Below the pieces are notes generated by a model. It saw only the letters and a list, made by a program, of their open reading frames with translations. It was not told the DNA's origin and ran no database searches. Of a stretch of 64,000 bases of DNA, positions 1 to 64,000 are shown piece by piece. The first letter of the stretch is position 1; each line of letters starts with the position of its first letter. The DNA is from Roseobacter denitrificans OCh 114 (GTDB lineage: Bacteria; Pseudomonadota; Alphaproteobacteria; Rhodobacterales; Rhodobacteraceae), in NCBI RefSeq assembly GCF_000014045.1, contig NC_008209.1, positions 1,325,001 to 1,389,000 on the forward strand, given 5' to 3'. Both the position numbers and the translations under genes were made by a program.

Positions 1-864
1 AACCCGCTGGCTGATCTGGCCGCGGCGGCAGAGATCGGCCGCGATAAAAACAACCGCAAGATGAAACCGGGGCGCATCAGAATCCCGGACCTTTCAGACC
101 GCCCGGACGAGATCGGGCGGCTCAGCGCGGCATTGCGAAGTATGATTTCCGCTCTCTATAATCGCATCGACGGGAACGAGCAGTTCGCTGCGGATGTGGC
201 ACATGAGATCAAGAACCCGCTGGCGTCCCTGCGATCCGCCGTCGGGACGCTGCGTATGGTCAAACGGGAGGACCAGCGCGAGAAACTCCTTGATGTGATC
301 GACCATGATGTTCGCCGCCTTGATCGACTTGTCAGCGACATCTCCGACGCATCGCGGCTGGACAGCGAGTTGGTCAAGGAAGAGGCAGAACGGTTTGACG
401 TCCTTGTGACCCTGACGAACCTCGGCCAGTATCTCGGAGAGGATGCACAATCCCAAGGCATTGACTTTATTACAGACCTTCCCGATTCCCCAATATTCGT
501 GCATGGCCTTGAAGCGCGGCTTGCGCAGGTCTTTGTCAACCTGATCACCAATGCCGTGTCGTTTTGCGAAGATGGTGATGCGATCCGGATATGGGCGCGC
601 AAGAAAGACAGCCGTGTGCTGATCGTCGTCGAAGACACCGGGCCCGGCATCCCAGAGGAAGCGCTGTTGCGCGTTTTCGAAAGGTTCTACTCCCAACGCC
701 CGGATGAACATTTCGGCAATAACTCAGGACTGGGCCTCGCCATTTCCAAGCAAATCGTGGAAGCCCATGGTGGGGTGATATGGGCCGAAAACATCCGCCC
801 GACCGAAGCGGATATTACCTCTGAACCACTGGGGGCGCGTTTTGTTGTCGGGCTGCCGATCTAA
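1..864 (+). CDS. chvG: ChvG-like sensor histidine kinase, C-terminal part
   Basis: The frame is open from the first base, so the 5' end lies outside the window and 287 residues are visible. They cover the end of a HAMP linker, the dimerisation/phosphoacceptor helix with VAHEIKNPLASL (His codon at 202-204), an N box (NLITNAVSF), a G1 box (VEDTGPGIP) and a G2 box (NSGLGLAIS). This is a membrane histidine kinase; the missing part should hold the periplasmic sensor. The ChvG assignment rests on being followed by hprK-rapZ-EIIA-HPr, the usual alphaproteobacterial order in which ChvG/ChvI acts with the regulatory PTS. The family match is sure; the exact ortholog is an inference. Confidence 0.85.
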   Translation, partial: NPLADLAAAAEIGRDKNNRKMKPGRIRIPDLSDRPDEIGRLSAALRSMISALYNRIDGNEQFAADVAHEIKNPLASLRSAVGTLRMVKREDQREKLLDVIDHDVRRLDRLVSDISDASRLDSELVKEEAERFDVLVTLTNLGQYLGEDAQSQGIDFITDLPDSPIFVHGLEARLAQVFVNLITNAVSFCEDGDAIRIWARKKDSRVLIVVEDTGPGIPEEALLRVFERFYSQRPDEHFGNNSGLGLAISKQIVEAHGGVIWAENIRPTEADITSEPLGARFVVGLPI

Positions 865-876
865 TCGAAGGAGAGA

Positions 877-1314
877 GTGAGCGAAGTGTCCTGGCAAATG
901 CTGCATGCGACTTGTGTGGATTATCACGCCAAAGGGGTCTTGATCACAGGGCGCTCCGGTCAGGGTAAATCCGCGCTTGCACTGCAGCTTATGGCTCATG
1001 GCGCTGTGCTTGTCGCGGACGATCAGACCGAGGTTTGTGCAAAGGACGGCGGGGCATTTGCCCGCGCCCCGGAGCCGACCCAGGGCATGATCGAAGCCAG
1101 AGGCATCGGCCTGCTGAACGCGCAGACGCTCGAAAAAACGAAGGTCGAACTGGTGATCGATCTGGACCGGCAGGAGGCAGAACGGCTCCCACAGCTGCAC
1201 AGTAGGGATGTTTGTGGGGTCATGTTGCCCTGTTTGTATCATTTTGATGCTCCCTATTTCCCTGCCAGCATTCTGCAATACCTTAAGGCGGGCAGAAGAG
1301 AGCCGCATGACTGA
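877..1314 (+). CDS. hprK: Short HPr kinase/phosphorylase (catalytic domain only)
   Basis: This 145-residue protein keeps only the C-terminal kinase domain of HprK, whereas Firmicutes enzymes are about 310 residues; the short form is normal in alphaproteobacteria. The P-loop reads GRSGQGKS (residues 25-32) and the family motif appears as IEARGIGLLN. It should phosphorylate and dephosphorylate a regulatory serine on HPr, encoded at 2607. The GTG start at 877 has an AAGGAG site just upstream. Its stop overlaps the rapZ start (ATGACTGA), suggesting translational coupling. A sugar-transport role is unlikely because no PTS permease is present here. Confidence 0.9.
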   Translation: MSEVSWQMLHATCVDYHAKGVLITGRSGQGKSALALQLMAHGAVLVADDQTEVCAKDGGAFARAPEPTQGMIEARGIGLLNAQTLEKTKVELVIDLDRQEAERLPQLHSRDVCGVMLPCLYHFDAPYFPASILQYLKAGRREPHD

Positions 1315-2194
1315 CACATCAACCACCGCACGTCGCATTGTATTTGTCACCGGACCGTCGGGGGCGGGGCGTTCAAGTGCCCTCAACGTGCTCGAAGATG
1401 CGGGTTTCGAAGTCGTGGACAACCTGCCCCTGCGGCTGCTGGATGCGTTCCTCGATGTCCCCTCCAGCGCCCAACCGCTGGCCCTGGGAATTGATCCGCG
1501 CAACAGAGATTTTTCAACAACCGTGATCGTGGATGCGTTGGGGAAATTGACGGGTATCCCCGGTCTCGCACCGGAACTGTTGTATCTTGATTGCTCGACC
1601 GAGGTGCTGTTGCGTCGGTTTTCGGAAACACGGCGTCGCCACCCGCTTGCACCGGTTGATCGCCCGTCCGAAGGCATAGTGCGCGAGTTGGAGATGCTCG
1701 GCCCCCTGAAGGCGCGGGCCGATGTGCTGATCGACACGACGCATCTGAATGTGCATGAGTTGCGCGCTGAAGTGGAACACTGGTTTGCCCCGGGTGGAAA
1801 GCGGCGGCTGAGTGTTTCGGTGCAGTCTTTTTCCTACAAACGCGGATTGCCGCGCAGCGTTGATATGGTGTTTGATTGCCGTTTTCTGACCAACCCATAC
1901 TGGGTGCCCGAATTGCGCAGTTTGAATGGGACGCATGATTTGGTCAAAAAGTACGTGACCGCTGACGCCCGTTTTGAGCAGTTTGCCCGAAAGGTGGATG
2001 ATCTGAGCCTTTTGCTACTGCCTGCTTATCGCGATGAGGGAAAGTCATATCTTTCAATCGCCTTTGGGTGTACGGGCGGCCAACATCGCTCAGTTGTGAT
2101 GGCCCAATGCCATGCTTTGCGCCTTGCAGAAGAAGGCTGGCAGGTGTCAATTAGACACCGTGAGCTTGATTTGCGCAAAAATGAAGAGACCTGA
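1307..2194 (+). CDS. rapZ: RNase adapter protein RapZ
   Basis: A 295-residue protein of the RapZ/YvcJ family, a nucleotide-binding protein that in enterobacteria delivers sRNAs to RNase E. The N-terminal Walker A is GPSGAGRSS (residues 16-24), with Arg where most members have Lys. The C-terminal half carries the family signature CTGGQHRS. I chose the ATG at 1307 because it overlaps the hprK stop and gives the family's usual length; an upstream in-frame start near 1208 would lie inside hprK. Context with HprK, EIIA and HPr ties it to nitrogen- or phosphate-type PTS regulation. Its RNA targets here cannot be inferred. Confidence 0.92.
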   Translation: MTDTSTTARRIVFVTGPSGAGRSSALNVLEDAGFEVVDNLPLRLLDAFLDVPSSAQPLALGIDPRNRDFSTTVIVDALGKLTGIPGLAPELLYLDCSTEVLLRRFSETRRRHPLAPVDRPSEGIVRELEMLGPLKARADVLIDTTHLNVHELRAEVEHWFAPGGKRRLSVSVQSFSYKRGLPRSVDMVFDCRFLTNPYWVPELRSLNGTHDLVKKYVTADARFEQFARKVDDLSLLLLPAYRDEGKSYLSIAFGCTGGQHRSVVMAQCHALRLAEEGWQVSIRHRELDLRKNEET

Positions 2195-2197
2195 GTT

Positions 2198-2590
2198 TTG
2201 ATCGGAATTGTAATCGTCGCACATGGAGGATTGGCCAGAGAATATCTGGCTGCCATTGAACATGTGGTCGGTGCACAAAGCGGGATTGAGGCGATTGCGA
2301 TAGATGCAGATCATGACCGGGCCGAGAAAGAGCGTGAAATCTGCGTGGCCGCCGATGCCGTGGATCAGGGACATGGCGTGGTGCTGGTCACCGACCTCTT
2401 TGGTGGTTCCCCCTCAAATCTGAGTTTACAGGCCTGTGTTCCCGCAAACCGCCGAATTCTTTATGGGGCAAATCTGCCGATGCTGATCAAGCTTGCCAAA
2501 AGTCGGCATAAAACGATACCTGACGCCGTACGTGCCGCACTTGAAGCTGGTAAAAAATACATAGACAGTCAGAATATCAGCGCAGAATAA
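2198..2590 (+). CDS. PTS EIIA component, mannose/sorbose type
   Basis: A 130-residue single-domain EIIA of the Man family. The phosphoacceptor region is the N-terminal VAHGGLA, with His 9 the expected phosphorylation site, and a later LVTDLFGGSPSN matches the conserved loop of ManX-type domains. It starts at a TTG three bases after the rapZ stop, so it is probably translationally coupled. No EIIB, EIIC or EIID genes are nearby, so it most likely takes phosphate from HPr for regulation rather than sugar import. The start codon is the least certain part. Confidence 0.9.
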   Translation: MIGIVIVAHGGLAREYLAAIEHVVGAQSGIEAIAIDADHDRAEKEREICVAADAVDQGHGVVLVTDLFGGSPSNLSLQACVPANRRILYGANLPMLIKLAKSRHKTIPDAVRAALEAGKKYIDSQNISAE

Positions 2591-2606
2591 CAAGGCCCCA
2601 AAGCCC

Positions 2607-2876
2607 ATGACAAAACGCTCACTTGAAATCGTGAATATCAAAGGGCTGCACGCCCGTGCCTCTGCCAAACTGGTCGAAGTGGTCGAGGGGTTTGACGCAA
2701 GTGCCGAGGTGTCCAAGGACGGGATGTCCGCGTCTGGGGACAGTATCATGGGACTTTTGATGTTGGCAGCATCCAAGGGAAGCTTTATTGAGGTGGAAAC
2801 AGACGGACCGGACGCAGAAGCGCTTGCAGAAGCGCTCACCGCGTTGGTTGCAAACCGCTTCGGGGAAGAGACTTAA
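2607..2876 (+). CDS. ptsH: Phosphocarrier protein HPr
   Basis: An 89-residue HPr. GLHARA places the catalytic His at residue 15, and DSIMGLLMLAA places the regulatory serine at residue 46, exactly the sites used by enzyme I and by HprK (gene at 877). It is the last gene of the five-gene regulatory PTS cluster and lies 16 bases after the EIIA gene. Enzyme I is not in the window. Length and both phosphorylation sites are canonical, so the call is firm. Confidence 0.95.
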   Translation: MTKRSLEIVNIKGLHARASAKLVEVVEGFDASAEVSKDGMSASGDSIMGLLMLAASKGSFIEVETDGPDAEALAEALTALVANRFGEET

Positions 2877-2916
2877 CGCGTCAGCCCTTTGACCTTACGA
2901 ACTGAAGGATAACTTC

Positions 2917-3795
2917 GTGGTAGAAAGTTCGCAGGAATTCAGCCAAGATCAACAAGCGAAACCGGTAGACTTTCAAAAGTATGACCGCAGCGCGATTTCC
3001 TATGCTTCAACATTTGAAGACCCCTGGAAGGCGACCTTTATCCGTGTCGTTGAGACATTCACCGGCCGGCTGAGAATTCTGCGCCTCGTGCGGGAATTCG
3101 AACGTCGCGGTGCACCGCAAGGTCAGGCGTTTTGGCGTGCGGCGCTGGATGTGATGGGGATTGAACTGCAAACCCCCCAGAACCAGCTTGACCGTATTCC
3201 CAAAACAGGGCCTTTGATCGTGGTGTCAAACCATCCGCATGGGATGGTCGACGGCATGATTTTTGCGGACCTTATCGGGCGGGTGCGTCCCGATTACCGC
3301 ATTCTGACCCGCTCTCTTTTGACTGTTATCGACGAGGTCGCAGGGTCCTACATGATCCCTGTGCCCTTTCCGCACGATCCTGATGCACAGCGCAAGGGTG
3401 TGGCGATGCGGGCGCATGCGATGGAGCATTTGAAAAACGGCGGCGTCGTGGCTTTGTTTCCCTCCGGTGGCGTGGCGTCGTCGGAGACCTTCTTTGGCCC
3501 CGCGATTGAGGGCGAATGGAATGTCTTTACGGCCAAGATGATCCGGCGCTCCGGTGCGACGGTTCTACCGATTAAATTCCCCGGCCAGAACTCGCGCGCC
3601 TATCAGATCGCGAACCAGCTTTCGCCGATGCTGCGTCAGGGGTTGCTGTTGCATGAAATCGTGCACGCGTTGAACAAACCGCAGGCACCCATCGTCGGGC
3701 ATCCGATAGACCCTGATGAGATCATCAAGCGGCAGGATGACCCGCGCGCCTTCATGGCATGGTTGCGCGATCACACCCTGTCGTTGACGGATTAA
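2917..3795 (+). CDS. PlsC-type lysophospholipid acyltransferase
   Basis: A 292-residue acyltransferase-fold protein. The catalytic block is SNHPHGMVDG (from about residue 107), a variant of the HX4D motif in which His and Asp are five residues apart, as in the NHP-x-G subfamily. A later FPSGGVASS block matches the glycerol-phosphate binding region. It likely moves an acyl chain onto a lysolipid or amino-lipid at the inner membrane. It starts at a GTG with a GAAGGA site and stands 40 bases downstream of ptsH, so co-transcription is possible. The substrate is unknown. It converges with the dehydrogenase at 3799. Confidence 0.82.
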   Translation: MVESSQEFSQDQQAKPVDFQKYDRSAISYASTFEDPWKATFIRVVETFTGRLRILRLVREFERRGAPQGQAFWRAALDVMGIELQTPQNQLDRIPKTGPLIVVSNHPHGMVDGMIFADLIGRVRPDYRILTRSLLTVIDEVAGSYMIPVPFPHDPDAQRKGVAMRAHAMEHLKNGGVVALFPSGGVASSETFFGPAIEGEWNVFTAKMIRRSGATVLPIKFPGQNSRAYQIANQLSPMLRQGLLLHEIVHALNKPQAPIVGHPIDPDEIIKRQDDPRAFMAWLRDHTLSLTD

Positions 3796-3798
3796 CCC

Positions 3799-4674
3799 CT
3801 ATCGCGTTGGAACGGGCGTGTCGCCACGGTAATCGTAAAACCCGCGCTGGGTTTTTCGGCCCAGCCACCCCGCCTCCACATATTTCGTGAGCAGGGGGCA
3901 GGGACGGTATTTGGTATCCGCCAGCCCGTCATGCAGCACGTTCATGATCGCAAGGCAGGTATCAAGGCCAATGAAATCGGCCAGTTCGAGGGGCCCCATC
4001 GGATGGTTCGCGCCGAGCTTCATCGAACTGTCGATGGATTGGACATTTCCGACACCCTCGTACAGCGTGTAGACGGCCTCGTTGATCATCGGCATCAATA
4101 TCCGGTTCACGATAAATCCGGGGAAGTCCTCGGCGGAGGCGGCGGTTTTATCCAGCCGGTCCACAACAGCCTTGCAGGCCGCATAGGTTTCTTCATCTGT
4201 CGCAATCCCACGGATCAGTTCAACCAGTTTCATCACGGGTACGGGGTTCATGAAATGAAAGCCCATGAACCTTTCTGGCCGGTCTGTCCGGCTGGCCAGG
4301 CGCGTGATCGAGATGGATGAGGTGTTGGAAGTGAGGATCGTGTTCGGTTTCAGATGTGGAATGAGGTCTTCGAAAATCGCCTGTTTGACGGTTTCTCGTT
4401 CAGTCGCAGCCTCGATCACCAGATCGGTCTGACCCAGATCCGTGAGTGTGGTTGTCGTGATGATCCGCCCGAGGGCGTCTTTCTGCGCGTCGGCGGAGAT
4501 CTTCTCACGGCTGACTTGCCGGTCCATGTTGCGCGTCATGGTCTCCATCGCGGCAGTCAGTGTTTCCTGATTGATGTCATTCAGCATCACATCATACCCT
4601 GCCAAGGCCATGACATGCGCAATCCCATTGCCCATCTGACCCGCACCCACGATTCCAATTGATTTGATTTCCAC
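3799..4674 (-). CDS. hbd: 3-hydroxybutyryl-CoA dehydrogenase
   Basis: A 291-residue NAD-dependent 3-hydroxyacyl-CoA dehydrogenase. The N-terminal Rossmann motif is GAGQMGNGIA, and the catalytic HFMNPVPVMKLVE block and the C-terminal helical domain motif NRILMPMINEA follow. It oxidises 3-hydroxybutyryl-CoA (butanoate or polyhydroxyalkanoate metabolism). I use the GTG at 4674 because the Rossmann fold begins three residues later and an AAAGGGG site precedes it; a longer start would add 25 residues of non-family sequence. It is monocistronic, transcribed toward the acyltransferase, and divergent from the DUF6473-like gene. Confidence 0.9.
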   Translation of the reverse strand: MEIKSIGIVGAGQMGNGIAHVMALAGYDVMLNDINQETLTAAMETMTRNMDRQVSREKISADAQKDALGRIITTTTLTDLGQTDLVIEAATERETVKQAIFEDLIPHLKPNTILTSNTSSISITRLASRTDRPERFMGFHFMNPVPVMKLVELIRGIATDEETYAACKAVVDRLDKTAASAEDFPGFIVNRILMPMINEAVYTLYEGVGNVQSIDSSMKLGANHPMGPLELADFIGLDTCLAIMNVLHDGLADTKYRPCPLLTKYVEAGWLGRKTQRGFYDYRGDTPVPTR

Positions 4675-4827
4675 GGAAGTCCCCTTTGTACACCGCCATT
4701 CTAGGGCTTTGGGGCAGGTAGCTGCAAGTGCAATGCGGCACAGCAGCATTGTCTAAAATTCCAGCATTAAGAAATTCTAAGGACCCGGCCTGTATACACA
4801 ATCTTGGGTGAAATTAAGGGTGGGTTT

Positions 4828-5664
4828 ATGACCTATGAAGTACTCGGGGCGGGGGCCCTGAACTACGAGCCGTGCCGGTACGGAGAATCGCGTATTCTGT
4901 TTCGCGGTCCGCAGCGGCGGCTCGACGTTCCCTATGTTGCTTTTATTGGCGGTACCGAAACATACGGTAAATTCATAAATGCGCCGTTTCCGGCCATGGT
5001 TGAAAGCCAGATCGGGGTGAACTGCGTTAATTTCGGTGTAGCGAACGCGGGCATAGATGCGTTTCTGAATGACTGTTTCGTTTTGGAAGCGGCCAACCGC
5101 GCGCAGGCGACCGTAATACAGATTATTGGTGCCCAAAACCTGTCCAACCGGTTTTATACTGTGCACCCGCGTCGGAATGATCGTTTTCTCAAAGCCTCAG
5201 CGCTTCTGGCATCGATCTATCCGGAGGTGGATTTTTCCGAGTTCCATTTCAACCGCCACATGCTTGGGATGCTGCATCAGGTATCCCATGAACGATTTGA
5301 GCTTGTGGTGGACGAGGTGCAGGCCGCGTGGACAGCACGCATGAAACTCATGTTGCGACGCATAACCGGTCGCACTGTTCTGCTTTGGTTTGCTGATCAT
5401 ATGCCGCCTGCGGATAACGGGCTGTTCAGCGATCCCGGGCAAGCGCCCGAGCCATTGTTTATAACACGTCCGATGATTGATGAGTTGACCGCTCATGCCA
5501 CCAGCTTTGTGGAGGTCGCCGCGTCTGCACATGCGCGAGCCGCCGGCACGAAGGGGATGTCGTTTGGTGAAATGGAGACGATGGCCGCGCGAAAGATGCT
5601 GGGGCCGCAGGCCCATGGCGAGGCCGCGATGAGACTGAGCAGCGTTTTGGAAAATCTGGTATAG
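4828..5664 (+). CDS. DUF6473-like hypothetical protein
   Basis: A 278-residue protein with no signal peptide or membrane segment. I think it belongs to DUF6473, a family seen mainly in Rhodobacterales, but that is recall and not a search. The region IGGTETYGKF followed by NFGVANAGIDAFL resembles the first blocks of SGNH/GDSL-like folds, with a Gly-Gly-Thr where the nucleophile would be; this is only suggestive. The ATG at 4828 follows an AAGGG site and is preferred over the TTG at 4804. It stands alone between divergent hbd and convergent etfA. Function unknown. Confidence 0.7.
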   Translation: MTYEVLGAGALNYEPCRYGESRILFRGPQRRLDVPYVAFIGGTETYGKFINAPFPAMVESQIGVNCVNFGVANAGIDAFLNDCFVLEAANRAQATVIQIIGAQNLSNRFYTVHPRRNDRFLKASALLASIYPEVDFSEFHFNRHMLGMLHQVSHERFELVVDEVQAAWTARMKLMLRRITGRTVLLWFADHMPPADNGLFSDPGQAPEPLFITRPMIDELTAHATSFVEVAASAHARAAGTKGMSFGEMETMAARKMLGPQAHGEAAMRLSSVLENLV

Positions 5665-5665
5665 A

Positions 5666-5698
5666 AAAAGGCCGCGGCACGGATGCCACGGCCTTTCA
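5666..5698. terminator. Bidirectional intrinsic terminator
   Basis: GGCCGCGGCA, a four-base loop, and TGCCACGGCC form a ten-pair stem with one mismatch. It is flanked by A5 on the left and TTT on the right. It sits between the convergent DUF6473-like gene and etfA, so it can serve both. Confidence 0.7.
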
Positions 5699-5717
5699 TC
5701 ACGTCATGCGTGCAGGA

Positions 5718-6647
5718 TCAGTCGAGCTTTTCGATCAATTCCGGCACTGCGGTGAACAGATCCGCGACGAGCCCGTAATCCGCCACCTGGAAGATGGGCG
5801 CTTCTTCGTCCTTGTTGATCGCCACGATGATTTTGCTGTCTTTCATACCGGCCAGATGCTGGATGGCACCGGAAATGCCCACGGCGACATAAAGCTCGGG
5901 GGCTACGACTTTTCCGGTCTGTCCCACTTGCCAGTCATTGGGTGCATAGCCGGAATCCACGGCGGCGCGGGAGGCGCCGACCGCCGCGCCAAGCTTGTCT
6001 GCCAGCTTTTCGATCAGGGCGAAATCGTCTTCGGAACCCACACCGCGACCGCCTGATACGACCACACCGGCCGAGGTCAGCTCGGGGCGGTCGCTTGCAG
6101 CAACCTTGTCCTCGACCCATTCGCTCAAGCCCGGATTTGCCGCAGCACCGATGTTCTGGACACTGGCGGAACCGCCTGTCGGGGCCGCATCGAATGTGGA
6201 GCCACGGAAGGTCAGGACCTTCTTGGCGTCGGCGGTCTTGACCGTTTGCATCGCGTTGCCTGCGTAGATCGGACGCTCGAACGTGTTGGCGTCGATGACG
6301 GCAGTTGCGTCCGAAATCACCATGACATCCAGCAAGGCCGCCACACGAGGCATGATATTCTTGGCATCCGTCGTCGCGGGCGCTGCGATGTGTTCGTAGT
6401 CACCTGCGAGCGAGACGATCAGGTCAGCAACCGGCTCTGCCAATCGCTTGCCGTAAATCGCATCCTCGGCACAGAGCACTTTGGCCACGCCCTGAATGGT
6501 CGCAGCCTCAGCCGCTGCATCCGCGCAGCTTGCCCCGGTGCAGAGCAGTGTCACATCACCCAGCGCTTGCGCTGCGGTGACGGCCTTTGCGGTCGCGTCC
6601 ATTGCCAGCGCGCCATCGGTCACTTCTGCAAGAAGAAGAACGGCCAT
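5718..6647 (-). CDS. etfA: Electron transfer flavoprotein alpha subunit
   Basis: A 309-residue EtfA, the FAD-binding large subunit. The C-terminal FAD domain has the typical run [32 protein letters not shown] and [11 protein letters not shown]. With EtfB it accepts electrons from acyl-CoA and other dehydrogenases and passes them to ETF-ubiquinone oxidoreductase. Its ATG shares one base with the etfB stop (TAATG), so the pair is translationally coupled. The length is standard. The 3-hydroxyacyl-CoA dehydrogenase nearby fits a shared fatty-acid role. Confidence 0.96.
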
Positions 6648-7405
6648 TATACTGCTCCCGATTCTTTGAGTTTGGATACCAGTTCGTCCACCGAACCGAC
6701 CTTGATCCCGGCAGCCCGTTCGGCCGGTTCCTCAGTCTTGATGATTTCCAGCCGTGGCGAGACGTCCACACCATAATCCGCGGCCGTTTTCTCATCCATC
6801 GGCTTTTTCTTGGCCTTCATGATGTTGGGCAGGGAGGCATAGCGCGGCTCGTTCAGACGCAGATCAACGGTAATCACGGTTGGCATGTTGACCTTGATGG
6901 TCTGCAAGCCGCCGTCGACTTCACGGGTGACGACGGCCTTGTCGCCCTCAACCCCAATCTCGGAGGCGAATGTGGCCTGCGACCAGCCCAGCAGGGCGGC
7001 CAGCATCTGACCGGTTGCATTCATGTCATTGTCGATCGCCTGTTTGCCACAGAGCACGAGGCCAGGTTGCTCTTCTTCGACGACGGCCTTGAGGATTTTG
7101 GCAACACTGAGCGGTTCGATGTCATTGTGCACATCCTCCGCCGCGACCACCAGAATGGCGCGGTCCGCACCCATCGCTAATGCTGTGCGCAGTGTTTCCT
7201 GGCTTTGCTTGACGCCAACCGAGACGACGACAACCTCGTCGGCCTGACCTGCTTCCTTGAGCCGGATGGCCTGTTCGACGGAAATCTCGTCAAACGGGTT
7301 CATCGACATTTTCACATTTGCAAGATCAACTCCGGAACCGTCCGCTTTCACGCGCACTTTCACGTTGTAGTCGATCACGCGTTTGACAGGCACCAGTACC
7401 TTCAT
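6647..7405 (-). CDS. etfB: Electron transfer flavoprotein beta subunit
   Basis: A 252-residue EtfB beginning [14 protein letters not shown], typical of the family, with the conserved [17 protein letters not shown] block and the C-terminal recognition-loop region [18 protein letters not shown], which contains the usual ETF-docking signature. It binds AMP and pairs with EtfA. A GGAGAGAGA Shine-Dalgarno lies immediately upstream. It is the first gene of the etfBA operon on the minus strand, with about 180 bases of non-coding sequence before the adenosyltransferase gene. Confidence 0.96.
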
Positions 7406-7584
7406 ATGCGTCTCTCTCCTTGGTGGGGCGACTCAATCACAAGCCAACCGTTATGTCCTGTGCCGTGGTTTATCGGAGCCTGCGCCGGTGAAACAGTGTA
7501 AAATCGTCACGTTCTGTCATTGATACGCCACGTTTCGGTGTTTGTGTGGCGCACCGGTGCCCGACATCCAGCGGGGTGCGTCGA

Positions 7585-8157
7585 TCAGCGATTTGCGCCC
7601 GGCACCCAGAGCACGTCATCCTTGCCACCATTATTGACCGTGCGCGCGGCAACAAAGAACCAATCGCTCAGCCGGTTGAGGTATTTGACGGCCGACGGGT
7701 TGATCGCCTCCATCGTGGCCAGTTCGACGCACAGGCGTTCGGCGCGACGCGAAACGGTCCGGCACACATGCAAATGCGCGGCCAGTCGCGACCCGCCCGG
7801 CAGGATGAAACTGCGCAGCGGTTCAAGGTTCTTGTTCATCGCGTCGATTTCGCTTTCCAGCCGTTCGACCTGCGCTTCGATCATCCGCAGGGGCGGATAT
7901 TCCGCTTCGGCGTCCTGATCCATGTCGGGTCGGCACAGGTCCGCGCCCAGGTCAAACAGGTCGTTCTGTATGCGGCTCAGCGCTTCATCCATCTCGCCTT
8001 CGGCTTCCAGCCGGGCAACGCCGACAAAGGAATTCAACTCATCAGAGGTGCCGTAGCTCGCCACGCGCACCGCGTGTTTTGCCACCCGGGCACCATTGCC
8101 GAGCGCGGTTTCGCCCGCGTCGCCGGTCTTGGTGTAGATTTTATTCAAAACGACCAT
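7585..8157 (-). CDS. PduO-type cob(I)alamin adenosyltransferase
   Basis: A 190-residue PduO-family ATP:cobalamin adenosyltransferase. Diagnostic features are the N-terminal IYTKTGDAGETALGNG ATP-binding loop, the SYGTSDELNSFVG segment, and the C-terminal CRTVSRRAER and LNRLSDWFF motifs. It makes coenzyme B12 for methylmalonyl-CoA mutase or ribonucleotide reductase. The ATG at 8157 lies seven bases downstream of the small membrane gene at 8164, so they form an operon that reads out toward etfBA. It is distinct from the CobA/CobO family despite the same reaction. Confidence 0.94.
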   Translation of the reverse strand: MVVLNKIYTKTGDAGETALGNGARVAKHAVRVASYGTSDELNSFVGVARLEAEGEMDEALSRIQNDLFDLGADLCRPDMDQDAEAEYPPLRMIEAQVERLESEIDAMNKNLEPLRSFILPGGSRLAAHLHVCRTVSRRAERLCVELATMEAINPSAVKYLNRLSDWFFVAARTVNNGGKDDVLWVPGANR

Positions 8158-8163
8158 TGCCGC

Positions 8164-8367
8164 CTAGCTCCCCTGATTTCGAAAATAAACAAACAACACG
8201 ATAAAGATCACCGCGATGAACTGCGCGCCGATCCGGTAGCGCATCAGTTTGTTCGAGTTCTTTTTGTTGAATGCGCCACCACCTGCAAAGCCGCCGAGGC
8301 CGAGGGCCAACACAATAACAACCGCCACACAAGCAATCACGGCCAGAATGAAAAACGGATCTCCCAT
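8164..8367 (-). CDS. Twin-transmembrane small protein
   Basis: A 67-residue protein with two hydrophobic spans (about residues 5-28 and 49-62) separated by a short polar loop, AFNKKNSNKLMRYR. This matches the small twin-transmembrane proteins found next to the PduO-type adenosyltransferase in Rhodobacterales. I use the ATG at 8367, which gives MGDPFF; the upstream extension has no membrane character. Its loop sequence resembles HIG1-type hypoxia proteins, but that relationship is only a guess. Function unknown; the co-transcribed neighbour suggests a stable pairing and not a proven link to B12. Confidence 0.8.
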   Translation of the reverse strand: MGDPFFILAVIACVAVVIVLALGLGGFAGGGAFNKKNSNKLMRYRIGAQFIAVIFIVLFVYFRNQGS

Positions 8368-8449
8368 TATATTTAGTCCTTTTTGTTTCCCCGCACGATG
8401 TAGAGGCGTCGTTGACAAAAGCGAACGCCTATTTCAGGCGTCAGCGAAA

Positions 8450-9277
8450 TTAAATGCGCGCCAAAACGCGGTCGAGGGCGCGGGTTGGCAGAATGCGCCG
8501 CAAGGCGCCCATCAGATAGGTGGGCGTCGTTACATAGTATCGCGGTCTGGGGGTCTGCGCCTCCAACGCATGGCGCAGTTTCTTGAGCACCGCTTTGGGG
8601 GGCAGTTCAAAGGGGTCGGGGCCGCCGCTGTGATAGAGGCGTTTGTTCAGCGTGTTTTCGTATTGCGCACGCCGCAGCGAGGTTTCCCATTTGATCCAGC
8701 GTTCGAAATGCGGGATCGAATTCTGCCGGATTTTCGAGGTGACAGGCCCCGGTTCAATCAGCACCACATGAATATCCGTATCCCGCATTTCGATCCGCAG
8801 CGTATCGGTCAGGCCCTCAAGTGCGAATTTCGTCGCGTTGTATGCGCCGCGCCACGGCAGCGTCACGAAGCCAAGGACAGATGAGCATTGGATGATCCGC
8901 CCATGTCCCTGCGCGCGCATGACCGGGATCACGGCGCGCGTCAGTTCGTGCCAGCCAAAGAAATTCGCCTCGAATATGGCGCGCAATGCGTCCGTGGGCA
9001 GGTCCTCGACCGCGCCCGGCGTGCCATGCGCGCCGTTGTTGAACAGCGCGTGCAACGTCCCACCCGTCGCCGCCAGAACCTCGTCCAGCCCTTGTCGGAT
9101 GGTGTCGGGTTGGGTGTAGTCGATCAGCGGGCTCTCAAACCCTTCAGCGCGCAACCGGTCGCAGTCTTCCTGCTTGCGGCACGATGCGAAAACGCGCCAG
9201 CCGGCGGTTTTGAGCCCCTGCGCCGCGCAGTAGCCGATGCCGGACGAACATCCTGTGATCAGAATCGATTTTTGCAC
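8450..9277 (-). CDS. SDR family oxidoreductase
   Basis: A 275-residue classical short-chain dehydrogenase. It has the nucleotide-binding TGCSSGIG (residues 9-16), a variant NNGAHG in place of NNAG, the catalytic serine region CSSVLG and the YNATK catalytic pair. The sequence VLIEPGPV after the active site is typical of the retinol/17-beta type. It should reduce or oxidise a carbonyl/alcohol using NAD(P). The substrate cannot be inferred. It follows the SH3-domain gene on the same strand with a 56-base gap and is upstream of the twin-membrane gene. Confidence 0.92.
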   Translation of the reverse strand: MQKSILITGCSSGIGYCAAQGLKTAGWRVFASCRKQEDCDRLRAEGFESPLIDYTQPDTIRQGLDEVLAATGGTLHALFNNGAHGTPGAVEDLPTDALRAIFEANFFGWHELTRAVIPVMRAQGHGRIIQCSSVLGFVTLPWRGAYNATKFALEGLTDTLRIEMRDTDIHVVLIEPGPVTSKIRQNSIPHFERWIKWETSLRRAQYENTLNKRLYHSGGPDPFELPPKAVLKKLRHALEAQTPRPRYYVTTPTYLMGALRRILPTRALDRVLARI

Positions 9278-9333
9278 GCGGGCTCCCTTCGTTTCAGGTC
9301 ACCATGTGCCAAGATAGATTGCCAGATGCAATT

Positions 9334-9990
9334 CTAACCGCCCGTAAGCAGGAATTCCGCAACCCACCCCGTGGGTCCACCCTCCAGCGGGCGCAGTTCA
9401 ACCCAGCCGTTGCCGGTGTCAGTGAGCACCTCGACCTCTTCCGATTGCGTCAATTGCGCGACGACATCGTATTGCGTGCCCGGACCGGAGCGCATGTTGA
9501 CCCGCGTTCCTTTGACGGACCGCAGGTTTTTCTCACCGTTGATATCCGATGAGGATGCGACGATGGACGATCCGGCAAAGACATTGCGTGACGGCTCTTG
9601 CGCAGGGCTCAGCGCGGCGAGGCTGAGCGGTTCATCCTGCGCTGCCGCGAGACGTTTGACGGTAATCTCCGGTGCTGTCTCGGGGGTGTCTGCGCGCGCA
9701 ACCGCCACCGGGGCGGTGACGGTGCTGATTTCGGGTTCGGCCACGACGGAGGCAAATGACACAAGGTTCAGATTGGCCCGCGTCACGGAGTCTTCGACTT
9801 CAGGTTCAGCTGAAGGGGCAGCAGCAACATAGACGGGGCCGGGCAGGGCCGCCTTGCGCGCAAGTTCGCGTTCCTGACGGGCGTCGATGATGCTTGCCCG
9901 CGCGACCTCCGGATCAAAATCCGGCCCACCACTCAGTTCATAAAACCCAAGTGCCAAAACTACAAATGACAACAGAATAAATCGTTTCAT
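9334..9990 (-). CDS. Secreted SH3 domain protein
   Basis: A 218-residue protein starting MKRFILLSFVVLALGFYELSGG, an N-terminal signal peptide or anchor, followed by an acidic low-complexity linker and a C-terminal bacterial SH3 domain (about residues 158-216) with VNMRSGPGTQYDVV and GWVELRPL. Such domains sit in the periplasm and bind cell-wall or protein ligands. The ATG at 9990 is chosen because the signal sequence starts there; the longer frame adds seven residues. No catalytic domain is present. It is divergent from parC and probably monocistronic. Confidence 0.85.
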   Translation of the reverse strand: MKRFILLSFVVLALGFYELSGGPDFDPEVARASIIDARQERELARKAALPGPVYVAAAPSAEPEVEDSVTRANLNLVSFASVVAEPEISTVTAPVAVARADTPETAPEITVKRLAAAQDEPLSLAALSPAQEPSRNVFAGSSIVASSSDINGEKNLRSVKGTRVNMRSGPGTQYDVVAQLTQSEEVEVLTDTGNGWVELRPLEGGPTGWVAEFLLTGG

Positions 9991-10178
9991 TACAACACCC
10001 AGAATCCCCACCGTGGTCTTATATCACAAATCACCGCCACAGGCCCAATAGCAATCTGCGCTGGTATTGAAGAGGGGAAATTGACCAGTCAAGGCCCCGC
10101 AGCCCGGTGCCGCCATGCAATCACAGGTGTTGTCAATCGGCGCTTGTTCCCTGCTTGTGGCCCCGCTAAACAAAGCCG

Positions 10179-12476
10179 ATGAACGATGTCAGCGACACAA
10201 AACCGGTAGACCTTTCCGAACCATTGCGCCGCGCGCTTGGCGAGCGGTATCTGACCTATGCGCTGAGCACGATCATGCATCGTGCGCTGCCCGATGCGCG
10301 TGATGGTCTCAAGCCCGTGCATCGCCGGATCCTGTATGCGATGCGCGAATTGCGCTTGTCTTCTACCGGCGGTTTCCGCAAGTCCGCCAAGATTTCGGGC
10401 GACGTGATGGGCAACTATCACCCGCATGGGGACGCCGCGATTTACGACGCGATGGCCCGCCTCGCGCAGGATTTCAACGTCCGCTATCCGCTGGTCGACG
10501 GGCAGGGGAATTTTGGCAATATCGACGGCGATAACCCCGCCGCCAGCCGCTACACCGAAGCGCGCATGACCGCCGTTGCCGAGGCGATGCTGGAAGGGCT
10601 GAACGAGAATGCGGTCGATTTTCGTGAGAACTACGACGGCACGCTGACCGAGCCGGTGGTTTTGCCCGCGCAGTTCCCGAATTTGCTGGCGAACGGGTCC
10701 AGCGGCATCGCCGTGGGGATGGCCACCAACATCCCGCCCCACAACATCGCCGAACTGTGTGACGCCTGTATTCACCTCATCAAAACGCCCGATGCGCGCG
10801 ATGACACCTTGTTGAAATATGTGCCCGGACCGGACTTCCCGACCGGTGGTGTGATCGTGGAGCCGCCGGAAAACATCGCGCAGGCCTATCGTACGGGCAA
10901 GGGCGGGTTTCGTCTGCGCTGCCGTTGGGAGGTGGAGGACCTGGGCCGGGGTCAATGGCAGATCGTGGTCACCGAAATCCCCTATCAGGTGCAGAAATCC
11001 AAGCTGATCGAAAAGATCGCGGAGCTTATTCAGACCAAGAAAATCCCGATCCTCGCGGATGTGCGTGACGAATCCGCCGATGACATCCGGATGATCATTG
11101 AGCCGCGTTCCCGGTCGGTTGATCCGGATGTGCTGATGGGGATGTTGTTTCGCAACTGCGATCTTGAGGTGCGGTTTTCGCTGAACATGAACGTGCTGAT
11201 TGACGGCGTGACGCCCAAGGTTTGTTCGATGAAAGAGGTGTTGCAGGCCTTCCTTGATCATCGGCAGGAAGTCTTGCAGCGGCGCTCAACGCATCGTCTG
11301 GAAAAGATCGACCACCGTCTTGAGGTGCTTGAAGGGTTCATCATCGCCTTTCTGAACCTTGATCGCGTGATTGACATCATCCGCTATGATGACGATCCCA
11401 AGGCGGCTTTGATGGCCGAGGATTGGGGCCGCGATCACCCGCGTGCTCTCAATGAGGCGGATTATGTACCGCCAGTGTCGACGGATGATGTGACGCTGAC
11501 CGAGGTGCAGGCCGAGGCCATTTTGAATATGCGGTTGCGGTCTTTGCGCCGTCTTGAGGAAATGGAACTGGTGCGTGAGCAGGAGGCCCTGATGGAAGAG
11601 CGCGCCGGGCTGGAGGACCTTTTGGAAAATCCCGGTCTGCAATGGGCCAGCATCACCGAGCAATTGCGCGCGACCAAGAAACAGTTCGGCAAGGACTGGG
11701 ACGGCGGTGCGCGCCGCACCACATTCTCCGAGGCTGCGGTGATCGAAGACGTGCCCATCGAGGCGATGATCGACCGCGAGCCGATCACGGTCGTTTGCTC
11801 GCAAATGGGATGGGTGCGCGCAATGACGGGCCACATCGACCTCGGGCGGGAGTTGAAATTCAAGGATGGCGACGGGCCGCGCTTTATCTTCCATGCGGAA
11901 ACCACGGATCGTTTGCTGGTGTTTGGATCGAACGGGCGGTTTTATACGGTCTCCGCCTCCAGCCTGCCGGGCGGTCGGGGCATGGGAGAGCCGCTGCGCT
12001 TGATGATTGATCTGCCCAATGAGGCGGAAATCGTCACAATTCTTACCCATGCGCCTGATCGCAAGCTGTTGGTCGCGTCCTCCGCGGGTGATGGTTTTGT
12101 CGTGCCCGAAGCAGATGTCGTGGCCCAGACCCGGACGGGCAAACAGGTGCTGAACGTGCGCGGCGATACGCGTGCGATGATCTGCAAACCGGTGAATGGG
12201 GATACAGTGGCCGTCGTCGGTGAAAACCGCAAGGTTCTGGTCTTCCCGCTTGAGGATCTGCCTGAAATGGGCCGGGGCAAAGGTGTCCGTTTGCAAAAGT
12301 ACAAAGACGGCGGGCTGTCCGATGCGACGACCTTCATGCGCGCGGAAGGGCTCAGCTGGCTGGACCCGGCAGGGCGTACCCGCAGCGAAACGGACCTCGC
12401 CGAATGGACGGGAAAACGCGCCACGGCGGGCCGGATGGCGCCGCGCGGTTTCCCGCGCGACAACAAGTTCACCTAG
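10179..12476 (+). CDS. parC: DNA topoisomerase IV subunit A
   Basis: A 765-residue type IIA topoisomerase A subunit. It has the breakage-reunion domain with catalytic Tyr 125 in [10 protein letters not shown], the HPHGD segment (81-85), and a C-terminal beta-pinwheel with several R-x-G-K-x-V repeats (for example [11 protein letters not shown] and [10 protein letters not shown]). Length and weak pinwheel fit ParC and not GyrA. At the quinolone-determining positions it carries Ala 86 and Asp 90 where E. coli ParC has Ser 80 and Glu 84. It decatenates daughter chromosomes with ParE, which is not in the window. Its stop overlaps the stop of the convergent P450 gene. Confidence 0.95.
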
Positions 12477-13843
12477 ACCGGTTCAGCCATCAACCAGACG
12501 CCGCCTTCGGGGCGCAGCGTGATGACCATCACAGGCTTTGGATCGCGGCCTTTCACCGGTGTAAAACGGAACCGTGACAGAAGCGTTGCCAGTATGATCA
12601 CCGCTTCCTGCACCGCGAATGATGCACCAATACAGATGCGCGGCCCATCGCCAAACGGCAGATAGGCGTATCGTTTGATTGATTTGCGGTTCTGAAACCT
12701 GTCCGGGTCAAACTGATCCGGATTGTCCCAAAGCAGTTTGTGACGACCCAGCGCGTAGATGGGGATCATGACGGTGTCATCGGGTTGGATGTCGGCCCCG
12801 CACAGAGTGTCGCGCTTTTGCGCGGTGCGCGAGACAACCCCGGCTGGCGGGTAAAGCCGCAAGGCTTCGTCAATGATTTGACGGATGTAGGGCAGGTTCT
12901 CGACATCCGCCGTGGTTGCGGCGCGCCCCTGCAGAACCTTTTGTGCCTCAGCGCGTGCCTTGTCTTGAACCCGGCTGTCGAAGGCGCAGAGGTAAAACGA
13001 CCAAGCCAGCGTCAGCGCGGTTGTTTCATGCCCTGCCACGATGAAAGTCAGGAGATTGTCACGCAATTCACTGGTGGTCATGGAGCGGCCCGATTTCGGG
13101 TCCTGTCCAGCCAGCAGCAAATCGAGCAGGTCGGGAACATCTCCCGGCCCGCGCGCGGCGCGCGCCTCGATCGCGGCATCTGCGTCCTGCTTCATCTGTG
13201 CCATTTCCGCAGATGCGGTTGTGCGACCGGGGCGCGGAATCCAATCGGGCATGCCGAGCACGTCCAGCAGTGACACCCGACCTGCATCGTTCACGTATGT
13301 CTCCAGAGCCTTATGGACGGCGTTTCGATCAAAGCTCCCGTCGTCGGAAAACGTCACCTCGGCAATCACGTCAAAAGTGGCAGTGATCATTTCGTCCAGC
13401 ATGTTTACCGCCCGCGGACCTGCCTGCGCCACCCGCTGTGCCGTGCGCTCCGCCGCCGCCGTCATGACGGGCCCAAGGGCTGCGACGTTGCGGTGCGAAA
13501 ACACAGGGGCCGAGGCGCGCCGTTGCCAGCGCCAATGCGCGCCTTCGGCGATAAACAGCGATTCACCAATGGCCGGGCGCAGCAGGTTTTTCGTCACGGT
13601 CGATTTCGGATAGTCCTCGACACGGTCCAGCAGAATCTGCTGGATCGCTCCCGGGTCCATCACCATATGCCAGCGCTTTGCCGTCTTGCCGGAAATGACG
13701 GGTTCTTCAGTCGCCTGTTCGGGAATGATGTTGAGCACATTCTCGCGCATCATCTGCCAGCTTTTCAGAATGCCGACAGGCTCGGTCGCCAGCGGGATAC
13801 GCACCGGCGTGCGATTGTCATCTGTAAATGCGTCCTTTGCCAT
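12473..13843 (-). CDS. Cytochrome P450
   Basis: A 456-residue P450 with all the expected landmarks: the I-helix oxygen-binding AGHETTALT, the K-helix ExxR in DEALRLYPP, and the haem loop [10 protein letters not shown] with the cysteine ligand. The length and the [10 protein letters not shown] segment after ExxR suit bacterial class I enzymes that need a separate ferredoxin and reductase; none is adjacent. The substrate is unknown. It is transcribed alone, converging on parC with four bases of overlap at the stops. Confidence 0.94.
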
Positions 13844-13966
13844 TTGCGCACTCCTTGCCTGACCGGTGAATTAGCGCGCAGCGGCAATGCGTCCAACCTA
13901 TGCCAAGTTGCGACTTCTGCTGCATTGGTTTAGGCGTTGGGACGCTGAGGTTTTGGGGTTTTCGCG

Positions 13967-14596
13967 ATGATAAATCGGATCTGTATGGTGATTGCATTGG
14001 TGCTGCTGGCGGCCTGCACCTATCCCGAAGACTTGAACGATCCCCCCGTGGATCTGGGCAACTTCCGGCTTGAACATAACATCGTGGTTGCGCCGCTCGC
14101 CGAAACCTCCACCGCCATAAGCCGTTCGGTGACCGAGGAACAACTGACCACGGCGCTGCGTGATGCCATTGCCGCGCGCTTTGATCGCTATGAGGGCAGC
14201 AAACGGTATCATCTGGGCGTCAGCATCGAAGGCTATATTCTGGCGCGCGCGGGCGTGCCGGTCGTGGCTGCGCCCAAATCCGCGATGATCATCCGCGTCA
14301 CCGTCTGGGACGATGCGCAGGCCAAAAAGCTGAACGTGCCGCCCGAACAGATGACGATTCTGGAGAACATCGACGGTGAAAGCCTGATTGGCACCGGTTG
14401 GACGCAGTCGGCGGAAAAGCAACTGGAAGGGCTGGCCCGAAATGCGGCCAAATCCATCGAGAACTTTCTTGTGCGTGAAAACGAAGACAAAGGCTGGTTC
14501 AAGGATGATGGCGCGCAGGGCGATGTGGTCGAGGATCAAGCGGACGGCGGTCTTTTGCGAGACGTTCAGAGCGGGGCGTCGCAAACCGAGGGGTAA
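13967..14596 (+). CDS. Putative lipoprotein, DUF6778-like
   Basis: A 209-residue protein whose first 17 residues form a lipoprotein signal with the lipobox LLAAC, followed by a mature part with no further membrane span. Alternating strands and the SVTEEQLTTALRDAIAARFD and YHLGVSIEGYIL segments suggest a small globular outer-membrane-anchored domain. I believe it matches a Rhodobacterales family (DUF6778), from memory only. It sits between the divergent P450 and co-directional tuf; the tuf promoter candidate lies just after its stop. Function unknown. Confidence 0.75.
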   Translation: MINRICMVIALVLLAACTYPEDLNDPPVDLGNFRLEHNIVVAPLAETSTAISRSVTEEQLTTALRDAIAARFDRYEGSKRYHLGVSIEGYILARAGVPVVAAPKSAMIIRVTVWDDAQAKKLNVPPEQMTILENIDGESLIGTGWTQSAEKQLEGLARNAAKSIENFLVRENEDKGWFKDDGAQGDVVEDQADGGLLRDVQSGASQTEG

Positions 14597-14613
14597 ATCG
14601 GCACAAGTCGCGC

Positions 14614-14642
14614 TTGATTTTCCCGTCAGTTCGCAATACATC
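14614..14642 (+). promoter_or_regulatory. Candidate sigma-70 promoter for tuf
   Basis: TTGATT and TACATC are separated by exactly 17 bases, 67 bases before the tuf ATG and just after the lipoprotein gene stop. Only the spacing and hexamer similarity support it. Confidence 0.4.
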
Positions 14643-14708
14643 GCCCGCGTTACCAAATGGACCGGGTCGCAGATCGTGACCCTCTGACAACAAAAGGGCG
14701 CCACGATC

Positions 14709-15884
14709 ATGGCAAAGGCAAAGTTTGAACGTAATAAACCGCATGTTAACATTGGCACGATTGGTCACGTTGACCACGGCAAGACGACGCTGACGGCTGC
14801 GATTACGAAGTATTTCGGTGATTTTCAGGCGTATGACCAGATTGACGGCGCGCCTGAGGAGAAAGCGCGCGGGATCACGATTTCGACCGCGCATGTGGAA
14901 TACGAGACGGAAAACCGTCACTACGCGCATGTGGATTGCCCCGGTCACGCGGACTACGTCAAGAACATGATCACCGGTGCGGCGCAGATGGACGGCGCGA
15001 TCCTGGTTGTGAACGCGGCTGACGGCCCGATGCCCCAGACGCGCGAGCACATCCTGCTGGGTCGCCAGGTTGGCATCCCGACGATGGTTGTCTTCATGAA
15101 CAAGGTCGATCAGGTCGATGACGAGGAACTGCTTGAGCTGGTCGAGATGGAAATCCGCGAGCTGCTGTCCTCCTACGACTACCCCGGCGACGACATTCCC
15201 GTGATCCCCGGCTCCGCGCTGGCGGCGATGGAAGGGCGTGATCCCGAGATCGGTGAAGAGGCGATCAAGAAGCTGATGGCGGCTGTGGATGAGTTCATCC
15301 CGACGCCTGAGCGTGCGATTGACCAGCCGTTCCTGATGCCGGTTGAGGACGTCTTCTCGATCTCCGGTCGTGGTACTGTTGTGACGGGCCGTGTTGAGCG
15401 TGGCGTGATCAACGTGGGCGACAACATCGAGATCGTGGGGATCAAGGACACCCAGAGCACAACATGTACGGGTGTTGAGATGTTCCGCAAGCTGCTGGAT
15501 CGCGGTGAGGCGGGCGACAACATCGGCGCGCTGCTGCGTGGTATTGACCGTGAGGCGGTTGAGCGTGGCCAGGTTCTGTGCAAGCCGGGGTCGGTCAAGC
15601 CACACACGAAGTTCGAGGCCGAAGCCTATATCCTGACCAAGGACGAAGGTGGCCGCCACACGCCGTTCTTTGCGAACTACCGCCCGCAGTTCTACTTCCG
15701 CACAACGGACGTGACGGGCACGGTTCAGCTGGCGGAAGGCACCGAGATGGTCATGCCGGGCGACAACGTGTCCTTTGGCGTTGAACTGATCGCACCGATC
15801 GCGATGGAGCAGGGCCTGCGCTTTGCGATCCGCGAAGGCGGCCGCACCGTCGGCGCCGGCGTCGTGTCGAAGATTACGGAGTAA
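14709..15884 (+). CDS. tuf: Translation elongation factor Tu
   Basis: A 391-residue EF-Tu with all G motifs: GHVDHGKTT (P-loop), ARGITI (switch I), DCPGH (switch II) and NKVD. It delivers aminoacyl-tRNA to the ribosome. Position upstream of rpsJ is the str-operon position, but rpsL, rpsG and fusA are absent here, so this is a displaced or duplicate tuf (Rhodobacterales usually carry two). Codon use is visibly more biased than in its neighbours. The last codons, VSKITE and stop, are included in a 44-base unit repeated three more times downstream. Confidence 0.97.
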
Positions 15885-16033
15885 TCCCGAGACGCGCCCT
15901 CAAAAGCGTGTCGAAGATTACGGAGTAATCCCGAGACGCGCCCCCAAAAGCGTGTCGAAGATTACGGAGTAATCCCGAGACGCGCCCTCAAAAGCGTGTC
16001 GAAGATTACGTAGCAATCCCGAGACGCGCCCCG
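15864..16033 (+). repeat. 44-bp tandem repeat of the tuf 3' end
   Basis: The unit starts at GTGTCGAAGATTACGGAG (the last tuf codons) and recurs at 15908, 15952 and 15996, an exact 44-base period. Copies 1 and 3 are identical, copy 2 differs at one base, and copy 4 has two substitutions near the old stop codon and a divergent end. Since 44 is not a multiple of three and the true stop is in copy 1, the later copies are non-coding. Confidence 0.93.
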
Positions 16034-16090
16034 CTGCGCGAGGTTCTTGTCTACGAAAGGCCCCGCGTGTCGTGGCAACCGGTAACAACA

Positions 16091-16118
16091 AAAGCCGCAG
16101 TGATATCACTGCGGCTTT
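16091..16118. terminator. Palindromic terminator between tuf and the PfpI gene
   Basis: AAAGCCGCAGTGAT is followed directly by its perfect reverse complement, a 28-base palindrome able to fold into a stem ending in A/T-rich flanks. It sits after the tuf repeats and before the convergent PfpI-like gene, so it can act in both directions. Confidence 0.75.
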
Positions 16119-16232
16119 GCTGATTTAGATGCGCTGCAAGACTGCGGAGCAAACTGGACATCTGGACTGCCGTTACGGCATTCCAATCACCCAGCAGCTC
16201 GTTTTATTCGCGGTTTGGCTGTGGCACTGGCT

Positions 16233-16844
16233 TTATTCCGCGGCTTGCGCGATGTCCCTGTGCACGATCTCCGTTCCCAGCAGCACCAGATACTCGCGGA
16301 TAAAGGCCGCAAGCGCTGTCCAGCCTTCTGCGGTCACAAGGTTGCCGTCGCGCAAGGCGGCTTTGGGTCCGATTTTGACATAGGTGGCATCGGTCAAGGC
16401 AACCTCCGGCTCGACTGTGAACAAACCCGAGACCTTCTTGCCCGCGATAACTTCCGGCACGGCGATGAGGACCTGTAGCCCATGGCAGATCGAGGCGATG
16501 GGTTTGTCGTCGCGATGAAACTCGCGCACGATTTCCCGGACTCTGGGATAGGTCCGGATATACTCCGGGCCACGTCCGCCGGCAATGTAGACGGAATCGT
16601 AATCGGATGTATCCACCTGATCAAAATCTACATCGACCTCGATGCCATGGCCCTTGTGCTCCGTCCAGGTCATGACGCCCGGGCCGAAGTCATGCACGCT
16701 GGTCGTTACGCGATCCCCTTTCTTCGTTTCGGGACAGATGATGTGGACGGTGTGCCCGACCGCTTCCATGGCCTGCTGAACAACAAATATCTCGTATTCC
16801 TCGGAATACTCACCGATGAGCATCAGGATTCTCTTACCGTTCAT
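16233..16844 (-). CDS. DJ-1/PfpI family protein
   Basis: A 203-residue protein of the ThiJ/DJ-1/PfpI superfamily. The nucleophile elbow is SICHGLQVL with Cys followed by His, and AGGRGPEYIR is the preceding conserved loop. Members include glyoxalases, deglycases and proteases, and the sequence alone does not say which. The ATG at 16844 is chosen because an AGGGGAGGA ribosome binding site lies eight bases upstream; the extended frame adds 17 basic residues. It is transcribed alone toward tuf and divergently from the S10 block. Confidence 0.87.
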   Translation of the reverse strand: MNGKRILMLIGEYSEEYEIFVVQQAMEAVGHTVHIICPETKKGDRVTTSVHDFGPGVMTWTEHKGHGIEVDVDFDQVDTSDYDSVYIAGGRGPEYIRTYPRVREIVREFHRDDKPIASICHGLQVLIAVPEVIAGKKVSGLFTVEPEVALTDATYVKIGPKAALRDGNLVTAEGWTALAAFIREYLVLLGTEIVHRDIAQAAE

Positions 16845-17208
16845 TCTGTGTCCTCCCCTGGAATGTGAACGCAAAGCATGGCGCCTTCCACGCACAGCCT
16901 AGCAATCAAACTGACAGCGCACCAGACGGCACCTTTTTGCCCTGCATTGGCTGGAGCGTTGTGGTCATCCTGTGTATTTTCGCGCCGCGCCTTGGCCAAT
17001 TGGCCGCCTGCGCGCGGGGCCGCAAACAAAAGGCGTGGATTCATGTCAAACCCCATTGCCTTTTGCGGCGACTCCGCCTAAACGGCGCTAACTTCATGGG
17101 GGTTCGGTCTGCCGAGCCCCTGCGGGGTTATTTAAAAGACGCGATGAGGGTGTACGATGAGCGTATATCCTCCAATCCGTTAAGATCCCCAATTCAAGGG
17201 ATATGCAT
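16845..17208 (+). other. Leader region of the first ribosomal protein block
   Basis: No credible gene lies in this 364-base gap between the divergent PfpI gene and rpsJ. Its right part contains two mutually exclusive hairpins (17099-17120 and 17115-17129), the second followed by ATTTAAAA, which is suggestive of a leader controlling the rpsJ operon. I could not place a convincing promoter. Confidence 0.4.
17099..17129 (+). promoter_or_regulatory. Alternative hairpins in the rpsJ leader
   Basis: GGGGTTCGG (17099-17107) can pair with CCGAGCCCC (17112-17120) around a TCTG loop. The same CCCC can instead pair with GGGG at 17124-17127 in AGCCCC-TGC-GGGGTT. The two folds cannot coexist, as in an attenuator. 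The first is clearly more stable. Confidence 0.4.
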
Positions 17209-17526
17209 ATGGCTCAGAGCCAAAACATCCGTATTCGCCTGAAGGCGTTTGATTACCGGGTGCTGGATACATCCACACAAGAGATCGTGAATACCGCAAA
17301 GCGGACCGGTGCTTCTGTGCGTGGACCCATCCCACTGCCCAACAAGATCGAAAAATTCACCGTTCTGCGTGGTCCCCACGTTGACAAGAAATCCCGTGAT
17401 CAGTTCGAGATCCGCACGCACAAGCGCTTGCTGGACATCGTTGACCCGACCCCCCAGACCGTGGACGCGCTCATGAAGCTCGACCTGGCCGCTGGTGTGG
17501 ACGTCGAGATCAAACTGCAGTCATAA
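17209..17526 (+). CDS. rpsJ: 30S ribosomal protein S10
   Basis: A 105-residue S10 with the family core [16 protein letters not shown] and [20 protein letters not shown]10 also serves as NusE in transcription antitermination. Two ATGs lie close together; I use the second, at 17209, because the AAGGG site is eight bases before it and only two before the first. It opens the rpsJ-rplC-rplD-rplW block. The rRNA-binding and NusB-binding loop is intact, and the length is normal. Confidence 0.97.
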
Positions 17527-17546
17527 GCCACAGGAGGGTAATTATC

Positions 17547-18407
17547 ATGTTGCGCTCAGGCGTTATTGCAAAAAAGGTCGGGATGACCCGGCTGTTCATG
17601 GAAGACGGGAAGCAGATCCCTGTGACCGTTCTTCAACTCGACAAGCTGCAGGTTGTGGCTCAGCGGACCTCCGAGAAGGATGGCTATTCAGCGGTTCAGC
17701 TTGGTGCCGGTACAGCCAAGGCCAAGCGGACATCGCAGGCCATGCGCGGCCACTTCGCAGCGGCGAAGGTGGAACCCAAGCGCAAGGTTGCTGAATTCCG
17801 CGTGGATCCCGAGAACCTGATCGGTGTCGGCGAAGAGATCACCGCCAACCATTACTTTGAAGGGCAGTTCGTCGATGTGGCGGGCACCTCGATCGGTAAG
17901 GGTTTTGCCGGTGCGATGAAGCGCCACAACTTTGGTGGTTTGCGCGCGTCCCACGGTGTGTCGATCTCGCACCGCTCGCACGGCTCCACAGGGCAGTGTC
18001 AGGACCCGGGCAAGGTTTTCAAGGGCAAGAAAATGGCCGGTCATATGGGGGCTGCCCGTGTGACAACGCAAAACCTTCAGGTTGTGCGCACAGATGCCAA
18101 CCGTGGTCTTATCATGGTCAAAGGCGCTGTTCCCGGTTCCAAAGGTGGATGGGTGACAGTCAAGGATGCGGTTAAAAAGCCGTTCCCTGAAAACGCCATT
18201 CTGCCCGCTGCGCTGAAATCCGCAGCCGAAGAAGCTGAGAAAGCCGCCGAAGCTGCTGCTGCCGCCGCCGCCGCCGAAGCAGAAGCCGCCGCAGCTGCCG
18301 CAGCCGCCGAAGAACAGGCCGCGATGGAAGCCGCAGAAGCCGCCGAAGCCAAGACCGATACGGTGGCCGAAGCAGAAGCTGCAGAAAAGAAAGAAGGTGA
18401 CGCATGA
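17547..18407 (+). CDS. rplC: 50S ribosomal protein L3 with Ala/Glu-rich tail
   Basis: A 286-residue L3, against about 209 in E. coli. The body (about residues 1-215) is standard, including [15 protein letters not shown] and the [20 protein letters not shown] loop that reaches toward the peptidyl transferase centre. After KSAAEEAEK comes about 65 residues made almost only of Ala and Glu, likely a helical or disordered tail on the ribosome surface. Such extensions are common in Rhodobacterales L3. An AGGAGG site precedes the ATG. Its stop overlaps the rplD start. Confidence 0.96.
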
Positions 18408-19021
18408 AACTCGATGTCATCAAACTTGACGGTGCCAAAGCCGGGTCTGTAGACCTCGACGAAGCGCTGTTCGGTCTGGAACCACGTGCCGACATCCTGC
18501 ACCGCGTCGTACGCTGGCAGCGTAACAACGCGCAGGCAGGGACGCATAAGGTCAAGACCCGGTCCGAAGTCAACTACTCCACCAAGAAGATCTATCGTCA
18601 GAAAGGCACCGGCGGCGCACGCCACGGCGCGCGTTCCGCACCGATCTTCCGTGGTGGTGGTGTCTACAAAGGCCCGAAGGTGCGCAGCCACGGTCACGAG
18701 CTGACCAAGAAGTTCCGCAAACTGGGTCTGTGCCATGCTTTGTCCGCAAAGATGAAAGCGGGCGAGCTGGTCATCATTGACGAAGTGTCTTCTGATGGGA
18801 AAACCGCCGCTCTGGCCAAACAGGTTGCAAACCTCGGCTGGAAACGCGCGCTGATCATCGACGGTGCGACAGTCAACGAGACTTTTGCCCAAGCCGCGCG
18901 CAACATTGACGGTCTGGATATCCTGCCGACAATGGGCGCAAACGTATATGACATCCTCAAGCGTGACACTCTCGTGATCACGAAGGCGGGCGTCGAAGCA
19001 CTGGAGGCCCGTTTGAAATGA
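18404..19021 (+). CDS. rplD: 50S ribosomal protein L4
   Basis: A 205-residue L4. The signature [18 protein letters not shown] and the exit-tunnel loop [19 protein letters not shown] are present. In gamma-proteobacteria L4 represses its own operon; whether it acts on the hairpins upstream of rpsJ here is unknown. The ATG overlaps the rplC stop and its stop overlaps the rplW ATG, so the three genes are translationally coupled. Length is normal. Confidence 0.97.
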
Positions 19022-19314
19022 GCGCCAAAGCTGAACACTACGATGTGATCCGCAAGCCGATCATCACAGAGAAGGCAACCATGACGTCCGAAAACGGCGC
19101 GGTTGTGTTCGAAGTGGCGATCGACAGCAATAAACCCCAGATCAAGGAAGCGGTCGAAGCGCTCTTTGGTGTGAAGGTCAAAGCGGTCAACACCACGATC
19201 ACCAAAGGCAAAGTCAAGCGCTTCCGTGGCCAGCTTGGCAAACGCAAGGACGTGAAAAAAGCCTATGTCACGCTGGAAGCCGGCAACACGATTGACGTGT
19301 CCACCGGTCTCTGA
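19018..19314 (+). CDS. rplW: 50S ribosomal protein L23
   Basis: A 98-residue L23 with the core [11 protein letters not shown] and [12 protein letters not shown]. It lies at the tunnel exit and docks trigger factor and SRP. It is normally followed at once by rplB, but here an intrinsic terminator (19337-19368) and 2.5 kb of unrelated genes intervene, so this is the end of the first block. The start overlaps the rplD stop. Length is normal. Confidence 0.97.
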
Positions 19315-19336
19315 TCAGAGCGTATTATGAATACCG

Positions 19337-19368
19337 AAAGGCCCCTGTGCACGCAGGGGCTTTTTCTT
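19337..19368 (+). terminator. Intrinsic terminator after rplW
   Basis: GCCCCTG, a six-base loop, and CAGGGGC are followed by TTTTTCTT. It ends the rpsJ-rplC-rplD-rplW block before the inserted csp gene. Confidence 0.85.
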
Positions 19369-19583
19369 GTGGTGCATCGGCTTTGTTGTCGAGGTGGCGG
19401 CCAAGGCCAAGCAGCCTTTGATGCGGAAACCGCTTGCTATCTGCTGAAATGCCCTGTAGGCGGCAGAGGCGACGTTGATCTATCTATCGAAATTCTGCTC
19501 CTCACGGCCCAGTCATACGATCTTTCAGGGACTTAGCCGAGCTGCCGCATAATGTGGGCAGCGTTAATTTTAGGAGTACGACG

Positions 19584-19790
19584 ATGGCTACTGGCACCGT
19601 CAAATGGTTTAACGCAACTAAAGGTTTTGGTTTTATCGCCCCCGATGGCGGCAGCAAAGATGTGTTTGTACACATTTCTGCGGTGGAGCGGGCGGGCCTT
19701 ACAGGTCTGAACGATGACCAGAAAGTAACATTCGACATCGAAGCAGGCCGCGACGGCCGCGAAAGCGCGTCGAACCTCGCCTTGGCGTAA
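19584..19790 (+). CDS. Cold shock domain protein
   Basis: A 68-residue single cold shock domain. RNP1 reads KGFGFIAP and RNP2 reads VFVHISAV, the two RNA-binding motifs of CspA proteins. It is a single-stranded nucleic acid chaperone. A TAGGAG site lies nine bases before the ATG; an upstream in-frame start at 19554 has no such support. It is a free-standing transcription unit: terminators bracket it on both sides (19337 and 19820). The 5' leader of about 200 bases may hold temperature-responsive structure, which I did not resolve. Confidence 0.95.
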
Positions 19791-19819
19791 GCCTTTCCCT
19801 CCGGGGACCGAATTTTGAC

Positions 19820-19853
19820 AAGGGCGGATCCAAGGGGTCCGCCCTTTTTCGTT
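19820..19853 (+). terminator. Intrinsic terminator after csp
   Basis: AAGGGCGGA and TCCGCCCTT form a nine-pair stem around a nine-base loop, followed by TTTCGTTTT. It ends the cold shock gene. Confidence 0.88.
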
Positions 19854-19976
19854 TTGGGTCATGTGCTGTGGACGACGTTTTAACCGTCCTGTTGCGGACA
19901 GGGTCGCGACATAAATCACGCGCCATGATTGAATGTAGGCGGCTGCGCGTTAGTTTGTTACACTGAAGCAGAACTG

Positions 19977-20894
19977 ATGGAGAACGGCGTCTTGCGCATT
20001 GATCTGCCTTTGAGAACGATCTGTTGCGCTCTTGTGTTTTGCGCCACCAGCTCTGTTGGTCTCGCGCAGGACCGCGCCGGGTGGCGCGCCCAGCTTGAGG
20101 CGCTCACCGTGTTCCAAGGGGATACGGACCTCAGCAAAGGCGGCAGCTTTTCGTCATCCCGCACGTTTGTGCGCGGCAGTTCCATATACAGTTTTGACAA
20201 CGACACATCTGTTGGGGTCTCCGCCAGCTTTGGGCTGTTCGACTATGATTTTGGCGATGCGGCGCAACGACCATGGGATGATATTCAGGACATCCGCCTG
20301 TCGATCCCCACGCGGTTTCGCGCCAGTGAAACGGCAACCGTGTTCCTGTCGCCTCAGGTCCGGTGGGATTATGAGAGCGGGGCCGACAGGTCGGACAGCA
20401 CGACCTACGGCATTTTCGGCGGCGTGGCATGGACGATCAGTGATAGCCTTACGATTGGCCCGGCCTTTGGCGCCTATAGTCAGTTGGAAGAAAGTGGTGC
20501 CGATGTGTTTCCGGCGATTCTGGTTGATTGGGACATCACCAAGCGCTGGAACCTGAACACGGGCGCGGGCCTTGGTGCGACGGGCGGTCCGGGGCTGACC
20601 CTGGGATATAAGCTGAGCGATACGTCGCAGCTTTCCCTGTCCGCGCGTTCTGAAAGCGTGCGCTTTCGGCTTGATGACAAGGGCCTTGCACCAGATGGCG
20701 TGGGCGAGGACGAAAGCATCCCTGTCGTGATCTCCTACCAGTACAACCCCAACCCCGGCCTGTCGCTCAGCGCCTTTGTGGGGGCAGAATTTGACGGGCG
20801 GCTCAGGCTGGATGACGCCTCGGGCAATCAAATCAGCAGCCAATCCTACGACACAGCCCCGCTTGGCGGTCTCGCCGTGCGGTTCAGGTTCTGA
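19977..20894 (+). CDS. Outer-membrane beta-barrel-like secreted protein
   Basis: A 305-residue protein starting MENGVLRIDL with a hydrophobic signal region ending near VGLAQ. The mature part is a succession of amphipathic strands alternating with polar turns, and the last residues are VRFRF: a terminal Phe is the classic signature recognised by the BAM complex. It therefore looks like an outer-membrane barrel. No family is recognised. The ATG at 19977 is preferred because the signal peptide begins there. It is inserted in the S10 cluster between csp and the Ig-like gene, on the plus strand. Confidence 0.72.
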   Translation: MENGVLRIDLPLRTICCALVFCATSSVGLAQDRAGWRAQLEALTVFQGDTDLSKGGSFSSSRTFVRGSSIYSFDNDTSVGVSASFGLFDYDFGDAAQRPWDDIQDIRLSIPTRFRASETATVFLSPQVRWDYESGADRSDSTTYGIFGGVAWTISDSLTIGPAFGAYSQLEESGADVFPAILVDWDITKRWNLNTGAGLGATGGPGLTLGYKLSDTSQLSLSARSESVRFRLDDKGLAPDGVGEDESIPVVISYQYNPNPGLSLSAFVGAEFDGRLRLDDASGNQISSQSYDTAPLGGLAVRFRF

Positions 20895-21192
20895 TCGGAT
20901 TTTCCATGTATGGACAGGTCGGATTATGGGCCATATCGGTCAGCTTGACCGCCACACTACCAAATTAGTCGTCTTATTGCCCGACACCGGAAAAGGTCGC
21001 GACGGTACGTGATCAGAGCGTTGGTGACTTGCCTAAAGCACCAATTATCGCGCGACGCTCCGGGTCAGTCAGCGGAGCGATCCCAAAGCGTCATGCGGAA
21101 AATCCGAGCCACGTAACGCTGCTCGAAATCAAAGATTTCAACGCGTCACGTGATGCCTAGTGTTTCAGGTGTTTCGTCAGACGCTTCAGCCC
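20895..21192. other. Spacer holding dispersed repeat copy A
   Basis: Apart from the 101-base palindromic repeat at 21086-21186 I see no gene, promoter or terminator in this gap between the barrel gene and the convergent small secreted gene. Confidence 0.5.
21086..21186. repeat. 101-bp dispersed palindromic element, copy A
   Basis: The element runs from AAGCGTC to GACGCTT (terminal inverted repeats) and holds GAAATC-AAA-GATTTC inside an outer CACGTAACGC / GCGTCACGTG arm with one mismatch. A second copy of the same length lies at 27019. It carries no open reading frame. Confidence 0.8.
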
Positions 21193-21576
21193 CTATTTTA
21201 CCGTGACAGTAATGCAGCCCGAGAGGGTCTCACCTTCGAACTTGCTGCTCCGGTTGATGGTGCAGAAACGGTCTTTGCCGGTAAAGCCCGCTTCGGGTGT
21301 ATAAACGATACCCGAAGATGATAGCGTTATGGTGCCGGATTTGGGTGCGCGCCGCAGGCTGACTTCATTTGCAGGTGTGCGCGTATTTCCATTGTTTGAA
21401 TAGAAGCTGGCAAAAGGAATTGCGCATCTTTGCGCACCCGCCGCCATTTCGTAGCTGCCTTTACCATTTCCACCGGCCCAACCACGGCCCAATGACCCGT
21501 CGCAGGATGCCAATGCTGCTGTCGAGCCAGCGAAAACAAAGGCCGTTGCGATCACAATTGATCTGTATTTTGACAT
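21193..21576 (-). CDS. Small secreted protein with Ig-like fold
   Basis: A 127-residue protein with a signal peptide (SIVIATAFVFAGSTAALA) cut before SCDGSLG. The C-terminal half, SGTITLSSSGIVYTPEAGFTGKDRF, has the GY-x-P-x-x-GFxGxDxFxY pattern of bacterial Ig/cadherin-like repeats, and there are four Cys in the mature part that could form two disulfides. The ATG at 21576 is preferred over an upstream ATG because AAAGG lies ten bases before it. It converges with the barrel gene and diverges from rplB. Role unknown. Confidence 0.7.
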   Translation of the reverse strand: MSKYRSIVIATAFVFAGSTAALASCDGSLGRGWAGGNGKGSYEMAAGAQRCAIPFASFYSNNGNTRTPANEVSLRRAPKSGTITLSSSGIVYTPEAGFTGKDRFCTINRSSKFEGETLSGCITVTVK

Positions 21577-21889
21577 GGGGAGCATACCTTTCAATAACAG
21601 TTTGAATAAAGCGGGAGACAGTAAGCGTTTCAGCGGTCTTTGTCTGATGACTGTCTTTCCGGACGAGCATTTATGCCATTAGCCTATCATGACGTCGGTA
21701 TACCGCAAAGCGCAGTTATGCGGCCTTGACGCACCCACAACAACGGCATATCAGACCTCCAGCAAGGCAGCCCCGGATTCGTCCGGGGCTTCGTTGTTGT
21801 TCGAAAGGACATCTAAATCGGGCACCTACGGGGGCCTTCATACCATCGCCGGGGCAACCCGGCGCATAGCAAAACGGAAGACAGACAAC
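21577..21889 (+). other. Leader region before rplB
   Basis: No gene is supported in this 313-base gap. Its main feature is the nested inverted repeat at 21737-21800, described separately. It must carry the promoter for the rplB block because the neighbour on the left is on the other strand, but I found no convincing hexamer pair. Confidence 0.4.
21737..21800 (+). promoter_or_regulatory. Nested hairpin in the rplB leader
   Basis: GCCCCGGA (21770-21777) pairs with TCCGGGGC (21782-21789) around TTCG, a very stable tetraloop hairpin. It is enclosed by ACAACAACG (21737-21745) and CGTTGTTGT (21792-21800). The T-rich right arm makes the inner hairpin look like a weak terminator 90 bases before rplB. 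Confidence 0.5.
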
Positions 21890-22732
21890 ATGGCACTCAA
21901 GTCGTATAAACCGACGACGCCGGGCCAGCGTGGGCTGGTACTGATCGACCGTTCGGAGCTCTGGAAAGGCCGCCCGGTCAAAGCCCTCACAGAAGGCTTG
22001 TCCAAACATGGCGGACGGAACAACACCGGACGGATCACGATGCGTCGCAAAGGCGGTGGGGCAAAGCGCCTTTACCGTATCGTAGATTTCAAACGGAACA
22101 AGATGGATGTGGCGGCCACGGTCGAGCGCATCGAATATGACCCCAACCGCACAGCCTTCATCGCGCTTGTCAAATACGAAGACGGCGAGCAGGCCTACAT
22201 CCTGGCTCCTCAGCGTCTGGCCGTGGGTGACACTGTGGTTGCGTCGCAAAAAGCGGACATCAAGCCCGGTAACGCGATGCCCTTCTCTGGCATGCCGATC
22301 GGGACGATCATCCACAACATCGAGATGAAGCCCGGCAAAGGCGGCCAGATCGCCCGTGCTGCGGGCACATATGCCCAGTTTGTGGGCCGTGATGGCGGCT
22401 ACGCTCAGATCCGTCTGAGCAGCGGCGAATTGCGTCTCGTACGTCAGGAATGCATGGCCACCGTTGGTGCCGTGTCCAACCCCGACAACTCCAACCAGAA
22501 CTACGGTAAAGCGGGCCGCATGCGTCACAAGGGCGTTCGTCCTTCTGTGCGTGGTGTCGTGATGAACCCGATCGACCACCCACATGGTGGTGGTGAAGGC
22601 CGGACCTCTGGTGGTCGTCACCCGGTTACCCCTTGGGGCAAGCCGACAAAGGGTGCAAAAACCCGGAACAAGAAAAAAGCGTCCAGCCAGCTGATCATCC
22701 GCTCGCGTCACGCCAAGAAGAAGGGGCGTTAA
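21890..22732 (+). CDS. rplB: 50S ribosomal protein L2
   Basis: A 280-residue L2 starting [15 protein letters not shown]. The catalytic-centre signature [19 protein letters not shown] is intact. The ATG at 21890 gives the family start and a GGAAG site; the longer open frame upstream is leader. It opens the second block rplB-rpsS-rplV-rpsC-rplP, separated from rplW by three unrelated genes. Length is normal. Confidence 0.97.
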
Positions 22733-22735
22733 AAT

Positions 22736-23014
22736 ATGTCTCGTTCAGTATGGAAAGGTCCTTTTGTCGACAGTTATGTGTTGAAAAAGGCCGAAGCGTC
22801 CCGCGAGAGCGGTCGCAACGAAGTGATCAAGATCTGGTCGCGCCGCTCGACAATCCTGCCCCAGTTCGTGGGCCTGACGTTTGGCGTATACAACGGCCGC
22901 AAACATATCCCGGTCAACATCACCGAGGACATGATTGGTCAGAAGTTTGGTGAATATTCACCGACGCGGACCTACTACGGTCACGCGGCTGACAAGAAGG
23001 CGAAACGCAAATGA
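22736..23014 (+). CDS. rpsS: 30S ribosomal protein S19
   Basis: A 92-residue S19 starting [20 protein letters not shown], with the conserved [11 protein letters not shown] and the C-terminal [14 protein letters not shown] tail that contacts the 30S head. It starts three bases after the rplB stop and its stop overlaps the rplV ATG. The length is standard. Confidence 0.97.
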
Positions 23015-23391
23015 GCAAGGATAAAAATCCCCGCCGCGTGGCTGACAACGAAGCGATGGCAAAACTGCGCATGCTTCGCACAAGCCCGCAAAAGCTGAAC
23101 CTTGTTGCAGGTCTTATCCGCGGCAAGAAAGTGGAACAGGCGTTGACGGATCTGACGTTCTCCAAGAAGCGGATCGCGCATGACGTGAAGAAATGCCTTC
23201 AGTCCGCGATTGCCAATGGTGAAAACAACCACAACCTTGATGTGGACGAGCTGATCGTGGCAGAGGCCTATGTCGGGAAAAACCTGACGATGAAACGTGG
23301 CCGCCCGCGGGCACGTGGTCGTTTTGGCAAGATCATCAAGCCGTTTTCGGAAATCACGATCGTCGTGCGCCAAGTTGAGGAGCAAGCCTAA
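23011..23391 (+). CDS. rplV: 50S ribosomal protein L22
   Basis: A 126-residue L22. The N-terminal helix begins after a short basic lead and the core [19 protein letters not shown] is present; the hairpin that lines the exit tunnel and binds macrolides is [19 protein letters not shown]. The ATG overlaps the rpsS stop and the stop shares one base with the rpsC ATG, so translation is coupled. The normal length of the hairpin gives no sign of drug-resistance deletions. Confidence 0.97.
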
Positions 23392-24098
23392 TGGGTAACA
23401 AAGTCAATCCGATTGGCATGCGCCTGCAGGTGAACCGCACCTGGGACAGCCGCTGGTATGCCGACACGAAAGATTACGGGGACCTTCTGCTGGAAGACCT
23501 CGCGATCCGTGATTTCATCAAGAAAGAGTGTCATCAGGCCGGTGTGGCCCGTGTGATCATCGAACGTCCGCACAAGAAGTGCCGCGTCACGATCCACACA
23601 GCACGCCCCGGTGTCATCATCGGTAAAAAGGGTGCGGACATCGAAGGTCTGCGCCAGAAGATCGCCAAGATGACTGCAAGCGAGTTGCACCTCAACATCG
23701 TTGAAGTGCGCAAGCCTGAGCTGGACGCGGCGCTTGTCGGTGAAAGCATTGCGCAGCAGCTGGAACGCCGGGTGTCTTTCCGTCGTGCCATGAAGCGCGC
23801 CGTGCAGAACGCCATGCGTATGGGTGCCTTGGGCATCCGTGTGAATGTCGCCGGTCGTCTGGGCGGCGCGGAAATCGCGCGGACCGAATGGTATCGTGAG
23901 GGCCGCGTGCCTTTGCACACGCTGCGCGCGGACATCGATTACGCACATGTGGAAGCGGCAACTGCCTATGGTATCATCGGGATCAAGACATGGATCTTCA
24001 AAGGTGAGATCATGGAGCACGACCCGGCTGCACGTGACCGTAAAGCACAGGAACTCCAGGATGGCCCTGCACCGCGTGGTGCTGGCGGTCGTCGCTAA
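23391..24098 (+). CDS. rpsC: 30S ribosomal protein S3
   Basis: A 235-residue S3 starting [16 protein letters not shown]. The type-2 KH domain shows the [15 protein letters not shown]xxG loop, and the C-terminal domain has [10 protein letters not shown] and [14 protein letters not shown]. With S4 and S5 it forms the mRNA entry channel. The ATG shares a base with the rplV stop. It is followed by rplP after 13 bases. Confidence 0.97.
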
Positions 24099-24111
24099 GG
24101 GGGAATGACAG

Positions 24112-24525
24112 ATGCTACAACCAAAACGCACTAAATTCCGCAAACAGTTCAAGGGCTCGATTAAGGGTCTGGCAAAGGGCGGGTCTGACCTGAACTTTGG
24201 CACCTACGGTCTGAAAGCGATTGAGCCGGAGCGGATCACTGCACGTCAAATCGAAGCGGCACGCCGCGCGATGACACGTCACATGAAACGTCAGGGTCGT
24301 GTCTGGATCCGCATTTTTCCGGACGTGCCGGTCACTGCCAAACCTATCGAAGTTCGGATGGGTAAAGGTAAGGGTTCGGTCGACCGTTGGGCGGCCAAGG
24401 TCAAGCCGGGTCGCGTGATGTTCGAAATCGACGGTGTGAACGATGACGTCGCACGTGAGGCGCTGCGCCTTGCCGCGATGAAACTGCCGATCAAGACGCG
24501 TGTTGTCGTCCGCGAGGACTGGTAA
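24112..24525 (+). CDS. rplP: 50S ribosomal protein L16
   Basis: A 137-residue L16 starting [15 protein letters not shown], with the A-site tRNA-contacting motif [18 protein letters not shown] and [17 protein letters not shown]. It is the last gene of the second block. rpmC would normally follow within a few bases, but here a strong terminator and about 5.9 kb of unrelated genes intervene. Length is normal. Confidence 0.97.
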
Positions 24526-24596
24526 GCGCGGGATTGACCGACGATGGCATCCCGCCTCTGCGTCGAAAATAATGCAGAGGTTTCAGAGTTTTAAAG

Positions 24597-24630
24597 GACC
24601 CGGCGGAACACTCCGTCGGGTCGTTTTTTA
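24597..24630 (+). terminator. Intrinsic terminator after rplP
   Basis: GACCCGGCGGA and TCCGTCGGGTC form an eleven-pair stem with one G-T pair around ACAC, followed by G and T6. It closes the rplB-rplP block. Confidence 0.92.
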
Positions 24631-24861
24631 CTTCCGGGTCTGGCGTGCGCGCCGCTAGCAGCTGCAGCGAGCAGGAATGGTGGGGTGAGGCATCCTGCCG
24701 GCAACAGGCGATTTGAACGACCGCTGTGCAGGCCTGCGCGTCGGCTCAGGGCTGCGATATCTGCACCGTTTGGTGTCTGACGCATATGCACTGTTCGGCT
24801 TTCCCAACCGGTTCCGTTCACGGGATGATCTCTGTTTGCGCGCGGTCGGTTGCCCCTGCGT
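24631..24861. other. Spacer without recognised features
   Basis: This stretch after the rplP terminator, up to the NTF2-like gene, holds no supported gene, RNA or repeat. A short open frame at 24713-24928 on the plus strand overlaps the neighbour and lacks family features. Confidence 0.4.
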
Positions 24862-25311
24862 TCAGGGCGCGGTGGTTCCGGCACTCATCAGCGCTGCGTT
24901 GAGATCATCCCGATCCTCGATGGCATAGCTCATGCTGGCGATGCGCCATGTGTCTCCATCAAATCTGAGAACGGAAAAACCCGGGTAGGGATCCTGCGTC
25001 ATGATATCCCCGCTGAGGAGGCGCGTTTCATGGGTGGCAGCGACCGTATGGGGGTCTTTGAATGCCGCTTCGACACAGTGGCGGACGATGTCCGTCACGC
25101 CGTTTTTCTGGTGATAGGCCCGCACGGCGCGAAACACCTGATGGACCTCTTGTGGCGAGGTCAGAAGACGCTGCCCTGCGAATGTCTCAACTTGCTGGGG
25201 CAGGATGATGCAGGACAAAAAGGTATCAAATTTGTCTTCCAACAGAGCGGTGCCGGTACGCTCCAACAGAAATTCGGAGACTTCCCGCGCGGTGCCAAAG
25301 GGTTGCTGCAT
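24862..25311 (-). CDS. SnoaL/NTF2-like protein
   Basis: A 149-residue cytoplasmic protein with an NTF2-like pattern: an N-terminal helix (EVSEFLLERTGTALLEDKFDTFLSC), a central strand-helix region, and C-terminal strands RLLSGDIM and SVLRFDGDTWRIASMSYAIED. No catalytic signature is visible. A perfect TTAA-N7-TTAA box lies 17 bases upstream of its start, overlapping where a promoter -10 would be. It is one of the accessory genes that split the ribosomal cluster. Function unknown. Confidence 0.7.
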   Translation of the reverse strand: MQQPFGTAREVSEFLLERTGTALLEDKFDTFLSCIILPQQVETFAGQRLLTSPQEVHQVFRAVRAYHQKNGVTDIVRHCVEAAFKDPHTVAATHETRLLSGDIMTQDPYPGFSVLRFDGDTWRIASMSYAIEDRDDLNAALMSAGTTAP

Positions 25312-25327
25312 TCAGGTTTTTGATCGC

Positions 25328-25342
25328 TTAATTCAAAGTTAA
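25328..25342 (-). promoter_or_regulatory. CtrA-type box upstream of the NTF2-like gene
   Basis: TTAA, seven bases, TTAA followed by C: the full CtrA consensus. It ends 17 bases before the ATG of the minus-strand gene at 25311. The match is perfect; binding is inferred. Confidence 0.5.
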
Positions 25343-25462
25343 CCAAGGCTAGCCCATTCAGGCGCAGCATGCTGTCATTTTGATCGCGAAATGGCGTAAG
25401 TCAGCGAAAACACGCGCAAAATCTCGCCATGGTAGAACGCACTCGCGCAACCCGGCAGTGAA

Positions 25463-26080
25463 TTACCAGCTATAATTGAAACTGATGCTGATGCGTTCAT
25501 CTTCCGACATGTTGACCGGCACTTCGTGGCGCAGCCAGCTTTCCCACAAAAGGACATCGCCCGGTTCTGGTGCCTTGTAGATAAAGCTGCGCAGGGCGTC
25601 GCGTGCGGATTTTTGGCGCGGGGGGGCGGCCATCATCATTTGCAGGCGGGGATCTTCGAATTTGATGGCACTCGCCCCCGTGGGAACGGCCACATAGGTC
25701 GTGCCGCTGATAATGGAGTGGGGGTGGATGTGAGACGTGTGCACGCCCCCCTGCGGCAGGATGTTGATCCAAATGTCTTCGAGCTTCAGCTTGCGCCCGT
25801 CGAGGTCAAACTCGAGGTCCTCGGCAAAGGTTTTGACATGTTTGTCCAGCACTTTCACGAGGTCTTTGAAGATCGGGAAGCGATAGGGCAGGTCGGTGAG
25901 CGAGGCATAACTGGTATAGCCCGGATAGCCGTTTTCCTCGCACCATTCCTGACCGGCTTCGTCGTCTTCGGCGATGGACCAGCAGGAGGCTTCAAGCTCT
26001 GATGTATCAATTGGCTTGCCGTGCTCGGACAGGGCAGCGCGGTAAAGTCGGGTGACGAAGAGGGAATCTATGGTGCTCAT
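25463..26080 (-). CDS. 2OG-Fe(II) oxygenase family protein
   Basis: A 205-residue protein of the putative 2OG-Fe(II) oxygenase group (TIGR02466-like, from memory). The iron-ligand region reads HTSHIHPHSIISGTTYV, the distal ligand region is SWLRHEVPVN, and the 2-oxoglutarate-binding Arg is in DERISISFN at the C-terminus. It should hydroxylate an unknown substrate. The ATG at 26080 starts MSTIDSLFVTRLY, which is where similarity to the family begins; the frame extends 73 residues further without family features. It shares an intergenic region with the VPLPA-CTERM gene, which is divergent. Confidence 0.84.
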   Translation of the reverse strand: MSTIDSLFVTRLYRAALSEHGKPIDTSELEASCWSIAEDDEAGQEWCEENGYPGYTSYASLTDLPYRFPIFKDLVKVLDKHVKTFAEDLEFDLDGRKLKLEDIWINILPQGGVHTSHIHPHSIISGTTYVAVPTGASAIKFEDPRLQMMMAAPPRQKSARDALRSFIYKAPEPGDVLLWESWLRHEVPVNMSEDERISISFNYSW

Positions 26081-26201
26081 GCGGGTGTCATAGCGGAGGC
26101 GATGCGCCGTGTTAAGGCATCGTGCGCGCAACACCGACAAAGGGTTCGTGATGCGAGGTCCGGGAATGGCGTGCCTGCACCGTTTTTGGCCCGATCGAGG
26201 G

Positions 26202-26245
26202 GTCGGTATCACGTCGGTATAACGTCGGTGTTTCGTCGGTGCGAA
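26202..26245. promoter_or_regulatory. Four 11-bp-spaced GTCGGT repeats
   Basis: GTCGGT recurs at 26202, 26213, 26224 and 26235, an exact 11-base period, one helical turn. Direct repeats at this spacing are how OmpR/PhoB-type response regulators bind. They lie between the divergent oxygenase and VPLPA-CTERM genes. Confidence 0.55.
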
Positions 26246-26291
26246 AGGCGGTCCATGCGCGATCTGCCTTCTCGCGCGTGACATGCACCCG

Positions 26292-26306
26292 TTAACCAAT
26301 AGTTAA
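26292..26306. promoter_or_regulatory. CtrA-type box upstream of the VPLPA-CTERM gene
   Basis: TTAA, CCAATAG, TTAA followed by C, inside the larger inverted repeat CGTTAAC-CAATA-GTTAACG (26290-26308). It is 71 bases before the ATG at 26377, a normal distance for an activator. Confidence 0.6.
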
Positions 26307-26376
26307 CGATCCGCTTCTTGAGACAAAGCCGCCCATGTTAAGGAAGTGGTGAAGAATAGTATCGTAAGGAGTGGTC

Positions 26377-26943
26377 ATGAGAAATCTTGTCAGAAGTTTC
26401 ATCGTTGCGGGTTTGGTGGTGCTTGGGTCTTCGGCGTCCGCGGCGACGATCAACCAGTTCAACAAGACAACAAACGACGGTGTGTATACTTTGACGGCCG
26501 CGCAGGCCACGGCGCTTGGCGACGCATCCGCAACGCGGATCGGCTTTTTCCGGGTGCGCGAGGGCAGCGGCACGGTGTTCAATGCCGGCGATACGTTTGA
26601 TCAGACCACGATGGCCAATTCGGTGACCAGCGGCGCGGGCAACATCATCGCGTTTCTGAACGGGCGCAACTCCAGCTTGACCTATACTGGTGGCACGCTT
26701 GAGGCGCTCGGCACGACCACGGTTGGCTCGTCAAACTCCTATTACGAAGGGGTTGCTTTCCTGTTCTCCGGCACGGGCAACATCGTGTTCAGGGGGTCGT
26801 CCACGTTCAATGCAGGCCAGACGCGTGGCGCATTTGACGGCGTGGGCATCCCTGCCGCCGTACCACTACCCGCCGCAGCTTGGATGCTGATTGCCGGGTT
26901 GGGTGGCCTTGCGGCCTTTGGACGTCGGCGCAAACCCGCGTGA
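26377..26943 (+). CDS. VPLPA-CTERM sorting domain protein
   Basis: A 188-residue secreted protein. It has an N-terminal signal peptide ending near ASAA, a Ser/Thr/Gly-rich strand-forming middle, and the C-terminal tripartite sorting signal: VPLPA, a hydrophobic helix (WMLIAGLGGLAAF) and a basic end GRRRKPA. This is the PEP-CTERM relative used in Rhodobacterales, cut and anchored by a cognate exosortase that is not in the window. The ATG at 26377 follows AAGGA by seven bases. A CtrA box and an 11-bp repeat array precede it. It is probably a surface or matrix protein. Confidence 0.88.
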   Translation: MRNLVRSFIVAGLVVLGSSASAATINQFNKTTNDGVYTLTAAQATALGDASATRIGFFRVREGSGTVFNAGDTFDQTTMANSVTSGAGNIIAFLNGRNSSLTYTGGTLEALGTTTVGSSNSYYEGVAFLFSGTGNIVFRGSSTFNAGQTRGAFDGVGIPAAVPLPAAAWMLIAGLGGLAAFGRRRKPA

Positions 26944-27018
26944 TCTTCGCCCTGACGGGCCATCCGGCCCGGACAGGATCATCCGATGGCAGGAAGCGTT
27001 GTTGTCCGGGGTGCATGC

Positions 27019-27119
27019 AAGCGTCATGCGAAAAGCCTTGATCACGCAACGCTGACTGAAATCAAAGATTTCAACGCGTTGCGTGATGCGTGATGTTGCA
27101 GCGATTTCGTCAGACGCTC
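27019..27119. repeat. 101-bp dispersed palindromic element, copy B
   Basis: Same length and layout as copy A: it begins AAGCGTCATGCG, ends CGTCAGACGCTC, and holds a perfect 12-base inverted repeat ATCACGCAACGC / GCGTTGCGTGAT around GAAATC-AAA-GATTTC. The arms differ from copy A at paired positions, so the stem is conserved while sequence changes. Confidence 0.85.
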
Positions 27120-27121
27120 CC

Positions 27122-27182
27122 AAGCGCTATGCGAAAACGTAAATCATCCAACGCTGAATGAGATCAAGGATTTTACTGCGTC
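27122..27182. repeat. Partial copy C of the palindromic element
   Basis: Two bases after copy B, AAGCGCTATGCGAAAA restarts the left half of the element and continues through CCAACGCTGAATGAGATCAA before diverging. It appears to be a decayed or truncated tandem copy. Confidence 0.6.
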
Positions 27183-27424
27183 CGAAGGCAGGCGTTGCCT
27201 CAGCTATTGCGTCCAACGCTGCAGGTCGGATGCGGGACGCATTGGTGTTTGTGCGGGCGCGCCCGCAGATGGGCCCGCGTCAGACCGGGGTAAAACAGGT
27301 CGCCGTCGGGCTTTCATCATGTGGTCATCCAGATTGGCTTAGGATGAGGTCCCGCCTCGACAGAGCGGAGCCAATGGCGCGCGGACCCCAAAAGCGCGAC
27401 TGGCTCAATTGTCAGGGGCCTGGA

Positions 27425-28477
27425 TCACGGTTTGGCGCGCAGCACCATGCCGAACAGATCGCGCGGATCATCAGGGTCGGCGATCATGTCGAGTTCCTGA
27501 CAAAGCCCGGTTTCCGCCAGTTGGTCGCGCACGTAGCGCAGGGCGGAGAAGTCTTCGATGGCGAAACCGACCCCGTCAAAGAGCGTGATCTGACGTTCAT
27601 TCGTGCGACCCGTCGCGGTGCCGTTGATGACCTGCCACATTTCGGTCACGGGGAAGTCTTCGGGCATCTGCTGGATCTCGCCCTCTACCCGTGTCTGTGG
27701 GGGGTATTCGACAAAGACATCCGAGCGCGTCAGAATATCCGCGTGCAATTCGGTTTTGCCCGGGCAGTCCCCGCCAATCGCATTGATATGTACCCCTGCG
27801 CCAACCATGTTGTCGGTCAGGATCGTCGCATATTGCTTGTCCGCCGTGCAGGTCGTGATGATCTGCGCGCCCTCGATCGCCTCTTCTGGCGTGGAACAGG
27901 GCACAAGCGTGAAGCCGAAGCCATCGAGGTTGCGCATCGCCTTATCCGTCGCGGCGCGGTCAACGTCGTACATCCGCAGGGTGTCAACGCCGCAGATCAC
28001 CCGCATCGCGAGGGCCTGAAATTCGGATTGCGCCCCATTGCCGATCATCGCCATGGTCTGCGCGTTCTTTGGCGCAAGGTGTTTGGCCACCATCGCAGAG
28101 GTTGCTGCCGTGCGCAGGGCCGTCAGCACGGTCATTTCCGAAAACAGCACTGGGTATCCTGTATCGACCGTGGCCAGCAGGCCAAAGGCGGTGACGGTTT
28201 GCAGCCCTTCCCGTGTGTTTTTCGGATGGCCGTTGACGTATTTGAATCCGTAAACCTCGCCGTCCGATGTGGGCATGAGTTCGATCACGCCCTCTTTTGA
28301 ATGGCTGGCCACGCGGGGGGTTTTGTCAAACAGGTCCCAGCGGCGGAAATCATCTTCGATATAGTCGGCAAGGCCTTTCAGCATCGTTTCAATCCCGATG
28401 TGGTGGACCAGTTTCATCATGTTTTCGACGCTGACGAAGGGCACGAAGGCGAGCTTGGAAGGGGAGGGGTTGGCCAT
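27425..28477 (-). CDS. ocd: Ornithine cyclodeaminase
   Basis: A 350-residue member of the ornithine cyclodeaminase/mu-crystallin family. It has the N-terminal substrate segment followed by a Rossmann domain with MAMIGNGAQSEFQALA and a DVDRAATDKAM acidic turn. It converts ornithine to proline and ammonia with bound NAD. It follows the arginase gene by eight bases on the same strand, giving an arginine to ornithine to proline route. The length agrees with the longer ornithine-specific members and less with alanine-dehydrogenase-like ones. Confidence 0.9.
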   Translation of the reverse strand: MANPSPSKLAFVPFVSVENMMKLVHHIGIETMLKGLADYIEDDFRRWDLFDKTPRVASHSKEGVIELMPTSDGEVYGFKYVNGHPKNTREGLQTVTAFGLLATVDTGYPVLFSEMTVLTALRTAATSAMVAKHLAPKNAQTMAMIGNGAQSEFQALAMRVICGVDTLRMYDVDRAATDKAMRNLDGFGFTLVPCSTPEEAIEGAQIITTCTADKQYATILTDNMVGAGVHINAIGGDCPGKTELHADILTRSDVFVEYPPQTRVEGEIQQMPEDFPVTEMWQVINGTATGRTNERQITLFDGVGFAIEDFSALRYVRDQLAETGLCQELDMIADPDDPRDLFGMVLRAKP

Positions 28478-28485
28478 GATGTCTC

Positions 28486-29412
28486 TCAGGAATAGCTGCG
28501 GGTTGGGCGGTCAAATACGCGGCGTCCCAAAAGCGACGCGGTGAGTTCGACCATAAGCGACGCAGTGCGACCGCGTTCGTCAAGGAAGGGGTTGAGTTCG
28601 ACCAGATCAAGCGAGGTCACAAGGCCGCTGTCGTGCAGCATCTCCATCGCCAGATGGGCCTCGCGCAGGGTCGCACCCCCCGGCACGGTGGTGCCAACGG
28701 CGGGTGCGATGGCAGGGTCGAGGAAATCCACATCGAGCGAGACATGCAGCATGCCGCCCGCCGCCTCCACCCGTTCCAGAAACCTGCGCAGGGGGGCGGC
28801 GATGCCGTTTTCATCAATCGCGCGCATGTCGGCGACCTGAATGTCGGTCGCCTGTATCGCCTCCCGTTCGGGTGCATCGACGGAGCGCAGGCCGATCATG
28901 GCGACGTTTCCGGTGGGCACTTTGACCTCAACCTCGGGAAAGCCGTCAAAGGCCCCGCGCCCGGTCAGATACCCCAGCGGTGTGCCGTGCAGATTGCCGG
29001 AATCGGTGGTGTCGGGCGTGTGATAGTCGGGATGGGCATCGAGCCACAAAACGAATTGCGGACGGTTCTGCCCGGCGGCGTGGGCCGCAACCCCGGCAAC
29101 CGTGCCCAGCGAGAGCGCATGATCGCCCCCCATGAAGATCGGAAAACCGTCGGCCATGGCGACCTGCGCCGCCTCCTTGAGGCTCCTGGTCCATGCGATT
29201 GTTTCGTTCAAGGCATAGAGCCTGCCGTCATGCGTGTCAGGCGTGAAAGCGCCGGGGCTGATATTCCCGCGGTCTTCGGCCACATATCCGAGGTCACGGA
29301 TGGCCGGGGCAAGCCCCGCGGTGCGATAGGCATCCGGACCCATCAGGCAACCCTGACGGCGTTTGCCGCAATCCATCGGCACGCCGATTAAAATGCATTT
29401 TTGCTTGGTCAT
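28486..29412 (-). CDS. Arginase
   Basis: A 308-residue arginase. The binuclear manganese ligands are all visible: GGDHALSLG (His 98), WLDAHPDYHTP (Asp 125, His 127, Asp 129) and SLDVDFLDP. It splits arginine to ornithine and urea. It is the first gene of the arginase-ocd pair. The neighbouring LysE exporter is on the same strand upstream, separated by 190 bases. Roseobacters often have an Lrp-type regulator next to this pair; none is visible here. Confidence 0.93.
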   Translation of the reverse strand: MTKQKCILIGVPMDCGKRRQGCLMGPDAYRTAGLAPAIRDLGYVAEDRGNISPGAFTPDTHDGRLYALNETIAWTRSLKEAAQVAMADGFPIFMGGDHALSLGTVAGVAAHAAGQNRPQFVLWLDAHPDYHTPDTTDSGNLHGTPLGYLTGRGAFDGFPEVEVKVPTGNVAMIGLRSVDAPEREAIQATDIQVADMRAIDENGIAAPLRRFLERVEAAGGMLHVSLDVDFLDPAIAPAVGTTVPGGATLREAHLAMEMLHDSGLVTSLDLVELNPFLDERGRTASLMVELTASLLGRRVFDRPTRSYS

Positions 29413-29602
29413 ATCTTGCCCTCTTGCGCAGTTGGTTTCTGGACGGCCGTCACGATGATCTTGCTTTCGCGGATGCGGATTGGCCCGTGGACCTCACCGC
29501 ATGCGTACCTCTATCGCATATTGCGTTCCTTTGGTCGAAATCGGCCGTCTCGGCAAGCCATATCACTGCCTGGGTGTTTGATGAGTTTGCGCTTATGGCC
29601 GC

Positions 29603-30241
29603 TCAGTTTCTGGCTTCATGGATACCTGCCCAAATCAAGCTTGCTCCCATTGCTCCAAAGGCTGCTGCGAAAACACCCTCGAACCAGCGAGAGAAACGCG
29701 CGTAACCGCGCATGGCGACGCCAGTCGAAAAGAGCCACGCATAGGTCCCGTAGATGACCAGGCCCGACAAGGCGCCCATAGGTCCGAATGCAAGGACATG
29801 CCACGCGCTCAATCCCTGCCCGAACAGGAAAGACGCGACCGCCGCCCACATCAGAGCAGCCTTGGGATTGCTCAGCAGCACCAAAACACCCCGACGCCAT
29901 GCACGGCCCTTGGTGAGCGGGCGCGCATCAGGTGCAAAGGTTGTGCTGCCACCGCCTTTGAGGGTTGCACGGGCTGCCTTGAGTCCGAGAAAGAGCAAGT
30001 ATCCCCCGCCCACGAACTTCAGGAATAACAGTGAGAGCGGAAAGGCTTCTATCAAGGCGCCAAGTCCCAATGCCGTTGCCGCTGACCAAACGAGCATTCC
30101 TGACGAAATTCCGGTGACCACGCAGAGGGCAGGTATCCGTCCCTGCGCCAATCCGACAGATGCGACTGCCGCGAGGTTCGGACCGGGCGATATCTGGGCT
30201 GCGAGGACACCTAGCCACGTGAGTGCATAAATCGAAAACAT
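29603..30241 (-). CDS. LysE/RhtB family amino acid exporter
   Basis: A 212-residue membrane protein with about six hydrophobic segments. The first contains the family signature AAQISPGPNLAAVASVG, and later LLSNPKAALMW is the conserved fifth-helix motif. These proteins export lysine, arginine, threonine or homoserine. The ATG at 30241 begins MFSIYALTWLG. Placement next to arginase and ocd suggests export of excess basic amino acid, but no specificity can be read from sequence. The 190 bases to the arginase start hold no clear gene. Confidence 0.9.
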   Translation of the reverse strand: MFSIYALTWLGVLAAQISPGPNLAAVASVGLAQGRIPALCVVTGISSGMLVWSAATALGLGALIEAFPLSLLFLKFVGGGYLLFLGLKAARATLKGGGSTTFAPDARPLTKGRAWRRGVLVLLSNPKAALMWAAVASFLFGQGLSAWHVLAFGPMGALSGLVIYGTYAWLFSTGVAMRGYARFSRWFEGVFAAAFGAMGASLIWAGIHEARN

Positions 30242-30536
30242 CTTTGCCCATCCCAATCATCCGCTTTCATGTATCGTCGCTGATTATTTTGATCCGGACA
30301 AGGCCGCGCGCTAAAGGATGGCCGACACGGGTACACAACACAGCACCGCGTAAAAGGGACGCGCCGGATTGATCGGCCTGTCGTGTCAGGCGGATTTTGG
30401 GGGACTGGGGAACAGGTGTCAAAAGGGGTTGCGGTATGGGCGGCTTGGGCCTATACGGCCCTTTCATCATGGACTCCACGGGAATCAGGGTGACGCCTTT
30501 TGGCGGCCTTCCCGTGATGTTGAAAGGAATAGGGCG
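30242..30536 (+). other. Leader region before rpmC
   Basis: This gap of about 300 bases separates the minus-strand LysE gene from rpmC. It must hold the promoter of the third ribosomal block. The only structure I can support is the hairpin at 30477-30516. Confidence 0.4.
30477..30516 (+). promoter_or_regulatory. Stem-loop in the rpmC leader
   Basis: CACGGGAA (30477-30484) pairs with TTCCCGTG (30509-30516), enclosing the small hairpin CGCC-TTTT-GGCG (30494-30505). It ends 20 bases before the rpmC ATG, just ahead of a GAAAGGA site, where it could affect initiation. Confidence 0.45.
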
Positions 30537-30743
30537 ATGAACGCCAAGGAACTACACGATAAAACGCCGGACCAGCTGCGTGAAGAGTTGGCCAATCTGA
30601 AGAAAACCTCCTTCAACCTGCGCTTTCAGCAAGCGACGGGCCAGTTGGAGAACCCTGCGCAGATCCGCAAGGCACGCCGCGACGCGGCCCGTGTCAAAAC
30701 GATTCTGAACCAAAAAGCGGCATCTGCTGCTGCGTCCGAGTAA
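30537..30743 (+). CDS. rpmC: 50S ribosomal protein L29
   Basis: A 68-residue L29 starting [18 protein letters not shown], two helices and the conserved [20 protein letters not shown]. It lies near the tunnel exit. The ATG follows a GAAAGGAATAGGG region; a longer frame to the left is leader. It opens the third block (rpmC to rpmD). Normal length. Confidence 0.96.
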
Positions 30744-30754
30744 GGAGAGCTCTC

Positions 30755-30994
30755 ATGCCAAAGCGTATTCTATCCGGCGTCGTGACTTCCGATGCAAATG
30801 ACCAGACTGTCAGCGTGTCCGTCGAGCGCCGCTTTACCCATCCGGTTCTGAAAAAGACCATCCGTAAGTCCAAGAAATACCGGGCGCACGATGAGAACAA
30901 CACATTCAAGAAGGGCGACGCCGTCCGCATCGTTGAATGTGCACCAAAGTCGAAGACCAAACGTTGGGAAGTGCTGCAAGCCGCTGAGGTCTGA
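30755..30994 (+). CDS. rpsQ: 30S ribosomal protein S17
   Basis: A 79-residue S17 with the OB-fold core [20 protein letters not shown] and [17 protein letters not shown]. It binds 16S rRNA helices early in assembly. It follows rpmC by 11 bases with a TAAGGAG site. Length is typical. Confidence 0.96.
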
Positions 30995-31063
30995 AGCACC
31001 AACCTTTAATCGAAACCCTGGGGATCAGGCACGCATCGCCCCCCAAAGGTCGGGAGAAACCAA

Positions 31064-31432
31064 ATGATCCAGATGCAGACCAACCTGGATGTTGCTGACA
31101 ACAGCGGCGCACGCCGTGTTCAGTGCATCAAGGTATTGGGTGGTTCCAAGCGTAAATACGCATCCGTCGGCGACATCATTGTCGTGTCGGTCAAGGAAGC
31201 CATTCCACGCGGCCGTGTGAAAAAAGGCGACGTCCGCAAGGCCGTCGTTGTGCGCACCGCCAAGGAAGTACGCCGCGAAGACGGCACCGCGATCCGCTTT
31301 GATCGCAATGCCGCCGTTATCCTCAACAACAACAATGAGCCGATCGGTACACGTATCTTTGGGCCGGTTGTGCGTGAGTTGCGCGCCAAGAACTTCATGA
31401 AAATCATCTCGCTCGCTCCGGAGGTGCTGTAA
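31064..31432 (+). CDS. rplN: 50S ribosomal protein L14
   Basis: A 122-residue L14 starting [20 protein letters not shown], with [15 protein letters not shown] and the C-terminal [13 protein letters not shown]. It sits at the 30S-50S interface and is a docking site for RsfS. The gap of about 69 bases from rpsQ is longer than usual in this operon. Normal length. Confidence 0.97.
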
Positions 31433-31434
31433 TC

Positions 31435-31746
31435 ATGGCTGCTAAACTGAAAAAAGGTGACAAGGTCATCGTGCTGGCAGGCAAGGACAAGGGCAAGACA
31501 GGCAGCATTTCGTCTGTGGACCCGAAATCCGGCAAGGCCATCGTGGATGGCATCAACATCGCCATCCGTGCCACGCGTCAGTCCCAGACTGAGCAGGGCG
31601 GACGTATTCCAAAGGCCATGCCGATCGACCTGAGCAACCTTGCTTATGTGGATGCCAACGGCAAGGCCACCCGCGTCGGCTTCAAGATGGAAGGCGACAA
31701 GAAAGTGCGCTTCGCCAAGACAACAGGGGATGTGATCGATGCTTGA
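31435..31746 (+). CDS. rplX: 50S ribosomal protein L24
   Basis: A 103-residue L24 with the KOW motif [19 protein letters not shown] and the later [19 protein letters not shown]. It is an assembly initiator for the 50S subunit. It starts two bases after rplN and its end overlaps rplE by eight bases, so it is tightly coupled. Confidence 0.97.
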
Positions 31747-32302
31747 TTCCGCAAATTATACCCCGCGCCTCAAGGCGGTTTACCGCGACACGATCCGCGC
31801 AGCGCTTAAGGAAGAGTTCGGCTACAAGAACGACATGCAGATCCCGCGTCTGGACAAGATCGTCCTGAACATCGGATGTGGTGCCGAAGCCGTGCGCGAC
31901 AGCAAGAAAGCCAAGTCCGCGCAAGCCGACCTGACGCTGATTGCCGGTCAGAAAGCGATGACCACAACGGCCAAGAAGTCCATCGCGGGTTTCCGGGTGC
32001 GTGAAGAAATGCCGCTGGGGGCCAAAGTGACCCTGCGCGGTGATCGCATGTATGAATTCCTGGACCGTCTGATCACAATTGCGATGCCTCGTATCCGCGA
32101 CTTCCGCGGCATTTCGGGCAAGTCTTTTGATGGGCGTGGCAACTATGCCATGGGCCTCAAAGAGCACCTCGTGTTTCCCGAGATCGATTTCGACAAGATC
32201 GACGAGAACTGGGGAATGGACATTGTGATCGCCACCACGGCGCAAACCGACGCTGAAGCGAAGAGCCTGTTGAAAGCATTCAACATGCCTTTCAACTCAT
32301 AA
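31739..32302 (+). CDS. rplE: 50S ribosomal protein L5
   Basis: A 187-residue L5, which binds 5S rRNA and contacts P-site tRNA. The conserved [36 protein letters not shown] and the C-terminal region [20 protein letters not shown] are present. It overlaps rplX by eight bases. Length is normal. Confidence 0.97.
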
Positions 32303-32322
32303 GCGCGGGAAGGATATTAGAT

Positions 32323-32628
32323 ATGGCTAAGAAATCCATGGTCGCACGCGAGAAAAAGCGTGAAGCACTGGTCGCCAAATACGCAGCAAAACGTGCTGAG
32401 TTGAAGGAGATCATCAACAACAAAGAGCTCGAAATGGAAGAGCGTTTTCGCGCTTCCCTGAAGCTGGCGAAACTGCCGCGCAACTCATCGGCTGTGCGTT
32501 TGCACAACCGTTGCCAGCTGACCGGTCGTCCGCACGCCTACTATCGTAAACTGAAAATTTCGCGGATCGCGCTGCGGGACCTTGGCTCAAGCGGTCAGAT
32601 CCCCGGCATGGTCAAGTCGAGCTGGTAA
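32323..32628 (+). CDS. rpsN: 30S ribosomal protein S14 (zinc-free form)
   Basis: A 101-residue S14 of the long, C-minus type: it lacks the CxxC pairs and has [20 protein letters not shown]. This form does not bind zinc, as usual in alphaproteobacteria. It contacts the 30S head. It lies 20 bases after rplE and 12 before rpsH. Confidence 0.97.
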
Positions 32629-32640
32629 GGAGCGCATCAC

Positions 32641-33033
32641 ATGAACGATCCTATCGCAGATATGCTGACACGCATCCGTAACTCTCAACTGCGCGGCAAA
32701 TCCACCGTCATCACCCCGGCGTCAAAGCTGCGGGCGTGGGTGCTGGATGTGCTGGCGGACGAAGGCTACATCCGTGGCTATGAGAAGATCACGGGTGCAG
32801 ACGGCCATCCGGCCATCGAAATCAGCCTGAAGTATTACGAAGGCGAACCTGTCATTCGCGAATTGAAGCGGGTCTCCAAGCCCGGTCGTCGCGTTTACAT
32901 GGGCGTCAATGACATCCCCGTTGTCCGTCAGGGCCTCGGCGTGTCGATTGTCTCCACCCCCAAGGGTGTGATGTCGGACCAAGCAGCACGCAGCGCCAAT
33001 GTTGGTGGCGAAGTGCTTTGCACCGTCTTCTAA
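32641..33033 (+). CDS. rpsH: 30S ribosomal protein S8
   Basis: A 130-residue S8 starting [14 protein letters not shown] with the C-terminal signature [18 protein letters not shown]. In E. coli S8 represses the spc operon by binding the rplE start region. I did not find an obvious copy of that rRNA mimic near the rplX/rplE overlap. Length is normal. Confidence 0.97.
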
Positions 33034-33043
33034 GGAGAGCAGA

Positions 33044-33577
33044 ATGTCTCGTATTGGTAAAAAACCGGTCGATCTGCCCGCCGGTGTAAGCGCATCCGTC
33101 AGCGGCCAGACCATCGAAATCAAGGGCCCCAAGGGCACGCGTGCGTTCAAGGCAACGGATGATGTGACCCTGACGGTCGAGGACAATGTCGTCACCGTTA
33201 CGCCCCGCGGCAAATCCAAGCGCGCGCGCCAGCAGTGGGGCATGTCCCGCACGATGGTTGCGAACCTTGTCACCGGCGTCAGCGAAGGTTTCAAGAAAGA
33301 GCTTGAAATTCAGGGTGTTGGTTATCGTGCGGCCATGACTGGCAACACGTTGAAACTGAACCTCGGCCTGTCCCATGACGTGGATTACACCCCGCCAGCG
33401 GGTGTCACCGTGACAGCGCCGAAGCAAACCGAAATCGTTGTGGAGGGCATTGACGAACAGCTTGTTGGTCAGGTCGCCGCGAACATCCGCCAGTGGCGTA
33501 AACCCGAGCCCTACAAGGGCAAGGGCATCCGCTACAAAGGTGAGTTCGTCTTCCGCAAAGAAGGCAAGAAGAAGTAA
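33044..33577 (+). CDS. rplF: 50S ribosomal protein L6
   Basis: A 177-residue L6 starting [15 protein letters not shown]. It shows the duplicated fold and the C-terminal signature [14 protein letters not shown]. The ATG at 33044 is chosen since it is preceded by a TAAGGAG site and matches the family start; the earlier frame overlaps rpsH. Confidence 0.97.
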
Positions 33578-33588
33578 GGACGCAAACA

Positions 33589-33948
33589 ATGGCAAACAGT
33601 AAAAGACAACTGTTCATCAAACGCCGCCTGCGCGTTCGGAACAAGCTTCGCAAGGTGAATGCAGGGCGCGTGCGCCTGAGTGTGCACCGCTCCAACAAGA
33701 ACATCAGCGTTCAGCTGATCGACGATGTGGCCGGCAAGACGCTTGCTTCGGCCTCCACGCTGGAAAAAGATTTGGGCGTTGTGGGCAAGAACAACATCGA
33801 AGCGGCGGCCAAGGTCGGCGCGGCGATTGCTGAGCGGGCCAAGAAAGCCGGTGTCAGCGAGGCCTATTTCGACCGTGGCGGTTTCCTCTTTCACGGCAAG
33901 GTCAAGGCCGTCGCCGAAGCCGCGCGTGAAGGCGGTTTGAAGATCTAA
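33589..33948 (+). CDS. rplR: 50S ribosomal protein L18
   Basis: A 119-residue L18 with a basic N-terminus ([18 protein letters not shown]) and the domain [18 protein letters not shown] that binds 5S rRNA with L5. The C-terminal motif [19 protein letters not shown] is intact. It follows rplF by 11 bases. Normal length. Confidence 0.97.
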
Positions 33949-34054
33949 GACTTGCAAGCCGCTCCTTTGGGGGCGGCTTCGATGATCCGGGGGCGGTTTG
34001 TGCTCACTTGGATTGAAACAACTGGGCGCTTGCCCGCAAAAAAGGATGTTCTCT

Positions 34055-34630
34055 ATGGCAGAACGTGACAACAACCGTCGTGGCAACCGCCGCGATCGTG
34101 ACGAAGCACCGGAATTCGCAGACCGCCTGGTCGCGATCAACCGCGTGTCCAAGACTGTAAAAGGTGGTAAGCGCTTTGGTTTCGCAGCCCTCGTGGTTGT
34201 GGGCGATCAGAAGGGCCGCGTCGGTTTCGGCAAAGGTAAGGCGAAAGAGGTCCCCGAGGCCATCCGCAAAGCCACCGAGCAGGCCAAGCGCCAGATGATC
34301 CGCGTACAGCTGCGTGAAGGCCGCACGCTGCACCACGACATGGAAGGCCGTCATGGCGCCGGTAAAGTCGTTATGCGCTCGGCACCTGAGGGGACCGGGA
34401 TCATCGCCGGTGGTCCGATGCGTGCCGTCTTTGAAATGCTGGGCGTGAAGGACGTTGTGTCCAAGTCCATCGGTTCGCAGAACCCTTACAACATGATCCG
34501 CGCCACCATGGATGGATTGCGCAAGGAGTCCTCGCCCCGTTCGGTCGCACAACGTCGCGGCAAGAAAGTGGCTGACATTCTGCCCAAAGTTGACGCAGCG
34601 CCTGCGCCTGCTGAAACAGCAGAGGCATAA
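34055..34630 (+). CDS. rpsE: 30S ribosomal protein S5
   Basis: A 191-residue S5 with a charged N-terminal tail ([21 protein letters not shown]) followed by the double-stranded RNA-binding fold: [21 protein letters not shown] and [18 protein letters not shown]. It helps control decoding accuracy. The ATG at 34055 follows AAAAGGA by eight bases. The 100-base gap after rplR contains no clear structure. Confidence 0.97.
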
Positions 34631-34642
34631 AGGAGCGGTATC

Positions 34643-34831
34643 ATGGCTAAAACAATCGTCATCAAACAGATCGGCTCCCCGATCCGTCGCCCCGCAAAAC
34701 AGCGTGCCACGCTGATCGGTCTGGGCCTGAACAAGATGCACAAGACCCGCGAGCTGGAAGATACCCCTTCCGTGCGCGGCATGATCAACTCCATCCCGCA
34801 TATGGTGGAGATTGTCGAAGAGAAGGGTTGA
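34643..34831 (+). CDS. rpmD: 50S ribosomal protein L30
   Basis: A 62-residue L30 with [20 protein letters not shown] and [16 protein letters not shown]. It is the last gene of the third block; rplO usually follows at once, but a terminator and two foreign genes intervene. Length is normal. Confidence 0.96.
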
Positions 34832-34857
34832 CCCCCTATTTGACGTCTTGAGAATTT

Positions 34858-34893
34858 GAACCCCTCGCAGGAGACTGCGGGGGGTTTTTCGTT
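34858..34893 (+). terminator. Intrinsic terminator after rpmD
   Basis: AACCCCTCGCAG, GAGA, CTGCGGGGGGTT form a stem with one slip, followed by TTTCGTTTT. It closes the rpmC-rpmD block. Confidence 0.88.
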
Positions 34894-34967
34894 TTGTGCC
34901 GCTTTTACCGTTTAGCTGGTTGCGCTTTGCTATTAAGGGTTAAACAAAATTCTTTCAGGAGCGTCTT

Positions 34968-35243
34968 ATGCGTAAATTCAACACCCCTGGCGTGTTTCCC
35001 CTTTTGGCCGTCATGGCGTTTGCGTCTCCTGCGGCGGCGAACAGCGAAAAAACCTGCACCGAGCGCATGCCAGAAGTCCGCGCGATGGTTGATGAGATGA
35101 CGGATGCCACGGATAAGGCCTTTGCCGAAAAGCAGTTCAAGAAAATCCAACAACTCTTTGCAAGCGGACGTGAGCGCAATTGTATTCTTTATCTGGAAGC
35201 CTTGCGCGCAAACATCGAGTCCGGTGATTTCAGCGAAAGCTAG
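34968..35243 (+). CDS. Small secreted hypothetical protein
   Basis: A 91-residue protein with an N-terminal signal peptide (LLAVMAFASPAAA, cleavage likely before NSEKTC). The mature part is about 67 residues, mostly helical, with two Cys that could pair. No family is recognised. A CAGGAG site precedes the ATG by seven bases. It is inserted between the rpmD terminator and the Abi-like gene and is plausibly its own transcription unit. Confidence 0.65.
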   Translation: MRKFNTPGVFPLLAVMAFASPAAANSEKTCTERMPEVRAMVDEMTDATDKAFAEKQFKKIQQLFASGRERNCILYLEALRANIESGDFSES

Positions 35244-35341
35244 ATCGAGTCTGCTTTCGGTGCATTGAAGCAATCAAAACTCATGGCAGAAAATTGTGTG
35301 TCACTTGATGTTGACTAAACTTATCAAAAGATCAAAATGAA

Positions 35342-35364
35342 AAAGCCACCAAAACGGTGGCTTT
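35342..35364. terminator. Stem-loop upstream of the Abi-like gene
   Basis: AAAGCCACC, AAAAC, GGTGGCTTT is a perfect nine-pair hairpin flanked by A and T runs. It could terminate transcription of the small secreted gene or form the 5' stem of a structured RNA that continues to 35423. Confidence 0.6.
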
Positions 35365-35453
35365 ATCTTATAGCGTCGGGGGTCCGTCACGAACTAAGCG
35401 CGCTGCCGACCATTATCCCGACGTTTCAACTGCAAAAGTACTGTAAGGAGTGA
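35342..35453 (+). ncRNA. Candidate structured RNA upstream of the Abi-like gene
   Basis: Two helices are visible: the hairpin at 35342-35364 and a longer one formed by CGTCGGG-GGTC (35374-35384) with GACC (35408-35411) and CCCGACG (35417-35423), with an ATTAT bulge on the right arm and a 23-base apical region. It ends 30 bases before the start codon. Structured RNAs of this kind (the abiF motif) are known upstream of Abi_2-family genes, and some act as RNA antitoxins. No covariation data are available here, so the assignment is an inference. Confidence 0.35.
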
Positions 35454-36271
35454 ATGGTGTCAAGGTTTTTAACTCCAGCTGACATGCCAGAGATCGAGAA
35501 GCTGTTATCTCAGGAGCGGCTCAGTACATTTATGAATCTGACCAAAACGCGAGAAAGTGCCATAGAGTTGCATCAATCCACAATGAGTTTGGGAGTGGCG
35601 ATTTCGGCGGTCTCTGGGTTAATTGAAATCGGATTGCGCAATGCGGTTTGTCATCAGATGCTTGTGGAATTTAAGATTACGGATTGGCTTAGGAAACCCC
35701 CAGCCTCTCTGAGATGGGGTAGTTTGGAAATGTTTTCCATAAAAAAGGCAAATTCGAATGCGCAAAGAGCAGCATACTCCAAGCTGTCAGGACCGGAGAA
35801 AAGCGCCTTGGACGCTGTTGCACTTCCGAATGGGAACTATGCCAAAATTAAACATCGAAAGCTGGTGCAAAAACGGCAATCAACACTGCATGTTTTGGAA
35901 GGCCAAGTCATAGCCCAACTTACAATGCACTTTTGGAAAAGGTTGTTTTCACAAGACTATGAAAAAGTTCTCTGGAAAAGGGCTCTGAAACGGGTGTTTC
36001 CTAACAAATCAATTAGCAGAGCAAACGTTGCCGAAAAAAATTAGAAGTCATTTACCAAACGAGAAACCGGCTCGCACACCATGAACCGGTTTATGGAACG
36101 CGACTGTCTGACACGCTGGAGTCGATTGATTTTGTGCTTCAAAACTTAGGCGTCAGCCGTCCAAGTGACGAAGCTCCTCTAGCCAAGCTTATACTCCCAC
36201 AGCGCGAGATTTTAATCGGGCAAGTGGCAACATTTCAATCAACATTTATGAGGGTCACAAAGCAATCTTGA
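35454..36271 (+). pseudogene. Abi-like HEPN protein, broken by a -1 frameshift at A7
   Basis: The first frame gives 196 residues ending VAEKN at 36044. It has the Abi-like N-terminal pattern (LLSQERLSTFM, then IEIGLRNAVCHQM) and FWKRLFS further on. At the A7 tract 36034-36040 the -1 frame continues without a stop for 76 more codons to a TGA at 36269-36271 and encodes the canonical motif TRNRLAHHEPVYG (RNxxxH HEPN) and LAKLILPQREILIGQ. Joined, the protein is about 272 residues, a family-typical size. Hand counts of four 60-base lines give about 41% GC against about 60% around it, suggesting transfer. It could be a sequencing error, a true pseudogene, phase variation or programmed slippage (A-AAA-AAT). 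Family: Abi-like, likely an RNase toxin. A GTG start at 35457 is an alternative. Confidence 0.85.
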
Positions 36272-36395
36272 CCTTGATCCCTGCATACCCGTCGATTATA
36301 TGCCCACGATCACCATTTTGGTGACATAGAATCGAAACGCCGTGTTTGGTCGCTCCCGTCGCTGGGGACCACATCCGGCAAAAGGAGAAGCGACA
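36272..36395 (+). other. Leader before rplO
   Basis: Contains a short stem TCACCA-TTT-TGGTGA (36310-36324) and the AAGGAG site for rplO. A promoter is expected here because the Abi-like gene is foreign, but none is clear. Confidence 0.35.
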
Positions 36396-36878
36396 ATGAA
36401 ACTGCATGAACTTTCCGACAATGATGGTGCGGCCAAGAAACGCAAGCGCGTTGGGCGTGGTCCGGGTTCTGGCACCGGTAAAATGGGTGGCCGGGGTATC
36501 AAGGGTCAGAAATCCCGTTCGGGTGTGGCCATCAAGGGCTATGAGGGCGGCCAGATGCCGCTCTATCAACGTCTGCCAAAGCGGGGCTTCAACAAGCCGA
36601 ACCGCAAGGCCTATGCCGTTGTAAACCTTGGTCTCATCCAGAAATTCGTGGATGCGGGCAAGATCGACGCGAGCGCCGCCATCACCGAAGACGCACTAAT
36701 TGCCTCCGGCCTCGTGCGTCGCAAGAAGGACGGTATTCGCGTGCTGGCCAAGGGCGATGTGACGGGCAAACTGAACATCGAAGTCACCGGCGCATCCAAA
36801 TCCGCTATCGAAGCCGTGGCCAAAGCGGGCGGTTCCCTGACCGTTACGGCGCCCGTCGCGGAAACGTCAGAGGCGTAA
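36396..36878 (+). CDS. rplO: 50S ribosomal protein L15
   Basis: A 160-residue L15 starting [20 protein letters not shown], with the Gly-rich [20 protein letters not shown] and the C-terminal [14 protein letters not shown] region ([20 protein letters not shown]). It opens the short block rplO-secY-adk. The ATG is preceded by AAAGGAGAAG. Normal length. Confidence 0.97.
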
Positions 36879-36997
36879 GCCCAAGATCAGACTTGTGGGC
36901 GGCGGCTGCGCCGCTTACATACGTCTTTAGTTTTCCATGACGCCGCCCAGCCGGAAAACGGCCCGGGCGGCGCATTTGTTACGAAAGAGAGCCCTTC

Positions 36998-38358
<1,361 letters not shown>

Positions 38359-38362
<4 letters not shown>

Positions 38363-39006
38363 ATATAATACTGTTGGGGCCACCAGGGGCCGGTAAAGGA
38401 ACACAGGCCCGGATGCTCGAACAAGAGCGCGGCATGGTCCAGTTGAGCACCGGTGATATGCTGCGCGAGGCCAAGGACAGCGGCACGGAGATGGGAAAGG
38501 TTGTCGCCGATGTGATGGCGCGCGGTGCCCTGGTGACGGATGAGATCGTGATCGGTCTGATCAAGGAAAAGCTGGATACGGTCGAGGCGTCGGGTTTCAT
38601 CTTTGACGGTTTCCCACGCACTTTGGCGCAGGCCGATGCCTTGGGTGCTTTGATGGAAGAAACGGGCCAGACGCTGGATAAAGTGGTTGAGATGCGCGTT
38701 GATGATGCAGCCCTTGTGGCGCGGATCACGGCACGGTCGACCTGCGCGGGCTGCGGTGAGGTCTACAACGATCAAACCAAGCCAATCCCGGCCGACGGGG
38801 TGTGCACCAATTGCGGGCAGGCCAAGGAATTCAAGCGTCGCGCGGATGACAATGAGGAAAGCCTCAAGACGCGTCTGATGGAATATTACAAACAGACCTC
38901 GCCGCTGATCGGGTATTACTATGCCAAGGGCATGCTGTCGCGGGTCGACGGTCTGGGCGCGATTGATGCGGTGCAGGGCGAAATCAAGGCTGTGTTGGAC
39001 GCGTAA
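38359..39006 (+). CDS. adk: Adenylate kinase
   Basis: A 215-residue long-form adenylate kinase. P-loop GPPGAGKGT (residues 7-15), the DGFPRT motif, and a LID with four cysteines (129, 132, 149, 152) in two CxxC pairs that bind zinc. It interconverts ATP, AMP and ADP. It overlaps secY by four bases, as in the classic spc operon. The next ribosomal gene, rpsM, is displaced by the 401-residue gene. Confidence 0.97.
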
Positions 39007-39032
39007 ACGCCGACACCGGCTAAGATCCCGAC

Positions 39033-40238
39033 TTAAACTTCGTCAGGCTTTCTGATCTGGGCCGCGAAGCTGGGAATCCGGTGCAGGATGAAGTCATAAA
39101 AGGCAGCATTGCGCTTTTTGGCCCCTTTGATCTTCTGATCCTTGAGGTGCTTGATGGCCGCTTCCAGAACAGACACCACCTGTTTGTTGGTTTCCCATTT
39201 TTTGGCCGCCCCGCGTGAAGGATGCCACCCTTCCACCCGGCCATTAATCTTGCGAAACACTTCGAAGAGCTTTCCGTCGGTCGCGACGTCCATACCCGGT
39301 GCATCATCGGGCGATTTGATGGCCTCCCCTGCCCAGCTTGGCAGTTTGCGCCCTCTTGTCACCAACCTTACGAAGGCGGGCATCTTTGACGGGTTGGGCA
39401 CATTCAGCCTCTTGGCAATGTATTTCGCCTCCTCGTGGAAATAGGCCTTGGAGGCAGCCCTTTCGACCTCCTTTCGGGTGATGGAGGGGTCTTTCTCGGC
39501 CAGCGCCAGACCTTCATTCAGAAACCTCCGGTAGAGCTTGGGGTTCTTCTTTGCAAACTCGGCGGCGGCCGCATCGAAATCAATGTTGTATTGCAGGGTC
39601 TGGCCGTGTTTGGACTTGGTCGGACCCTTGCCGTGGGTCGTGCGGATGCGTCCGTCCGGAAAGTAGATGCTGCCGATCTTGCCATCGGCGACGCTGGCAA
39701 TCAGTGTTCTGGGTGCTTCCTCTTTATATTCGTCTTTTGCCCACTTTGGCACGCCGGTGGGGTCGATGTTCTGCCAACCGGGTTTTTCGCCCGGTGCGAC
39801 ATCAGGCAGGCGCGGGCTTGAGGAGGTGTCGACAGTGCCGGTCTTGCCGACCTTTTTTCTATATTCCTCTTGCGCCCAGCCGGGCGCGCCATCGGCAGGA
39901 TCGTTTTTAAGCACGCCTTTTTCGTCATAAGCGGGTTTGCCGTAGCCTTTGTCAGCCCAGCCCGGCAGCTTGTCTGATGCGGGCAACGGATACTTATAGT
40001 CTTCAACGCCGCGTCCGAGTGACGGGCTGCGGCTGGTGTCCACCTCGCGTTGAAGCGTCAGGCTTGCACGGTGCTGGTAGGCGCGAAGTTGTTGGACGGG
40101 TTGGCTTCTATCTGCCAACGTCTGCAGGTTGCTCAGCGTCTCGTTCGCCGGGTGACGTCCGGTCCCAGGGCTGCCATGCGCGCGGCGCTGGTTGCGGGTT
40201 GCACGCCCTTGTTGTTTGTAAGTGCCCAAGGCTGCCAC
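39033..40238 (-). CDS. Hypothetical protein with injection-system-cargo-like N-terminus
   Basis: A 401-residue, highly charged protein on the opposite strand to its ribosomal neighbours. Residues 31-58 (ANETLSNLQTLADRSQPVQQ and on) resemble, in my recollection, the N-terminal motif of eCIS/polymorphic-toxin cargo proteins such as 'QRKLQ..A..SPQVQQLKAYQ'. Residues 66-175 contain three W-containing repeats (PGWADKGY, PGWAQEEY, PKWAKDEY) and two DTS-S-SP units. The C-terminal half (about 180-401) is Lys/Ala-rich with predicted helices and no catalytic signature I recognise. It starts at GTG. GC is normal. Function unknown; there is no secretion gene nearby. Confidence 0.6.
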   Translation of the reverse strand: MAALGTYKQQGRATRNQRRAHGSPGTGRHPANETLSNLQTLADRSQPVQQLRAYQHRASLTLQREVDTSRSPSLGRGVEDYKYPLPASDKLPGWADKGYGKPAYDEKGVLKNDPADGAPGWAQEEYRKKVGKTGTVDTSSSPRLPDVAPGEKPGWQNIDPTGVPKWAKDEYKEEAPRTLIASVADGKIGSIYFPDGRIRTTHGKGPTKSKHGQTLQYNIDFDAAAAEFAKKNPKLYRRFLNEGLALAEKDPSITRKEVERAASKAYFHEEAKYIAKRLNVPNPSKMPAFVRLVTRGRKLPSWAGEAIKSPDDAPGMDVATDGKLFEVFRKINGRVEGWHPSRGAAKKWETNKQVVSVLEAAIKHLKDQKIKGAKKRNAAFYDFILHRIPSFAAQIRKPDEV

Positions 40239-40536
40239 CTCGTTGCTGATGATCGTTACCAGAGGGATACTAGTATAAGTTGATCTTTGGGTCTATGCTG
40301 GTGCGGCGCGCGCGCAGCTTTGTGCCGCGTACTGCTGTGAAAACCAGCGCCTTGACGCCATGTTAAAAACCCCATACCACGCGCTATCTCTAACGAGAAT
40401 CAATCTGCGGGACTTGTCGCTCTTGTCTGTGCAGGATCACCTGATCAGCTGACGCCCGGTGCTTTGGATGCGCTGGGCTTCGTTTGTGAAAAAAGGGTCT
40501 GGAATCACGGACCCGCAACGAAAAGGAAGATACCAC
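40239..40536 (+). other. Leader region before rpsM
   Basis: No gene is supported. It holds a candidate promoter (40352-40380) and a short hairpin GGGTCTG / CGGACCC near 40495-40513, 24 bases before the rpsM start. Confidence 0.4.
40352..40380 (+). promoter_or_regulatory. Candidate sigma-70 promoter for rpsM
   Basis: TTGACG and TACCAC, exactly 17 bases apart, lie about 155 bases before the rpsM GTG. The -35 is perfect for alphaproteobacteria; the -10 is weak. Confidence 0.4.
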
Positions 40537-40905
40537 GTGGCACGTATTGCCGGCGTCAATATCCCGACTGCAAAGCGGGTTCCCATCGCCCTCACCTATA
40601 TCACTGGAATCGGTAACACCTCCGCAAAACAGATTTGCGAAGCGGTTGGCATCGATCCATCCCGCCGTGTCAACGAGCTCAGCGATGCCGAAGTTCTGGC
40701 CGTGCGCGAGCATATCGACGCCAACTACACCGTTGAAGGTGACCTGCGTCGTGAAGTGCAGATGAACGTCAAGCGTCTGATGGACCTTGGCTGCTACCGT
40801 GGCCTGCGCCACCGTCGCAACCTGCCGGTTCGCGGTCAGCGCACCCACACAAATGCTCGCACGCGCAAAGGCCCCGCGAAGGCCATTGCCGGCAAGAAGA
40901 AATAA
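40537..40905 (+). CDS. rpsM: 30S ribosomal protein S13
   Basis: A 122-residue S13 starting at GTG with [20 protein letters not shown] and the C-terminal [20 protein letters not shown]. It contacts tRNA in the A and P sites. An AAAAGGAAG site lies before the start, and the longer frame to the left is leader. It opens the alpha-type block rpsM-rpsK-rpoA-rplQ. Confidence 0.97.
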
Positions 40906-40920
40906 GGGAGGGTCTGACCA

Positions 40921-41310
40921 ATGGCACGTGATAAAGTACGCGTTAAGAAAAAGGCCAGCAAGAACATCGCCGCAGGTGTGGCGCATGTGAACAGCTCCTT
41001 CAACAACACCAAGATCCTGATTTCGGACGTGCAGGGCAATGCGATCTCGTGGTCCTCTGCCGGCACGATGGGATTCAAAGGCTCGCGGAAATCCACACCT
41101 TACGCCGCACAGATGGCTGCTGAGGATGCGGGCCGCAAGGCGCAGGAACATGGCGTTAAAACGCTTGAGGTCGAAGTGCAGGGGCCGGGCTCGGGGCGTG
41201 AAAGCGCGTTGCGTGCGCTGGCTGCTGCCGGGTTCAACATCACCTCGATCCGTGATGTAACGCCGATGGCGCACAACGGCTGCCGCCCCCCAAAGCGCCG
41301 CCGCGTTTAA
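40921..41310 (+). CDS. rpsK: 30S ribosomal protein S11
   Basis: A 129-residue S11 with [20 protein letters not shown] and the C-terminal [21 protein letters not shown]. It binds the 16S platform near the mRNA exit. It lies 15 bases after rpsM with a GGGAGGG site. Length is normal. Confidence 0.97.
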
Positions 41311-41424
41311 GCTGTTTTACCAGATTTGGGGCCGTGTGTTCGCGCACGGCCCCCATCCGCTTTTTTGAAACCTCGAGCGTCTGCACCTTTCGGACATGGG
41401 GCGCAGACAAGAATGGAGGGACGC

Positions 41425-42441
41425 ATGATCCACAAGAACTGGGCTGAATTGATCAAGCCGCAACAACTTGACGTCAAACCGGGCAATGATCCGGCACGTC
41501 AGGCAACCGTCACGGCGGAACCGCTGGAGCGCGGCTTTGGCCTGACCATGGGCAACGCGCTGCGTCGTGTTCTGATGTCGTCGCTGCAGGGGGCCGCGAT
41601 CACCTCTGTGCAGATCGACAATGTATTGCACGAGTTTTCATCGGTGGCCGGTGTGCGGGAAGACGTCACTGACATCATCCTGAACCTCAAGGGCGTTTCC
41701 ATCCGTATGGAAGTCGAAGGGCCAAAGCGGCTGTCGATCTCCGCCAAGGGGCCGGGTGTTGTGACTGCTGGTGACATTTCGGAATCTGCGGGCATCGAAA
41801 TCCTGAACCGGGATCATGTGATCTGCCACCTTGATGACGGTGCCGACGTTTACATGGAACTGACCGTCAATCAGGGTAAAGGCTATGTTTCTGCCGAAAA
41901 GAACAAGCCAGAGGACGCACCCATTGGCCTGATCCCGATTGATGCGATCTATTCGCCGGTCAAGAAGGTCAGCTATGACGTGCAACCGACCCGCGAAGGT
42001 CAGGTGCTGGATTATGACAAGCTGACCATGAAGGTCGAAACCGATGGGTCACTGACGCCGGATGATGCGGTGGCGTTCGCCGCGCGCATTCTGCAGGACC
42101 AGCTGGGCATCTTCGTCAACTTCGAAGAGCCTGAATCCGCCTCCCGCGCGGATGAGGACGACGGTCTGGAGTTCAACCCGCTGCTGCTCAAGAAAGTGGA
42201 CGACTTGGAACTGTCGGTACGTTCTGCAAACTGTCTGAAGAATGACAACATCGTCTACATCGGTGATCTCATTCAGAAGACCGAAGCGGAGATGCTGCGC
42301 ACGCCGAACTTTGGGCGTAAGTCGCTCAATGAGATCAAGGAAGTGCTCTCGGGCATGGGTCTGCATCTCGGCATGGACGTCGAGGACTGGCCGCCGGACA
42401 ACATCGAAGACCTGGCCAAGAAATTCGAAGACTCTTTCTAA
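41425..42441 (+). CDS. rpoA: RNA polymerase alpha subunit
   Basis: A 338-residue alpha subunit. The N-terminal domain (about 1-235) includes the dimerisation sequence [20 protein letters not shown], and the C-terminal domain (about 255-335) has the DNA-binding helix-hairpin region [13 protein letters not shown]. The ATG at 41425 is preferred over that at 41413: it has the GGAGGG site at a correct distance and gives the family length. rpsD, often found in this operon, is absent. Confidence 0.97.
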
Positions 42442-42498
42442 GGTCCGACCAATGCCCGCAGGTGCGGGGACGATCCGGGTCGCAAGGCCCCAAGGAGA

Positions 42499-42522
42499 AC
42501 CGGGTGACACGCATCACCCGGT
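42499..42522 (+). repeat. Hairpin in the rpoA-rplQ spacer
   Basis: ACCGGGTGA, CACGCA, TCACCCGGT is a perfect nine-pair stem with a six-base loop and no U run. It may stabilise mRNA ends or modulate rplQ. Confidence 0.6.
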
Positions 42523-42570
42523 CAGACAAAGCAAAACGGCCCGTAGAGGGCACATTTAGGAGAAGAGACA

Positions 42571-42993
42571 ATGCGTCACGCACGTGGATACCGCCGCCTG
42601 AACCGCACACATGAGCACCGCAAGGCGCTCTGGGCCAATATGGCGGGTTCGCTCATCGAACATGAGCAAATCAAGACAACCTTGCCCAAGGCCAAGGAAC
42701 TGCGCCCGATCATCGAGAAGATGATCACGCTGGCCAAGCGCGGCGATTTGCATGCGCGCCGTCAGGCGGCATCGAAACTGAAGGAAGATCAATACGTTGC
42801 GAAACTGTTTGACGTTCTGGGCCCACGCTACAAAGACCGTCAGGGTGGCTATGTCCGCGTTCTGAAAGCCGGATTTCGCTATGGCGACATGGCACCGATG
42901 GCCATCATCGAATTCGTAGACCGCGACCGGGATGCAAAAGGGGCCGCCGACAGAGCGCGCCTCGCAGCAGAAGAGAACGCCGAAGAGGCATAA
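42571..42993 (+). CDS. rplQ: 50S ribosomal protein L17
   Basis: A 140-residue L17 with [20 protein letters not shown] and the signature region [19 protein letters not shown]. The C-terminus ends in an acidic tail (AAEENAEEA). A TTAGGAG site precedes the ATG. It is last in the block; a strong terminator follows. Confidence 0.97.
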
Positions 42994-43015
42994 GCTCTTT
43001 AAAGGCCACTGCTGG

Positions 43016-43051
43016 AAAAGCCCTTGTCCCGCGCGGGACGAGGGCTTTTTT
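43016..43051 (+). terminator. Intrinsic terminator after rplQ
   Basis: AAAAGCCCTTGTCCCGC and GCGGGACGAGGGCTTTT make a 17-pair stem with one wobble, ending in T6. It closes the rpsM-rplQ block. Confidence 0.93.
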
Positions 43052-43166
43052 GATGAGGTGGTTGTAGCGCATGGTGCTGATGGCGTTGCACTTGCCCGGC
43101 TTGGGACAGGCGCGCCGGGGGTGTCGCCATGTAAAATCGCGTGTGGTTTGCAGCGCTGCGCGGACT

Positions 43167-43185
43167 CGCACCAAGGTGCGTTTTT
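43167..43185 (+). terminator. Weak second terminator before rarA
   Basis: CGCACC and GGTGCG form a short stem with a minimal loop, followed by T5. It lies 31 bases before the rarA start. Confidence 0.4.
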
Positions 43186-43215
43186 CGGTAATACGGCGCA
43201 AAAATGGAGTAGGCT

Positions 43216-44541
43216 ATGGACCTGTTTGGCCAGTCGGGCGGAAACGACAAGACGCCACAGCATGCAAAGACGCGTCCGCTGGCGGATTTGCTCAGGCCGC
43301 AGTCTCTTGACGAGGTGATAGGTCAGGAAAAACTGCTGGCTGAGGACGGCCCACTGGGGTCCATGCTGGCGGCGGAACGTTTGACGTCTTTGATCCTTTG
43401 GGGGCCGCCCGGCGTTGGGAAGACGACGATTGCCCGACTTCTGGCGCATCGGACCGATCTGCATTTCGAACAGATCAGCGCGATTTTCAGCGGCGTGTCC
43501 GATCTCAAGAAGGTCTTCCAGGCTGCCCGTGATCGTGCATCGCTCGGGCAGGGCACTTTCCTTTTCATTGATGAGATTCATCGGTTCAACAAGGCACAGT
43601 TGGATTCGCTGCTGCCGGTGATGGAGGACGGCACCGTTACTGTGTGCGGTGCGACCACCGAAAACCCCTCATTCAGCGTGAATGGTTCTGTGCTCAGCCG
43701 CTGTCAGGTGATGGTGCTGGAGCGCCTTGATGCCACGGCGCTGGCAAGGTTGCTGGCACGCGCAGAGGCGCAGACCGGACAGGCGCTGCCGCTGACGGAT
43801 GATGCCAAATCGCTGTTATGCGCCATGGCCGATGGGGACGGGCGTGCCCTGCTCAATCTGGTTGAAAGTGTGCGTGCATGGCCACAGGATCAGACCTATT
43901 CGGCAGAGGATATCGCCGGTCGGCTGACCCGGCGCGCCGCATTGCATGACCGCGCCGGAGACGGTCATTACGCGATCGCCAGTGCCATCCAGAAATCAAT
44001 TCGCGGATCTGATCCGGAGGCGGCGATCTACTGGGTGCACAGGGCGCTTGAAGGGGGGGAAGACCCGCGTTTCATTCTGCGGCGCCTGACGATGATCGCC
44101 TGGGAGGACGTGGGGCTGGCGGACCCAGAAGCCTCGCGCGTTTGCCTGAGCGCGTGGGATACCTACGAAAGGCTCGGCAGCCCGGAGGGGGATCTGGCCT
44201 TGTCGCAGGCGGCGATTTATCTGGCGCTCGCGCCGAAATCGAATGCCGGATATGTGGCGCATAAAGCGTCGCGTGCGGATGCGAAAAAGTCCGGCTCCCT
44301 GCCGCCACCGATGCATATCCTGAACGGGCCGACAAAGATGATGCAGGACCTCGGTTTCAGGAAGGGCTATCAATATGACCATGATGCACCGGAAGGCTTC
44401 TCGGGTCAGAATTACTTTCCCGACGGTCTGAAAAGGCCGCAGCACTACGCGCCCGTTGAACGTGGCTTTGAGCGGGAACTTGCAAAGCGCGTGCGCTACT
44501 TTGACAAGTTGCGTCAGGAGCGGGACGACAATGCAACGTGA
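43216..44541 (+). CDS. rarA: Replication-associated recombination protein RarA
   Basis: A 441-residue AAA+ ATPase of the RarA/MgsA/WRNIP family. Walker A is GPPGVGKTT, Walker B and sensor region are FLFIDEIHRFN and GATTENPSFSV, and the C-terminal tetramerisation domain includes RRLTMIAWEDVGLADP and HILNGPTKMMQDLG. It acts at stalled forks with SSB and RecA. The ATG at 43216 follows GGAG. It heads a co-directional run; a 66-base gap separates it from crcB. Confidence 0.94.
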   Translation: MDLFGQSGGNDKTPQHAKTRPLADLLRPQSLDEVIGQEKLLAEDGPLGSMLAAERLTSLILWGPPGVGKTTIARLLAHRTDLHFEQISAIFSGVSDLKKVFQAARDRASLGQGTFLFIDEIHRFNKAQLDSLLPVMEDGTVTVCGATTENPSFSVNGSVLSRCQVMVLERLDATALARLLARAEAQTGQALPLTDDAKSLLCAMADGDGRALLNLVESVRAWPQDQTYSAEDIAGRLTRRAALHDRAGDGHYAIASAIQKSIRGSDPEAAIYWVHRALEGGEDPRFILRRLTMIAWEDVGLADPEASRVCLSAWDTYERLGSPEGDLALSQAAIYLALAPKSNAGYVAHKASRADAKKSGSLPPPMHILNGPTKMMQDLGFRKGYQYDHDAPEGFSGQNYFPDGLKRPQHYAPVERGFERELAKRVRYFDKLRQERDDNAT

Positions 44542-44607
44542 TCCGCAGGCCCTTGCGGCGCGGGCGGAAAACTTGACAACGGGTGCTGGACGCGGGACAG
44601 ACCGCGC

Positions 44608-44991
44608 ATGATGAAGTCTTTGATCCTTGTGGCCGCCGGGGGTGCGATTGGTGCGTCTTTGCGCTATTTGCTCGGGGCCGGCGTTTACCGTCTGACCGGG
44701 GGTCCAACGGGTTTTCCGGTGGCGATCATGATGGCCAATGTATTGGGGTCGATTGCCATGGGGTTTTTCGTGGTCTGGGCGGCGCATCGCGGGCTGACGC
44801 ATCTGAGCCCCTTTGTCATGACCGGCGTGCTGGGCGGTTTCACGACGTTTTCCGCCTTTTCGCTGGAAACCGTGACATTGTTTGAGCGGGGCGAGATCTG
44901 GCAGGCGGGGCTTTATGTTGCGCTGTCGGTCGGGCTGTCGGTATTTGGATTGATGGCGGGCCTCTGGGTCGCGCGTGGGGTATATTTATGA
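44608..44991 (+). CDS. crcB: Fluoride channel CrcB/Fluc
   Basis: A 127-residue four-span Fluc fluoride exporter. It has the GGAIGASLRYLLG N-terminal motif, the NVLGSIAMGFFVV segment with the pore Asn, and the GGFTTFSAFSLE signature with the sodium-binding TM3 break. It works as a dual-topology dimer. No fluoride riboswitch is visible upstream (66 bases after rarA only). A second ATG at 44611 is possible. Its end overlaps the pseudouridine synthase ATG by four bases. Confidence 0.93.
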   Translation: MMKSLILVAAGGAIGASLRYLLGAGVYRLTGGPTGFPVAIMMANVLGSIAMGFFVVWAAHRGLTHLSPFVMTGVLGGFTTFSAFSLETVTLFERGEIWQAGLYVALSVGLSVFGLMAGLWVARGVYL

Positions 44992-46028
44992 GCGCAGTGC
45001 AAACACTGACCGTCGGCGAAGACGAGGGGGACCAGCGGCTGGACCGGTGGTTCAAAAAGCAGTTTCCCCTGATCAGTCAGGGGCGCGTCGAAAAGATGTG
45101 CCGCAAGGGCGAAATCCGCGTCGATGGGGGCCGTGTCAAGGCGGCGACCCGTCTGGAAGTGGGCCAGCAGGTGCGCATTCCGCCCCTGCCGGACACGGCG
45201 GCACCAGCACCTGTCGCGCGCTCTGCGGTGTCGGCGGCGGATGCCAGGATGATCCAGTCCTGTGTGATCTACCGGGATGACCATATCATCGCGATCAACA
45301 AACCGGCAGGCCTGCCGACGCAGGGCGGGTCGGGTCAGACGCGCCATGTCGATGGGCTCGCTGAGGCGTTGAAATTCGGGTTTGAGGACAAACCGCGCCT
45401 TGTGCACCGCCTCGACAAGGACACCTCCGGGGTTTTGCTGCTGGCGCGCACGCGGATGGCGGCCAAGGCGTTGACGACCGCGATGCGGCACAAGGAAACG
45501 CGCAAGATCTATTGGGCTTTGGTGGCCGGGGTGCCGACGCCTTACCTGGGTGAAATCCGCTATGCGCTGGTCAAGGCGCAGGGACGCGGGCGCGGTGGCG
45601 AGGGCGAAAAGATGATCGCCCTGCCGCCCCGCGAGGTGGACGAGACGCCGGGTGCGAAACGCGCGCATACGCTTTATGCGACGCTTTACCGGGTGGGCTC
45701 GCGCGCGTCATGGGTTGCGATGGAGCCGATCACTGGGCGGACCCATCAGTTGCGCGCGCATATGGCCGAAATCGGGCATCCCATTATCGGTGATGGCAAA
45801 TATGGCGGTTCGGGTCAGGAAAACATGGGCGACGGATGGGGCGCGCAACTGGGCGGCGTGATCTCCAAAAAGCTGCACCTGCATGCCCGTATGATGCGGT
45901 TTGAGCACCCTGAAACCCGCAAACCCGTCACGATCACGGCGGATATGCCGGACCATATGAAACAGAGCTGGGAGACCTTTGGCTGGACCGAGGATCTGGC
46001 CGCCGAAGACCCGTTCGAGGCGCTTTGA
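44988..46028 (+). CDS. rluC: RluA-family pseudouridine synthase
   Basis: A 346-residue synthase with an N-terminal S4 RNA-binding domain (about residues 14-70) and a catalytic domain with the active-site motif HRLDKDTSGVLLLAR containing the nucleophilic Asp, then GRTHQLRAHM and the IGDGKYG region. It most likely modifies 23S rRNA (RluC-type), though RluD-like targets are not excluded. It overlaps crcB and the HAD gene by four bases each, so the three are coupled. Confidence 0.9.
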   Translation: MSAVQTLTVGEDEGDQRLDRWFKKQFPLISQGRVEKMCRKGEIRVDGGRVKAATRLEVGQQVRIPPLPDTAAPAPVARSAVSAADARMIQSCVIYRDDHIIAINKPAGLPTQGGSGQTRHVDGLAEALKFGFEDKPRLVHRLDKDTSGVLLLARTRMAAKALTTAMRHKETRKIYWALVAGVPTPYLGEIRYALVKAQGRGRGGEGEKMIALPPREVDETPGAKRAHTLYATLYRVGSRASWVAMEPITGRTHQLRAHMAEIGHPIIGDGKYGGSGQENMGDGWGAQLGGVISKKLHLHARMMRFEHPETRKPVTITADMPDHMKQSWETFGWTEDLAAEDPFEAL

Positions 46029-46705
46029 TGCCCACGCCGCTGCGATTGGTGATATTCGATGTGGATGGCACTTTGGTGGACAGCCAGGGCGACATTCTGG
46101 GCGCGATGCGCCATGCCTTCGAGGGTCTGGGCCTTGATGTGCCGTCGCGCGATGCGGTGTTGGGCATTGTGGGCCTGTCCTTACCCGTCGCCATGGCGCG
46201 TCTGGCGCCGGATGTGGGCCCGGCGCTGCAGAGCCAATTGGTGGAGGGGTATAAATCCGCCTATGTTGACATGCGCGCCAAGGTTGGCGCGGCGCAGTCC
46301 AGCCCGCTTTATCCCGGTGCGCGGGGCAGTCTGGAGCAGTTGCACAGCACGCCCGAGGTCTTGCTGGGCGTGGCGACGGGCAAGTCCAAGCGCGGGCTCG
46401 ACAGTCTGATCAAGGCCCATGATCTGGGGTCGTTTTTCGTCACACGGCAGGTGGCAGATTTTCACCCGTCCAAACCGCATCCGTCGATGATCCTGCAGGC
46501 GATGGCGGACACCGGGGTTGATCCGGAGAACACGGTCATGATCGGGGACACAAGTTTCGATATGGAGATGGCCCGGTCCGCTGGGGTGCACGGCATTGGC
46601 GTCAGTTGGGGGTATCATCCGGTTTCGGCGCTGACGGGCGCGGCGGAGGTTCTGACGGATTTTACCGGGCTGCCCCCGGCACTCTCGCGACTTTGGGGAG
46701 AATGA
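46025..46705 (+). CDS. HAD family phosphatase, phosphoglycolate-phosphatase-like
   Basis: A 226-residue HAD hydrolase. Motif I is VIFDVDGTLVDS with the two Asp of the active site, motif II is GVATGKSKRGL, motif III includes the Lys in HPSKPHPSM, and motif IV is MIGDTSFDMEMARSAG. It resembles Gph or PpaX-type enzymes; the substrate is not known. It starts overlapping the rluC-like gene and ends three bases before the ATP12 gene, so all three are in one operon. Confidence 0.91.
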   Translation: MMPTPLRLVIFDVDGTLVDSQGDILGAMRHAFEGLGLDVPSRDAVLGIVGLSLPVAMARLAPDVGPALQSQLVEGYKSAYVDMRAKVGAAQSSPLYPGARGSLEQLHSTPEVLLGVATGKSKRGLDSLIKAHDLGSFFVTRQVADFHPSKPHPSMILQAMADTGVDPENTVMIGDTSFDMEMARSAGVHGIGVSWGYHPVSALTGAAEVLTDFTGLPPALSRLWGE

Positions 46706-46708
46706 AAC

Positions 46709-47419
46709 ATGAGTGAATGGAAGGCAAAACGCTTCTGGAAAGAGGCCGTGATTGATGAAACGGCAGAGGGGTTTGGCATTGCGCTGGATGGGCGCGCAGT
46801 CAAAACCCCGGCGAAACGCGCGCTGATTGCTCCGACGCGGCCCTTCGCGGAGAAAATCGCCGCTGAATGGAATGCGCAGGGCGAGCAGATTGATCCCGCA
46901 ACCATGCCATTCACCAGAAGCGCCAATGCCGCGCTGGACAAGGTCGCAGTGCAAAAGCAAGAGGTGGCGGATATGTTGGCCGCCTATGGGGACAGCGATC
47001 TTTTGTGCTACCGCGCGGAGTATCCCGAAGGGCTGGTGGCGCGGCAGGCGGCGCAATGGGATCCGCTGCTTGATTGGGCGGCGGATGCTTTGGGGGCGCG
47101 CCTGGATGCGCGGGCCGGCGTGATGCATGTGCCGCAGGCACCTGAAGCACTGGCCGTTCTGACGGAAAAGACACGCGCACTGTCGTCCTTCGAACTTGCA
47201 GGTTTTCACGATCTCGTGAGCCTGTCCGGCTCACTGATTCTCGGCTTTGCCGCGACCCATGATTTTCTGCCTGCGAAGACGATTTGGGATATTTCGCGAC
47301 TGGATGAGATCTGGCAGGCGGAAGAGTGGGGTCGCGACGCGGAAGCCGAGGCCGCCGCAGCTATCAAAGAAGCCGCATTTATTCATGCAAAGCAGGTATT
47401 TGACTTGTCCTTTGTCTAA
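46709..47419 (+). CDS. ATP12 chaperone family protein
   Basis: A 236-residue ATP12-family protein, the chaperone that binds the F1 alpha subunit during ATP synthase assembly. It begins with KRFWKEAVIDE and keeps the family segment DGRAVKTPAKRALIAPT and the C-terminal DEIWQAEEWGRDAEAE. Alphaproteobacteria share this gene with mitochondria. It is the last gene of the rarA-led run. Family membership is clear; its exact role in bacteria is less studied. Confidence 0.92.
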   Translation: MSEWKAKRFWKEAVIDETAEGFGIALDGRAVKTPAKRALIAPTRPFAEKIAAEWNAQGEQIDPATMPFTRSANAALDKVAVQKQEVADMLAAYGDSDLLCYRAEYPEGLVARQAAQWDPLLDWAADALGARLDARAGVMHVPQAPEALAVLTEKTRALSSFELAGFHDLVSLSGSLILGFAATHDFLPAKTIWDISRLDEIWQAEEWGRDAEAEAAAAIKEAAFIHAKQVFDLSFV

Positions 47420-47557
47420 AAGTTGCGCGCCCGGATGAAGTTGACGTTAGGATAGGCTGTCTTGTGGTGAAATAGGCAATCCTACCCTTGACGTTCACAC
47501 CCTAAAACGAACAGTATTGCGACCACTCGGAGCACACAAAGTGCTCAAGTGTCACCG

Positions 47558-47573
47558 CCGGTTATGCAACCGG
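47558..47573. repeat. Small inverted repeat before the ABC importer
   Basis: CCGGTT, ATGC, AACCGG within the gap preceding bztA; a second small stem AGCAC / GTGCT lies near 47531. No operator can be assigned. Confidence 0.35.
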
Positions 47574-47617
47574 TCGACCCGCTGTTGATAAAGCGGAAAA
47601 TCAGGAAGAGGTTTAAA

Positions 47618-48634
47618 ATGAAAAAATCAGTACTTTTAGGTGCGCTGACGATTGCTGGTCTTGCGGCCGGCGCTGCGGCTGCCGGTACTTTGGATGACGT
47701 GAAAGCGCGCGGCACATTGAACTGTGGCGTGACAACCGGTCTCGTCGGCTTTGCCGCGCCGAATGCGGATGGCGAATGGAACGGGTTTGACGTCGCAGTC
47801 TGCCGCGCGGTTGCCGCTGCGGTTCTGGGCGATGCAACCGCCGTGGAATTCGTGCCGACAACAGGCAAAACGCGGTTCACAGCACTTGCCTCTGGCGAAA
47901 TCGACATGCTGGCGCGCAACACCACATGGACGTTCTCCCGCGATGTTGACCTGAAATTCACATTCGTGGGCATCAACTACTATGACGGCCAGGGCTTCAT
48001 GGTGCCGAAATCGCTTGGCGTCACATCGGCAAAAGAACTCGATGGCGCAACGGTTTGTATCCAGACCGGCACAACCACCGAGCTGAACCTCGCGGATTTC
48101 TTCCGTGCCAACAACATCAGCTATGAGCCTGTTCCGATCGAGACGAACGCCGAAGGCCAGCAGCAGTATCTCGCCGGTGCCTGTGACACGTACACGACAG
48201 ACGCCTCCGGTCTGGCGGCGACACGTGCGAGCTTCGAGAACCCGTCCGATCACGTTCTGCTGCCCGAAATCATCTCCAAAGAGCCGCTGGGCCCGCTTGT
48301 GCGCCACGGCGATGACGAATGGGGTGACGTGGTGCGCTGGACGCTGAACGCGCTGATCACGGCAGAAGAGCTGGGTGTGACATCGGCCAACGTCAGCGAG
48401 ATGGCGACAGGGTCCAACAACCCGGAAGTCAAGCGTTTGCTCGGCACCGAGGGCACCCTTGGCGAAATGCTGGGCCTTGATGCCGACTGGGCCATGAGAG
48501 CCATCGCGTCGCAGGGTAACTACGGCGAAATCTTTGCCAAGAACATTGGCGAGGATACCCCGATTGCGCTGTCGCGCGGTCTGAACGCACAGTGGACAAA
48601 CGGCGGCCTGATCTACTCGCCTCCGTTCCGTTAA
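47618..48634 (+). CDS. bztA: Polar amino acid ABC transporter substrate-binding protein
   Basis: A 338-residue periplasmic binding protein with a cleavable signal (AGLAAGAAAAG) and the type-3 solute-binding fold: DVKARGTLNCGV, DFFRANNISYEPV and LLPEIISKEPLGP. It is the BztA/AapJ type, for glutamate, glutamine, aspartate and asparagine, judged by order and length. The ATG at 47618 follows AGGAAGAGG; an earlier in-frame start at 47549 adds no signal features. It is followed by a strong stem-loop and the two permease genes. Confidence 0.93.
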   Translation: MKKSVLLGALTIAGLAAGAAAAGTLDDVKARGTLNCGVTTGLVGFAAPNADGEWNGFDVAVCRAVAAAVLGDATAVEFVPTTGKTRFTALASGEIDMLARNTTWTFSRDVDLKFTFVGINYYDGQGFMVPKSLGVTSAKELDGATVCIQTGTTTELNLADFFRANNISYEPVPIETNAEGQQQYLAGACDTYTTDASGLAATRASFENPSDHVLLPEIISKEPLGPLVRHGDDEWGDVVRWTLNALITAEELGVTSANVSEMATGSNNPEVKRLLGTEGTLGEMLGLDADWAMRAIASQGNYGEIFAKNIGEDTPIALSRGLNAQWTNGGLIYSPPFR

Positions 48635-48646
48635 GAACTGAAAACG

Positions 48647-48676
48647 CAGGGGCGCAGAGTTAAATCTGCGCCCCTG
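48647..48676 (+). repeat. Stem-loop after bztA
   Basis: CAGGGGCGCAGA (48647-48658), GTTAAA, TCTGCGCCCCTG (48665-48676): a perfect 12-pair stem with no U run. In binding-protein operons such stems protect the upstream mRNA so the binding protein is made in excess. Confidence 0.7.
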
Positions 48677-48767
48677 GCACATTGGACGACCAACATAAAA
48701 TCCCGGCAGGCCAGAGGCGCACAAGCGTCCACAAAGGCGAATAGCCGGAACCACGGGGAAGACAATA

Positions 48768-49982
48768 ATGACAATAATGACGGACCCACCGAGGGAGTCG
48801 TTCCGGCTATCCATGCTGCTGAACGACACGCGCTACCGGTCGATTACGTTTCAGGCGATCGCGCTTTTGGCCCTGATCGTGGCCATTGCCTATCTCGCGA
48901 ACAATCTGTTTACCAATCTCGCCGCGCAGGGCCTGAACATCTCATATGGGTTTCTGGGTGATCCGGCGGGCTATGACATCAACCAGCGTCTGATTGAATA
49001 CGATAGCCAATCCTCCAATGCGCGTGCGGCTCTCGTCGGTATCCTGAACACCCTGCTTGTGGCGTTTCTGGCCTGTATCATGGCGACTGTCTTTGGTGTG
49101 ATCGCAGGGGTTTTGCGGCTGTCCAACAACTGGCTTGTTTCCAAGCTGATGTCTTTCTATGTCGAAATTTTCCGCAACATTCCCGTCCTGATCTGGATCA
49201 TCATCATCTTTACGATCATGACCGCCGTGATGCCTGCCCCGCGCGCTTTCCGGGGTGACGAACCCGAAGCGACGATGCTGCTGGGGGCCTTTGCCTTTAC
49301 CAACCGCGGTATCTACATCCCTGCGCCGATCTGGGGACCGGGGTCTATGGTCGTCGTTGCGACCTTTATTGCGTCGGTCGTGGGCGTCTTTGCCTATCGT
49401 CGCTACGCCAAAAACCTGCTGTATCAAACGGGGCGTCTGTTGCCCATGGGATGGCCGAGCCTTGCCATCTTTTTCGTACCGACCATCGTGATGTTTTTCA
49501 TCATGGGGCGTCCCATCGGATTGGACATACCCGAGCTGGGTGGCTTCAACTTTCGGGGTGGTATCCAGATTGGTGCACCGCTGATCGCGCTTTGGTTTGC
49601 CTTGTCCATCTACACCGGTGCTTTTATCGCTGAAAACGTGCGTGCGGGTATTCAGGCCGTGTCCAAAGGCCAGACCGAAGCGGCATCCGCCCTCGGGCTG
49701 CATCCGGGACGCGTCATGAACCTTGTCGTGCTACCGCAGGCCCTGCGCGTGATCATTCCGCCGCTCATTTCACATTACCTCAACATCACCAAGAACTCAT
49801 CGCTGGCGATTGCCGTGGGCTATGCGGATATCACTGCGACGCTTGGCGGCATTACCCTGAACCAGACCGGTCGCGCCATTGAATGCGTGTTGCTGCTGAT
49901 GCTGTTCTATCTTGTCATATCGCTGTCCATTTCGGCGATCATGAACGTCTACAACAAAACCGTCACCCTGAAGGAGCGTTGA
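48768..49982 (+). CDS. bztB: Amino acid ABC transporter permease
   Basis: A 404-residue permease, longer than ordinary His/Glu permeases because of an insert in the N-terminal half; this is typical of BztB/AapQ. The binding-protein-dependent motif for the ATPase is EAASALGLHPGRVMNLVVLP, and several spans are evident. It works as a heterodimer with BztC. It starts 133 bases after bztA and is followed almost immediately by bztC. Confidence 0.94.
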   Translation: MTIMTDPPRESFRLSMLLNDTRYRSITFQAIALLALIVAIAYLANNLFTNLAAQGLNISYGFLGDPAGYDINQRLIEYDSQSSNARAALVGILNTLLVAFLACIMATVFGVIAGVLRLSNNWLVSKLMSFYVEIFRNIPVLIWIIIIFTIMTAVMPAPRAFRGDEPEATMLLGAFAFTNRGIYIPAPIWGPGSMVVVATFIASVVGVFAYRRYAKNLLYQTGRLLPMGWPSLAIFFVPTIVMFFIMGRPIGLDIPELGGFNFRGGIQIGAPLIALWFALSIYTGAFIAENVRAGIQAVSKGQTEAASALGLHPGRVMNLVVLPQALRVIIPPLISHYLNITKNSSLAIAVGYADITATLGGITLNQTGRAIECVLLLMLFYLVISLSISAIMNVYNKTVTLKER

Positions 49983-49985
49983 TTG

Positions 49986-51284
49986 ATGACCGATACAAAC
50001 CAACACTCCGCTTCCTTTGTGCGCACGGAAACCATCCCCGAACGTGCTCCGCCTGTTACGGCATCCGGCCCGGTGAAATGGGTGCGTGAAAACCTGTTTG
50101 CGACGCCGGCGAATAGCGTTTTGACGATCATCGCGCTTTACTTCATTTACCTGCTTCTGGCGGGAAGCCTGCCGTGGCTGCTGAATGGCGTCTGGACGAC
50201 CAGCAGCCTGTCTGAGTGTCGTGAAGTGCTTGGCGGCGCGGTCGGTGCCTGTTTCTCGGTTCTGACGGAGCGTTTGAACCAGTTGCTCTTCGGGTTCCAA
50301 TACCCGAGCGAGCTTTACTGGCGGCCGGCGCTGGCTCTGGTATTGCTCTTCGTTGCGGGTGCGCCAGTGCTGTTTTTCGATCTGCCACGCAAGCTGTTGA
50401 TCTTCACGGCGCTTTATCCCTTCATTGCCTATTACCTCATCTGGGGCGGCGCGCTGGGCGTGCCTGTTCTGGCGTTGGTGGGCTGTGTCGCGGGCTATCT
50501 CGTCTACAGTCGCTTTGTGGCCGGTAGCTTTGCCAAGGGCTTTTTCGGCGGGATTGCTGCGGCATTGATCGTCTGGAACCTTGGCGGGTTGCTGATCCCT
50601 GAAAACGCGAATGACACGGCGATGATGACGGCGGTGCCAAGCCGTGACCTTGGTGGTTTCATGCTCAACATGATGCTGGGTGTGACCTGTGTGTCGCTGT
50701 CCGTGCCATTGGGGATCGTGCTGGCGCTTGGTCGTCAGTCGAGCATGCCGCTGATCAAATGGATTTGTGTTATCTTTATCGAATTCATTCGTGGCGTGCC
50801 CCTGATCACCTTGTTGTTCGTGGCTTCGGTGATGCTGGCCTATTTCTTTCCGCCGGAATCCACGGTCGATCTGTTCCTGCGTGTGGTGATCATGATCACG
50901 ATGTTCTCCTCGGCCTACATTGCCGAGGTGATCCGGGGTGGCCTCGCAGCCCTGCCCAAGGGACAATACGAGGGGGCGGACAGCCTTGGGCTGGATTATG
51001 CGCAGGCAACCCGTCTGATCATCCTGCCGCAGGCGCTGAAAATTTCGATCCCGGGCATCGTGAATGTGGCCGTTGGGCTTTTCAAGGATACCACGCTAGT
51101 GTCGGTCATTTCGATGTTCGACCTTGTTGGGATGATCCGGGGGCCGATCCTCGCCTCGACGGATTGGGCAGGCGTCTATTGGGAACTTTATGGTTTCGCC
51201 GCTCTGCTGTTCTTTGTCGTCTGCTACGGCATTTCGCAATATTCACAATGGCTCGAACGTCGCCTCGCGACCGATCACAGATAA
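49986..51284 (+). CDS. bztC: Amino acid ABC transporter permease
   Basis: A 432-residue partner permease with the ATPase-contact motif GADSLGLDYAQATRLIILP and hydrophobic spans including a long extracytoplasmic region (about residues 60-130) that marks BztC/AapM proteins. The ATG at 49986 follows AAGGAG by about nine bases; a TTG three bases earlier is also open. It lies three bases after the bztB stop. Confidence 0.94.
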   Translation: MTDTNQHSASFVRTETIPERAPPVTASGPVKWVRENLFATPANSVLTIIALYFIYLLLAGSLPWLLNGVWTTSSLSECREVLGGAVGACFSVLTERLNQLLFGFQYPSELYWRPALALVLLFVAGAPVLFFDLPRKLLIFTALYPFIAYYLIWGGALGVPVLALVGCVAGYLVYSRFVAGSFAKGFFGGIAAALIVWNLGGLLIPENANDTAMMTAVPSRDLGGFMLNMMLGVTCVSLSVPLGIVLALGRQSSMPLIKWICVIFIEFIRGVPLITLLFVASVMLAYFFPPESTVDLFLRVVIMITMFSSAYIAEVIRGGLAALPKGQYEGADSLGLDYAQATRLIILPQALKISIPGIVNVAVGLFKDTTLVSVISMFDLVGMIRGPILASTDWAGVYWELYGFAALLFFVVCYGISQYSQWLERRLATDHR

Positions 51285-51297
51285 GGAGGCCTGACCA

Positions 51298-52068
51298 ATG
51301 GCTGAACAAGCAACGCAAATGCAGGTCTCTGACGAGATCGCGATCACCATCAGCAACATGAACAAATGGTACGGATCGTTCCACGTACTGCGCGACATTG
51401 ACCTGACGGTGAATCGTGGCGAACGGATCGTGATCTGCGGGCCATCGGGGTCGGGTAAATCCACGCTGATCCGGTGCATCAACGCGCTCGAAGAGCATCA
51501 GCAAGGCTCCATCACCGTGGATGGGACGCTGCTGTCGTCTGACCTGAAGAATATCGACAAGATCCGCTCAGAGGTTGGTATGTGTTTTCAGCACTTCAAC
51601 CTGTTCCCGCATCTGACGATTCTTGAGAATTGCACGCTTGCGCCGATCTGGGTGCGCAAGATACCTAAGAAAGAGGCCGAAGAAACGGCGATGCACTTCC
51701 TTGAAAAGGTGAAAATCCCGGATCAGGCGGGCAAATATCCCGGGCAGCTTTCGGGCGGGCAACAGCAGCGGGTGGCCATTGCGCGCTCGCTCTGCATGAA
51801 GCCACGGATCATGTTGTTTGACGAACCGACCTCTGCGCTGGACCCGGAGATGATCAAAGAGGTGCTCGACACCATGATCGAACTGGCCGAAGAGGGCATG
51901 ACCATGCTTTGCGTGACCCACGAAATGGGCTTTGCGCGTCAGGTCGCCAACCGGGTGATCTTCATGGATGCCGGGCAGATCGTCGAGCAGAACGAGCCTG
52001 AGGCGTTCTTTAACAACCCGCAATCCCCGCGCACGCAACTGTTCCTGAGCCAGATCCTCGGGCACTGA
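51298..52068 (+). CDS. bztD: Amino acid ABC transporter ATP-binding protein
   Basis: A 256-residue ABC ATPase with Walker [10 protein letters not shown], the signature LSGGQQQR and Walker [15 protein letters not shown], in the polar amino acid subfamily. It completes the importer with BztB and BztC. It follows bztC by 13 bases with an AAGGAGG site. The next gene, on the other strand, starts its stop 53 bases away. Confidence 0.95.
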
Positions 52069-52121
52069 ACGAGGTTGGTATTGATTGGATGCGCCGTCCC
52101 ATGGGGGCGGCGTTTTCCGTT

Positions 52122-52619
52122 TCAGTCGGTCAATTCACGCGGCACGATGAAATCAACGACCCGGCCTTGATGCCAGTCCACCTCTGTCCAACTGCCCACG
52201 TCAAAGTCGCACACAAGCGTTGCCCCTGTCGGATAATCCGCAAACCGCGCATGCGCCGGGGGCGACTCCACCAACAGGTTGGCCAACTCGCAGATGCCGT
52301 GGTTATGCCCGATCATCAGCACGCACACGCCGGTCGCCTCATGCAGTGTTTCGATCATGATGCGCGGCTCCGCCAGATACAGTGCTCTGATGAACCGGGT
52401 TGGCGGCGTGGGGTCGATCTGCAACCCCATCAGCGTCTGGCCGGTCCGCTCGGCAGAAGAGCACAGCACCTCATCCGGGATGTGCCCCTGCGCGCGCAGC
52501 CAGACCCCCAAGGCAGTGGCCGACCTGCGTCCGCGCTTGTTGAGCGGGCGGTCGTGGTCAGCGGTGCCGATATGGTTCCAGTCCGATTTCGCGTGCCGCA
52601 TCAGGATCAGTCGAAGCAT
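52122..52619 (-). CDS. SixA-like histidine phosphatase
   Basis: A 165-residue histidine phosphatase family protein with the phosphohistidine motif MRHAKSDW (residues 7-14), the RG pair in NKRGRRSATALG and the second His region GHNHGICEL. It resembles SixA-type phosphohistidine phosphatases but its substrate is unknown. Since an HPr/EIIA system occurs in this genome, a role in dephosphorylating a PTS protein is possible but speculative. It lies four bases downstream of the 4Fe-4S gene, likely co-transcribed. Confidence 0.88.
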   Translation of the reverse strand: MLRLILMRHAKSDWNHIGTADHDRPLNKRGRRSATALGVWLRAQGHIPDEVLCSSAERTGQTLMGLQIDPTPPTRFIRALYLAEPRIMIETLHEATGVCVLMIGHNHGICELANLLVESPPAHARFADYPTGATLVCDFDVGSWTEVDWHQGRVVDFIVPRELTD

Positions 52620-52622
52620 CCG

Positions 52623-53273
52623 CTACCCTTTGAAAGTGGTCATATGATAGGCCGATTGCGCCGAGGTGCGCGGGTATTGCTGCGACACCGGGCAAACCCG
52701 CCGCGCCGCGCAGCCATACGCCATGCAGTCCTGCCCCCCGGCTTGTTCGAGGAATGTCTTGCAGGCCACCACATCATAGTTTTTCCCGTCCAATGCATCG
52801 ACGGGGCAGGTGGTGGTGCAGGGCTGATCGATACAGCCGAGACACGGGTTGGCAGGGTTGGGCGGCAGGTCGATCCTGTCGCGCAGGGCAAGCGCGCCCC
52901 GGAACGACACGAACAAACCGGCGCTGTCGTGGACCAGCAACATGATTGGAGAGGCATGCACCCGGCCGGTTTTCAGCGCCCATGAAAAGAACGGTTTGAA
53001 GGGCGGCCCGCCAAACGGATAAAGCGCCAGCGCATCCAGATCAGCGGCCCATGCGTCAATGACCCGCGTCGACCAGCGGTCCATCGGGTCAGGCGCGCCG
53101 TCCTGCCATTCAGGGCTTTGGGTGAAACTCGCCCAGAATCCGGGTTCGTGTGGGCCGAGCAGCAAGAGGGTCTGAAAACCCGGCGGAACCCCGTCATCGG
53201 CTGCGGGATGGAACCCGCCAAGGATGGTCAGGGACCGGGTCAGAGCCGCAGCCTGAAGGGCGTCATATGTCAC
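52623..53273 (-). CDS. 4Fe-4S dicluster-type protein resembling QueG C-terminal half
   Basis: A 216-residue protein whose C-terminal part (about 140-195) has CLGCIDQPCTTTCPVDAL, a CxxCx3PCx3CP cluster motif, and later CMAYGCAARRVCPV. The arrangement is like the ferredoxin segment of epoxyqueuosine reductase, but the B12-binding N-terminal domain is absent, so it cannot be a full QueG. It may be a partner or an unrelated electron carrier. Its stop overlaps or abuts the phosphatase and its start overlaps the sterol desaturase-like gene. Confidence 0.8.
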   Translation of the reverse strand: MTYDALQAAALTRSLTILGGFHPAADDGVPPGFQTLLLLGPHEPGFWASFTQSPEWQDGAPDPMDRWSTRVIDAWAADLDALALYPFGGPPFKPFFSWALKTGRVHASPIMLLVHDSAGLFVSFRGALALRDRIDLPPNPANPCLGCIDQPCTTTCPVDALDGKNYDVVACKTFLEQAGGQDCMAYGCAARRVCPVSQQYPRTSAQSAYHMTTFKG

Positions 53274-54064
53274 TTGCGCACGAACGGCAGGGAGAGCGAC
53301 CAGCCGAGCTTGCTCGGGCGGTCATCCTGCCATTCAAGGCCCACCTGCATGGCGTCATGCCCGGCAGCAGGTTGCGCGATGTAAGTCCCGAACATGCGGT
53401 CCCAGATCGACAGGGCAAAGCCGTAGTTGCTGTCATGTTCATGGCGGTGCACCGAATGATGGACCCGGTGCATGTCAGGCGTCACCAGTACCTTGCGCAC
53501 CAGACGATCCAGCGCTTTCGGCAGGGCAAGATTGGCGTGATTGAACATCGCGGTCCCGTTGAGGATGATCTCGAAAAGGACCACGGCGATGGCCGCTGGC
53601 CCCAAGAGATAGACCAGACCGATTTTCAGCAGCATCGACAATGCAATCTCGATCGGGTGAAAGCGGATCGCAGTCGTCACATCCATATCCACATCCGCAT
53701 GGTGGACCCGGTGCAGGCGCCACAGGAGCGGCACCTTGTGGGTGATGAGGTGCTGCAGCCAGATCGCGAAATCAAGGATCAGCACGACGCAGATGACCTC
53801 AATCCAGAAGGGCAGCGCAATCAGGTTGAAAAGCCCCCAACCGTTCGCCTCAGCGTCCATGGCAGCACCCACGGCGAGCAGTGGCAAGGCAAAGGCGAGC
53901 GCGCGCAGCGTGAGCGTGTTCAGGACGGTCACGCTCCAATTTGTGACCCACCGCGTGCGGCGCGTGTGCTTGCGCAGGCGACGCGGTGCGAGCGTCTCAA
54001 GTGTCGCCAGGAGCGCAAAGAGAGCGACGAAAATCGCGAGCCGGATAAGTGCTTCGTTTTCCAT
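53270..54064 (-). CDS. Sterol desaturase/fatty acid hydroxylase family protein
   Basis: A 264-residue integral membrane protein with at least three hydrophobic spans and the di-iron His boxes LQHLITHKVPLLWRLHRVHH, RFHP and VHHSVHRHEHD. The eight-histidine pattern identifies the fatty acid hydroxylase superfamily. Substrates in bacteria include hopanoids, ornithine lipids and carotenoids; none is indicated here. It overlaps the 4Fe-4S gene by four bases, suggesting an operon. Confidence 0.92.
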   Translation of the reverse strand: MENEALIRLAIFVALFALLATLETLAPRRLRKHTRRTRWVTNWSVTVLNTLTLRALAFALPLLAVGAAMDAEANGWGLFNLIALPFWIEVICVVLILDFAIWLQHLITHKVPLLWRLHRVHHADVDMDVTTAIRFHPIEIALSMLLKIGLVYLLGPAAIAVVLFEIILNGTAMFNHANLALPKALDRLVRKVLVTPDMHRVHHSVHRHEHDSNYGFALSIWDRMFGTYIAQPAAGHDAMQVGLEWQDDRPSKLGWSLSLPFVRK

Positions 54065-54154
54065 GTGTCTAACCTAGTCGCCAGTACTGTCAGAACAAGC
54101 CGTTCCCTGACACATCTGCGTCAGAAAACGCCTATGCCATCGCATGGCGGAACG

Positions 54155-55018
54155 CTAGTCCGCGCGGATGATCGAGCCTGCACCATGTTCGGTAAAGAGT
54201 TCCAGCAAGCAGGCGTTCGGGGCGCGCCCATCCAGAATGACTGCTGCACGCACGCCGCCGCGCAATGCGGCAAGCGCTGTTTCCGTTTTCGGGATCATGC
54301 CCCCGGCGATTGTGCCATCGCGGGTCATATCTTCGATCTGTTTCGCACTCAGTTCAGTGAGCACATCGCCGGCGTCGTTTTTCACCCCGGCAACATCCGT
54401 CAGCAAAAGCAGCCGGTCGGCCTTGAGCGCTGCCGCGACCGCACCCGCAGCCGTATCCCCGTTGATGTTATAGGTCTGGCCCGTTTGGTCCGCCCCCAAG
54501 GGCGCAATGACGGGAATGTATTCCTTTTCGGTGAGGTCGCGCAAAAGGCGCGGGTCAACATCCTGCGGTGTGCCCACAAAGCCCAGATCGGGGTCTGTCT
54601 GACAACAGGTAATAAGGCGCGCATCCTTGCCCGAAATACCCACCGCGCAGCCGCCCTGACCGTTGATCGCCTGAACGATCCGCTTGTTGACGAGGCCGCT
54701 CAACACCATCTCGACCACATCCATGGTGGCCCGGTCCGTCACCCGCTTGCCGTTCACGAACTCGGATTTGATGTCCAGCTTGTCGAGCATCGCGTTGATC
54801 ATCGGGCCACCGCCGTGCACAATCACCGGGTTCACGCCGACCTGCCGCATCAACACCACGTCACGGGCAAATTCGTCCATCGCCTCATCGCTGCCCATCG
54901 AATGACCGCCAAGTTTTATCACCACGGTCGCCCCGGCATAGCGTTGCAGATAGGGCAGCGCCTTGTTCAGCGTGCTTGCGGTTGAAATCCAGTCGCGGTT
55001 CATATCTTGGGTCTTCAT
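54155..55018 (-). CDS. argB: Acetylglutamate kinase
   Basis: A 287-residue amino acid kinase. The substrate-binding region is [12 protein letters not shown] and [17 protein letters not shown], the later RTD-like [25 protein letters not shown] is canonical, and the C-terminus has [18 protein letters not shown]. It phosphorylates N-acetylglutamate in arginine synthesis. The start is set at 55018 ([10 protein letters not shown]); a downstream ATG at 55003 is also plausible. It lies 30 bases after the engB stop. Confidence 0.94.
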
Positions 55019-55047
55019 CTTGGGGCCATGGGTTTGGTTGGGGCGTG

Positions 55048-55701
55048 TCAGGTCAGGTCGGTGATGATCGAGCGCAGTGTGGGGATACCCCATCCCTTTT
55101 CACTCGAGGTGATAACAAGTTCCGGAAATGCGGCCGGGTGTTTTGACAGGGCGGTGCGCACCTGATCCAGCACCTTTTCGCGCTCCTTTTCCTTGACCTT
55201 GTCGGCCTTGGTCAGAACGACCTGAAAGGTGACGGCGGCACTGTCGAGCAGGCTGAGGATTTCTTCGTCCACCTTTTTGACGCCGTGACGGGCATCAATC
55301 AACACGAAGGCGCGGCGCAGGGTCTGGCGACCGGACAGGTATTGTTTCAGCAGCCGTTGCCATTTTTCGACCACGGGCACCGGCGCGTTTGCATAGCCAT
55401 AGCCGGGCAGATCGACGAGGTAATGGCTCTCACCCGCGGTAAAGAAATTGATTTCCTGCGTGCGTCCAGGTGTGTTGGAGGCGCGCGCAAGACCTTTGCG
55501 GCCCGTCAGCGCGTTGATCAAAGAGGATTTACCAACATTGGAGCGACCGGCAAAGCAGACTTCGAGGCGGTCAGGATCCGGCAGGCCGGACATGGCCACC
55601 ACGCCCTTGACGAATTCGGTGTCGCCCGCAAAGAGCAGGCGGCCCTTTTCGAGCGAGTGTTGATCAGGGTCCTGCGCGACCGGGAAGGGCAGTTGCATCA
55701 C
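55048..55701 (-). CDS. engB: Ribosome biogenesis GTPase EngB (YsxC/YihA)
   Basis: A 217-residue small GTPase. G1 is [13 protein letters not shown]2 is GRTQEIN, G3 is DLPGYGYA, G4 is TKADK and G5 is TSSEKGWG. It takes part in late 50S subunit assembly and is usually essential. Its start overlaps the MOSC gene stop by four bases. Length is normal. Confidence 0.95.
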
Positions 55702-56438
55702 AGCACCTCAATCTGATCGCCGACGCGAATGGTGCCACCGTGTTTGACCTCGGCGCGGACAGAAAAATCCTGATGGCCCCAGGTGTCCAGCGCGGCCAGC
55801 GTATCCGCGTCCCGCATGCCGGTGTCCGGATTGGCCGTGGTGGCAAGGCAACGGTCAGTCCGTTCGCGCACGGTGAGAATACAGTCGCCGATGCGGACAT
55901 CCTTGCCCAGCCAGTCAAATTCAATCCATGGCGTATCGGTTTCAAACCAGATGTTGCCCCGCCAGCGGTGGATCGACAAAGGCTGTTTCAATTCGGCCTC
56001 AACTGCCCGATGCGACGCGTGGTTGCACAGGGTGACAGATGGAAAATCGCTGTCGGTAAATCCGCGGCCCGCCAGTTTGATGATGCGCTCAGGCAAGGCC
56101 CGGTCCTGCGGAACAAGCGGGCTGACCCAGGCAATAAACGCATCCGTGTCGGTGTCCGGGTTGAACGTCAGGTCGGGTCTGTCGGGGTGCGACAGGGTCA
56201 ACGTGCCGGTCGCTTCGTTCAGCCGGCAGGTGATCGCCATGAGGTTTGGCGCTTTGGACACGCGGCTGAAGTTCGCGCAGGGCACCCATGTGCTGCCGTC
56301 TGCCTTTGATGCCTCATGCGCCACGGCCCAAAGCCGGTCGAACGGCATCGGCTGCCCTGCTGTGAGGGTTGTGTGCTGCAACGCCTCCCGCCCATGGCTT
56401 TTGAGCGGATGGCGCAGCAACGTCGTGATGGTGGTCAT
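55698..56438 (-). CDS. MOSC domain protein
   Basis: A 246-residue protein with an N-terminal MOSC beta-barrel segment (HPLKSHGREALQHTTLTAG) and a MOSC domain with GNIWFETDTPWIEFDWLGKD, TVRERTDRC (the conserved Cys), and DFSVRAEVKHGGTIRVGD. MOSC proteins bind molybdenum cofactor or act as mARC-like reductases. It overlaps yidC by four bases. Family is clear, specific activity is not. Confidence 0.9.
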   Translation of the reverse strand: MTTITTLLRHPLKSHGREALQHTTLTAGQPMPFDRLWAVAHEASKADGSTWVPCANFSRVSKAPNLMAITCRLNEATGTLTLSHPDRPDLTFNPDTDTDAFIAWVSPLVPQDRALPERIIKLAGRGFTDSDFPSVTLCNHASHRAVEAELKQPLSIHRWRGNIWFETDTPWIEFDWLGKDVRIGDCILTVRERTDRCLATTANPDTGMRDADTLAALDTWGHQDFSVRAEVKHGGTIRVGDQIEVL

Positions 56439-58255
56439 TTCGAGTCGGGTTTTGTTTTCTTCTGAAACCCGCCTTTTATGTTGCCAAAGACATCCGGTTT
56501 ATATCCCTGACTGCGCATGATCATGTATTGTTGCACGAAGGTGATCGTGTTGTTCGCGATCCAGTAGACCACCAGACCACTTGCAAAGCCACCGAGCATG
56601 AACATGAACACCCAAGGCATCCATGCAAAGATCATCTGTTGCGTCGGGTCAGTGGGCGCGGGGTTGAGTTTCTGTTGCAGCCACATGGAAATACCCAGCA
56701 ACAGCGGAAGGATACCGATAAAGATGAGTGCCATGATCGACCCCGGCTCTGGCCCGTCGAACGGCAAGAGCCCGTAGAGGTTCATGATCGAAGTGGGGTC
56801 CGGCGCGCTGAGGTCCTGAAACGGCCCGAAGAAAGGCGCGTGGCGCAGTTCGATCGTGACGAAAATCACCTTGTAAAGCGAAAAGAAGATCGGGATCTGG
56901 AGCAGGATGGGCAGGCAGCCCGCCGCCGGGTTCACCTTTTCCTTCTTGTAGAGTTCCATCATGCCCTGCTGCATTTTCTGACGGTCGTCGCCAGCCTCTT
57001 CCTTCAGCTTTTCCATTTGCGGCTGAAGCTCTTTCATCTTCGCCATGGAGACATAGGATTTATAGGCCAGCGGCAGTAGGATTGCCTTGATGATCAGGGT
57101 CAGGCCGATAATCGCCCAGCCCATGTTGCCGATGAACGCATTGAGGTAATGCAGCAAAAAGAAGATCGGTTTGGTCAGGAAGAAGAACCAGCCCCAGTCG
57201 ATGCTGTCGATGAAACGGTCAACGCCATCGGTCTGATAGTTGCGGATCGTTTCCCATTCCTTTGCGCCTGCAAAGAGCTGGGTCGTGGCGCTTACGGATG
57301 TGCCCGGTGCGACCGTCTGCGCGGGCAAAACGGTTTCCGCCTGATAGATGTCGGCACGAGGACGGTATTTGGTCGTCAGTCTTGCCGAGGCGCTGGGGTC
57401 GGGAATCAGAACCGACATCCAGAAGTGATCGGTGAAGCCGATCCAGCCGTTCAGCACGTTTTCGATCCGCTCGGCGGGCACGCCTTCCCGTTGATCCACA
57501 GGGAATTCCGGGATGTCGTCCCAATTGGTTTCCGTCAACTCGCCGTCTGCCATTGCGACCACGCCTTCATGCAGGATGAAGAAGTTCTTTAGATCGTCCG
57601 GCTCGCCATGGCGGGCGAGAATTCCGTAAGGCGCGACGGTCACAGGGGCGTCGGACGTGTTGGCCACCGATTGCGTGATCTGGAACATGTAGTTGTCGTC
57701 AATTTCAATGATGCGGGTAAACGACAGCCCCGCGCCATTGTCCCACTGCAATGTGACAGGGGCATCCACCGACAGAATATCGCCGTCGATGACTTGCCAT
57801 TCGGTATCCGGGCCGGGCACTTGGGATGGGTCTACGCCCGCGCCGGCCGCCCAGCCGTAGAGCGCGTAATACGCCCCGGGGCTGCCCACGGGGGAGAGCA
57901 TCGTAACGATGTCTGCGTCTTCCTCCTGGGTTTCGCGGTAGTCTTTCAGGGACAGGTCATCGATCCGTCCGCCCAGCAGTGAAATCGACCCCTTCACGCG
58001 GTCCGTGGCGATTTCAACCCGGGGCGCCTGTTCAAGTGCGGCGGAGCGGGTTTCGCCCTCGATCACCACGGATGGCGCGGTGTCCGAGGTCACGGATGGC
58101 AGGCTGCCCGTGGCCGCGTCCGGTGTCAGTTCGGTCGACGTCTCCCCGGTGAGCGGCATCTCGGGTTCGGGTGGGGGGAATAGAACAAACCACACCAGGA
58201 TCACGATGAAGCTGAGTGCTGTTGCAAGAATAAGGTTCTTGTTTTGGTCGTCCAT
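56435..58255 (-). CDS. yidC: Membrane protein insertase YidC
   Basis: A 606-residue YidC starting MDDQNKNLILATALSF, with the first span, a long periplasmic domain (about 70-350) and the C-terminal core beginning near AIIGLTLIIKAILLPLAYKSYVSMAKMKE with five spans including MMELYKKEKVNPAAGCLPIL. It inserts membrane proteins alone or with SecYEG. The ATG at 58255 is the family start; a GTG twelve bases earlier is less likely. Confidence 0.96.
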   Translation of the reverse strand: MDDQNKNLILATALSFIVILVWFVLFPPPEPEMPLTGETSTELTPDAATGSLPSVTSDTAPSVVIEGETRSAALEQAPRVEIATDRVKGSISLLGGRIDDLSLKDYRETQEEDADIVTMLSPVGSPGAYYALYGWAAGAGVDPSQVPGPDTEWQVIDGDILSVDAPVTLQWDNGAGLSFTRIIEIDDNYMFQITQSVANTSDAPVTVAPYGILARHGEPDDLKNFFILHEGVVAMADGELTETNWDDIPEFPVDQREGVPAERIENVLNGWIGFTDHFWMSVLIPDPSASARLTTKYRPRADIYQAETVLPAQTVAPGTSVSATTQLFAGAKEWETIRNYQTDGVDRFIDSIDWGWFFFLTKPIFFLLHYLNAFIGNMGWAIIGLTLIIKAILLPLAYKSYVSMAKMKELQPQMEKLKEEAGDDRQKMQQGMMELYKKEKVNPAAGCLPILLQIPIFFSLYKVIFVTIELRHAPFFGPFQDLSAPDPTSIMNLYGLLPFDGPEPGSIMALIFIGILPLLLGISMWLQQKLNPAPTDPTQQMIFAWMPWVFMFMLGGFASGLVVYWIANNTITFVQQYMIMRSQGYKPDVFGNIKGGFQKKTKPDSK

Positions 58256-58426
58256 CGGGGCAGCCACCTGCTCTGTTGAGTATCAGCGTGGTTCAACAGA
58301 GTGTCGGCACAAAGGTCAAGCAGATTCGGGGTTTTCCCCATGATCTGCTACCGATCGTCGCTTGTGCAAGCGGTCGCTCGGCGTGTGTGGGGGCGATCGC
58401 TTCAACCTTGCCGACATGGGCCGCTT

Positions 58427-59974
58427 CTAGCGGAGTTTATTGGGCAATATCTGTGGCGTGGCCTGCAGCTTGGCGTTGTGGCTGGCAATCCAGTCCAGTG
58501 TCTGGTCGAAAGGCATGGGTTTTCCGATGCCGAAGCCTTGCACATGATCGCAACCCAGTTGGGCCAGCAGCGCATGTTCGCCAACGGATTCGACTCCTTC
58601 GGCCAATGTTTCAACCTCCAGCCGTTCCGCCATGGTCAGAATGGCGCTGATCATGCGCTGCTGTTCGGGGTCGCGATCTGCTTTTATGACGAAAGAGCGG
58701 TCTATCTTGATCCGGCTGACGGAAAACCGGCGTATGGATGAGATGGATGCATGCCCTGTCCCAAAATCATCAAGGTCAATCCGGCAGCCCAGTTTGCTGA
58801 GCCCGTTGATGTTGCGCGTGATCGTATCGTCCGGTGAATTCGCGACGACAGTTTCCAGCACCTCGACGGCGAGGCGCTCTGGGGCGAGATCGAACCTGTC
58901 CAACTCCCAGATTATCTTGTCGACCAGTTTGGGATTGCTCAATTCCGGACCGGCAAAATTCACACCCACCTGTGGGACGCACACCCCTGCGCTGTCCCAT
59001 GCCTTGAGGGCGGTAAACGCGTGGAATATCATGACTTCAGCAAGTTTTTCCAACATACCCGCCTGTTCAATGGCGGTCAGAAAAGCCCCCGGTGGCACCA
59101 TGCCCCGCTTGGGGTGGTTCCACCTTGCGAGAGCTTCAAAACCGGTAACCAGCCCTGTATCGGTGGATATCTGGGGTTGAAACCAGGGCTTTATCTGCCC
59201 TTTTTCGAGGGCTTGCGCGACCTCTTCGCGCAGTTCCGCGCGGATTTCCGATTTTTGTTGCATTTTCTCTGAATAGGCGCGGATCGCCCCGGGGCCATTC
59301 AGATGGGCTTCCCGCAGGGCATGGCCCGCCGCTGCCAGCCATGCTTCGCCCGAGCGCGAAAGCACTTTGGTCTGCTGACAAAAGCCGACCGAACTGGTGA
59401 TACACACTGCGGTGGCATCCAGTGCGATCGGCTCCTCCAAAGCGGCCTGTATCCTGCCGGCGAGCTGGATACACAGTTCAAGATCCATCTGGCGCACCGG
59501 TTCAAGGCAGACTGCGTATTTAAAGGTATCCAGATGCGTTACAGCGTCCCGGTCTCGTAGCACTGCGGCAATCCGGTCAGCGGATGTTGTGGAAATAACT
59601 TCGGCCGCGCGCTGCCCATGTCTTTCGACCAGCGAAGTGTGATCATCAATTTCAATCTGAAACACGGTGGAGATCAATCCGCCTGCGCGCGCCTCCCTGA
59701 ACCTTGCCGCAACGATATCCTGAAAGCCATCGGGCTGCATCACGCCCAGCACGCTATCCTGCCTGGACGTGGTCACTGTTTCAGCTAGTTTTGCACGTGC
59801 CACGAGGAAGAATACGGGAAAAACCAAGGCAGTGATCATCAAAGCCGTTTCACCGCCATACCAATAGAGCCCAAGGCAAAATGCGGGCAAGAAAGCGAGG
59901 CTTTGCGGGCTGAAAAGAATTGCGCCAAGTCGGAGTCGTGCTGAGGCGAACGCCTCTGCCAGCACTTTGAACAT
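58427..59974 (-). CDS. c-di-GMP phosphodiesterase with degenerate GGDEF and intact EAL
   Basis: A 515-residue protein with two N-terminal membrane spans (about 25-62), a GGDEF-like domain (about 90-230) in which the active site reads LDTFKYAV rather than GGDEF, and a C-terminal EAL domain (about 250-505). The EAL region keeps FEALARW, the metal ligands in VNFAGPELSNP, VEVLETV, DDFGTGHAS, IKIDRSFV and LAEGVES, and QGFGIGKPM. So it should hydrolyse c-di-GMP, with the GGDEF fold perhaps binding GTP as a regulator. It sits alone between ttcA and yidC. Confidence 0.9.
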   Translation of the reverse strand: MFKVLAEAFASARLRLGAILFSPQSLAFLPAFCLGLYWYGGETALMITALVFPVFFLVARAKLAETVTTSRQDSVLGVMQPDGFQDIVAARFREARAGGLISTVFQIEIDDHTSLVERHGQRAAEVISTTSADRIAAVLRDRDAVTHLDTFKYAVCLEPVRQMDLELCIQLAGRIQAALEEPIALDATAVCITSSVGFCQQTKVLSRSGEAWLAAAGHALREAHLNGPGAIRAYSEKMQQKSEIRAELREEVAQALEKGQIKPWFQPQISTDTGLVTGFEALARWNHPKRGMVPPGAFLTAIEQAGMLEKLAEVMIFHAFTALKAWDSAGVCVPQVGVNFAGPELSNPKLVDKIIWELDRFDLAPERLAVEVLETVVANSPDDTITRNINGLSKLGCRIDLDDFGTGHASISSIRRFSVSRIKIDRSFVIKADRDPEQQRMISAILTMAERLEVETLAEGVESVGEHALLAQLGCDHVQGFGIGKPMPFDQTLDWIASHNAKLQATPQILPNKLR

Positions 59975-60093
59975 GTCATTCCTCTCTCAACGGCGCTTTG
60001 CATAGCGGTAAACGCGTAGAGACTAGACGAGTCAGAATGACGTCTCGGTTAACAGGCGGATGGTTTTTACGATGGTATTGCCTAAAAACCGAT

Positions 60094-60918
60094 CTATTTT
60101 CGTGCAAGACCAGCGAAATCAAAAAGCGCCGTGTCCAAAAGATGCGAGGGGCGTGTGTTCATCAAAGCCTTGAACATGACTTGCCGCCGTCCGGGGCTGT
60201 TTTTTTCCCAGCCTTCAAGGATGGCCTTGACCTGCTGGCGCTGCAATCCATCCTGACTGCCGCATAGGTCGCAAGGGATGATCGGATAGCCCATCGCCGT
60301 CGAGAACCGATCACAATCGGCTTCGCTGACATGGGCAAGTGGTCGATAAACGAATAAATCGCCTTCTTCGTTTACCAGTTTTGGCGGCATCGTTGCCAAC
60401 CGACCGCCGTGAAAAAGGTTCATGAAAAACGTTTCCAGTATATCGTCGCGGTGGTGCCCCAGCACGACGGCCGAACAACCCTCTTCGCGCGCGATGCGGT
60501 ACAGATGGCCGCGCCGCAGCCGAGAACACAGCGCGCAAAGCGTCCGCCCCTGCGGCACCTTATCCATGACGATGGAGTAGGTGTCCTGATATTCAACGCG
60601 GTGTGGCACCTCCATCTTTTTCAGAAATTCGGGCAATACGGTGGCGGGAAAACCGGGTTGGCCCTGATCCAGATTGCACGCCAGCAGTTCAACCGGCAGC
60701 AGGCCGCGCCATTTCAACTCGTAAAGCACCGCGAGCAGGGTGTAGCTGTCTTTGCCGCCCGACAAACAGACCAGCCAACGCGCATCTTTTTCGATCATGC
60801 CATAGCGTTCAATCGCGTCGCGGGTCTGCCTGACAAGGCGCTTGCGCAGCTTGCGAAACTCGGTCGTTTTGGGAGCCCCGTGAAAGAGCGGGTGAATCTC
60901 ATCTGAATGATCAAGCAT
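60094..60918 (-). CDS. ttcA: tRNA 2-thiocytidine biosynthesis protein TtcA
   Basis: A 274-residue TtcA with the PP-loop [10 protein letters not shown], the [11 protein letters not shown]ys pair and the later CDLCGSQDG cysteine that hold its iron-sulfur cluster, and [15 protein letters not shown]. It thiolates cytidine 32 of certain tRNAs. The start at 60918 ([12 protein letters not shown]) is preferred because the upstream 35 residues lack family similarity. It precedes the EAL gene. Confidence 0.93.
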
Positions 60919-61034
60919 CAGCGGCGTCCTGAAGTTGGCTTGACGTTCTATATCGCGTGTGGGGATGAACCAAAAGAGGCTCGATACCCCTGCATTCTGC
61001 ATAAAGGCGAGCGTGCGCGCCACGGATTGCAGGG

Positions 61035-61271
61035 TCAGGGCTTGCGCGTGCGCTCGGGCACAGGGTCATAGCCGCATTTCCCCCACGGGTGACAACGCAA
61101 AATCCGCCGCAGGGTCAGCCACGCGCCGATCAAGCCGCCGTGTTTTTGCAACGCTTCAAGGGCGTAGGCGCTGCAGGTCGGCTGGTATCGGCAATTGTAG
61201 CCGACCCATGGGCTGAAAATCAGCCGATAGGCGCGCACGGGCAGCGCCAGAAGATGGGCCAGCGGGCTCAT
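61035..61271 (-). CDS. yidD: Membrane protein insertion efficiency factor YidD
   Basis: A 78-residue YidD with [22 protein letters not shown] and the Cys pattern and [25 protein letters not shown]. It aids YidC-dependent insertion. Its start overlaps the rnpA stop by four bases, as in most bacteria. It ends 116 bases before the ttcA start. Confidence 0.95.
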
Positions 61272-61681
61272 CGCGCCGCTGTGTGGAGTTTATCCAATGC
61301 GGTAGCAAGATCCTGCATCAGCAAAGGAAACGGCCGTTGTGCTGTCGTATTTGCGCGTCCAATGAAGACGTAATCAACACCTGGAAGACCCTTTTCGGGC
61401 AGGATCAGCCGGGCTATTTCGCGCAGGCGGCGTTTGGCGCGGTTGCGCGCGACTGCATTGCCGACCTTCTTGGAACAGGTGAACCCGACGCGGATGACCG
61501 CAGCGTCACTTGCCGGTCGCCGACGCATCTGAAGGATGAAACCGGGGGTAACAGCGCGCGGCGCGCGGGCGGCGCGCAAAAAGTCGGCGCGCTTGGTGAT
61601 CTGCGTCAAACGCGAAGAAACCGCCGGAGGTGCGACCCCTTCGGCGGTTGATTTCACAGGTGTGACATGCAGCGGCGACAT
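61268..61681 (-). CDS. rnpA: Ribonuclease P protein component
   Basis: A 137-residue RnpA. The RNR signature is RNRAKRRLREIARL, the RNA-binding segment TKRADFLRAAR is present and GFTCSKKVGNAVAR matches the family. It partners RNase P RNA for tRNA 5' processing. An N-terminal extension of about 27 residues before SRLTQITKR is low complexity. It follows rpmH by 24 bases. Confidence 0.93.
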   Translation of the reverse strand: MSPLHVTPVKSTAEGVAPPAVSSRLTQITKRADFLRAARAPRAVTPGFILQMRRRPASDAAVIRVGFTCSKKVGNAVARNRAKRRLREIARLILPEKGLPGVDYVFIGRANTTAQRPFPLLMQDLATALDKLHTAAR

Positions 61682-61705
61682 CTGAATGACCCCGTTGGGA
61701 TCAGA

Positions 61706-61840
61706 TCAGGCGCTCAGCGACTTGCGGCCATGGGCGCGGCGCGCGTTGATGATCTTGCGGCCCGCCTTTGTGGCCATACGCGCGCGAAAACCGTGGCGCC
61801 GCTTGCGCACGAGATTTGAAGGTTGAAAGGTGCGTTTCAT
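61706..61840 (-). CDS. rpmH: 50S ribosomal protein L34
   Basis: A 44-residue L34 read from the reverse complement: [20 protein letters not shown] and ending GRKSLSA. It is short but unmistakable. It heads the rpmH-rnpA-yidD-ttcA unit and is served by the promoter at 61910-61938. The usual neighbour dnaA is not here. Confidence 0.96.
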
Positions 61841-62140
61841 CGCTCCGTCTCCATTTGATGCTTCGGAAGGGGCGGAATCGGCCCCTGTCCGGTGGTATTC
61901 GAAGCCCGTCGTCTAAAGCGCATCCGGTTCCAAGTCAAACCCTCACGCCCGGTTATTTCTATTGTTTTGCAATAATTCGCCCTGCCGGGCAAAGAAGATG
62001 TTTCAAGAACCAACGTGACGCCGGGTAAAACGGCCTCAGCCTGTCACGCCGGATCAAGCGCGCGTGAGGGGGCTATCGCCACGCCGGCGCAGGCGTCATG
62101 TAAAGTGTCAATTGCAACCGGGCCGCAAAAGGTGACAGTA
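61841..62140. other. Divergent region between rpmH and the TVP38 gene
   Basis: No gene is supported in this 300-base gap. It holds the rpmH promoter, a hairpin AGGGGC / GCCCCT in the rpmH leader near 61867-61885 and a larger inverted repeat GCCCGG (61947-61952) with CCGGGC (61985-61990). Confidence 0.5.
61910..61938 (-). promoter_or_regulatory. Candidate sigma-70 promoter for rpmH
   Basis: On the minus strand TTGACT (61938-61933) and TAGACG (61915-61910) are 17 bases apart, about 70 bases upstream of the rpmH ATG. The hexamers and spacing are good for an alphaproteobacterial housekeeping promoter. Confidence 0.6.
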
Positions 62141-62872
62141 ATGCTTGAAATGACACAAATCCAAAAATCCGGCTGGACGCGCCGACTGCCGCTGATCCTT
62201 ATTCTGGCGGTGGCGGCGATCGGGGCGTTCACGCTCAAGGATTATCTGTCGTTCGAGGCCTTGCGCGACAATCGAGAGGCGCTGATTGCGGTGCGCGACA
62301 GTCACTTCGCGATAACCGTGCTGGGCTTTGTGCTGACCTATGTCGTGATTGTTGCATTCTCACTGCCCGGCGCATTGATCGCAACGCTGACGGGCGGCTT
62401 TCTGTTCGGCACCTTTGGCGGCTCCGCGCTAAGCGTTACCGCTGCAACGCTGGGGGCGACGGTCATTTTTCTGGCCGCGCGCAACGGTTTGGGTGAAAAG
62501 CTCAAGGCGCGGATGGATGCAGCCGAGGGCACCGTGGGCAAGATCAGCAAGGGGCTGGATGAAAATCAGTGGTCGATGCTGTTTTTCATGCGGCTGGTGC
62601 CTGTGGTGCCGTTCTTCGTGGCCAACCTCGTTCCCGCCTTTCTGGCGGTGCCGCTGCATCGCTATGTCATCTCGACCTTTCTGGGGATTATCCCCGGCTC
62701 GCTTGTGTATTCATCGGTGGGTGCGGGGCTGGGGGAGGTGTTCGCCCGAGGCGAGACGCCCAACTTCGGCATCATCTTTGAACCACATATATTACTGCCG
62801 ATCCTGGGGTTGAGTGCGCTGTCAGTGCTTCCCGTCCTCATCAAGGCCATCACTGGCAAGAAAGACCTCTGA
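62141..62872 (+). CDS. TVP38/TMEM64 family membrane protein
   Basis: A 243-residue membrane protein with about six spans. It has the SNARE-associated (VTT) family core: FSLPGALIATLTGGFLFG (with its GG-F motif) and FFMRLVPVVPFFVANLVPA. Members act in lipid scrambling or small-molecule transport, with unclear function in bacteria. The ATG at 62141 is chosen for AAAAGGTG upstream and a clean hydrophobic N-terminus. The next gene, a FAD disulfide reductase, follows one base after its stop; this pair is common. Confidence 0.88.
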   Translation: MLEMTQIQKSGWTRRLPLILILAVAAIGAFTLKDYLSFEALRDNREALIAVRDSHFAITVLGFVLTYVVIVAFSLPGALIATLTGGFLFGTFGGSALSVTAATLGATVIFLAARNGLGEKLKARMDAAEGTVGKISKGLDENQWSMLFFMRLVPVVPFFVANLVPAFLAVPLHRYVISTFLGIIPGSLVYSSVGAGLGEVFARGETPNFGIIFEPHILLPILGLSALSVLPVLIKAITGKKDL

Positions 62873-62873
62873 C

Positions 62874-64000
62874 ATGAAACGTATCAAAACCGATGTCCTG
62901 ATCATTGGCGCCGGGTCGGGTGGTTTGTCCGTCGCCGCGGGTGCCGCCCAGATGGGGGCAAATGTTGTCCTGCTTGAAGGGCATAAGATGGGCGGCGATT
63001 GTCTGAATTTCGGCTGCGTTCCATCGAAGGCGCTGATTGCCAGCGGTAAGGCGGCGCAAAGCCAGCGCAATGCGTCCCAATACGGCGTCGCCAATGGGCC
63101 GGGTGCGGCGGATTATGCCGCCACCAAGGACCACGTGCATGACGTCATCGCGCAAATTGCGCCGGTCGACAGTCAGGAGCGGTTCGAAGGCTTTGGCATC
63201 AACGTCATCCGTGAGTACGGGCGTTTCATTTCGCCCACTGAGGTGCAGGCGGGCGAGACGGTGATCGCCGCCCGTCGCGTGGTGATCGCCACCGGCTCAT
63301 CACCGCTGGTGCCTCCGATCCCGGGGCTGGGCGATGTGCCTTTCGAGACGAACGAAACGATTTTCGATCTGCGCGACAAGCCGGAACATCTGCTGATCAT
63401 TGGCGGTGGCCCGATTGGCATGGAAATGGCGCAGGCGCACATCCGCCTTGGCTGCGAGGTAACGGTGATCGAGGGCGCGCAGGCCCTCGGCAAGGATGAT
63501 CCCGAACTGGCGGCGGTCGTTCTGGACAGTCTGCGCGCAGAAGGCGTCGTGATCAGGGAACAGACCAAGGCCGCACAGATCAAAGGGGCGGCGGGTGCGA
63601 TCGACGTCATCACGCAGGACGGTGAAACGATTTCAGGCACGCATCTTTTGATGGCCGTGGGGCGCAAGGCGAATATTGACACCCTCGGGCTTGAGGCAGG
63701 CGGGATCAAAACCAAGGGAAACGGAATTGAGGTAGATGCAGGTCTGCGCACCAGCAACCGCAGGGTCTATGCCATTGGCGATGTGGCAGGCGGGCTGCAG
63801 TTTACGCATGTGGCGGGGTATCATGCGGGTGTGATCATCCGATCCATGCTCTTTGGACTGCCGTCAAAGGCCAAGGTGTCCCACATCCCATGGGCGACCT
63901 ATACGGAGCCTGAACTGGCGCAGGTCGGATTGACCGAAGCACAGGCGCGTAAGGAACATGGGACCGCTCTGGAGGTCGTGCGCTTTGACTATGCCCATAA
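62874..64000 (+). CDS. FAD-dependent pyridine nucleotide-disulfide oxidoreductase, 3' truncated
   Basis: The frame starts at ATG 62874 (MKRIKTDVLIIGAGSGGLS) and runs off the end of the window, giving 375 residues. It has the FAD-binding GAGSGG, the redox Cys pair in GGDCLNFGCVPSKAL (C-x4-C), the NAD-binding GGGPIGMEMAQ, and the second FAD motif VYAIGDVAGG. It belongs with mercuric reductase and dihydrolipoyl dehydrogenase-type enzymes. No mer genes or HMA domain appear, so a general disulfide reductase is likelier. It is one base after the TVP38 gene, so co-transcribed. Confidence 0.92.
   Translation, partial: MKRIKTDVLIIGAGSGGLSVAAGAAQMGANVVLLEGHKMGGDCLNFGCVPSKALIASGKAAQSQRNASQYGVANGPGAADYAATKDHVHDVIAQIAPVDSQERFEGFGINVIREYGRFISPTEVQAGETVIAARRVVIATGSSPLVPPIPGLGDVPFETNETIFDLRDKPEHLLIIGGGPIGMEMAQAHIRLGCEVTVIEGAQALGKDDPELAAVVLDSLRAEGVVIREQTKAAQIKGAAGAIDVITQDGETISGTHLLMAVGRKANIDTLGLEAGGIKTKGNGIEVDAGLRTSNRRVYAIGDVAGGLQFTHVAGYHAGVIIRSMLFGLPSKAKVSHIPWATYTEPELAQVGLTEAQARKEHGTALEVVRFDYAH

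What the first reader, a model, noticed from the sequence alone, without database searches (positions are those of the whole stretch)
35454..36271. Abi-like HEPN gene in a ribosomal cluster, split by an A7 frameshift
Seen: the first frame ends at 36044 just past A7 (36034-36040), while the -1 frame goes on for 76 sense codons to a TGA and encodes TRNRLAHHEPVYG, the HEPN RNxxxH core with the HEP triplet typical of Abi-like proteins. The first half also has an RNAVCH, which fits the RX4H pattern. Known: Abi-like proteins are phage-defence or toxin RNases and are often mobile. Inferred: transfer into the rpmD-rplO junction (about 41% GC by hand count in four lines versus about 60% nearby). The A-AAA-AAT site is a plausible -1 slippage or phase-variation site, so the frame break may be functional.
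Basis: partly seen in the sequence, partly recalled or inferred. Interest (0 to 1): 0.85.

Follow-up and report, generated by a model that had tools for sequence, protein, structure and literature searches.

The report
Broken toxin gene with divergent RNA
A bacterial self-poisoning (probable phage-defence) gene, inserted among ribosomal protein genes and cut short by a reading-frame break, still sits next to what looks like its intact RNA antidote gene, which points the opposite way and belongs to an RNA family not found in the public RNA library searched here.

Summary
Searched apart, the two pieces match intact ~270-aa relatives; the predicted fold of one relative best matches AbiF bound to its RNA (PDB 8VZ6). 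The break looks like inactivation: the short form's cluster lies on 78 contigs, a -1 slip would add a residue that 46 of 46 relatives lack, and no stimulatory structure was seen.

The main thing was missed. Just upstream, on the opposite strand, lies a predicted ~95-nt structured RNA with its own promoter, whose -35 box overlaps the gene's start, and a terminator. The element occurs at 34 of 35 close relatives' loci; 18 of 25 base pairs show changes on both sides; promoter spacing is nearly fixed. In 385 alphaproteobacterial genomes, gene and strong RNA match occur in the same two (one is this genome). Rfam has no match. Divergent promoters also precede some more distant Abi_2 genes, including PD-T4-5-like ones.

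Best reading: an AbiF-type toxin-antitoxin pair with a divergently encoded RNA antitoxin; here the toxin is broken and the RNA looks intact. Transcription and toxin binding are untested.

The parts
34643..34831 (+). rpmD (ribosomal protein L30), left flank
   Evidence: Pfam PF00327, E 2.8e-19
34858..34887 (+). terminator-like hairpin after rpmD
35251..36296 (.). cargo segment without similarity to the nearest relative's junction (different gene there)
   Evidence: blastn of window against L086: aligned up to 35250 and again from 36297
35335..35428 (-). predicted small structured RNA, transcribed away from the abi gene (ends approximate, not mapped)
   Evidence: model R1 match 35431-35329, 81.3 bits (window was one of 31 training rows), the only match at E 0.001 or below in the genome; fold z -4.19
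35458..35463 (-). -35 box TTGACA of the RNA promoter, overlapping the abi start (GTG TCA AGG)
35435..35440 (-). -10 box TACTTT (3 of 6 matches to TATAAT), 17 nt from the -35 box
   Evidence: this promoter is not listed by the stricter consensus scan
35374..35423 (-). conserved core of the RNA: closing stem 35417-35423 with 35374-35380, conserved GGCAG at 35403-35407, apical hairpin
   Evidence: alignment A4 and pair counts
35342..35364 (-). intrinsic terminator of the RNA, followed by a U tract
35311..35338 (+). weak promoter-like site (9 of 12) upstream on the gene's strand; no such site is conserved in relatives
35454..36044 (+). first part of the Abi-like gene (196 aa; probable start GTG 35457), ends before the catalytic motif
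36034..36040 (+). A7 tract, followed at once by T and TAG 36042-36044
36041..36271 (+). -1 frame remainder (76 aa) with HEPN core RNRLAH at 36062-36079
36396..36878 (+). rplO (ribosomal protein L15), right flank
   Evidence: Pfam PF00828, E 1.4e-19

Best explanation
The locus is the remnant of an AbiF-type toxin-antitoxin (abortive-infection) unit that moved into the rpmD-rplO junction. The toxin is a HEPN RNase of about 270 residues with, by fold comparison of a relative, an AbiF-like structure. Its partner is a roughly 95-nt structured RNA made from the opposite strand by its own sigma-70-type promoter, whose -35 box overlaps the toxin's start, and ended by an intrinsic terminator. Shown by comparison of sequences: the RNA element, its likely strand, promoter, terminator and its link to this protein family. 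Inferred: the RNA is transcribed, binds the toxin and holds it inactive; the toxin gene has no recognisable conserved promoter and is expressed at a low level by leakage; when phage infection stops RNA synthesis, the toxin is freed and cleaves cell RNA. In this genome the toxin frame is broken before the active site, so the unit is most likely dead as a toxin, with the RNA gene still intact in sequence.
Confidence: 0.72

Rival explanations
1. The A7 is a working switch: programmed -1 frameshifting at A_AAA_AAT, or phase variation by slippage of the tract, makes the full toxin in some cells or moments.
For: The heptamer fits X_XXY_YYZ in the right frame with a stop directly after it. All 34 invariant residues are kept in both pieces. 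A7 is rare in this window, one of two such A/T runs.
Against: A -1 slip would give one residue more at the junction than 46 of 46 relatives have, inside a predicted helix. No stimulatory structure: z -1.03 and -0.40. The truncated cluster stands for 78 contigs, while the nearest longer protein listed is 75% identical; the lengths of the individual cluster members and the origins of the contigs are not shown.
Confidence: 0.12
2. The opposite-strand RNA does not bind the toxin; it represses it as an antisense RNA to the toxin's 5' leader or by transcriptional interference (type I-like).
For: It is fully complementary to any toxin transcript that starts upstream, and its promoter sits on the toxin's start region.
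Against: The predicted RNA starts at about 35428 and so does not cover the ribosome-binding site seen by eye at 35445-35450. Sequence such as GGCAG is conserved across alpha- and betaproteobacteria, which plain antisense pairing would not demand. The one AbiF RNA whose paper I could read binds its toxin (PMC12373285, abstract).
Confidence: 0.18
3. The conserved element is a leader or attenuator on the gene's own strand, like RCd22, transcribed together with the toxin.
For: RCd22 of C. difficile is on the same strand, upstream and co-transcribed (PMC12373285, section 7). The plus strand also folds.
Against: Promoter, U tract, UUCG loops and G-U pairs all point to the minus strand; no conserved plus-strand promoter upstream in 35 loci (mean 7.89 against 7.70 in shuffles).
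Confidence: 0.05
4. The RNA is a guide or activator rather than an antitoxin, as in the Cas13 relatives of AbiF.
Against: The RNA has no variable spacer-like part next to the core; the variable parts are the apical hairpin and the terminator, both paired.
Confidence: 0.05

Closest known systems
AbiF (Abi_2) with its RNA antitoxin: RCd22-AbiF of C. difficile and PbAbiF-AbiFr (PDB 8VZ6)
   Same: HEPN toxin with C-terminal RNxxxH, similar fold by structure comparison, a small structured RNA gene next to the toxin gene.
   Different: RCd22 lies on the toxin's strand, is co-transcribed and carries two RF03085 motifs; here the predicted RNA is divergent, has one motif copy, three helices plus terminator, and no RF03085 match. 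The orientation of the PbAbiF RNA gene could not be read (paper not held).
Rfam RF03085 abiF RNA
   Same: Short structured RNA linked to abiF genes. Some more distant Abi_2 loci here carry a similar GCCUCU...AUGC motif, on the strand opposite the gene.
   Different: No match in the window region even at E up to 5, nor above the gathering score in 17 loci tested.
PD-T4-5
   Same: PADLOC profile matches 8 of 8 intact relatives tested, E 1.4e-8 to 1.4e-12; PD-T4-5-like loci also show a divergent promoter followed by a terminator-like hairpin.
   Different: The PD-T4-5-like proteins taken here score E 3.3e-52 or better; the sequence after their divergent promoter is different and R1 does not match it.
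Type III toxin-antitoxin systems (ToxIN and kin)
   Same: RNA antitoxin beside an RNase toxin.
   Different: Toxin structure differs from AbiF by the account in PMC12373285 (discussion passage); tandem-repeat RNA on the toxin's strand there, single divergent RNA here.

Membership tests
AbiF / Abi_2 HEPN toxins | HEPN RNxxxH active-site motif | tested here: met
   R202, N203, H207 invariant in 46 relatives; present in the window but behind the frame break
AbiF / Abi_2 HEPN toxins | Pfam Abi_2 profile above cut-off | tested here: inconclusive
   window pieces apart: none; 8 intact relatives: all match at E up to 0.01, 3 above the cut-off
AbiF / Abi_2 HEPN toxins | AbiF fold | tested here: met
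AbiF / Abi_2 HEPN toxins | associated structured RNA gene | tested here: met
   sequence evidence only:
AbiF / Abi_2 HEPN toxins | RNase activity and toxicity | not testable with these tools
   needs bench work
RF03085 abiF RNA | covariance model match | tested here: not met
   the same tool finds RF03085 in phage S-CREM1 at 52.2 bits
RCd22-type AbiF locus | RNA on the toxin's strand, co-transcribed | tested here: not met
   strand evidence; no transcript data
Type III toxin-antitoxin | RNA inactivates the toxin by direct binding | not testable with these tools
   needs bench work
Type III toxin-antitoxin | antitoxin made of tandem repeats upstream on the same strand | tested here: not met
   one strong R1 match per locus, opposite strand
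PD-T4-5 | full-length PADLOC match | tested here: inconclusive
   relatives match about 200 of 309 positions at E 1e-8 to 1e-12; N-terminal window piece E 6e-4; whole-genome search gives no match in the own genome
Programmed -1 frameshift gene | slippery heptamer | tested here: met
   A_AAA_AAT at 36035-36041
Programmed -1 frameshift gene | downstream stimulatory structure | tested here: not met
   z -1.03 and -0.40; pseudoknots not tested

The most novel reading that the evidence does not exclude
Divergently encoded RNA antitoxins, with the RNA promoter's -35 box laid over the toxin's start region, are the standard design of proteobacterial Abi_2/HEPN systems. They include PD-T4-5, for which the passages I read mention no RNA partner. 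The toxin has no promoter of its own and is armed only when the RNA promoter falls silent, as in phage shut-off. Loci like this one keep the RNA after losing the toxin, as an antidote against incoming copies.
Probability: 0.3. Interest if true: 0.78.

Novelty: new variant of a known kind. Interest (0 to 1): 0.6.

Why it matters
If right, a family of Abi-like genes annotated as Abi family or hypothetical proteins is really a set of two-part RNA-protein systems, and the second part was easy to miss because it lies on the other strand and is not in Rfam. That changes how such genes are cloned and tested (toxin without its RNA), gives a direct test for PD-T4-5, and adds a new RNA architecture to the AbiF group described as ancestral to Cas13.

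Tried and rejected
Rejected: a second HEPN site at RNAVCH (His absent in 16 of 22 relatives); an RNA on the gene's strand (first alignment A3 and folds, then the strand evidence); a sequencing error as the cause of the break (cluster on 78 contigs; indirect, since the contigs' origins are hidden and could be repeats of few strains). Led nowhere: the Abi_2 scan of the own genome found nothing, as did Pfam and NCBIfam on the window pieces apart (bar one meaningless NCBIfam hit at E 0.21; PADLOC weak); hmmsearch against PDB sequences; Foldseek's 50 shown rows did not hold AbiF, which appeared only in the second look; the plasmid DNA search gave only the RNA core of one Rhizobium plasmid; a core pattern in viral contigs gave 0; blastn of PD-T4-5-like DNA in E. 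coli genomes gave only a 77-base flanking yicC piece in the rows listed or nothing. Of 19 viral relatives only six were searched with R1, with at most 23.5 bits. Rfam did find two other RNAs in the loci: BcKCsr7 in L010, about 170 nt from the element and not overlapping it, and int-alpA in L067. My regular expressions for other RNA classes were loose: over 44 loci one search found 8 abiF-like motifs on the minus and 0 on the plus strand, and a second motif in 13 on the minus and 1 on the plus, some of them surely chance; several motifs seen by eye were missed. The PD-T4-5 RNA alignment (7 sequences) gave no convincing shared fold, and the promoters of L166 and L172 were placed by hand. One search used 42 of the 45 distant loci (L052, L075 and L079 left out); the four PD-T4-5 plasmid loci and four other plasmid loci were my picks from 40 and 25 listed rows. 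A note says 31 loci for the promoter count; the right number is 32 evaluated and 3 not evaluated.

Literature: PMC12373285 abstract and sections 6 and 7 read, other passages seen; PMC12737573, PMC9519451, PMC9964418 and PMC10952713 passages only. The Cell 2025 AbiF-Cas13 paper and the 2017 paper that defined abiF RNA are not held, so I cannot say that divergent orientation is unpublished. In the searches I saw listings and starts of abstracts only; nothing in them states it, but apart from the papers named above I opened none.

Full report
WHAT IS THERE. The reading frame from 35454 stops at 36044 directly after an A7 tract; the -1 frame continues to 36271 and holds the HEPN core RNRLAH. The genes on either side are L30 and L15. 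The gene is 45% GC in a 58% GC window.

THE FRAME BREAK. The database cluster of the short form (representative 195 aa) stands for 3 sequences on 78 contigs, whose origins are hidden; the nearest longer protein listed is 75% identical. At the junction 46 of 46 relatives have exactly the same length, which a -1 slip would overshoot by one residue, inside a predicted helix. The RNA after the site does not fold better than shuffled sequence (z -1.03, -0.40). So inactivation is the better reading. Against it: nothing else in the gene is visibly damaged, and the site is a formally correct slippery heptamer.

THE RNA. A plasmid search with the locus hit only 51 nt upstream of the gene. The same element lies upstream of relatives. 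First read on the gene's strand, it fits better on the other strand. One search looked for a promoter on the minus strand, taking the best-scoring site with spacers of 16 to 18 nt: 32 loci (window included) could be evaluated, 3 could not. The -35 begins TTGAC in 31 of 32, the spacer is 17 nt in 28 of 32, and the -10 box lies 12 nt from the core stem in 31 of 32. The distance of GTCAA (TTGAC on the minus strand) from the start codon varies from -43 to +2 in the 30 of 34 loci where it was found, 25 of these between -6 and +2, so coding does not explain it. Against 600 other genes of the same loci, a promoter score of 9.5 or more on the minus strand near the start occurs in 25 of 35 close loci (window included), 15 of 42 distant Abi_2 loci, 5 of 7 PD-T4-5-like loci and 4 of 4 other plasmid loci, and in 2 of 600 controls; on the plus strand in 0 of these 88 abi loci and 8 of 600 controls. 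The order on the minus strand is promoter, core (closing stem, inner stem, conserved GGCAG, apical hairpin), then an intrinsic terminator. The window's own -10 box is weak, and the stricter consensus scan lists the terminator but not this promoter. Pair counts on alignment A4, which was not fitted to the structure: 93.3% of 771 cells paired, 18 of 25 pairs with changes on both sides, 0 of 500 shuffles as high on four of five measures (1 of 500 on the fifth), at most 52.6% paired when slid. On alignment A6, which is fitted to the model (34 sequences), there are 75 G-U cells against 8 A-C cells, and CUUCGG apical loops in 12 of 34 on the minus and 0 of 34 on the plus strand. Folding energy alone does not tell the strands apart (z -4.19 and -4.06).

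LINK BETWEEN RNA AND GENE. Of 489 genome loci that encode a relative, 80 were kept; 35 of these (L004-L038, tblastn E 1e-36 or better) I call close. The covariance model R1 finds 34 of 35 close loci at E below 1e-7, all on the strand opposite the gene; the exception, L037, has a gene that lacks its first part. Thirty of these loci and the window trained the model. Untrained sequences: L036 79.1, L038 62.5, L029 39.6, L018 36.5, L037 24.1 bits, L169 71.5, L168 66.1, L173 51.4. None of the 45 distant loci (L039-L083) matches at E 0.001 or below. In the own genome the window is the only match. In a draw of 385 alphaproteobacterial genomes, searched twice, the protein family (E 1e-20) is in 2, and RNA matches above 50 bits are in the same 2: this genome and G688, where RNA and gene also lie head to head. 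Weaker RNA hits occur widely (122 of 385 genomes at E up to 0.001, the two included); of 29 loci taken out (L173-L201), only the one of G688 has the gene, so these are mostly chance, the strongest being 39.7 bits in G645. Rfam: no match to the window region at gathering score, and at E up to 5 only sub-threshold hits to unrelated families; none to the relatives' element. As a control, RF03085 is found in S-CREM1.

BEYOND THIS FAMILY. The 45 distant Abi_2 loci show higher best promoter scores on the minus than on the plus strand (mean 8.87 and 7.76; shuffled 7.84). Eight loci carry an abiF-like GCCUCU...GCAUG motif by pattern, all on the minus strand. PD-T4-5-like loci, three from a phylum scan (21 of 398 genomes match the profile) and four picked from plasmids, have a divergent promoter in 5 of 7 by score and in two more placed by hand. 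Six of the seven are followed by a terminator-like hairpin in the stretch printed; L172 shows none. The original PD-T4-5 paper calls it a plasmid-borne distant relative of AbiF/D with abortive-infection behaviour (passages).

HOW IT PROBABLY WORKS. By analogy with AbiF-RCd22, where toxicity and RNA binding were shown (PMC12373285, abstract), the RNA should bind and silence the HEPN toxin. That step is inferred. The divergent layout implies that the conserved promoter serves the antidote, while no conserved promoter for the toxin was found upstream (mean 7.89 against 7.70 in shuffles, 35 loci). In this genome the toxin is cut before its active site while RNA promoter, core and terminator are in place.

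SETTING. The segment 35251-36296 is foreign to the nearest relative, which has another gene there. Thirteen of 18 same-genus loci had rpmD inside the fetched flank and have 846 to 1,435 nt between rpmD and rplO, with varied genes, some of them shared between species; in the other five rpmD lay beyond the flank. Nine loci of other genera have 20 to 117 nt, and in two more rpmD was not seen in the flank.

NOVELTY. A new variant of a known kind: the toxin is AbiF-like, the RNA family is not in Rfam 15 and is divergent. The two papers most likely to bear on this could not be read.

Noticed in passing
34832-36395 and L086-L103: The rpmD-rplO junction is a variable cargo site in this genus: the species examined carry varied, often lower-GC genes there (uracil-DNA glycosylase-like, response regulator, unknowns; some shared between species)..
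   Followed up: partly
L084:3982-4057: Orphan copy of the RNA core on Rhizobium leguminosarum TP16 plasmid pRlX5 (44.1 bits), with no Abi gene found in 8 kb and no promoter or terminator recognised by eye.
   Followed up: partly
protein P0004 (308 aa): The first ~40 residues of this metagenome protein look like the translated complement of the RNA core, so its annotated start is probably wrong and hides the RNA gene.
   Followed up: partly
L039, L042, L045, L048, L060, L062, L068, L071, L073, L076, L077, L080, L082: By eye, these distant Abi_2 loci carry an abiF-like RNA (GCCUCUGC...GCAUGCG or similar) on the strand opposite the gene, most behind a TTGACN-17-TATAAT-like promoter; not matched by RF03085 in the four tested.
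   Followed up: partly
L116, L117, L118, L165, L166, L167, L172: PD-T4-5-like genes have a divergent promoter, in six of seven followed by a terminator-like hairpin: a candidate RNA gene. L117 and L118 are near-identical in this stretch.
   Followed up: partly
L047, L056, L067, L074, L078, L081, L170, L171: A third candidate RNA class (GCCUCCCC-like motif) on the minus strand upstream of Abi_2 genes.
   Followed up: no
L037:5963-6429: A second broken locus (Paraburkholderia): the gene lacks its first ~116 residues and a weak RNA match (24.1 bits) lies at the break.
   Followed up: no
34968-35243: 91-aa ORF, secreted-looking by eye, 90% identical in the nearest relative; weak Phasin_2 hit below cut-off.
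   Followed up: no
21820-21887: L2-Alphaproteobacteria ribosomal protein leader (RF03142), 64 bits; ordinary.
   Followed up: no
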